31,595 bases of DNA, taken from positions 1-31,595 of IMG/VR virus record IMGVR_UViG_3300025646_000199; one strand, 5' to 3'. This DNA comes from a virus. A program made the position numbers and the translations under genes. Below the pieces are notes generated by a model. It saw only the letters and a list, made by a program, of their open reading frames with translations. It made no database searches and was not told the DNA's origin. Shown one piece after another: positions 1-31,595 of the stretch; position 1 is the first letter of the stretch, and every line of letters starts with the position of its first letter.

Positions 1-3000
1 GATAAGACCAACTCCTCCTGCATGGACCAAACTATTTGCCATAGAGTCTACACCAACGTAAAGTCTAAAAGGTCCTTGATTCTCAAAACGTGTTTGACCA
101 TATACAGCAACCGTGCCATCAGGGATAACCCACGCATTACCTACTCCAGAGCCCACTCCAAAGAAATCTAAAATTGAGAGGGAAGAGGTATCAGGTGTGC
201 CTGAAGGTAATCCATACGCTGGTTCGTTGTTAGCACCGCTTACCCAGACTGCTGATGGCCCATGATAACCTGCTAAGTAAGGATAAGTTGAGCTAACACT
301 AACGTGGTCAACGTGCATAGTAGAGTTGTTAGCTACGTTCCAAATAAACGTTCTACAACAGAAGCCTTCAGAGGAACTAGTATCATAATAGGCGGCACTC
401 GCATTCCACCAGCCACAAGGGAAGTGAACATTCCTAACTCTAACATTTGAGTTGTTTAAAGCTCGTAAGCAAACTCCGCCTTCTGTAAGAGCAGATAAAT
501 CGAATGGGTCAATGTCCCAGAAGTTTCTCCCAAAATAATACTCATTACTGCCTGTGCCATTTTCTGTCATTTGACATAGAGTTCCTCTATTCTGTAGGAC
601 TTGTGGGAATTGTGTATAGTCATAAGACTCGTTAGGGTTCGGGTAGAACTGGAAGAATCCTGCTGACGTGTAAGCGGCGAAGTTAAATCCTTCTGAGGAT
701 GTTGCATAGTTAGTAGAAACTGTCTCGTCAAAAGGCCAATTAACTGTATAATCACCCAAATCTTCCATTATAATATTTGAGTTGTTATTTGCCACCAAGC
801 AAGAATTATAACCCTTTAATTCTATCATCGTATGAGATCTTGGGTCAGTTAATGAGAATCCTTCGATATCAAACTCACCGTTTTGTTTTTTGTGTGGTTC
901 GAATACGATGCTAGAATTTCTATTAGCATAAACGTTTACTGCCCCGTCATAGACTATGTTTGGTCCTCTAAACTTAACAGTAGATCCATTCTCAGCACAA
1001 ATAGCTGCGTAATGCTTCATTTCACTATATGTTGGAGTATCACTACCCGCTATGAAAGAATTGATAGCACTAACAGTCCCTAGACAAGTTAATTCTGAAT
1101 TATTTGAGGCATAAATGTGAGCACCCTTAGCGACCTTCAGCGACTCCCCAGCCCTAATTGAAGTGAGATGGATAAATTCAGCTACAGATGAGTCCATCTG
1201 AACTGATGGTAACAAAGACCCAATACTATCATCACTAATTCCGTGAGCATCAATCATCAACATTCTACCAAAAAACTTTTCCATGCTAGGAAATTTGCTA
1301 GGTCTGAACGTTGAATTACGCATGATCAGATGTTGACCATTTTGTTTAAATTTGTAAGAGAACTGTTTGGTATATCTGGTATCAGGTATGATGGCTCTTG
1401 ACCAAGAAAAATCAAATCTTTCTGTGGCAGAAACCCCATTTAAATTAAATTTAAATTCGGAACTATCTAAATACATGCCATAGATCTGATTATTCTCTAC
1501 ACAAAATTCTTCAACATTAAAGTTACTGTTAGCAGATCTTATACCTCTAGTATTATTAAATACTTCTAGTCTACCTTCAAATCTAAATCTACTATTCTCT
1601 AACTCAATACCGTAATTAGCGTTTCCTTCAAAAGATAAGAAATCCATGTAGTAGACACCCGCGGCTGAGTTTAGTCTGTTTGTTGGTCTTGAGCTGCCTC
1701 CTCTTACTAAAGAGTTTATTAGTCTCATACCTGTCGAGTTTCTAGATATTACTCTCAAGTATAGACCTGCGTTAAATACGCCGCCATTAGCTGCTGCTAA
1801 TGGTGCTGTATGCTCCTCGGTCGTATCAAAAAATATTTCTGAGTTGAGTGCTTCTATCCCGGCAGAATCATCCTTGGGAGGATCAAATGACTTAGAATTT
1901 ATGGTAAGCCAATCACCTGATAATCTATTACCACCAGAGTCCAGCCCATAACATCTGTTTACAAAAAGATCTCTCTTAAAGTCTACTGTCGAATTTTTAA
2001 TGCTGATTCCTTTAGATACGAAGTGATCTACTGCTAAACCTTCAAAACTAACTGTAGAATCATTAACCTCTACACCTATTTCTGAAGTCTCACCATCTCC
2101 TGAGCAATAGAAACCTCTAATATAAAGAGGACCGTTACAGTTAGTCACTGTAATTTTTCTAAAATAGTTTCCGTAAGCTACAAACCTTTGGTAGCTTGAA
2201 GAATCTTCGATATCAAGAGGGAAGGTTCTAAACGTTTCATTTCCTGTAGTTTGGTTAAAGCAACTAGGATCATATGAGTAAATTTCTGATAAACTTTGCT
2301 CCTCATAGACTGACCCTGTTACATTCATCAGTAACCCCCAGTTTAGTGGCAGAGTTAAATCAGCCACAGACAATCTGGTGAACTCTTGGTTGGAGACTTC
2401 TTGTGAAGCTGGTCTACTTCCGTAAAACCCTTTGAAAGCCGTTAGTGCCCTTTCATCGGTCTTGAACTGTGATATAGCCACGCCTCCAGACATGACGTAA
2501 GTATTAAGAAGTAAGGATGACGGAGAAAATCCGTTAGCATTTGAAATAAAATTATAAAAATTACTTTCAACCCCTGCTGACACATTTTTGTTTATAGCAT
2601 AGTTTGTATGAGGTCCTGTAGAGACTCGTGAATAAGCGGAAGCATCAATAACCTGAAAAAAGGGAGGAGCATGATTTAATCTATTGATTATTTCTAAACT
2701 ACCTGATGGTCCCATTGTTATGTCTTTTAACTCAAGTTCCCCTAAATCTCCATAACTGGCGACTTCAATTATCAATGGGTAATTAATAAATTTTGGTAAT
2801 GCTTTCTGTAAAGAACTTACATCATAAAATATATTCTTATTGCAAGCTACAGATCCTGCTGGAGCGTCTGCTGAGACAAGAAGAACCATGCCGGGAACCG
2901 AAGATGTCGGGTATCCTAGCTGCTCCCAAAGAAGCTCGTCCCTCTCATCCAAATCATAGAGAGGTAAGTTATCTTCTTCGTAGTTGTAGAAATTAGACGG

Positions 3001-3090
3001 CGTGTGTTTTGTGACCGCTTCGGTCCAGCAGCCAAATAATCTGGCCGAACCAGATGCCGTGTAAAGATCGTTCATTAAATAAGTAGCCAT
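1..3090 (-). CDS. Large parallel beta-helix virion protein (tail spike/fibre type), C-terminus outside window
   Basis: The frame is open from an ATG at 3090 to base 1 without a stop, giving 1030 residues with the C-terminus missing. The first ~200 residues (MATYLMNDLYTASGSARLFG onward) are not repetitive. From about residue 280 the protein shows irregular short repeats of hydrophobic strands separated by Asn-Ser turns (NDSTVSFEG, NSTVDFKRD, NSNFNVEEF, NSEFKFNLN, NGSTVKFRG, NSSIVFEPH). This Asn/Ser ladder is typical of right-handed parallel beta-helices such as tail spikes and pectate-lyase-like folds. The gene is the last visible one of the late operon and starts one base after the stop of its upstream neighbour, downstream of baseplate genes, as receptor-binding proteins often are. 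I see no catalytic motif in the visible part. Whether it is a depolymerase or only a binding/structural protein cannot be decided here. The fold call is inferred from the repeat pattern. Confidence 0.82.
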   Translation of the reverse strand, partial: MATYLMNDLYTASGSARLFGCWTEAVTKHTPSNFYNYEEDNLPLYDLDERDELLWEQLGYPTSSVPGMVLLVSADAPAGSVACNKNIFYDVSSLQKALPKFINYPLIIEVASYGDLGELELKDITMGPSGSLEIINRLNHAPPFFQVIDASAYSRVSTGPHTNYAINKNVSAGVESNFYNFISNANGFSPSSLLLNTYVMSGGVAISQFKTDERALTAFKGFYGSRPASQEVSNQEFTRLSVADLTLPLNWGLLMNVTGSVYEEQSLSEIYSYDPSCFNQTTGNETFRTFPLDIEDSSSYQRFVAYGNYFRKITVTNCNGPLYIRGFYCSGDGETSEIGVEVNDSTVSFEGLAVDHFVSKGISIKNSTVDFKRDLFVNRCYGLDSGGNRLSGDWLTINSKSFDPPKDDSAGIEALNSEIFFDTTEEHTAPLAAANGGVFNAGLYLRVISRNSTGMRLINSLVRGGSSRPTNRLNSAAGVYYMDFLSFEGNANYGIELENSRFRFEGRLEVFNNTRGIRSANSNFNVEEFCVENNQIYGMYLDSSEFKFNLNGVSATERFDFSWSRAIIPDTRYTKQFSYKFKQNGQHLIMRNSTFRPSKFPSMEKFFGRMLMIDAHGISDDSIGSLLPSVQMDSSVAEFIHLTSIRAGESLKVAKGAHIYASNNSELTCLGTVSAINSFIAGSDTPTYSEMKHYAAICAENGSTVKFRGPNIVYDGAVNVYANRNSSIVFEPHKKQNGEFDIEGFSLTDPRSHTMIELKGYNSCLVANNNSNIIMEDLGDYTVNWPFDETVSTNYATSSEGFNFAAYTSAGFFQFYPNPNESYDYTQFPQVLQNRGTLCQMTENGTGSNEYYFGRNFWDIDPFDLSALTEGGVCLRALNNSNVRVRNVHFPCGWWNASAAYYDTSSSEGFCCRTFIWNVANNSTMHVDHVSVSSTYPYLAGYHGPSAVWVSGANNEPAYGLPSGTPDTSSLSILDFFGVGSGVGNAWVIPDGTVAVYGQTRFENQGPFRLYVGVDSMANSLVHAGGVGLI

Positions 3091-3091
3091 A

Positions 3092-3712
3092 TCAGAAACT
3101 CAATGTCCATCTAAAAACTAAACTAAAGTCTGTTGTCTTAGCTATTGGGCTAAAATATCTATAAGCTACGAGCACAGAAGTATCTTCGCCTAAACTAAAT
3201 CTATCTCCAAGAGGGTTCTTCATAAATAAGCCAACTTCATTCAGTGCTACAGTCTCCCCATCTCTCTGAATCTCGTTTGCTGCATCTTGGTCTAGTGTTA
3301 ATGTATATCTTACTGAATTTGGCCCTACTCTAGAAACTTTATGTTGTGGTATGTAACCAAACCATTCTGCTTCATTATAGTTATCGAGCGTAAGAGCGTG
3401 ATTTCCGCTGAGAATAAATATTCTTGCTTGATCCCCATATTCACTAAGAGAACTCAGTGGTCCTGCTAATTCATTAGTGCTGACAACCTCTAAATTAGAA
3501 GATCCACTAACACCTACTTGAAACCTGTCAATTTGATAATCTAGAACAGTTGGCGGACCAGATAAACTAAACATCTGGGCTAGTCCTAATCCCATACCAG
3601 ACACAATGATATTGTGGTCATCAAATACAATTTCTTGGCTGCCGTCTTGGTAGCATTTTGTGATCTGTAAATGACCTTTGATATCTAAATCTTCTAAAAA
3701 ATTATGTCTCAT
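3092..3712 (-). CDS. Baseplate/tail accessory protein, 206 aa, related to its upstream neighbour
   Basis: I place the start at the ATG at 3712, where the upstream stop and this start share ATGA. An in-frame ATG six codons earlier (3730) would give 212 residues but a longer overlap. The protein is predicted soluble and beta-rich. It opens with a GHLQITKCYQDGSQEIVFDD strand-turn-strand segment and ends with a conserved-looking tail, LNEVGLFMKN, then LVAYRYFSPIAKTTDFSLVF, then RWTLSF. The same end pattern (IGLW..., LLARKSF..., IVWRW) closes the 332-residue protein encoded just upstream, so the two look like diverged paralogues. The position between a giant baseplate protein and a beta-helix protein suggests an adaptor that joins host-recognition proteins to the baseplate rim. 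That role is inferred from position only. No enzyme motif is visible. Confidence 0.75.
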   Translation of the reverse strand: MRHNFLEDLDIKGHLQITKCYQDGSQEIVFDDHNIIVSGMGLGLAQMFSLSGPPTVLDYQIDRFQVGVSGSSNLEVVSTNELAGPLSSLSEYGDQARIFILSGNHALTLDNYNEAEWFGYIPQHKVSRVGPNSVRYTLTLDQDAANEIQRDGETVALNEVGLFMKNPLGDRFSLGEDTSVLVAYRYFSPIAKTTDFSLVFRWTLSF

Positions 3713-4707
3713 TTGAATACCCAGCGCCAAACAATTTTTAATGGTGAATTCAATGCCTTTATTCCTGCAATAGATCCATCATCAACATAATAGGTTAAAT
3801 CACTTGAAAAGCTTTTTCTGGCAAGCAATTTATATTCTATTTCATCAGATGCAGATAAATCGTATGGAGGTAGCATACCTTTATCTAACATCTTTCTAAG
3901 ATCAATTCTCCAAAGTCCTATATTATATATGCCTCCATAAGCATTTAGAACTAATAAGTCTTCTGGTTCTATGCCTAAAACATATCTAATCTGTAAGCCA
4001 CCGTTACTCCACTCAGTGTCATAGGACAGAAGTAACCCTCTATAATCACCAGCAACTTCTAAAGTTCTACCTTCTTCCATGGAGCTGGTTGTGTTAATTA
4101 TGAACCCTCTAGAATCTATTGCTGATGGATTAGTCCAAGTATTGAGTCCTGCGGTATTAGTGATGGTGGCAGAAGCATAAACTTTGCTAGACCCCTCGTC
4201 GGGGGAAATGGCTCCTGACACTAGATACAGGTCTATAGTTCCCGTCGGTGCGTAACAACCGAATTTTGTTCCACTTAGAATTTGGTTTGGGTTATGTCCA
4301 TAATCAAATAAACCGCTAACCGCAGTGGAGTTTTCCTCTAGCCTTTGCATTTTAGGGTGAGAAGCTTGAGGTAATATTGGGGTATTAGTTAGTAATCCAA
4401 ACGCACTTGTATGATAGCTAGATAGCGAGAAGTCTTCATAATGAATCACTCTAATGATTCCATCGTTGATATTAATTAAATCAGAATGAGCGTGGTGTTT
4501 GTATCCCTCTGCATCCTTGCCTAGAGAAGCTGCTCTAACAGTAAAGTTAGATGTATCTAAAATCTTTGAGGCAACAGCCACGTCGGCTATGGATTTCTGC
4601 ATAGTTAACATATCCACAATAAGCTCTCCAGTATTATCCATAATCATATTGGATTCTTCTGAGATCTTATTATCATTTACAAATATTTCAACTATACCAT
4701 TAATCAT
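3709..4707 (-). CDS. Baseplate/tail accessory protein, 332 aa, unknown function
   Basis: The ATG at 4707 has AAGGAA about 7 bases ahead of it and lies 11 bases after the stop of the giant baseplate gene. The protein begins with MINGIVEIFVNDNKISEESN and a MIMDNTGELIVDMLTM helix-like stretch, continues as mostly beta sequence, and ends IKALNSPLKIVWRWVFK. Its N-terminal strand-turn-helix and C-terminal Arg-Trp strand are echoed in the shorter next gene. Its middle (about residues 90-260) holds extra sequence that the shorter one lacks. There are no membrane segments, signal peptide or catalytic motifs. Co-transcription with wedge proteins makes a virion location very likely. The role as fibre-attachment or decoration protein is a guess from gene order. 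Confidence 0.8.
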   Translation of the reverse strand: MINGIVEIFVNDNKISEESNMIMDNTGELIVDMLTMQKSIADVAVASKILDTSNFTVRAASLGKDAEGYKHHAHSDLININDGIIRVIHYEDFSLSSYHTSAFGLLTNTPILPQASHPKMQRLEENSTAVSGLFDYGHNPNQILSGTKFGCYAPTGTIDLYLVSGAISPDEGSSKVYASATITNTAGLNTWTNPSAIDSRGFIINTTSSMEEGRTLEVAGDYRGLLLSYDTEWSNGGLQIRYVLGIEPEDLLVLNAYGGIYNIGLWRIDLRKMLDKGMLPPYDLSASDEIEYKLLARKSFSSDLTYYVDDGSIAGIKALNSPLKIVWRWVFK

Positions 4708-4718
4708 TTTAAATTTCC

Positions 4719-7700
4719 TTAATCAAAGAAATCCACTAACGTGAAGTTACGTGTTTGAGCATCTCTAGCAATAGTAGAGTTAGCTGGGTTAACTCTATAA
4801 GCTGACCTGCTTCCTCCTGAGGGGAGGTTTAAGCCAGAACTTTCTACTTCATCTCGACTTAGTTTTCCTTCAAATCTACCTTTGCCTGCCACAGAATTAT
4901 AATAGTTCAGGATAGCTCTTATGTCTTCTCTATCTAAATTAACATGATAAATATTACATAGAGGGAACTTTTTGTGTCCTGTCGGAGTGCCAGTCACATC
5001 TATCTTAGTCATATCGTATATTGTATCGTCTCTTAAGTTAACAGTATCCAATAATATAAATCTATCTATATTTTGAGCCTCTGGTAACATGAAAACTTCA
5101 ATTACATAGTGTTGATCGAATCTGTGAGGTTTATGATTATACTTAAAGTATTCTTCTGGTGTTTTAATGTTGCAATAATTTTTAGTATTAAATTTAAAAT
5201 CATATGTTTTGAAGTCTTCTTCTGAGAACACTCCTATGCCGCTCAAGAATCGTCGATTTGGGCTAACGTTATTAGGATCTAAGCACTCTAGTGCAGGGCC
5301 ACCCGGAGTGTTTCTTGGAATTCTCTCGAATGTAGCTTTATGTGTTAGTTCCGACAAAATCCTAGATATTGGCAATTCAGTGGTCTTTATTAAGTGCCAG
5401 TTACCGTCTACGCCAAAGTGCCAAGTGTCGTCGCCGTTCTCTACCTCAGTGTGAATCCAAACACCTAAAGTTGCATCAGTAAATTCAGTGCCATCTTCTT
5501 TTGCGGCTAAGGCTTTTATTTGTAGTCTAAAATCGTGTTCAGGACATAAGAAGTTACTAGCTCTAAACGTGTCGTAAGAGTCCGAGAAATCAGAACCCTT
5601 CACTCTAAATCTAAGTCTTGGTAGACCGTCTCTAGCTTTTAATCTAACAAAAGCATTATTATAAATATAAGAATTATTTTCTTGTTGTTGTAAATCATAT
5701 ACAACAAATTGATTATATCGTGATACCGCTGAGGTATGAACTATATCAACCCCATTTATAATTGAAGAGTTAACTAATTCTATAGTATTTGGAGTCAATG
5801 TTGAAGACGCAATTATAGAGCTTGGATCATCTGCAATTGAAGTATCAAAGAAGGCCAGTGATCCTGGGGTTCCTGAGAAATACACACTATACAGATCTAG
5901 CACCTTGGGTTCGCTAGCTTTTACAGTGTAAGTGTTATATTGGGTAGCAATAGAACCACGGTCCTCAAAATCTCCATTCTCTAGTATACCTCCATACGCA
6001 TGAGAATAAATTTTAGGTCCAGAATCCCTGACTGGGTTGTAAGGGGTTGGGTGCCTATTAAACGCACTTGTGTATAAGTTAAATAACTTGTGTATTTTTT
6101 TACCTAACTGAGAATTTTCATAAGCTTCTAAAGAACTAAGGAATATACCACTACAGTTGATTTCAGTATTAACCAACTCATCTAAAACATTTGAGTGCTT
6201 CATTCTAGAAGCATAAGTATAAATATTGTCATCAATTATTTTTTGATACTTTTGATAAATTTTTCCTACTTCTATCTTATGAAGAACTCTCATAAACGGA
6301 TCTAGTTGACCTCGATCAACATAGGTCTCAGCTTCTAACAAGAATATGTCACCTTGGCTATTAGGTAATCCTAAGTAACCACGAGGACTTAAGGTTCCAG
6401 AAATATCATAACCATAGTAGTTAGCTGATGAATAAATAGCGCAGCGATCATACACTGGAGGGACTACCTGTCGTGTTCCGTCACATCTAGCCTCCACAGG
6501 AGCGAAGGTCAAAGACGAGGGTATAAATCCTAGAGGGAACTCATTAAGACCAGAGGTTTCAAACTCTAATTTATTCTGATAACTGAAAGACCCTAAAGAA
6601 ACGTAAGGCGTTCCAAGAATTTGTTCTTCGTTTGCAAATTGAATGGGTTGAATAAAGTTTGCTGGTTTTTGAATACTTAACAACACCGTAAGTTCTGAAG
6701 GCGTTGAAAAATTAGCTTTTATTTGGTTCACTGGGACAAAGTAGAAGTAGATTTTAGTTCCTGGTGTAGCTTGCCGAATGTCCCATGGTGTCTGTATATC
6801 TAGGAAGGTTGATCCATCAGTGAACGTTAGGATCATCGGCCAGTTATAGTAAAATGGTGCTACTCCATTGTTCTCTACAGTAAGGCTAACATAGAATCGT
6901 TCATCTTCAAAAACAACATTTGGTAGATAAGAAAGGGATACATGGAAGTTATACCCCATGGCGATAGTTGATTCTAATTGTCTTTGGTAAAGAATCGGAT
7001 TAGAATATTGAGGTAAGCGGCGTATTCTATCTAGCTCCTTGTAACCATCATCGAAGGAGATAATACTTGGCCTGAAAGAAAGTAATGACTCTCCTAAATC
7101 TTGGTAAGTTAAAGATGCTCCTCTAGTTCTAAAAACATTCCAAAAGCGTGTTTCAATTGGATCTATTTCTGCTACCCTCATTTTTGTCAGGTAGTTATCA
7201 GCGACTCCGTAAAATGATTGTTGAACTTGTGTGTAGCCAGAGCCACGACCTAAAGTAGTCTTAGTAAAGTTAGTATCATTAAGACCTACATCAATATCTA
7301 CAGAAGTTAATGCTGTTGGCCTAATAGGCAATAATCTATTTGTAGTTTCTAGCTCATTGTCTAAGGTATCAAGATATCTACCAGAAATTTTTGTTATATC
7401 AAAAGCTTCGTCAAACGCACTAACTAATAAATTTATGGACTCCGCAGGAGCTTTTCTTGAGAAGGTATAACGATCTACACTATGGTCATAAGCTAAAGCA
7501 TTAGACCAATTGCCCTCGTGACCTAAGAATCCGACTTCAATGTGTGCGATTCTCGGATCTCCATCGTAAACACTACCTAGCTCCATAATTAATGCAGAGC
7601 ACGCACTCAAGAATAACGTGTTAGAATAGTCTATAGATATACCAGAAATAGCACTATTTAGTGGTAGTCCTGTCTCATAACCTGATAAGCCATACTCTAC

Positions 7701-10286
7701 CCCATTCCTAAGAGGAACAAGGTAACTTTGTTTACCTATCCCTTGATTCTCTAGGAATGCAGGTAACCCATAATATCTACGCCTTCTAGTTACTGCATCT
7801 ACTTCGTCGTAAACTTCCTTAGTTTCTAAGTTAATATAATTAGGATGATCGACATAAAATTTGAGAATAGATTGACAACTTCTACCAGAAACCTCATTTA
7901 AGAGTCTATTTATTTCAGTGAAATCAAAGTTAGCAGTTGAGCCTCCTCCGCCATAGGCACTAGCCATTGGTAGATAAACCCTTTCTACTGTTCTTGGCAA
8001 CAGAGCCTTTACAAAACCATACTGGTCATCGTCCGGTGCGTATCCTTTAAGTGGGTTAAGAGCTAAGAAGGGATTATTGTAGTAATTGTATGAAGATAAT
8101 TTATAAGTTATCCCTCCACGTCTCTCTGGTAACATCTCATTGAAAGATGGCTGATTAAATCCAGTTCTATCATAATACCCAGCAATATTCAGCTTATTAT
8201 GTAAGCCTCTTCTTCTGTAACTATTTCTTAATGAGACTATGGTTGCGGTAGAAGATAATTCAGTATTTACTATTGAAGAGTATGTAAATCTTCCTCCAGT
8301 AAACTCTACAAGTGGTCCCAAAATATCCATAGCTGATTCTTCACTATTGGATAACACTACAGCAGACAAATCACCTGATAATTCATCTCCTTTGTCTAAG
8401 TAAATGTCTGGGTTAATTTGGTCGATGCTATTGTAGAAATCTGTATCTCGTAACAATACAGAAGAATCTTTTACAGCTTTGGCCGGAGAGAAGATGTCAG
8501 CTAGTCGATTGGCTACAAGTATTGCTAGTCTAGAATCAACTTCAAAAGTATCTTTTGAGAAATTAAATGACTCAGCCTCAAAATTTAATTTATAATGAGA
8601 AGACTTTCCATTCCATAGTGATAAGTAATTCTCTCTCTTGTTTCTAGGATCAATGACTATTGAACTCCAGTTAGGGGCTTGTTGGTGAGTTAATGTAAAA
8701 AATAACCATCCATTATTTTCTGAGTAATCTTGATATGCTTCGTCTACAGTAGAGATCGTATTAACATCAATATAATTAGTTACCTTTAAGGCAAATTCTT
8801 CGGGAACGCCAAAACAAACTAACAGATCTGCTAGCCTTAGCAAAAATGGCTTACTAACATCACAGCTTAAGTAGTATGGAATTTCTTCAAATGGAGGGAT
8901 AGGATAATCAACATTCCTGTAATTAAATACAAATGATGATGAATCTATAGGAAATGGCTTTCCTGCTAATCTAAAAAGATTAGGAAACTCATTAAATAAA
9001 ACTAATAAAATTTTATCTACAGCTAGTCTTATGTTATTCTCAAAATTAGTGTAATCATAATCAAATAAACCTAACTGCGTTGCCTTGTCAGGAGTCCAGG
9101 TAGAATAATCTTTGAAGTGGATTGATTCCGTAGCTAGACTATACAAAATTAAGAATGGAATATATGATTCCCAAAGCTCTTGAATACTTCCAGAAACATC
9201 GACTACTCCTGGAGTGAAGACGCTATTTACTGCTGTGGTAATACTTTTCTTCGTGCCTGCGGCTTTATAGACAGAAACCGCATTAGCAAGTTGCAATCTC
9301 CATTTTTTGGGATCGTAGCCAATAAGCTCCCAGCCTATAAGTTTTGCTAGTTCTGGGAGTAAGTCGTCCGGGCATTGCTCTAAATCGTAGAGGGTCTCTA
9401 TCTGGTTAACTTCATTTTGTCTATCAGCGAAGGCGTAAGAATAAGCCTTGACAAGTCTCCAGAACGGACCGTTTGATACGGTGTCTTGATAGTATTCTTG
9501 TGTCTGATCAAACAGTTCAAAGGCATCTTTTACTTTAGTGTCACCTAAGTTCAGATAATCTCTAGAGTAAATTATGGAGTTATAGGTTTTTAGTTTTTCT
9601 AAGTTTTGTGTGCCGCTTGTATAGGTATCTGACCCAGAAAGAAAGTTACTAGGGATGTAATTAGATAGACTGCTCTGATTGTGCCAGATAAAAGTTGTAA
9701 GAGCATTAATGCCGTCAGCAATATCTAAAGAATTTCCTTTGTAGAGATTATCCACAAAATAATCGACTACAATTGATGATGGTTGATAAGAGTAAGTAGA
9801 ACTGCCAGCTAAGAAGTAGAACCAGCCTATTCTATAAGTTAACTCATCAACACCAGATGCTCCACTAAAAATATCTTGTGCGTAATTCGTTTGAATTTTT
9901 GGTATTATATTATTTTGTAAAGCCGATCTAAATTCTACAGCTCCGTCAAAATCTTTAAAAGAATAGCCTAATGGATTCAGGATATGTCTATCAAATTCCT
10001 CTGATGAAATTTGTGTGAAATTATTCTGTTTAATAAAAAACGACAAAATACCGTCAAAAGTATCTAATGAATCAAAATCTTCGCCAGGATCTAGAGGTCT
10101 AATAGAATTAATATTATTAGCAATGTCTACATGAGATTTAATAATATCTAAAGTTGGATCTACAACTACACCTGAACTCTCCAAATCTGCTTGGATATAT
10201 TGCTCAGGTAAAAAGAATTGAATTACATCTGAGAAGTTTCTGTTAAAAAACTTTCTTTTTTTTGTAGTAAATCTTTGTGATGTCAT
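4719..10286 (-). CDS. Giant baseplate protein (1855 aa) with N-terminal P2 gpI/Mu gp48-like domain
   Basis: I choose the ATG at 10286, which shares its A with the stop of the gp6/gpJ gene (TGATG). A TTG one codon earlier is possible but unnecessary. Residues ~280-360 carry the tail protein I signature: a short helix, then YDLEQCPDDLLPELAKLIGW, a KKWR element, and a helix ending YKAAGTKKSI. In P2 gpI and Mu gp48 this fold caps the wedge next to gpJ/gp47, and here the gene directly follows the gpJ homologue. Family members are usually ~180-250 residues, so about 1500 residues are additional. They are beta-rich and probably Ig-like or jelly-roll modules. One region (about 1550-1640, with FRLQIKALAAKEDG and a TWHFGVDGNWH element) resembles a lectin-like beta sandwich. 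The protein probably links the wedge to peripheral fibre-like domains. The domain at 280-360 is well supported; the rest is inference. Confidence 0.85.
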   Translation of the reverse strand: MTSQRFTTKKRKFFNRNFSDVIQFFLPEQYIQADLESSGVVVDPTLDIIKSHVDIANNINSIRPLDPGEDFDSLDTFDGILSFFIKQNNFTQISSEEFDRHILNPLGYSFKDFDGAVEFRSALQNNIIPKIQTNYAQDIFSGASGVDELTYRIGWFYFLAGSSTYSYQPSSIVVDYFVDNLYKGNSLDIADGINALTTFIWHNQSSLSNYIPSNFLSGSDTYTSGTQNLEKLKTYNSIIYSRDYLNLGDTKVKDAFELFDQTQEYYQDTVSNGPFWRLVKAYSYAFADRQNEVNQIETLYDLEQCPDDLLPELAKLIGWELIGYDPKKWRLQLANAVSVYKAAGTKKSITTAVNSVFTPGVVDVSGSIQELWESYIPFLILYSLATESIHFKDYSTWTPDKATQLGLFDYDYTNFENNIRLAVDKILLVLFNEFPNLFRLAGKPFPIDSSSFVFNYRNVDYPIPPFEEIPYYLSCDVSKPFLLRLADLLVCFGVPEEFALKVTNYIDVNTISTVDEAYQDYSENNGWLFFTLTHQQAPNWSSIVIDPRNKRENYLSLWNGKSSHYKLNFEAESFNFSKDTFEVDSRLAILVANRLADIFSPAKAVKDSSVLLRDTDFYNSIDQINPDIYLDKGDELSGDLSAVVLSNSEESAMDILGPLVEFTGGRFTYSSIVNTELSSTATIVSLRNSYRRRGLHNKLNIAGYYDRTGFNQPSFNEMLPERRGGITYKLSSYNYYNNPFLALNPLKGYAPDDDQYGFVKALLPRTVERVYLPMASAYGGGGSTANFDFTEINRLLNEVSGRSCQSILKFYVDHPNYINLETKEVYDEVDAVTRRRRYYGLPAFLENQGIGKQSYLVPLRNGVEYGLSGYETGLPLNSAISGISIDYSNTLFLSACSALIMELGSVYDGDPRIAHIEVGFLGHEGNWSNALAYDHSVDRYTFSRKAPAESINLLVSAFDEAFDITKISGRYLDTLDNELETTNRLLPIRPTALTSVDIDVGLNDTNFTKTTLGRGSGYTQVQQSFYGVADNYLTKMRVAEIDPIETRFWNVFRTRGASLTYQDLGESLLSFRPSIISFDDGYKELDRIRRLPQYSNPILYQRQLESTIAMGYNFHVSLSYLPNVVFEDERFYVSLTVENNGVAPFYYNWPMILTFTDGSTFLDIQTPWDIRQATPGTKIYFYFVPVNQIKANFSTPSELTVLLSIQKPANFIQPIQFANEEQILGTPYVSLGSFSYQNKLEFETSGLNEFPLGFIPSSLTFAPVEARCDGTRQVVPPVYDRCAIYSSANYYGYDISGTLSPRGYLGLPNSQGDIFLLEAETYVDRGQLDPFMRVLHKIEVGKIYQKYQKIIDDNIYTYASRMKHSNVLDELVNTEINCSGIFLSSLEAYENSQLGKKIHKLFNLYTSAFNRHPTPYNPVRDSGPKIYSHAYGGILENGDFEDRGSIATQYNTYTVKASEPKVLDLYSVYFSGTPGSLAFFDTSIADDPSSIIASSTLTPNTIELVNSSIINGVDIVHTSAVSRYNQFVVYDLQQQENNSYIYNNAFVRLKARDGLPRLRFRVKGSDFSDSYDTFRASNFLCPEHDFRLQIKALAAKEDGTEFTDATLGVWIHTEVENGDDTWHFGVDGNWHLIKTTELPISRILSELTHKATFERIPRNTPGGPALECLDPNNVSPNRRFLSGIGVFSEEDFKTYDFKFNTKNYCNIKTPEEYFKYNHKPHRFDQHYVIEVFMLPEAQNIDRFILLDTVNLRDDTIYDMTKIDVTGTPTGHKKFPLCNIYHVNLDREDIRAILNYYNSVAGKGRFEGKLSRDEVESSGLNLPSGGSRSAYRVNPANSTIARDAQTRNFTLVDFFD

Positions 10287-11902
10287 CAAACTCTCACTAG
10301 GTTAATGGTTAGATTATTTAACTGAATTATTTCATTGAAATCAATGAGGACAGTTTCTGGATAATTGTCTACCGAAGCGAATATTACTTCAGGTATTTGG
10401 AATACAACTCTAGCTAAATCAGCAGGTTCAAATGATTGACCAAAACTTCTGTTGTCAACATTAAAGTAAGATAGTATCGCGTCTCTAATTTTTAGTTTAA
10501 TAATCTCAGAGTTCTCTCTAAGCTCCCTATCTATTCTAGCGGTCACCACTAAGTCTAAGGTTCTTATCAAACCATCAACTACAACTATCTCGTCTGTCAA
10601 CATCTTTTTTGGTTCTATAGCATCTATTAGTTCTTTCTTAAAAGTTGGAGTTGCTTTTCTCATTTGCAAATCAGATGCTTTCTCTAATACGTAAACATCA
10701 ATAATATTTGCAGAGGAATAAGCTCGTCTCGTGGCTGCAACAGATTTACCAATGGAGCCATACGAAGAAATAAAGCTATTCACAAAAGAATCAAAATCAT
10801 GTAGAGTAACTACTCTATCCTGTCTTCGGAAGGATAACGGTCCATACTTCTTAGCGTGCTCTACTGTTTCTGCGTCAGAGCCTCCCGTCGCTTTACTAGA
10901 GTTCTCTAGTGTTCCATTGGATGTAGTTGATTGAGTTGTATTAGTTAGTTGTATAGGAGCATTGATGATTTCTTTATTAATGTTACCTCTTGTCCCTCCA
11001 CCAACTCGATACGTTATGACATAGCTATCACCTGGGGCTGGGGATCTCCCGATTAGGTTATCGCCAAACACTACAGTGGCTTTAAAATCATCATCAGAGA
11101 TAACTTGGAAGATTTTAGCGTCTCCGCCCGAGGCGAAGTATATGTTATCTACTCTGCTATAGACTCCACTGGTTTGGTTAGTGCCATTGATAAATACTTC
11201 AATGGACCCTTCTATGACTGGGCTGCTATCCAGGGCTACAGTTTTTATGCCTGTGAAGCTTCCAAAAGTCCCAGTTTTTCTAACCAAAGCACCTTCCAGT
11301 AATACTAAGTTATCATGAATAACCACAGACCCTGGATTATCATAATCAAAACCTACGCCCTCTGATTCAGTTAGAGTTATTGAGGCTTCAGCGTTTGGTA
11401 GATCAACTAAGCCATTAGTAACTTTATAGAGCGTGTATGTAAGTGGTGCTCCATCTTCTGGGGAAGCTATTTGGACAATTCTGTCTGCAAAATTTATTAC
11501 TAAGACATCATCCGCTTGAGCATAAGGAGAATTCTCAAAGGAGATTGTCGCGTTAGCCGCTGCTGCTATTGGTCCCTTTAATCGAATCCCTATGAGTTCT
11601 AATAGTTTTTTAACATTATTTCTATTCTTTGCTGTCCTCAAATAGTTCTCATTAGCTAAGTAGTCTGCTTTCATAGAGGTCATAGCCCCGACATAAGCGA
11701 CTAAATCTACGAGCATCATACCTAAATCAGATTCAACAAAATTGTTATAATCTAATGGGTAAACTGCTTTGATATAATCAATTAAATTTAGCCTAAGAGT
11801 AGTGAAGTCTGAGCCAGCAAAGTCTATGAGACTTTGCTTTCGTTCTTCTGGGTATCTTACGGCTTTTAGGAAATCTGAGCCGACTGTTCCATCAAAGTTC
11901 AT
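10286..11902 (-). CDS. Baseplate wedge protein, T4 gp6 / P2 gpJ / Mu gp47 family
   Basis: This 538-residue protein has the hallmarks of the gp6/gpJ family. Residues ~45-110 hold the N-terminal helical part (LGMMLVDLVAYVGAMTSMKA). Residues ~279-308 hold the family core FGDNLIGRSPAPGDSYVITY followed by RVGGGTRGNI. A GPLSFRRQDRVVTLHDFDSF segment follows at ~354-373, matching the usual alanine-proline...RAVT..DY region. The C-terminal ~90 residues form the usual alpha/beta domain. In T4, gp6 dimers form the iris of the baseplate wedge and control sheath contraction; the same role is expected here. Its start overlaps the gp25 stop by ATGA, and its own stop overlaps the giant gpI-like gene, giving the standard gp25-gpJ-gpI order. 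The length lies between P2 gpJ (~300) and T4 gp6 (~660). Confidence 0.93.
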   Translation of the reverse strand: MNFDGTVGSDFLKAVRYPEERKQSLIDFAGSDFTTLRLNLIDYIKAVYPLDYNNFVESDLGMMLVDLVAYVGAMTSMKADYLANENYLRTAKNRNNVKKLLELIGIRLKGPIAAAANATISFENSPYAQADDVLVINFADRIVQIASPEDGAPLTYTLYKVTNGLVDLPNAEASITLTESEGVGFDYDNPGSVVIHDNLVLLEGALVRKTGTFGSFTGIKTVALDSSPVIEGSIEVFINGTNQTSGVYSRVDNIYFASGGDAKIFQVISDDDFKATVVFGDNLIGRSPAPGDSYVITYRVGGGTRGNINKEIINAPIQLTNTTQSTTSNGTLENSSKATGGSDAETVEHAKKYGPLSFRRQDRVVTLHDFDSFVNSFISSYGSIGKSVAATRRAYSSANIIDVYVLEKASDLQMRKATPTFKKELIDAIEPKKMLTDEIVVVDGLIRTLDLVVTARIDRELRENSEIIKLKIRDAILSYFNVDNRSFGQSFEPADLARVVFQIPEVIFASVDNYPETVLIDFNEIIQLNNLTINLVRV

Positions 11903-12363
11903 AATACTACACTCACATCAAAGATAGAATCAATAGAGTCTCGAATCTTACATACTAAAGTAATTTTAATAGTAGGCACGCCGTTAGATGCAAACTCATC
12001 TAATCCTTCAACATCTAATCTTAAAATTTCTACAGTCGGTAAATAAGTGTTTACTGAGAAAAAAATTCTCTCTCTCATTTCAGAGATAAGGTCATCATCT
12101 AGAGGCAAGAATAGCAAAGATCTTAGAGGACACCCGTAATCAGGCAGCATTAACCTCTCTCCTGGCTCCGTCATTATCAACTGCCTAAGATTAGACTTTA
12201 CGACGGCGGTATCTGCCATCTTTGAGAAGTAACCATTCAGTGTATTTTCAAAAGGAAATTTAAGACCAAGACGTTTACTATTTGATTTTCGTCTAATACC
12301 AGCTAAAATTTCATTAGATGGGATAGTTCCTCTGACAACTTCTTGTTCTCCTAGATTAAACAT
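11899..12363 (-). CDS. Baseplate wedge protein, T4 gp25 / P2 gpW / Mu gp46 family
   Basis: This 154-residue protein carries the gp25-like signature at residues 58-85 (NLRQLIMTEPGERLMLPDYG, then CPLRSLLF). It is followed by a helix (ISEMRERIFFSVNTYLPTVE) and a final beta sheet with TIKITLVCKI, as in gp25/gpW. In contractile machines this protein joins the sheath to the gp6/gpJ wedge ring. The first ~45 residues form a basic extension. The ATG at 12363 has GAGGTA a few bases ahead of it. A 31-base gap separates it from the upstream esterase gene, the largest gap within the late operon, and it contains an AT-rich ATATATATT stretch that could hold a weak internal promoter. The stop overlaps the next start by ATGA. 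Confidence 0.95.
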   Translation of the reverse strand: MFNLGEQEVVRGTIPSNEILAGIRRKSNSKRLGLKFPFENTLNGYFSKMADTAVVKSNLRQLIMTEPGERLMLPDYGCPLRSLLFLPLDDDLISEMRERIFFSVNTYLPTVEILRLDVEGLDEFASNGVPTIKITLVCKIRDSIDSIFDVSVVL

Positions 12364-12394
12364 TTGATACCTCTAGTCAATATATATTCAAGAT

Positions 12395-15300
12395 TTACTC
12401 AGTAATCTCTTTATACTTGTCGTAAAGTTTATTCCCAATAGTTGTCAGAGATTCAGCATTAAAGTGGACTCTAGTTCCGTCAGTGAAGCTTAATCCATCA
12501 ACATCAACTAAATAAGCATTAAGTTCTGCTCTAGCTGCTGCTGTCTCTTGTTGTGTTTGAACGTCCGAAACATACGGGAATGACACAGACTCTAGCTCAC
12601 TATGGACTTTTGTAAAGATTACAGGGATGTCCGGGGCGTCTGGTGTTCCGAGGCTTTCCTTAATATCTTGTTGGAGTCTGGGGTATAAGAGTTCGGTGAA
12701 GCACTGATCCCACTCCTGAGCCATGTCTCCAGGATTAGTGTAAGGCGTGCCCGGGAACGTTGAGTTGCCTGATTCAAATTCACCTTGCATCATCAAGATA
12801 GCCTTAACTGTAACCTTAGCGTAGGAAGGCCCTCTCAAAGCAGAGATAGCTGCTGAAGTATCAAGCTTCAGAGTGGAGTATAAATCATAACCTTGGAATC
12901 CTGGTAATGTGGTATTTCTAGTCCAAGAGAGTAGGTCAACTGGTGAAGGTAGTCCACTAAGCATTGATGTTCCTCCCTTAGTATTCTTGATGAGATATAC
13001 ATCGTCATTAAGGTCATCTGCCATTCTCTGCATAAATTGCATGACGGGATCATAATATCTATGGGAATAGAAGTTAAATCGGAATTGAGGATCAATCGGT
13101 TCAGGACTACCATAAAGCTCATACCTAGTTGTGTTATATCCACCATAGCTTTGGTTCGAGATATTTACTGGGTCTAAGTATTCCCAAGTTCCTGCGCTGG
13201 CTAAGAAGCTCTCAGGCATCCAGATCTTAGTTCTTGCTTGGGCTCTTCTGAATCTTTCAGGAACTCCTGGGTCTTCATAAGTTGCTGACACTCCGTCAAT
13301 GTTGCTCTGGCCGATTGCGATAATGATATTATATTCATTATTTACGCCATCTAGGTTCTTGTATAATTTACTTTGAACTGAATAATTAAAACTTAATTCT
13401 TTTTGAGTTAGCGGTTTACTATAAAACTTTGTGCTACCTAAGAATCCTCGTAAACCACTGCGAACTCCTCCGTAATCTCCGCCCATGAAGTTACCAGTCT
13501 TAGACATTCCGTCTGTGTAACCTCCGCCTAGAATCCATGGAGTAAAGTAGCTGTTCAGCCTTGGGCCAGTTTTTAGAGATGCAGGAGCTAAATATCCAAC
13601 AGTATCTTGGGAGTATTCAAAGCTATTTTGTTTTTTAAATGTTGGTAAATTAATTGGTTTTGTTGGAGAAGATCCAAAAACTTGTGATATAGAAGACGTA
13701 GATAAAAGCTCAGAATCTAAAAATAAACTAACGGTATCAGTCTTATAGTTGAAGGTAAGAGATAGCTGGCAGAAACCCTTTGAGCAATCTTCTAAAGTTT
13801 TACCTGAATCTGTCTGTGTAGTTAAAGGAACATACATGCCTAACCAACCTGAAGTGTTCAAACAGGTATTTTGGGCTTTTGCTTTTGCTATGAAAGCGAC
13901 TGAAGAAGAGTCGTATCCGATTGTAGGTGCTAATATAAAGCCTCCATCCTCGCCTTTCTGTAGGCTGCCATCGTTAGTAGGTCCAGACTGACCTCTCCAT
14001 CTAAGGTCTCGGGTGAAGCCCATGATTAGACCTTTAGTAAAATCAGATCCATCGGTATAACCAACATTAAGTATATCTTCCGAGGGAGATCTGGTTACTG
14101 AAGAAAGTGATCCAGTATTTTCGCAAGCAAGGATTAGTCTGTAAAGACTTGAGGTATCTAGACCATCGTCCCAGGAGGCATCAAAGGTTAAATACGGAGC
14201 ATAGACCCAAGTATCAAAGGTTGCCCCTGATTTAGAGTATAGCCAGTCCTGGTATTCTTCAGTGTCTGGTAATTTTACATAACTACCTAGAGCTGAAGGG
14301 TAGATTCCATAGTTTCTAGTTATACCTTCTAAATATGCTGCCCCTAGTCCATACCCAAAGCCAAAAGAGGCTTGATCAGATTTACCGAAAACAAATTCAG
14401 CATTAGGTGCTACTAGTTGAGCATTATTGTAATCATCTGTGGTCTTACAGTTTAAAACATTAAAATCAAGAGAGCTCGGTATTGTTGTTTTACTATTTAA
14501 AAAGTTGTAAACTGATATTAAGTTATCAGTAGTCACTACATCACTTATGGCAAGTTCCAAGCTACTAGAGTCATTGGGATCTCTATCATCAATGATTATT
14601 CCACCAATGCCCACTTCAGGAACTATCAGGTGTTCGATCGTCTCGGTGGCGTCTGGGGACTTGCTAACTACAAATGTTGGCTTCAATGGTAAGACTACAC
14701 CGGAAACATCCTCTTGATTCAAGATTAAGTTTTTTTGTGTATTCAAAGACAGAGAAATATTACAATCTTGTAGATAAGAGAAATCATTAATTGGAACTTT
14801 CCCAGGCGCGGGGCTTGTGCCTCTTCCAAAAATTGTAGGAGCTCTGAAAGCAATTTCTATTTGCTTTTTCCTTCTGTTTATTTTACTATTGTGATAAGCA
14901 ACTTCACTTAATAAACTTTGTTTAAAATTTTCTATTATTGAAAGAGATGCTTCTGATTCTATCAGATTATCAATTTGTTTGTTTATATCTAATATTCTTT
15001 TTTCTTTTTGTCCGTCTAAAACTTGTAAAAAATGATCTCTATTGTAGTGCTCTTGTAGATCCTCAGAATCATCAATTATATTTTCATCAAAGACAGTATT
15101 TATCCACTTATTAAAAGTTTTTGAGTTTATTTGGTCACCTTTCCCTCCAACATTTGGAGGGAAGTTAAACTTCCACTTTTCTGCTTCCCCTATTGATGCA
15201 CTAGTATCTGATATAAATAGTAAGACTGGCTCTAGCTCGTTGTCCGTTTGTGAATTATAATAGAGTCCGTCTGTAGTTAGGATATATCTACCATTAGTTG

Positions 15301-16087
15301 TCTCTGGTGGCCCATAAACTAGCCTGATGATTTCCTCTCCTGTATCATCCTCGTCAGTTGATTGCACTCTGAAACTTGTTCCTGAGACTAAGTTAGCAAA
15401 TCTTGCATCTATTTCTGGTTCTGCATCTGGGTCTAGCTCTCTTCTGGCTATCTCAGTTCGTATAACCGATACAACATTACTTATTGCTGCTGCTTCAGCC
15501 ACAATAGCACTTACTTGAGCGGAGTATCTACTGTAAGCCGCTGCAACTTGAGAGTCGTATTGTTCATTCGTAAGGTTAGCCGCAGCCTCATCTGCGCCCA
15601 ATCCATTTTTGAAGCGTTGAATATTTTTAAACTTTTCTAGGCATTGCTTAATAGATTGAAGTCTCTGATATTGGGATTCAATGTTTCTGTAGAGGTTGCC
15701 TCCAACTTGGGCTGCTGCGTCAAGGCCATTTAATAAATCTAGGAATGCGTTAGTTTCTCTTACTTCTTCCTTAGCATCCGTATTTGCAAGCAAATCAGAA
15801 CTATTAGACTCGAACTGTATTCGACCATCTTTAGTTACATAACTAACTACGCCACTACGGAAAGAAAAAGTGTTATAGATTGATGCTAGCGCAGAATCAG
15901 CCTTAGCCTCGGCTGACTCTCCCGACCCTAAAACTTGATTTAGAACAGATCTTGGTATCAACGCGACTGCTTCAGCAGTTAGCTGCTTCAAGCATGAAGG
16001 GAAGCCAAAACTTGTTTGTATTGAGTCTAGAAGATTACCGTCTCTTCCTACTACACTTGCAAATAAGTTTATATCAAAGTTTGCCAT
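12395..16087 (-). CDS. Baseplate-associated protein with LamG-like and SGNH carbohydrate O-acetylesterase domains (1230 aa)
   Basis: The start overlaps the stop of the spike gene (TAATG). Residues ~1-440 look like a baseplate-anchoring region: an FGFPSCLKQLTAEAVALIP motif near the N-terminus, long Ala-rich helices at ~105-215 and a charged helix at ~350-410. Residues ~560-895 look like a LamG/concanavalin sandwich ending in the typical RGFLGSTKFYSKPLTQKEL motif. Residues ~915-1230 match the sialate/acetylxylan esterase branch of SGNH hydrolases: block I IIIAIGQSN with the presumed nucleophile Ser928, block II KGGTS at 1037-1041, block III MMQGE at 1099-1103, and block V TDGTRVHFN with Asp1203 and His1208. 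All expected blocks are present in order, so the enzyme is probably active, removing O-acetyl groups from surface glycans near the tail tip. The substrate is unknown. The fold calls are inferred from motifs. Confidence 0.87.
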   Translation of the reverse strand: MANFDINLFASVVGRDGNLLDSIQTSFGFPSCLKQLTAEAVALIPRSVLNQVLGSGESAEAKADSALASIYNTFSFRSGVVSYVTKDGRIQFESNSSDLLANTDAKEEVRETNAFLDLLNGLDAAAQVGGNLYRNIESQYQRLQSIKQCLEKFKNIQRFKNGLGADEAAANLTNEQYDSQVAAAYSRYSAQVSAIVAEAAAISNVVSVIRTEIARRELDPDAEPEIDARFANLVSGTSFRVQSTDEDDTGEEIIRLVYGPPETTNGRYILTTDGLYYNSQTDNELEPVLLFISDTSASIGEAEKWKFNFPPNVGGKGDQINSKTFNKWINTVFDENIIDDSEDLQEHYNRDHFLQVLDGQKEKRILDINKQIDNLIESEASLSIIENFKQSLLSEVAYHNSKINRRKKQIEIAFRAPTIFGRGTSPAPGKVPINDFSYLQDCNISLSLNTQKNLILNQEDVSGVVLPLKPTFVVSKSPDATETIEHLIVPEVGIGGIIIDDRDPNDSSSLELAISDVVTTDNLISVYNFLNSKTTIPSSLDFNVLNCKTTDDYNNAQLVAPNAEFVFGKSDQASFGFGYGLGAAYLEGITRNYGIYPSALGSYVKLPDTEEYQDWLYSKSGATFDTWVYAPYLTFDASWDDGLDTSSLYRLILACENTGSLSSVTRSPSEDILNVGYTDGSDFTKGLIMGFTRDLRWRGQSGPTNDGSLQKGEDGGFILAPTIGYDSSSVAFIAKAKAQNTCLNTSGWLGMYVPLTTQTDSGKTLEDCSKGFCQLSLTFNYKTDTVSLFLDSELLSTSSISQVFGSSPTKPINLPTFKKQNSFEYSQDTVGYLAPASLKTGPRLNSYFTPWILGGGYTDGMSKTGNFMGGDYGGVRSGLRGFLGSTKFYSKPLTQKELSFNYSVQSKLYKNLDGVNNEYNIIIAIGQSNIDGVSATYEDPGVPERFRRAQARTKIWMPESFLASAGTWEYLDPVNISNQSYGGYNTTRYELYGSPEPIDPQFRFNFYSHRYYDPVMQFMQRMADDLNDDVYLIKNTKGGTSMLSGLPSPVDLLSWTRNTTLPGFQGYDLYSTLKLDTSAAISALRGPSYAKVTVKAILMMQGEFESGNSTFPGTPYTNPGDMAQEWDQCFTELLYPRLQQDIKESLGTPDAPDIPVIFTKVHSELESVSFPYVSDVQTQQETAAARAELNAYLVDVDGLSFTDGTRVHFNAESLTTIGNKLYDKYKEITE

Positions 16088-17196
16088 TATTCTCCGTAAT
16101 CATTCTGAATTGCTGTTCGAGTTTCGGCTCCGTTTGGTGCCTGTAGGGGAGTAGGCGGTGCTAGATTAACTAAAGTTCCTCCTAGACTCGCGTCCGAAGG
16201 TGTTAAATCTAAAACCGAAGATCCGCCACCTGAAATTGTCGTAGCATTATTGCCTTTAATATATACGTTCTGTGCTTCAAGATTAAGAGTTTCTTCGGCT
16301 TTTATGTTAATATTACCACTCTCAATGTATACATTTTTATCTGAAGGTGTTTTTATAATTATATCTCCATTAGAATTAAGTTGAATTACTCCATCAGAAC
16401 CTAATGACCTAATTAAGATATTACCAGTCTCTCCATCAGAAGTTATGTTAATATCTTTAAACTTTGATCTTAGATTAACATTACCAAAGGCAGCGGCACC
16501 ACCAGAATTTATACCAGTTGATTCATTAGAAATAGTTAATTCAGTGCCTTCAGTTACTATCATTTCTATTCCTAATTCACTCAGATGCTGCATCATCCCC
16601 ACAGTTCTGAGGATCATATGCCTTTCTCCCATGTCTGGGGAAATCGGTGAGATGTCTGACGTAAGATAAAACCCGTCTCTATACTCATTCTCTAAGCTAA
16701 TTCTATTAACTAACGGACTTTCATCTAAACTAAGCTTCTTTCCTTTTGATCCAATCAACTCGGCTCTATTCACTTCTTTATTCTTCTCGGGCGCGTAAGC
16801 GTGCGAGAGGACTAGACGATTAGAATAAGCGTCTCTAATTACAACTTTTTGAGGTGATCCCGGATATAGATCATAAAGTTCTTTAGGGACAGGCCCTGAC
16901 CGGGCTACGGCTGGGATTGAGTCTCCGTCTGATCTAGTGTCGATGTCGTGGACAACACTAATTAAGTAGTAGTTATCTCCTCCTACGTCATCGGTTTGTG
17001 CTATTAATACAGTCTGTCCAATGCTAGGTATAGCAAAAAATCCAGCTTTTTGTCCATCTATTGGATTATGTAAACCACCGAATGGGCTTGTGTAAATACA
17101 AGATCTAGGACCAGTAAATGATGTTGAGCTAACAATGAATCTACCAGCTTGGTAAATATCAGTATTACTAATGACACTTGCTGTTAATAATTTCAT
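16087..17196 (-). CDS. Tail spike / baseplate central needle, T4 gp5 / P2 gpV / Mu gp45 type
   Basis: This 369-residue protein starts two bases after the hub stop. Its AGGAG Shine-Dalgarno lies in the hub's last codons. Residues ~15-95 look like the OB-fold that sits on the hub (PRSCIYTSPFGGLHNPIDGQ, IPSIGQTVLIAQTDDVGGDN, YYLISVV). Residues ~240-330 are a run of short regular beta strands (NVNLRSKFKDINITSDGE, NILIRS, IQLNSNGDIIIKT, NVYIESGNINIKA, LNLEAQNVYIKG), as expected for the trimeric triple-stranded needle. No lysozyme domain like that of T4 gp5 is present. I see no separate PAAR tip gene in the window, and the C-terminal Pro/Ala-rich end does not look metal-binding. The protein would pierce the outer membrane on contraction. 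Confidence 0.9.
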   Translation of the reverse strand: MKLLTASVISNTDIYQAGRFIVSSTSFTGPRSCIYTSPFGGLHNPIDGQKAGFFAIPSIGQTVLIAQTDDVGGDNYYLISVVHDIDTRSDGDSIPAVARSGPVPKELYDLYPGSPQKVVIRDAYSNRLVLSHAYAPEKNKEVNRAELIGSKGKKLSLDESPLVNRISLENEYRDGFYLTSDISPISPDMGERHMILRTVGMMQHLSELGIEMIVTEGTELTISNESTGINSGGAAAFGNVNLRSKFKDINITSDGETGNILIRSLGSDGVIQLNSNGDIIIKTPSDKNVYIESGNINIKAEETLNLEAQNVYIKGNNATTISGGGSSVLDLTPSDASLGGTLVNLAPPTPLQAPNGAETRTAIQNDYGE

Positions 17197-17198
17197 TT

Positions 17199-19676
17199 TT
17201 AGCCTCCTAACTTATCATCTTCATTTATATCTTTAGTCTGAAGTGAAAACAATACAAATCTACTAACAACTTTATTCTGGTCTATTGTGTGGTGATAACC
17301 TGTAATATAATAGCCTCCACTAATAGAGTCTAGTGGATTCCTAGTTTTTCTATCTCCAATAAATGGAGGTCTTTGAGAGAATAAGAAACAAGGACTTAAT
17401 AAGAAACTAAAATTTGATATAGCAAAGAATGGTAAAGTTTCTATTTCAACTTGAAATAAGTGTTTATCTAATACATCTAATTGATCAGAGAAAAATGCTA
17501 TAGGATCTGAAGCATAACCATCCTCCAGTCTCCGTATAAGACCATACGTCTGTAGTCTTGAATCAATAAAGGCTTTTGCCTCTTGTTTTAATAACTCTTC
17601 ACTAAACCCTCTATCACTTTTCAATAATTCAAGTTTTCTTTCTATTGATATCTGTTTACTAAATAATTCTGATTTTATTGCATCTAATTGTTCACTGCTT
17701 GGTGCCGGTCTACCTAGGAAGGTAGATGTTATTATGAAATCAATGTAGGGGCTATATTCCCCGACCTCGTTCAAAAGAATATCTAGTCTTTCTTTATTCG
17801 TAGCTGATGCCAGTCTATAGATAAAAGTTCCTTTCTTTGTCTCTTTAAGTTTTTCATATACTTTATCGAGTGCTTTGTAAACCCCTTCTACTTCAAGAAT
17901 ATCAGCTACGTCTGGCGTTGGAGGTCCTTGACCATAAGCAATAAGGTCTTGGACTCCTTTATTTCTTATAACAGCATCTGTGTCTCGCTCTAGTTGAGAC
18001 TCTAACTCTAAAGCAGGATCTTTTAATAAAGTTGTTTTAATAGAAGCATAAGCACTTAATACTGAATAAGCTTGGGACAGTAACAATAAGTAAGCTCTAT
18101 TATCTGATATTTTCAAAGATAGAACATTACTATTTTGCATATTATGTTTAAATATTGGATAGTTATTATTTTTAATTACATTATTAAATTTTTGTTTTAA
18201 GTCCTCTTGACCTTCTAGTAATTTAATTAATGTCTTATCATTCAAATTTTGGCTATTGTATAAGTTAAAAACTGTCTCAAAGTTTTTTTGGTTTACTTTT
18301 TTTACTTGTTCTGAGGACTCGCTAAAATCAGATGTTAAATTTGTTTTATAGCTTAAACCGTAAAAATAATTAGATATTAATTCCTTTGGCCCAAAAATTA
18401 CTAAAGGTTTACGTCTATCAAAAAAGCTTTTTCCAAATTGCTTAGTTAAAGCTTCGTCTGCTGCTGCTAAAACACTCAAGTCGGATTCTCTTATGTAAGA
18501 GTAACTATCAGTCCCTAATAGCTTATTGTATCCGTCCTGAAAGCTTTTTAATATTCTATCAATCTCAACTTTGCTTACTCCGCCCTCTATGTCTGTATTT
18601 AAAGAAAATCCTAAAGTTTTCAGACTTTCTAATGTGTAATTTAAATCGTCAGTGCTTATGATTTCTTGTAAAGTTCTAATTTGTTTAGAAGGCGATTTGA
18701 TACCAGGAGTAAGATTGAAATTAAAAATTGATGCTATATTTTCTAAAATTTTATTAAATGCTCTAAATTTTTGTAATTGTAAAGAACCTGCTCTTGGTAA
18801 CTCAGATAAATTTAAAATATTAGAAAATTCAGCTTCTAAAGTAATTGGAACAGTATTTTCTAATATAATACGCTGAATTAAAGGGTAAGGCTCTTTATAA
18901 TTTATAATAAAAATATTATCTGTATCAAAAATTACTTGAAGAGCTTTATCAATAACATTTTCTATTGATGCAAGATAAAATGGTAAATTTTTGTTTCTAT
19001 AGTCCCTTCTAGCTTTGATATTTGGGTTAGCTGCTGCATAAACGCTTATCGGAGCGAAATCCTCGCCGCCAGAACCTTTCTTATTAAATTTATCAAATAC
19101 TGCAATATAACCTTCTCTAATTAAGGCAGGATTAGCAAAAGTGCTTATTGCATCAGTCGAAAAGTCTGATAAACTAAATCCAGCAGCAAACTCTAAAGTG
19201 ATGCGTCTAGCTTCATCAAAATTATCAAAACTTTCCGCGCCTATGAGTCTATATCCTGAAAAAGACGACCAATAATTTAATTCGTCTCCAGAGCCAAAAG
19301 CTATGTAAAAAATTCTAGTTGGGCCAATAATTGGTCTTAACCCTGCTACGCTATTTTTTTTCTCTAAAAGATTTGCTATTGCAGATCTTAAAATGTTTAG
19401 TTCAAAAAATTCAGAAGTTTCAAATGCTGTAATGGTTGCTCTTGGAGAAGAGTTTGCCATGCACTCAACATCTAATGACAGGAAACCTGTGTTTTGATTA
19501 CTAAGAAATAAAGAGCTTTGTGGGTAAGTATCTCTAATACGGCTAATTAGATAAGCCACCGAAGCAGTCCCTTTACCTGCCGCCTCAGTAACTTTCTCAT
19601 CATTAAAAGCAGTTGCTATGTCTGGGTTATCTGTTATTAAGATGCACGGCCCAGGAGTTGGATTTAAAGAATTCAT
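17199..19676 (-). CDS. Probable baseplate hub protein (gp27/gpD/Mu gp44 position), enlarged to 825 aa
   Basis: The gene lies between a gp53/LysM-like gene and the spike, where hub proteins sit in Mu, P2 and T4-like tails. The N-terminal part (~60-180) has the beta-rich look of hub proteins (GFLSLDVECMANSSPRATIT). The C-terminus (~740-815) ends with a beta segment GGYYITGYHHTIDQNKVVSR followed by FVLFSLQT, typical of the last hub strand pair. Between them are ~550 mostly helical residues, much more than in T4 gp27 (~390 residues in total), including IFKHNMQNSNVLSLKISDN at ~508-526. The large insertion is the odd feature and could project from the hub. The start is the ATG at 19676, one base after the upstream stop, with a poor ribosome site, so translation may be coupled. 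The hub assignment rests mainly on position and end motifs. Confidence 0.72.
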   Translation of the reverse strand: MNSLNPTPGPCILITDNPDIATAFNDEKVTEAAGKGTASVAYLISRIRDTYPQSSLFLSNQNTGFLSLDVECMANSSPRATITAFETSEFFELNILRSAIANLLEKKNSVAGLRPIIGPTRIFYIAFGSGDELNYWSSFSGYRLIGAESFDNFDEARRITLEFAAGFSLSDFSTDAISTFANPALIREGYIAVFDKFNKKGSGGEDFAPISVYAAANPNIKARRDYRNKNLPFYLASIENVIDKALQVIFDTDNIFIINYKEPYPLIQRIILENTVPITLEAEFSNILNLSELPRAGSLQLQKFRAFNKILENIASIFNFNLTPGIKSPSKQIRTLQEIISTDDLNYTLESLKTLGFSLNTDIEGGVSKVEIDRILKSFQDGYNKLLGTDSYSYIRESDLSVLAAADEALTKQFGKSFFDRRKPLVIFGPKELISNYFYGLSYKTNLTSDFSESSEQVKKVNQKNFETVFNLYNSQNLNDKTLIKLLEGQEDLKQKFNNVIKNNNYPIFKHNMQNSNVLSLKISDNRAYLLLLSQAYSVLSAYASIKTTLLKDPALELESQLERDTDAVIRNKGVQDLIAYGQGPPTPDVADILEVEGVYKALDKVYEKLKETKKGTFIYRLASATNKERLDILLNEVGEYSPYIDFIITSTFLGRPAPSSEQLDAIKSELFSKQISIERKLELLKSDRGFSEELLKQEAKAFIDSRLQTYGLIRRLEDGYASDPIAFFSDQLDVLDKHLFQVEIETLPFFAISNFSFLLSPCFLFSQRPPFIGDRKTRNPLDSISGGYYITGYHHTIDQNKVVSRFVLFSLQTKDINEDDKLGG

Positions 19677-19677
19677 T

Positions 19678-19956
19678 TTACAGTAATTCTATTATAGAGC
19701 CGGAATCAAAATCTTCGAAAACATCGAATCTATTAGATGATAAACACACTAACCATATTTGATCGGGATCTCCATATAGTTGATTAGCTAGCAGATCAGG
19801 TCTATGTTCAAGTCCTGTAGGCACTTTTGTATAAGTGGTTTTTTCTTGTTCATTAAATTTTTGAACTAACTTATCTGCTTGAGTATTCCCAACTATGGTT
19901 TTTAGAGTTACTCCTTTATGGAAAACAGTCTCAGATCCCATTGCATAGTGCATCAT
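19678..19956 (-). CDS. Baseplate wedge protein, gp53/LysM-like
   Basis: This small protein of 92 residues contains the gp53-type pattern HRPDLLANQLYGDPDQIWLV followed by a short helix and FEDFDSGSIIELL. It matches the LysM-like rule in which a protein lets the tail system 'run' through (D)LLAxxxYGDPxxWW...N....F....G..I. T4 gp53 and P2 gpX use this small fold in baseplate assembly and contact the hub/wedge region. There is a strong AGGAGA ahead of the start, and two adjacent ATG codons (19956 and 19953) could serve. A 22-base gap separates it from the upstream adaptor gene; the stop lies one base before the hub start. Confidence 0.85.
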   Translation of the reverse strand: MMHYAMGSETVFHKGVTLKTIVGNTQADKLVQKFNEQEKTTYTKVPTGLEHRPDLLANQLYGDPDQIWLVCLSSNRFDVFEDFDSGSIIELL

Positions 19957-19978
19957 TTTTCATATTCTCCTATATGTT

Positions 19979-20878
19979 TTAAGCTCTAGGGTCTAGAGTT
20001 CCTGCCCTAAATAAAGACTCCCAAGTTGGGATATTGTCGTCTGCGACTCCCTTGTTTTTTGGGTTATGGTATGTGAAATCTCCCACTCTAACTTCATTCA
20101 TACTAAGATTAATTTTAACTCTTCTTGGTAGTAGTGTTACAGTATCATACCCTGAATTATCATCCATTTCAATATTGTATTTGGTGACAATACACGGAAT
20201 GTCTTTATACATAGCTCCAAAATTCAATCTAAGGATTGGAGGTCCTAAACCAATTTCTTCACTTCCTATTACGCTAGATCTAACTAAATTTATAAAAAAT
20301 AGGTAGGCCCCTCTAACACCTTGTGGATCACTATTTAAGTCTCTAAAGTCTAAAAATCTCTCTTCAAAGTTTTTAATAGATTGTCTTGCTTTTAGTGGAC
20401 CAATTTCTTCAAAAGTATCAGAGATTACTTCAGGTTCTGCTGTTGTATTTTTTCTAGCTAAACCTAGCCTATCAGCTTCATCAAAAATGTCTAACAAAGA
20501 AGGTTCAGATATCTGATTAAGTTTTCTATCATTACCTAAGAAAGTAAACTTGCGATTTTGTTTTGGTAATGCTTTAGGAAAACTTTCTAAAAAATGAAAT
20601 AAGTGTGGTAGAGTGAAGCTAAACTGCAATTCAAATTGTCTAGAATCTGCTCCTAGATATGAATATAAATCACTGTTTCTTCCTATTAATTTATAAGTAG
20701 AAAGTCTACTTGATTTCATTTCGATGATGGTAGGGTTTTCATAAAAAGGCATTTTAATTTTATTACTGCTAGTAATACTTTTAGAGTTACTCTTGCCTTT
20801 CTCTGGGAAGATAAACTCTATCCAGCCTTTCTTATGTAATTGCCTATCTCTGATTTCTTTATCGCCGTAAGCTGTCAT
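19979..20878 (-). CDS. Tail tube/baseplate adaptor protein, probably gp48/gp54 or Mu gp43 equivalent
   Basis: This 299-residue protein begins immediately after the tape measure with an ATGA overlap. Residues ~42-95 have a beta-rich pattern (MPFYENPTIIEMKSSRLSTY, then LYSYLGADSRQFELQFSFTL), and residues ~214-263 have LRLNFGAMYKDIPCIVTKYN followed by LLPRRVKINLSMNEVR. The combination 'ENP.I.E...S....Y......Y.Y.GA.SR.F.L.F' plus a final 'I.LS..EVR' strand is what I know from tube-initiator/tube-cap proteins that connect the tail tube to the hub. The middle (~105-185) is a charged helical insertion. Location and motifs support a role in starting tube polymerisation on the baseplate. Which of gp48 or gp54 it matches cannot be told by reading. 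Confidence 0.75.
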   Translation of the reverse strand: MTAYGDKEIRDRQLHKKGWIEFIFPEKGKSNSKSITSSNKIKMPFYENPTIIEMKSSRLSTYKLIGRNSDLYSYLGADSRQFELQFSFTLPHLFHFLESFPKALPKQNRKFTFLGNDRKLNQISEPSLLDIFDEADRLGLARKNTTAEPEVISDTFEEIGPLKARQSIKNFEERFLDFRDLNSDPQGVRGAYLFFINLVRSSVIGSEEIGLGPPILRLNFGAMYKDIPCIVTKYNIEMDDNSGYDTVTLLPRRVKINLSMNEVRVGDFTYHNPKNKGVADDNIPTWESLFRAGTLDPRA

Positions 20879-22755
20879 TTTGATCCATCTCCTGATTTAG
20901 CGTTATTCCATCTGAACTTGGTATCCATCATTAGATCAGATTGTCTTTCTAACTGTTCAGCTATAGTTCGTAAATAAAGATTCTGTTTAACCATCTCATA
21001 CCTAGCATTTTCAGCGGTCATGTCAACACTTAAGTCTCTGTTAGACTTTTTGATTATCTCAGATAGAATCTTAGCATGAGACATAGAGTATCTCCTGGCT
21101 TCATTCTCTAAATCAGAAAATTTTTGTTGTCTAACATCATTCGCTAAAACATCTGTATCTTGAGCTATTGGTGCGAGGGCATCAACTATACTTTTTTCTA
21201 AATCAGTTACTGTGTCTCTTATCATTTTAAACCAATCCCCACTTACCAAACCAGGAGGGAGAATAGACGTAATATATGTCGTAGCATCAGCTACAAATTT
21301 ATCAATCTGTGCTTTACTAATACTCATATAAGTCGTCATAAAGCCTGTGATCTGTTGCCACAATTGGCTCATCAAGGATTGAATCCCTCCTGCTGGAGTG
21401 AACGCACTCACCAGAGAGCCTAGAGCAATTAGACCTGGATTTTGAAAGGCTAAAGTTACCACAGAAGTTGCCATAGCCAGTAAACCAGCAGCTATTGTAA
21501 GTAAAGGACCAACTAGGAGAGCTATCGGAGCTAAAGCCAAGGATACAGCCGCTAAACCCGCGACAACTACTCCTACAGCAGCAGCAATTAAACCTAGTTT
21601 ACTCAAGGCTTCTGGCCCCCACTTATCGACTAATCTTTCTAGATATAGGAATATACCATTTTTTAATACCGAGAACCCATCGAACAAATGTTTCATTAGC
21701 TTCTCAACACTGAGTTGAGCGTCGTTTATAGAAGCAATTTTTTCAATATTATTTTTGTTTTGTTGTATAGATTGTTCAGCTATTCTTAAAGTTTCTATTT
21801 GATTTAAATTAAGAAGTGTTACTTTCTCTATCAAATCAGACGTAAGAATATTAGATTGAACATCTCCACTAACAAACTGGTCACGGAAAGACACAAAAGC
21901 TTTCAGTATCTTTTGAAGGTTTTCTACTTGTTCTGCTTGACTACCCACACCTGCCTGAAGTCTTTGTAGTTCAGCCCCTACCCCAAGGGCTCCTGCAAGT
22001 CTAATAGATTCAGGGCCTCTGGTAAGTAAGGGCTCTAGTGCTGTTTGTAGAGCGTCAGGGGCTACCCTATCAACCATACCTTGGACCAACGTAATAAGTC
22101 TAGCTGTCTCTGGGTTAACTCGGGTATTAGTTACAGCTAAAACATTGGATAAGGATAGTAAGCCTCTTAAAACACTTTCACTAGAAGTTTTATAAGTTCC
22201 CGCAGCAGTAGAAACTGCGTCAATAAGCATAACTTGGGTTTTATCATTTAGCCCTAAGTTATTTTTTAGTCCTCTAAGATTAAAAGTAACTTGCTCTAGA
22301 TTCTCTCCAAGAATCTCTGATCTAGCTAAAAACAGGGATAAACTTTCAGAGTTTCTCTCTAACCCAGCTTGGAATAAAGCTAATCGAACAGTATTAGCTG
22401 TTGTTACTGGGACAAGGGCTTTTAAATCTCCACCAAGCTCTTTCATTGCTGCACTAGCAAATTTATTACCAGCAACTTGAGCAACGTTAGTCGTAAATAA
22501 ATCACTAAAATTTTGTTTTAATTGTTGAAGTTCATTATCTATCGCACCGAACCCTGCCGATAAGCTTTTCATACTAGTCTGACTAGTTTTTAAGCTTATT
22601 CCTAAAACTTCAGATGCTCTAGTATTTAAACGAAGATAAGCTGTTTGTTGTTTTAGAAAACTGTTAATATCAGTTAATTCCTCTGTAACGCTTTTACTCT
22701 GGTCTCTGCCTTTTCTAAGCTCTTCTATTAGGTCACTTGCTTTTCTATCGTCCAT
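20875..22755 (-). CDS. Tail tape measure protein
   Basis: The 626 residues are mostly helical, with heptad-like stretches at ~1-45, ~65-100, ~270-345 and ~540-610. A strongly hydrophobic block lies at ~386-455 (GLIAAAVGVVVAGLAAVSLA, then LAPIALLVGPLLTIAAGLLA), with two or three potential membrane helices. This architecture, the position first among the core baseplate genes and the overlap with the tube adaptor identify a tape measure protein, which sets tail length and helps DNA pass the inner membrane. The length is close to T4 gp29 (590 residues), so the tail may be of similar length, roughly 100 nm; that is an inference from the usual ~1.5 A per residue. The start ATG lies one base after the preceding stop, with AGGGA nearby. 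Confidence 0.9.
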   Translation of the reverse strand: MDDRKASDLIEELRKGRDQSKSVTEELTDINSFLKQQTAYLRLNTRASEVLGISLKTSQTSMKSLSAGFGAIDNELQQLKQNFSDLFTTNVAQVAGNKFASAAMKELGGDLKALVPVTTANTVRLALFQAGLERNSESLSLFLARSEILGENLEQVTFNLRGLKNNLGLNDKTQVMLIDAVSTAAGTYKTSSESVLRGLLSLSNVLAVTNTRVNPETARLITLVQGMVDRVAPDALQTALEPLLTRGPESIRLAGALGVGAELQRLQAGVGSQAEQVENLQKILKAFVSFRDQFVSGDVQSNILTSDLIEKVTLLNLNQIETLRIAEQSIQQNKNNIEKIASINDAQLSVEKLMKHLFDGFSVLKNGIFLYLERLVDKWGPEALSKLGLIAAAVGVVVAGLAAVSLALAPIALLVGPLLTIAAGLLAMATSVVTLAFQNPGLIALGSLVSAFTPAGGIQSLMSQLWQQITGFMTTYMSISKAQIDKFVADATTYITSILPPGLVSGDWFKMIRDTVTDLEKSIVDALAPIAQDTDVLANDVRQQKFSDLENEARRYSMSHAKILSEIIKKSNRDLSVDMTAENARYEMVKQNLYLRTIAEQLERQSDLMMDTKFRWNNAKSGDGSK

Positions 22756-22756
22756 G

Positions 22757-23272
22757 TTATCCCTGCTTATTTAATATAATTTGATAAATATTAGACATCT
22801 TTTTGAAGTTATAAGTTCTAAAGTTCTGTATTCCTGCGACAGCAATTAAGGTTTTAGTTCTACTGGGTGGGATATTATCCCCAGACTTCCCATTACCTAA
22901 GTCTCTAATGGTTCTGTTATCTACAGGATCTTTAGCAGCAATAGCTCTTTCTGTAGCCTTACTATATTTAGCTGTTCTTCTACTAGAAAATAAATTCTTA
23001 ACTAATAGCTTTAAGGATTCATTAGTTTCTTCTGGGTTAAATTCAGTTTTAAATCCAGTGACTAGCTTATTTCCTTGATTAGAAATATAAACTGCTTGTG
23101 GTGCTCTGTTAGTTTGAACTACGTAAAATACAACTTGCTTGCCTTCGTAGAAAAATGTGTATACAGAACCAGGTTTGATACCAAAACTACTAACTACTCT
23201 TTTCCTAGATACTTGACTACGAAGTCCAATATCGTTCATTGCTGAAGAAAAATTTTTTAGTAGATCACTCAT
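22757..23272 (-). CDS. Conserved-looking small virion protein upstream of tape measure, unknown function
   Basis: This 171-residue basic protein is the first gene of the late operon. Its stop is one base before the tape measure start. It has a beta segment GSVYTFFYEGKQVVFYVVQT near residue 35 and a C-terminal NFRTYNFKKMSNIYQIILN, preceded by a Gly/Asn-rich linker at ~120-140. The position upstream of a tape measure is where tail assembly chaperones usually sit in other phages, but the sequence does not look like one, and a better chaperone candidate lies at 27463-28400. I do not recognise the family. The ribosome binding site is weak, only GAGA far upstream. Confidence 0.7.
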   Translation of the reverse strand: MSDLLKNFSSAMNDIGLRSQVSRKRVVSSFGIKPGSVYTFFYEGKQVVFYVVQTNRAPQAVYISNQGNKLVTGFKTEFNPEETNESLKLLVKNLFSSRRTAKYSKATERAIAAKDPVDNRTIRDLGNGKSGDNIPPSRTKTLIAVAGIQNFRTYNFKKMSNIYQIILNKQG

Positions 23273-23287
23273 TTTCGAAAAAATCTC

Positions 23288-23315
23288 GCTATAAAGCTTA
23301 TTTAAGCTTGGTCAG
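23288..23315 (-). promoter_or_regulatory. Possible late-operon promoter with palindromic spacer
   Basis: In the 51-84 bases between the late operon and the divergent small gene, the minus strand reads CTGACC (23315-23310), a 16-base spacer, then TATAGC (23293-23288), 15 bases before the start codon. Each hexamer matches the sigma70 consensus at 4 of 6 positions, so it is only a weak candidate. The spacer itself is a near-perfect inverted repeat, AAGCTTA-TT-TAAGCTT on the plus strand (23294-23309), which could be an operator for a phage regulator. This is the only non-coding DNA ahead of the 23-kb operon. Confidence 0.35.
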
Positions 23316-23356
23316 GCTAAGGAATGCTTGAAGCCTTGGTGTTTTTAGGTATAGGT

Positions 23357-23635
23357 ATGTATGATAACGACATAAAGATAAGCATATTAGAGTTCTATGA
23401 TTTAATAGAATACACTTTAAGCTTTAAATTCAGAGAAGATTGGAAGCATCTCTACTCCGAGAGATTAGTTAAACTTTTTCAACTAAAGATTCTTCAGGCC
23501 ATGAAGAATCAGAAACCAATAAAGAAAACGTCCCTCATTAATTATTTAACTAATAAGGGACGTTATAAGAAAGAAATTATTATAGATTTTTTTGAATCTA
23601 TTGATATAGAGATATATTCTCCATTCATTTCTTAG
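23357..23635 (+). CDS. Small protein of unknown function (92 aa)
   Basis: An open frame lies between the divergent late operon and the convergent nuclease gene. I choose the ATG at 23357, which has AGG seven bases ahead. An earlier ATG at 23324 would add 11 residues but has its purine run too close. The protein is Ile/Lys/Asp-rich and probably helical (SILEFYDLIEYTLSFKFRED), with a basic SLINYLTNKGRYKKEIIID segment and no Cys. It has no recognised family. Its 3' end overlaps the nuclease 3' end by 11 bases. Composition is AT-rich, like the structural genes and unlike the adjacent nuclease and primase. It could be an early regulatory or host-takeover protein; this is a guess from size and orientation. 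Confidence 0.5.
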   Translation: MYDNDIKISILEFYDLIEYTLSFKFREDWKHLYSERLVKLFQLKILQAMKNQKPIKKTSLINYLTNKGRYKKEIIIDFFESIDIEIYSPFIS

Positions 23636-24398
23636 CTTCTTTCTCTTCGTTGATGCAGTGCTTCACAGTGTGTGGGTCGTTGAACTTCGGGCAATAGCCG
23701 TTCTTGTATTCACACCAGTTACAGAACTCGTTCTCCATTGGAACGAACTCGGTCTTCTTCATCTTGCGAATTCTCCAGACTTTATTGATCTGGCGCTTCT
23801 TCCACTCGAAGATCTGTGATGCTGAGTATCTGACCGTCACCAGATTATTAGTTAGGGGATAGTAGTGGGCACATGTAATCTTGCCAAACGGAACGTCATA
23901 CAGCTTGTTAACTGCGTAAGCGTAGCCGCGTAGCTGATTGTCGTTAAAAAGTTCTACCTTGGTCTTCTCTCGTTTTGAGGTCTTGTAGTCTATGATGAGG
24001 TAGCCGCCCTCCGGCCCCTTGATGATGCGGTCGATGACAAACTCATATTGCATCCCCTCGGCTAGCTCGATCTTGCTGTGAAGCTCGCAAGAAACCGTCT
24101 CACCCTTGAGATTGCTGTTGAATCTGAGAAAGTTGTTAATACACTTGTCGGTATCCTTCTTCCGCTTGGGTGTGACATGATACTCCTCCATCAGCATGTT
24201 AGACAGCCGATGCAAGTCTTCGACCTTGGTGTAGTTCACACCGTCTTCGAAAATCTTGTGGATGTAGCTACCGTAGTTCAAGGGTTCTTCATTTGCGCTC
24301 TTGCCTTTGAGCCTCTCATTATATCTATAATGGAACTTCAGAAGACACTGATCTATAATGTCACTTTTGCTATTTGAGATTGTTGATAGGAACGTCAT
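23625..24398 (-). CDS. PD-(D/E)XK exonuclease, Cas4/RecB-like with predicted Fe-S cluster
   Basis: This 257-residue protein has the full Cas4/AddB-type layout. Cys18 lies near the N-terminus (DIIDQCLLKFHYRY), followed by a GSYIHKIFE motif (His47), VIDRI (Asp123), IIDYKTSK (Asp137, Lys139) and the QLRGYAYA motif (Gln155, Tyr159). A C-terminal FCNWCEYKNGYC cluster (Cys226, Cys229, Cys236) would hold a 4Fe-4S cluster together with Cys18. Such proteins resect DNA ends and in phages serve recombination-dependent replication or host DNA degradation. It is head-to-head with a primase: the two start codons touch at 24398/24399. The gene is richer in G+C than the tail genes. Its Shine-Dalgarno (GGGAG) lies inside the primase's first codons. 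Confidence 0.85.
   Translation of the reverse strand: MTFLSTISNSKSDIIDQCLLKFHYRYNERLKGKSANEEPLNYGSYIHKIFEDGVNYTKVEDLHRLSNMLMEEYHVTPKRKKDTDKCINNFLRFNSNLKGETVSCELHSKIELAEGMQYEFVIDRIIKGPEGGYLIIDYKTSKREKTKVELFNDNQLRGYAYAVNKLYDVPFGKITCAHYYPLTNNLVTVRYSASQIFEWKKRQINKVWRIRKMKKTEFVPMENEFCNWCEYKNGYCPKFNDPHTVKHCINEEKEAKK
24323..24360 (+). promoter_or_regulatory. Tandem -10-like repeats ahead of primase, inside nuclease gene
   Basis: The ten bases ATCTATAATG occur twice, at 24323-24332 and 24351-24360, exactly 28 bases apart. Each contains a perfect TATAAT. The second would start transcripts near 24366, leaving a ~33-base leader that contains the primase Shine-Dalgarno (AGGAA at 24388-24392). No good -35 hexamer is visible for either (at best TTGCCT with a 19-base spacer for the first). 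They may be activator-dependent promoters. They lie antisense within the first codons of the nuclease. Confidence 0.4.
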
Positions 24399-25376
24399 AT
24401 GATTTCTCCCAGTCTAATTATAGAATTTTTGAAGAAAAACTTCGAGCCTAACCTAAAGTATGTCTCGGGCGGGCGTGAGATAACTATCAACTCGATCTTT
24501 GCACCAGACTATAAAATGCACATGTCAGTCAACACTGACACTGGGCTTTGGCAATGCTTCAAGTCTGGGAAGCGTGGTAACTTTATTCAGCTTGTCGCTT
24601 CCGTCGAAGGTTGCACATACGAGCGTGCGCGAGCGAATGTCATCTTCGATAGCATCAAGAGTATCCACGAGGAGGAGACCCCGCTTGAACCTGCACAGAA
24701 GATCTTCTACTCAATTGACGAGTTCAAGGAAGAGTTCAAGTGTCTTGAGCTTCATCACTTCGTAGACGCTCCTGAGACGTTCAAATACATTGGAGATGTC
24801 ATCTTCGATCGCAAGCTAGATCGGATTGCATTTGACGAGAACAGACCTTGGTTCGCATCTGTAGAAGGTCGCTATGCAGGAAGGATTCTGATCCCCTTCT
24901 ATGCAGACAATCATATCTTCTACTTCCAGGGTCGCTCCTTCCTCCCATCCATGTCTCCGAAGTATCTCAACCACAGCGCCGTGAGAGCCTCTGAGATCCT
25001 CTACCCGTTCGATTGGTCCCAAGAGAGGGTGGTCGTCACGGAAGGCCCTGTGGACGCTGCTACGCTCCAGGATTGCGGTGTAAATGCCACAGCTATCATG
25101 GGGGCGAGAATCTCCAAGAGGCAGGCACGACAGCTTCGTGAATTTGGTGGCGCGATCCTGTTGTCTATGGATAACGATGAGGCTGGGAAACAGGCGATGA
25201 TGGACAACTTTAAGTTCATCACGAGGCAAGGCATTCCATCCAAGAAGGTTAGTTTTCTCCCGTGCCCACGCGCGAAAGACTGGAATGAGCTATACCAAAA
25301 AGAAGACGCGACAGCCGTTAAGACCGCCGCGTCTTCAGGTTTAAGTGAGTTATACTATCGCCTTTATACTAGTTGA
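24399..25376 (+). CDS. DNA primase, T4 gp61/DnaG-like, TOPRIM domain
   Basis: This 325-residue protein, close in length to T4 gp61 (342), has a TOPRIM core: RVVVTEGPVDAATL (Glu215), then ILLSMDNDEAG (Asp258, Asp260), and a final AKDWNELY element near 292-299. Residues ~30-75 align in layout with the zinc-binding primase N-terminus (MHMSVNTDTGLWQCFKSGKR, GNFIQLVAS), but only Cys53 of the usual metal ligands is present, so this finger appears degenerate. It would make RNA primers for lagging-strand synthesis with a helicase not in this window. AGGAA six to seven bases ahead of the ATG lies inside the divergent nuclease gene. The 3' end overlaps the convergent structural gene by 13 bases. Composition is G+C-richer than the tail genes. 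An alternative is a TOPRIM-containing helicase-primase fragment, but there is no ATPase domain. Confidence 0.85.
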   Translation: MISPSLIIEFLKKNFEPNLKYVSGGREITINSIFAPDYKMHMSVNTDTGLWQCFKSGKRGNFIQLVASVEGCTYERARANVIFDSIKSIHEEETPLEPAQKIFYSIDEFKEEFKCLELHHFVDAPETFKYIGDVIFDRKLDRIAFDENRPWFASVEGRYAGRILIPFYADNHIFYFQGRSFLPSMSPKYLNHSAVRASEILYPFDWSQERVVVTEGPVDAATLQDCGVNATAIMGARISKRQARQLREFGGAILLSMDNDEAGKQAMMDNFKFITRQGIPSKKVSFLPCPRAKDWNELYQKEDATAVKTAASSGLSELYYRLYTS

Positions 25377-26845
25377 ACATACATTTGTGGTGCCACAATG
25401 GTTTCATTCAGCAAATTATATTTAAGTGTTACAGCGTAAATTCCACGCAGCCCGGAGATCGTCCCCGCTGCTATGGATGCGTGATATCTTAGTTGTTCAG
25501 TATTCCAATTGTAGATGAACGTGTTCTGTGAAGTAACTCTAATGTCTTGTTCATCTGTAAAGTCTACTATCGTTGTTCTGCCCGGTAAGTTCGGGTCTTG
25601 ATTAATCTTCTCAATCTTAATCTTCGGGTTAATTGCTACTGCTGTCTTGAACAGATTTCTTATTGAACTGTTAATGTTCTTGTTCTCTACAGTGAATTCA
25701 GTGGTTATCTTAATATCTTGTTTACTGCCCAAGACCACTTTCTTCGTAATGAGTTCATTATGAGACTTTATAAGAAGTGGTTCGGTTAAATTGTAGAAAG
25801 TATCGTTGAATAGTGAGAATGAGTTTATAACAACTTTTGGTAGTGAAGCTGCTGGATATTTAACTGTCCATACATCAATGTAATCACCTGTAGCTGATGC
25901 GGTGTTATTAATTACGTTGCCCCAAATTGGGTGAAGTCCTGGGATATTTGTGACCCCATCAAGAACTACGATATACTCACCCTGACGAACTCTATAAACG
26001 CCCGAAGAGCCTAAATCTCCTGCGACATACTCGCTAATATCTTGCCAACCCGGTAGTATAGGTGATTTAAAGTAAGCTTTTGCTAGCCCTGAAGCTACTT
26101 CTCCCTTAAGTAATCCGTCTGCTCCCAATATAGTTGATGGGTTTTGCATTGATGATCTATCAAAAATAGTTACATCTACAATTTCTGTAGGATCAATGTA
26201 TTCTCCATCATTCATGAAGAATACTTTCAATGCAACTCTGCTATCTACGCTCGGTCTATTATTTCTATCTACTGTTTGTGTAGAAATCGCTACAGATCCT
26301 TGAGAAGCATTTGCTTCTGCTATTAAAGGATCATCACAAGTTCTACAGGTTTTAGGATCAGATGGAGAAGAGCAATTTAAAATTAAATTTGGTATCTTAG
26401 TTGCTAAAGAGCTTACTAAGTTATCAATAAAATCAAAAGAATTTATTGTGTTTTCTAAAGGAAAAATATTTGAATTTGGTTGTAAAGATACTGTATTAGC
26501 TAATAGATCCCAAATTTGCTTCCATCCAGCATTTGATGGGTAAGCAGTCGATCCTCCTGATACTGGGTTTATTGTAAATGGTATTCCTATTGAGTCAGAA
26601 GAAACGGTTAAACTTGTGATGCTGCATTCTGGGTCACATGCAGTATAACAATTTTCTACTAAAGTAAATTCTACTACCCTAGTGTCATTAGTTTCGTCGT
26701 TATCACAAAAAACTTCTGTAGATACAGCAGTATCATAGCAACTTCGAATTTGCGTGACATCCCAAACTACATCGAGTGTTGATGTAGTTAAATCATCAAA
26801 CGACATCAAAAAGAATACTTTATTTACTGTTTGGCAATAACTCAT
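25364..26845 (-). CDS. Putative virion structural protein, 493 aa, Cys-rich N-terminus, beta-rich C-terminus
   Basis: AAGG lies ahead of the ATG at 26845, 13 bases after the stop of the preceding gene. The N-terminal third has nine cysteines, including the pattern TRV-x8-C66-x3-C70, C74 and a C158...C167-x2-C170 cluster. The same TRV-x8-C-x3-C spacing, a QIW/RIW helix and a final C-x2-C occur in the neighbouring 198-residue protein, so they look paralogous. Residues ~190-493 are beta-rich, including VVLGSKQDIKITTEFTVEN and a final IYAVTLKYNLLNETIVAPQM segment that resembles phage sheath/decoration beta sandwiches. I do not recognise the family. There is no signal peptide. AT-rich composition and strand match the late genes. 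Structural role is inferred. Confidence 0.78.
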   Translation of the reverse strand: MSYCQTVNKVFFLMSFDDLTTSTLDVVWDVTQIRSCYDTAVSTEVFCDNDETNDTRVVEFTLVENCYTACDPECSITSLTVSSDSIGIPFTINPVSGGSTAYPSNAGWKQIWDLLANTVSLQPNSNIFPLENTINSFDFIDNLVSSLATKIPNLILNCSSPSDPKTCRTCDDPLIAEANASQGSVAISTQTVDRNNRPSVDSRVALKVFFMNDGEYIDPTEIVDVTIFDRSSMQNPSTILGADGLLKGEVASGLAKAYFKSPILPGWQDISEYVAGDLGSSGVYRVRQGEYIVVLDGVTNIPGLHPIWGNVINNTASATGDYIDVWTVKYPAASLPKVVINSFSLFNDTFYNLTEPLLIKSHNELITKKVVLGSKQDIKITTEFTVENKNINSSIRNLFKTAVAINPKIKIEKINQDPNLPGRTTIVDFTDEQDIRVTSQNTFIYNWNTEQLRYHASIAAGTISGLRGIYAVTLKYNLLNETIVAPQMYVQLV

Positions 26846-26858
26846 TTTTAAACCTTAG

Positions 26859-27455
26859 TTAAACTATATCCACAATAAGTTCACACGTCTTACATGCTAG
26901 ATCTGCTTTTGAACACCCAGGAAAATTAATTACAGCATCTAATCTCTTATCTAATTTTGTAATCAATGACAAGAGTAGATCTTTATTTATAGAAGGATCA
27001 TTTAGCGGACGCCAATTATTATTTTTTTTCTTCGTTAAAATTTTTCCATTAAATAGACCACCTGCCCCCTCTAAGACTTGCCAAATTCTAGTCACAACGG
27101 ATGATTCACCATCTTGTCCAATTGAAAGAAAGTCGCCATTGTCTAAGGCGACTTGTTCAAAGTAAACATGAGGTCTGGCACAAATTTCACCAGACAACTT
27201 TTTACGAACACTGCAAGGCTTACCGCATTTTGTATACTTAGAATAAGAAAAAACCCTAGTTTTGGCATTCGTTGGGTTATCAACCCCATAAAATTCTTTT
27301 GATCCTACCTTAGAGCATATAGTTGAGTTAATAGCAGTTATAAATAAAGAAAAGTAAGGAGGCAGATCTTTACCTAAACGACCTGGTATATAAGTTATAT
27401 GCCCTTTAACTTTTAATATAGTAATGCACTCTCCATTGTTGTCATAATCACTCAT
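26859..27455 (-). CDS. Cysteine-rich protein, 198 aa, paralogue of next gene's N-terminal domain
   Basis: The start ATG at 27455 follows AGGTTAACT, seven bases after the stop of the frameshift extension. The protein has eight cysteines: C10, C47, C77-x3-C81, C92, C181, C188-x2-C191. A basic stretch (KILTKKKNNNW) lies near residue 140. The spacing TRV-x8-C77-x3-C81 and a RIWQVLEG helix are shared with the 493-residue protein, but the long C-terminal beta region of that protein is missing here. A metal-binding or disulfide-stabilised structural protein is likely. The function is unknown. The gene is co-transcribed with the gp26-type chaperone upstream and the larger paralogue downstream. Confidence 0.72.
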   Translation of the reverse strand: MSDYDNNGECITILKVKGHITYIPGRLGKDLPPYFSLFITAINSTICSKVGSKEFYGVDNPTNAKTRVFSYSKYTKCGKPCSVRKKLSGEICARPHVYFEQVALDNGDFLSIGQDGESSVVTRIWQVLEGAGGLFNGKILTKKKNNNWRPLNDPSINKDLLLSLITKLDKRLDAVINFPGCSKADLACKTCELIVDIV

Positions 27456-27462
27456 AGTTAAC

Positions 27463-27657
27463 CTACCTAGATTTAGATTTGTCTAATTGACGTTTTTCTT
27501 CGTCTTTTTCTTTCTTAAAGTGAGTTAAGAAAGAGAGTCTTTCTAAACGAGTCATTGATTTTACATCTGCATATGTAAATCTACAATGTCTTACAAGTAT
27601 ATATGCCTCCAAAGATAAATTTTCTTGTGAAGCAGAATTACTTGTTATTTCATTGTA
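27463..27657 (-). CDS. Probable -1 frameshift extension of the gp26-type gene (64 aa, no own start)
   Basis: After the T7 run, the -1 frame reads on for 64 residues (YNEITSNSAS... to ...QLDKSKSR) to a TAG at 27463. The frame has no ATG ahead of the helix: upstream lies a TGA directly before the T run, and the only in-frame ATG is internal (MTRLERLSF) without a Shine-Dalgarno. A TTG (at LEAY) is a weak alternative start. The peptide contains LEAYILVRHCRFTYADV, then a basic KKEKDEEKRQ helix. Its composition and amphipathic pattern look coding. It would be fused to the first 248 residues of the gp26-type protein, giving about 312 residues. Gene geometry mirrors the lambda gpG/gpGT and P2 gpE/E+E' pairs. 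The product is inferred, not proven. Confidence 0.65.
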   Translation of the reverse strand, partial: YNEITSNSASQENLSLEAYILVRHCRFTYADVKSMTRLERLSFLTHFKKEKDEEKRQLDKSKSR

Positions 27658-28400
27658 AAAAAATCACTGGTAAGTTTTAGCTCCTCCAATTCTTGGTGCC
27701 CACAGTTAGCGCAAACAAACAGGAACTTTTGATCTATGCCAATATCGGATAGCGTTACATGCTTAATTATAAAATGAACATCTTTTCTAGGTAAGTAGTC
27801 AATTACTTGAGCCCTTACTTTAGCATTAGTGATGCCCTCTATCTCAATCATGAATCTCCAAAGCTCATTTAGAATTTTCATCTGATCTTGTTCTAGATCA
27901 GAAGATGATGCTCTTCTAATGACAACTTCCTTACCACTTTCTGGTAATTTAAGCTTTACTGTCCTTTCGACAGGCTCTTCTGCATACTTGCAAGGGAAAG
28001 TATTGATAATATCAACTACGTTTTCGTTTATTGATTCACACTGATTGCAAGTAATGTTAAAACTATATTCATTTCCAACAGAAATAGCTCTTAAATGGAA
28101 AAGGATTGCTAGCTTATCTTGCATTAATAAATTTTTAGGATTAATATTCTCTTCAACACACCTAGAGAGTAGAATATCCATGCCTTCCTTCTTTTTAGCT
28201 GCGGCGACGGCCTTCTCGTCCGCAAAGGTCATTGGCCTTACGTGCAGGTAAGGAGTCTCTAAACCGTATAGAGCAGTTGCTAAACTTGGCAGCTTAACCT
28301 CAGAGTATTCTACCTTTGGAATACCACCTAAGATGTTACTTACTAAGTCATCGACGTTTTGATTATCTAAATCTGGGGTAATATGCTTTACTTCTGACAT
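27645..28400 (-). CDS. T4 gp26/gp51-type baseplate assembly protein (probable tail assembly chaperone)
   Basis: I start at the ATG at 28400 (AAGGTGA just ahead), giving 251 residues. An upstream in-frame ATG at 28463 would run across the divergent helicase promoter and start and is unlikely. The protein has a LHVRPMTFADEKAVAAAKK motif, a helix with LFHLRAISVGNEYSFNITC, and two CxxC pairs (Cys118/Cys121 and Cys230/Cys233, predicted zinc-binding). The 'ITCxxC' block and the 'DEK' region are typical of T4-like gp26/gp51 baseplate hub assembly proteins. The last codons contain a slippery T7 run, so ribosomes may extend the protein by 64 residues. It is divergent from the helicase gene, separated from the tape measure gene by about 5 kb. 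Confidence 0.78.
   Translation of the reverse strand: MSEVKHITPDLDNQNVDDLVSNILGGIPKVEYSEVKLPSLATALYGLETPYLHVRPMTFADEKAVAAAKKKEGMDILLSRCVEENINPKNLLMQDKLAILFHLRAISVGNEYSFNITCNQCESINENVVDIINTFPCKYAEEPVERTVKLKLPESGKEVVIRRASSSDLEQDQMKILNELWRFMIEIEGITNAKVRAQVIDYLPRKDVHFIIKHVTLSDIGIDQKFLFVCANCGHQELEELKLTSDFFTMK
27657..27663 (-). promoter_or_regulatory. Slippery heptamer T_TTT_TTT for -1 programmed frameshifting
   Basis: On the minus strand, codons GAT TTT TTT ACA ATG AAA TAA end the gp26-type gene. The seven T residues form a perfect X_XXY_YYZ heptamer in the zero frame. A -1 slip re-pairs Phe tRNAs exactly and enters the 64-residue frame with TAC as the next codon. A Shine-Dalgarno-like GGAGGAG (27687-27681) lies 17 bases upstream, longer than the 10 bases in E. 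coli dnaX but a possible stimulator. I found no clear downstream hairpin. Confidence 0.68.
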
Positions 28401-28423
28401 AACTTCACCTTTATAGCTATAAT
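28394..28423 (+). promoter_or_regulatory. sigma70-type promoter of the helicase, overlapping a 12-bp palindrome
   Basis: CTGACA (28394-28399, 5 of 6 consensus), an 18-base spacer and a perfect TATAAT (28418-28423) lie just before the helicase ATG at 28433. The predicted start site (about 28429-28431) leaves a 2-4 base leader, and no Shine-Dalgarno is seen, so the mRNA may be leaderless. The -35 overlaps the start codon of the divergent gp26-type gene. The palindrome TTATAGCTATAA (28411-28422) covers the -10 and also presents TATAAA on the minus strand for the divergent gene, so it could act as a bidirectional promoter or operator. Confidence 0.6.
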
Positions 28424-28432
28424 AGCAGCGCC

Positions 28433-29848
28433 ATGCTGCTAAAAATTGGTAAATTAAAGACACAAATCATAACAAATAATGATGAACTGCTAAAAGCATT
28501 GCAGCATCATTACAGCGCCCAATATCCTGGGGCTAGCTATGTCCGTCGCGGGCGCGGGTGGGACGGCAAGAAATACTTCGTTAGCCCTAAAGGAGTATTT
28601 AGCACCGGACTGTTAGAAGATGTTTGTTTGTCCCTCAACAAGCTAGGTATCAAGTATGAGTTAGAGTGGTTTGAGTCCGATGCTCCCACACCAAGCCTTC
28701 TGCCGGTCGAGAATTACTCTCTAAGGGATTATCAGCAGGAAAGCGTATCCGAGGCCCTAAACCGCAAGCGATTGGTTGTGAAGTCTCCTACAGGCTCAGG
28801 GAAGACTCTGATCATGGCGCAGTTAGTAAACTGCTTCCCGGACTCCATGATCACCATCCTGTTCAACAGCAAGCATCTGCTGACCCAGAGCTATGAGTTC
28901 TTCAAGTCCTGTGGGATTGAGGGTCTGGGTATCAACTTTGGAGACGGATTTCAGCATGGGCGTGTGATGCTATCCACTGTCCAAAGCATCAAGAATATCA
29001 TTGATCCCTATGTCACTGAGTCCAAAGTCCTGATGGTAGATGAGGTCCACGAGTTCTGCACAGGTAAGGTCACACTAGCAGCAATCAGTGCTTTCCCAGA
29101 AGCAGAGTTCAGATTTGGATTTACGGCCACCCCACCCAAGGACAAGTATCCACTCCTAAACCTGAAGTCTGCCATAGGACCTATCCATGAGGTTGTTTCT
29201 GTTCAGGAACTGATTGAGGAAGGCAATCTAACCAAGCCAATCATCAAGACAATTAATTTCAAATATTCTGAACAAACTCTTGAAGATTCCTGGTATACGA
29301 GCTATAACGATGTCTACGATGAATATGTTGTCGGAGACGAAGAGAAAGAAAGATATCTTGTAGAGCTAATTAGAGACAACATACATCTTGGGCAATCACA
29401 AAAACATCTAGTCCTCGTCAAATCTCTTGAGCACCTAAGTCGAACTAAAAAAGCTCTAGAGAAGGCGGGACTAGATGTTTTTACTATCGAGGGTAAGGAT
29501 CAGCTATCTGATCGGTATGAGTCGATCAATAAGTTCTTAAAATCTAAGAATGGTATCCTGATTGGGACACGAGTGTTACAAACAGGAATCAGCATTGACG
29601 AGATCACACACTTTTACAATATTAGAGAATTGAAGAGCGAGATCGCTACAATTCAAGCTCTCGGTCGCGCCCTACGCACGCACGAAACTAAACCAACGGT
29701 TTATGTTTGTGATTTCGGATCAACGAATGTTCGCTACCTTCAAGATCATTTTAAGAAGCGACTAACCACCTACAAGAAGGAAGGATACGAGGTAATTAAG
29801 CATGAATACACCATCGGAGCTAGAGAAGAAAGCGGGCCAACTAACTGA
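28433..29848 (+). CDS. uvsW: SF2 ATP-dependent DNA helicase, T4 UvsW-like
   Basis: This 471-residue protein has a UvsW-like N-terminal domain (RRGRGWDGKKYFVSPKGVFS) and then all main SF2 motifs: LRDYQQESV (Q-like motif, ~97-105), Walker A SPTGSGKT (118-125), DEVH box (203-206), TATP (231-234), a C-terminal RecA domain with IEGKDQLSDRYESI and GILIGTRVLQTGISI, and motif VI QALGRALR (408-415). T4 UvsW drives branch migration, unwinds R-loops and D-loops, and helps shift replication from origin- to recombination-dependent mode. The start is the only candidate ATG (an in-frame TAG lies just upstream). The gene is G+C-richer than the structural genes. Its 3' end overlaps the next small gene by 47 bases. 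Confidence 0.9.
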   Translation: MLLKIGKLKTQIITNNDELLKALQHHYSAQYPGASYVRRGRGWDGKKYFVSPKGVFSTGLLEDVCLSLNKLGIKYELEWFESDAPTPSLLPVENYSLRDYQQESVSEALNRKRLVVKSPTGSGKTLIMAQLVNCFPDSMITILFNSKHLLTQSYEFFKSCGIEGLGINFGDGFQHGRVMLSTVQSIKNIIDPYVTESKVLMVDEVHEFCTGKVTLAAISAFPEAEFRFGFTATPPKDKYPLLNLKSAIGPIHEVVSVQELIEEGNLTKPIIKTINFKYSEQTLEDSWYTSYNDVYDEYVVGDEEKERYLVELIRDNIHLGQSQKHLVLVKSLEHLSRTKKALEKAGLDVFTIEGKDQLSDRYESINKFLKSKNGILIGTRVLQTGISIDEITHFYNIRELKSEIATIQALGRALRTHETKPTVYVCDFGSTNVRYLQDHFKKRLTTYKKEGYEVIKHEYTIGAREESGPTN

Positions 29849-30029
29849 TACAGAAGTGATTCGATTAGAAGAAATCACTAATCAGCTATCAACGTTGACC
29901 AAGAACAAGCAGTTCACGGAAGAGAACCTGAAGAGCTTGCAGAACGTTATTCACGAACTGCTGATCTTTCAGGATCTCTTCTTCACTAGACTTATCACGC
30001 TCATGAAGCGTGGTTATAAGCTTAATTAG
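29802..30029 (+). CDS. Small helical protein, 75 aa, overlapping helicase 3' end
   Basis: The ATG at 29802 lies inside the last helicase codons and has GAGGT about nine bases ahead, a good ribosome site. The product (MNTPSELEKKAGQLTDTEVI to LMKRGYKLN) is predicted helical with a possible coiled-coil (VIRLEEITNQLSTLTKNKQF). T4-like phages often have a small accessory gene next to uvsW (uvsW.1), but I cannot show homology. Its stop TAG shares four bases (TTAG) with the stop of the convergent tail-fibre gene. Co-transcribed with the helicase. Confidence 0.65.
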   Translation: MNTPSELEKKAGQLTDTEVIRLEEITNQLSTLTKNKQFTEENLKSLQNVIHELLIFQDLFFTRLITLMKRGYKLN

Positions 30030-31595
30030 TGAACAAAGTTTTGTGGTAGCCAGTCAGCAATATAGACTCCATAAATGTCTAACCACATTGAGCCATAGGT
30101 TTGACCAGCACCTATAGCTTGGATAAATGCTCTCATAGCTCGGTTAGCACCAGACGCTGGGATATTTGTCGTATGCTTTGCTAGTAGGGTTCCGCCATTA
30201 GTGCAGTCATAGAAACCAATACCGATAGCTCCACCACCTTCATCAGTAACCTTTATAGCATACCATCTAAAGGTCCCAGCAAATGTGGTCCCTGCTAGGC
30301 TGGTTGATGTCGTGGTTCTTGTTCCACCTGCTGCGGTGACGACTTGAATATCTGTATCGGTTGCAGGAGCAAATTCAAAGTAAGCTCCATTGTTTGGAGT
30401 AGCTGTTGCTCCTAAAGCATCGTTACAAACACCAAATCTAACTTTAATGTTTGTAGCTCTGTTCGCAGTGCATCTAAAATAATGGGTGGTCCCCGCGATC
30501 AAGTAGGTAGATAAGTTGGTGTGATATTTAGTCGCACCAGCAGTGGACGCTGTTCCAGTATTGTTACTCGCAGTCATAACGCCTTGAATATCAACACCTT
30601 CACAGATCCCTCCTGACTGTCCTTGGTTTTGTTGGTAAGTAGCTCCACCGTTAGCCACGCTAGCTGTCCAGTTACCGTTCTGGTCATGGGGGAGTAAGTG
30701 GTCCCAAACAACATCTAAAGCCATGTTCTCCCATGTAGCAGATAGGTTGCCTACATCTAGGGCACCATCAATCCGTTGGTTACCCGTGATATCTCGCGCA
30801 CCTGTAGCTAGAACATATTGAGTGTGGTCGTCATCATCCAAACCATCAATACTTCCGTGATCAACTTGAGTCCAAGCGTTATCTTTTCTTCCGTAAGTGT
30901 TGCCGTTTGCGGGAGCATCAGCTACAGTTGCCATTCCTGACAATCCAAGATTATCTCTAGCTGTGGCATGGTTAGGAAGATCAAGTAAGTTTTGTGCAAG
31001 AAGTGGGAAGCTTGTTAGAGCCCAAGAAGCAGTTACAGCATCTTGAGTTCCTACTGGATCTCCGAGGTTTGTGATTCTGTTAGTTCCTGCGCTAATGTTG
31101 CCTGTTAGGGCTCTAGTGCCATCTGCTCTTAGGTATTGAGTGTGATCGTCATCACCTAAGCCTGCGACGCTACCATGGTCGATTGATGCGACGGTAAAGT
31201 GAACAGAGCCGGAAGCAACGTGGTTGTCTAGTTTAGTTCCGTCAGCAGCGATGTCACGACCATCTACAGTTCCTGTGACAGCAATGTTCCCTGTCACACT
31301 CAAGCTATTCATGCTTCTAGCCCCTGTGGCTAGCACGTATTGAGTGTGGTCATCGTCTCCGAGTCCTGCAATGCTACCATGGTGGATTGATGCTTCAGTA
31401 AAGTGAACAGATCCTGAAGCAATGTGGTTAGTTACAAGACTACTAAGTGATTGATTAGTTGCACTTAGAACATATTGAGGGTGATCATTGTCAGCTAGTC
31501 CTGCAATGCTGCCATGGTCAATTGATGCAACAGTAAAGTGAACAGAGCCTGAAGCAACGTGGTTATCTAGCTTAGTCCCATCAGCAGCAATGTCT
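30026..31595 (-). CDS. Repeat-containing tail fibre protein, N-terminus outside window
   Basis: The frame is open from the right edge to a TAA at 30026, giving 522 complete codons, so the start is outside. A GTG at 31336 is not a credible start, because the coding pattern continues upstream without a break. The visible N-terminal ~290 residues are modules of the type DNHVASGSVHFTVASIDHGS, then AGLGDDDHTQY and a short linker (LATGARSMNSL, RADGTRALTGNI). DDDHTQY units of this sort are common in phage tail fibres and probably form a triple-stranded shaft. The last ~220 residues (from about WDHLLPHDQNGNWTASVANG) are beta-rich with lectin-like FRWYAIKVTDEGGG and GSMWLDIYGVYIADW, suggesting a C-terminal receptor-binding jelly roll. 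The gene converges on the helicase operon. Confidence 0.86.
   Translation of the reverse strand, partial: DIAADGTKLDNHVASGSVHFTVASIDHGSIAGLADNDHPQYVLSATNQSLSSLVTNHIASGSVHFTEASIHHGSIAGLGDDDHTQYVLATGARSMNSLSVTGNIAVTGTVDGRDIAADGTKLDNHVASGSVHFTVASIDHGSVAGLGDDDHTQYLRADGTRALTGNISAGTNRITNLGDPVGTQDAVTASWALTSFPLLAQNLLDLPNHATARDNLGLSGMATVADAPANGNTYGRKDNAWTQVDHGSIDGLDDDDHTQYVLATGARDITGNQRIDGALDVGNLSATWENMALDVVWDHLLPHDQNGNWTASVANGGATYQQNQGQSGGICEGVDIQGVMTASNNTGTASTAGATKYHTNLSTYLIAGTTHYFRCTANRATNIKVRFGVCNDALGATATPNNGAYFEFAPATDTDIQVVTAAGGTRTTTSTSLAGTTFAGTFRWYAIKVTDEGGGAIGIGFYDCTNGGTLLAKHTTNIPASGANRAMRAFIQAIGAGQTYGSMWLDIYGVYIADWLPQNFVH
31130..31594 (-). repeat. Tandem tail-fibre protein modules
   Basis: Three copies of an NH(V/I)ASGSVHFT...HGS(I/V)AGL..(D/N)DH(T/P)QY module lie in this stretch, and a shorter fourth (DHGSIDGLDDDDHTQY) lies near 30800-30880. 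The first and third begin with the same DIAADGTKLDNHVASGSVHF peptide, at 31594 and 31255, 339 bases (113 codons) apart. Their DNA differs mostly at third codon positions. The intervening copy begins LVTNHIASGSVHFTEASIHH. Confidence 0.85.

Follow-up and report, generated by a model that had tools for sequence, protein, structure and literature searches.

Phage P2, which has a contractile tail, makes a short and an extended tail assembly chaperone (E and E+E') by means of a T-rich -1 frameshift site. In phage lambda, neither G nor GT is present in the virion (PMC5009743). The chaperone of phage Adele (Vandenendeviridae) contains a conserved T-rich -1 site with the motif GTTTTT, and its C-terminal part was wrongly annotated as a hypothetical gene (PMC12846349). 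For T4, a 2010 review lists gp26 and gp51 as hub assembly chaperones, an essential pair with an unclear mechanism, and describes gp51 as missing from the particle and as having no known function (PMC3004832). Chaperones of T4-like phages were identified by Vladimirov, Gautam and Davidson (2022, Virology 566:9-15), as reported in two later papers (PMC10885494; PMC12846349). The first of these cites that work for some T4-like phages having one short and one longer, fused gene, with no frameshifting, and the second cites it for polyT -1 signals in the TAC-N genes of T4-like phages.

The core idea of short and long T4-like chaperones with poly-T -1 signals is already known, as far as these citing papers convey it, and the virus described here is a deep-branching addition. 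The first-pass annotation of this DNA knew of no described frameshift for gp26/gp51-type proteins, a claim to novelty that has to be withdrawn given the poly-T signals credited to Vladimirov et al. (2022) in the same two papers (PMC10885494; PMC12846349). The window, by which we mean the whole stretch of 31,595 nucleotides analysed (IMG/VR virus record IMGVR_UViG_3300025646_000199), contains a gene that very probably specifies the tail assembly chaperone of a T4-related phage with a contractile tail, made in a short form and a predicted -1 frameshifted long form.

The gp26-type gene and its slippery site

The 251-aa protein matches PF12322 (T4_baseplate; E=1.8e-15, residues 52-248) with 57.7 bits against a gathering cut-off of 24.5 bits, and most of the domain is covered. 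It also matches the baseplate hub family phrog_150 (E=5.8e-18). Its AlphaFold2 model has a pLDDT of 94, and the fold matches in BFVD are phage baseplate hub (gp26-type) proteins, for example from Bacillus phage SP-15. No solved structure was matched by sequence or by fold, so that the fold is not tied to solved chaperones.

The final codons of the gene read GAT (27665-27663) TTT TTT ACA ATG AAA TAA and hold an in-frame T_TTT_TTT heptamer (Table 1), exactly as first annotated, and all coordinates given then check. The heptamer sits in the canonical X_XXY_YYZ register, which suits simultaneous -1 slippage. The -1 frame is shut right upstream of the T run by a TGA (27666-27664) and stays open beyond it for 64 residues, YNEITSNSASQ...LDKSKSR (in full YNEITSNSASQENLSLEAYILVRHCRFTYADVKSMTRLERLSFLTHFKKEKDEEKRQLDKSKSR); both features were rightly seen in the earlier reading. 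Fusion of the short form to this extension would give a protein of 312 aa, with the predicted peptide LTSDFFYNEITS across the junction. The two canonical marks of a -1 frameshift, an in-frame X_XXY_YYZ heptamer near the gene end and an open -1 frame past the stop, are thus both present in the window. T7 runs as such are not commoner than chance in this AT-rich DNA (13 observed, 19.6 expected), and the meaning of the run therefore comes only from its register and its conservation. The -1 frame had also been described as lacking a start codon; this holds for ATG, which occurs only within the conserved tail core, and is to be amended for a single early TTG (27612-27610), which has no Shine-Dalgarno-like sequence.

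Two elements near the site are candidate stimulators. The predicted RNA hairpin corresponds to a local minimum at the site in a sliding scan of the window (z -5.4), and the part from 6 nt past the site has a z of -2.7. Window-like loci show a modest excess of structure at the site (mean z -1.14 vs -0.31), and other -1 groups a clearer one (-1.83 and -1.75 vs -0.27 and -0.53). The Shine-Dalgarno-like GGAGGAG is present where the first-pass annotation placed it, but its conservation was not seen in the window group, where only 2 of 19 loci have a 5-mer of this kind at the site. Shine-Dalgarno-like codon choice is strong in cyanophage (-1) types, as GAG ending 9-11 nt upstream (54/65), and in TGG +1 types, as GGAGG ending 17 nt upstream (76/88).

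Table 1. Features at and around the chaperone locus of the window
Feature	Position	Strand	Basis or remark
gp26-type tail assembly chaperone, short form, 251 aa	28400..27645	minus	ATG 28400..28398, TAA stop 27647..27645
Slippery heptamer T_TTT_TTT, zero frame, three sense codons ahead of the stop	27663..27657	minus	sequence
-1 frame extension, FF + 64 residues, TAG stop 27465..27463	27463..27663	minus	sequence; tail profile; codon-position periodicity in relatives
GGAGGAG, Shine-Dalgarno-like, putative stimulator	27687..27681	minus	exactly 17 nt upstream of the T run
Predicted RNA hairpin over and past the slippery site, possible stimulator	27580..27659	minus	z -5.6
Divergent UvsW-like helicase gene adjoining the chaperone gene	28433..29848	+	phrog_16 DNA helicase, E=3.2e-69
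Candidate tape measure protein, expected chaperone client	20875..22755	minus	phrog_167, weak, E=0.0012

With regard to gene order, gp26 of Listeria LIS04 follows sheath and tube and precedes the tail frame and the tape measure, while L228 has sheath, two tube genes, gp26, the tail frame, a 143-codon frame and the tape measure. This place between tube and tape measure is the classical chaperone position. The window gene is not placed between tube and tape measure genes; it adjoins the helicase, as does gp26 in L031 (phrog_16, E=3.6e-70), and the candidate tape measure gene lies about 5 kb away. The two genes directly downstream (25364-27455; 493 and 198 aa) gave no PHROG or Pfam match. Elsewhere in the window, positions 30026-31594 encode a fibre-like protein with repeated DGTKLDNHVASGSVHFTVASIDHGSIAGL..DDDHTQY units that runs off the contig end, and positions 12395-16087 encode a 1230-aa protein with a IIIAIGQSNIDG motif in its C-terminal third, which by eye recalls SGNH/acetylesterase domains.

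Conservation of the site and the tail in related loci

Relatives were gathered by tblastn against phages and by IMG/VR scans with alignments, which were required, as an IMG/VR search with the single window protein returned zero relatives. The locus set comprised 267 loci, with phage records and the window among them, and 226 after dereplication at 90% identity. No relative closer than ~37% protein identity was found among phages or in IMG/VR, so that close copies of the site as it stands in the window are lacking from the comparison.

Past the gp26 stop, a homologous helical tail is encoded in the -1 frame in 130 of the 226 loci and in the +1 frame in 95, and one locus was left unassigned; the frame was assigned per locus by a profile built from -1 tails. 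Run on 190 loci with 8,894 control frames, this profile picked out one frame and no more in 186 of the loci. The -1 class consists of 127 loci with T_TTT_TTN, two with A_AAT_TTT and one tandem duplication (L185), and an in-frame canonical heptamer is accordingly present in all 129 non-duplicated dereplicated loci with a -1 tail. Comparison of homologous gp26 loci, proposed in the first-pass annotation as a check for a conserved slippery heptamer and -1 open reading frame, has therefore come out in its favour. In the +1 class, 88 of 95 loci carry TTT or CTT followed by TGG.

The heptamer is confined to this place: T_TTT_TTY was absent at all 32,464 remaining codon positions in these genes (first 149 representatives). 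In the T_TTT_TTN loci the codon before FF may specify N, S (from either of its codon families), D, A, G, Y or H, and it ends in T in 127 of 127 cases, with 78.6 expected from codon use, a count that partly follows from the definition of the heptamer, the tail frame having been assigned independently. In the TGG +1 class the same codon ends in T in 0 of 88 loci (46.4 expected). Differences between close pairs peak upstream of the site at zero-frame third positions. After the stop they peak in the window group at -1-frame third positions (548 vs 149 and 245), likewise at -1-frame third positions in the cyanophage type, and at +1-frame third positions in the TGG type.

These patterns bear on whether the tail is instead a separate small gene with its own start, translated by re-initiation right after the gp26 stop, as the cyanophage 'gp51' annotation has it. 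An ATG does occur soon after the stop in some loci (55/74 of the cyanophage type), and the S-PM2 and Syn1 records annotate a 'gp51' of 57 aa or 43 aa. In window-like loci, however, 15 of 19 lack any ATG, GTG or TTG ahead of the tail core, and a start with a Shine-Dalgarno is present there in none of the 19; a tail gene with its own start, named at the outset as the result that would overturn the frameshift, was looked for in the window group and not found. A separate gene would also leave unexplained the T at the X base in 127 of 127 loci together with its total avoidance in the +1 class, and the natural in-frame fusions in T4 gp51 and L185. We consider this explanation very unlikely and retain the -1 frameshift. 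All 80 cyanophage loci have a -1 frame that runs across the slippery site without a stop. In four loci (L008:3262-3393, L014:2453-2626, L013:2435-2608 and L006:3226-3408) GenBank lists the tail as a gene in its own right (gp51 or hypothetical), and there too the -1 frame is open through the site. Small 'gp51' genes in cyanophage annotations, or unannotated gaps in their place, are most likely frameshift extensions.

The homopolymer itself suggests two further explanations. RNA polymerase could slip on the T run, which lies exactly at the site, so that some transcripts with an altered number of U would be read in the -1 frame. Homopolymer runs as short as that of the window are poor slippage sites for RNA polymerase; most relatives have only T6C, the two A_AAT_TTT loci have five T, and the feature that is conserved is the tandem codon register. 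Transcriptional slippage is hence even less probable than a separate gene. Least probable, to a degree that we regard as negligible, is an assembly or sequencing error that split one continuous gene. The window is a single IMG/VR-type virus record of 31,595 bases and homopolymers are error-prone, but more than 120 dereplicated contigs share this frame relation, as do the isolate genomes XacN1, RAS14, Atu_ph07, pf16, Syn1 and S-PM2, and a zero-frame stop lies within ~13 codons of the site in nearly all -1 relatives. At the family level, such an error is already contradicted.

The tail domain in T4 and changes of route

The tail profile built from -1 tails also matches the +1 tails, the in-frame long form of L185, and the C-termini of gp51 from T4 (3.6e-6) and from Aeromonas AS-gz (4e-10), and we therefore regard the tail as one homologous domain. 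The gp26 proteins of T4 and AS-gz gave no match to it. PF12322 covers residues 1-206 of 208 in T4 gp26 and residues 1-201 of 249 in T4 gp51, and the two align as paralogues. Since both belong to PF12322 and gp51 alone carries the tail, gp51 equals gp26 plus tail. By homology, the two T4 genes provide one form each, gp26 the short and gp51 the long, and T4 gp26 has no slippery run, the sequence there being GAG TTC TTT.

A tandem arrangement was observed in L185:2001-3628 (also L186 and L187; same contigs L276-L278), where a short gp26 without a slippery site is followed by a tailed second copy. In L185 the short gene ends GCA GAA TTC TAA, and an ATG then opens a 295-aa copy with the tail, predicted to be helical (residues 234-293), fused in frame. 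As read from the genes, this duplication is an independent parallel to T4 gp26/gp51. The proposal of the first-pass annotation that a -1 frameshift yields a long chaperone form is strongly supported by comparison, through the in-frame long forms of T4 gp51 and L185, the conserved heptamer and register, the conserved tail, which mostly lacks a start codon in the window group, and the change in substitution frame. The register in the window, the conserved site, the conserved coding tail and the homology to T4 gp26 (short) and gp51 (long) are established at the level of sequence.

On a tree of 88 sequences from which the site columns were left out, a quick tree with several long branches, seven changes are required to account for the -1, +1 and duplication states; its starred branches force at least three changes per frameshift direction and two for duplication. 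Sister loci of opposite direction were observed in L059:3001-3741 and L061:3001-3669. These are fully supported sisters, L059 with a +1 tail (GAC TTT TTT CGT) and L061 with a -1 tail (GAT TTT TTC CAT), and they are set apart by a 2-nt indel next to the site and by a different base in front of the T run.

The TGG +1 group (L062, L066, L075, L195-L274) has its tail after a conserved GAC/GAR TTT TTT TGG CCT, with CTT_TGG in three loci, and displays a strong synonymous codon bias (CCG, GCG, GAG). A -2 shift in place of +1 in the TTT_TGG class was considered and is disfavoured by these three CTT_TGG loci. The +1 tails outside the TGG group (L003:3150-3455, L005:3135-3500, L190, L086) follow TTT_CGN, or CCC/ACC_CGA in Listeria LIS04 and Streptococcus GXN1, as candidate shift sites. 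TTT_CGN is probably another +1 site in this chaperone family.

We posit that the two-form output is kept while the route to it repeatedly changes (T_TTT_TTN -1, A_AAT_TTT -1, TTT/CTT_TGG +1, duplication), and we lean towards regarding this as both real and not yet described. A literature search that missed most subscription papers turned up no previous account of such switches among -1, +1 and duplication, or of the tandem case. The family would provide a natural experiment in which the direction of frameshifting flips, or duplication replaces frameshifting, while the protein output is kept.

Predicted mode of action and comparison with known systems

We infer slippage in the window virus, along with its efficiency and the client proteins, from the arrangement described above. 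Most ribosomes would reach the TAA and release the 251-aa short form (G or TAC-N role). A fraction would move back by one base at T_TTT_TTT, where both tRNA-Phe would pair anew with UUU, and would produce the 312-aa long form with its 64-residue helical tail (GT or TAC-NC role). By analogy with lambda, the common part may coat the tape measure protein and the tail may recruit tube subunits, after which both would leave. The G/GT-type arrangement, in which one protein has a short and a C-terminally extended form, is seen here by comparison only. The gp26 gene of an uncharacterised T4-like lineage is thereby placed as its tail assembly chaperone, and the family data make T4 gp26 and gp51 a testable short/long pair.

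In the release factor gene prfB of E. coli, the ribosome shifts +1 from CUU to UUU in the P site while a slow codon occupies the A site. A similar +1 slip is proposed for the TTT/CTT_TGG relatives, whereas the window itself is -1; these relatives differ from prfB in that the A site holds TGG and not a stop codon, and their Shine-Dalgarno-like element lies 17 nt upstream.

The geometry was likened at first reading to lambda G/GT and P2 E/E+E', which is sound as an analogy. The slippery sequence of lambda differs from that of the window, and the likeness is one of geometry. P2 E/E+E' belongs to a different protein family from the window chaperone, and the likeness carries no claim of homology. 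Phage Adele and the window both have a T-rich -1 site, GTTTTT in the former and T_TTT_TTT in the latter, and were compared by description. Among the closest described systems is that of T4-like gp26/gp51: the PF12322 family, the tail domain and the short and long forms are common to T4 and the window. T4 has no frameshift, with two genes on opposite strands and a gp26 lacking a slippery site, whereas the window phage, of a lineage distant from T4 and with its best identity of ~37% to IMG/VR relatives, has a gp26-type gene with the site.
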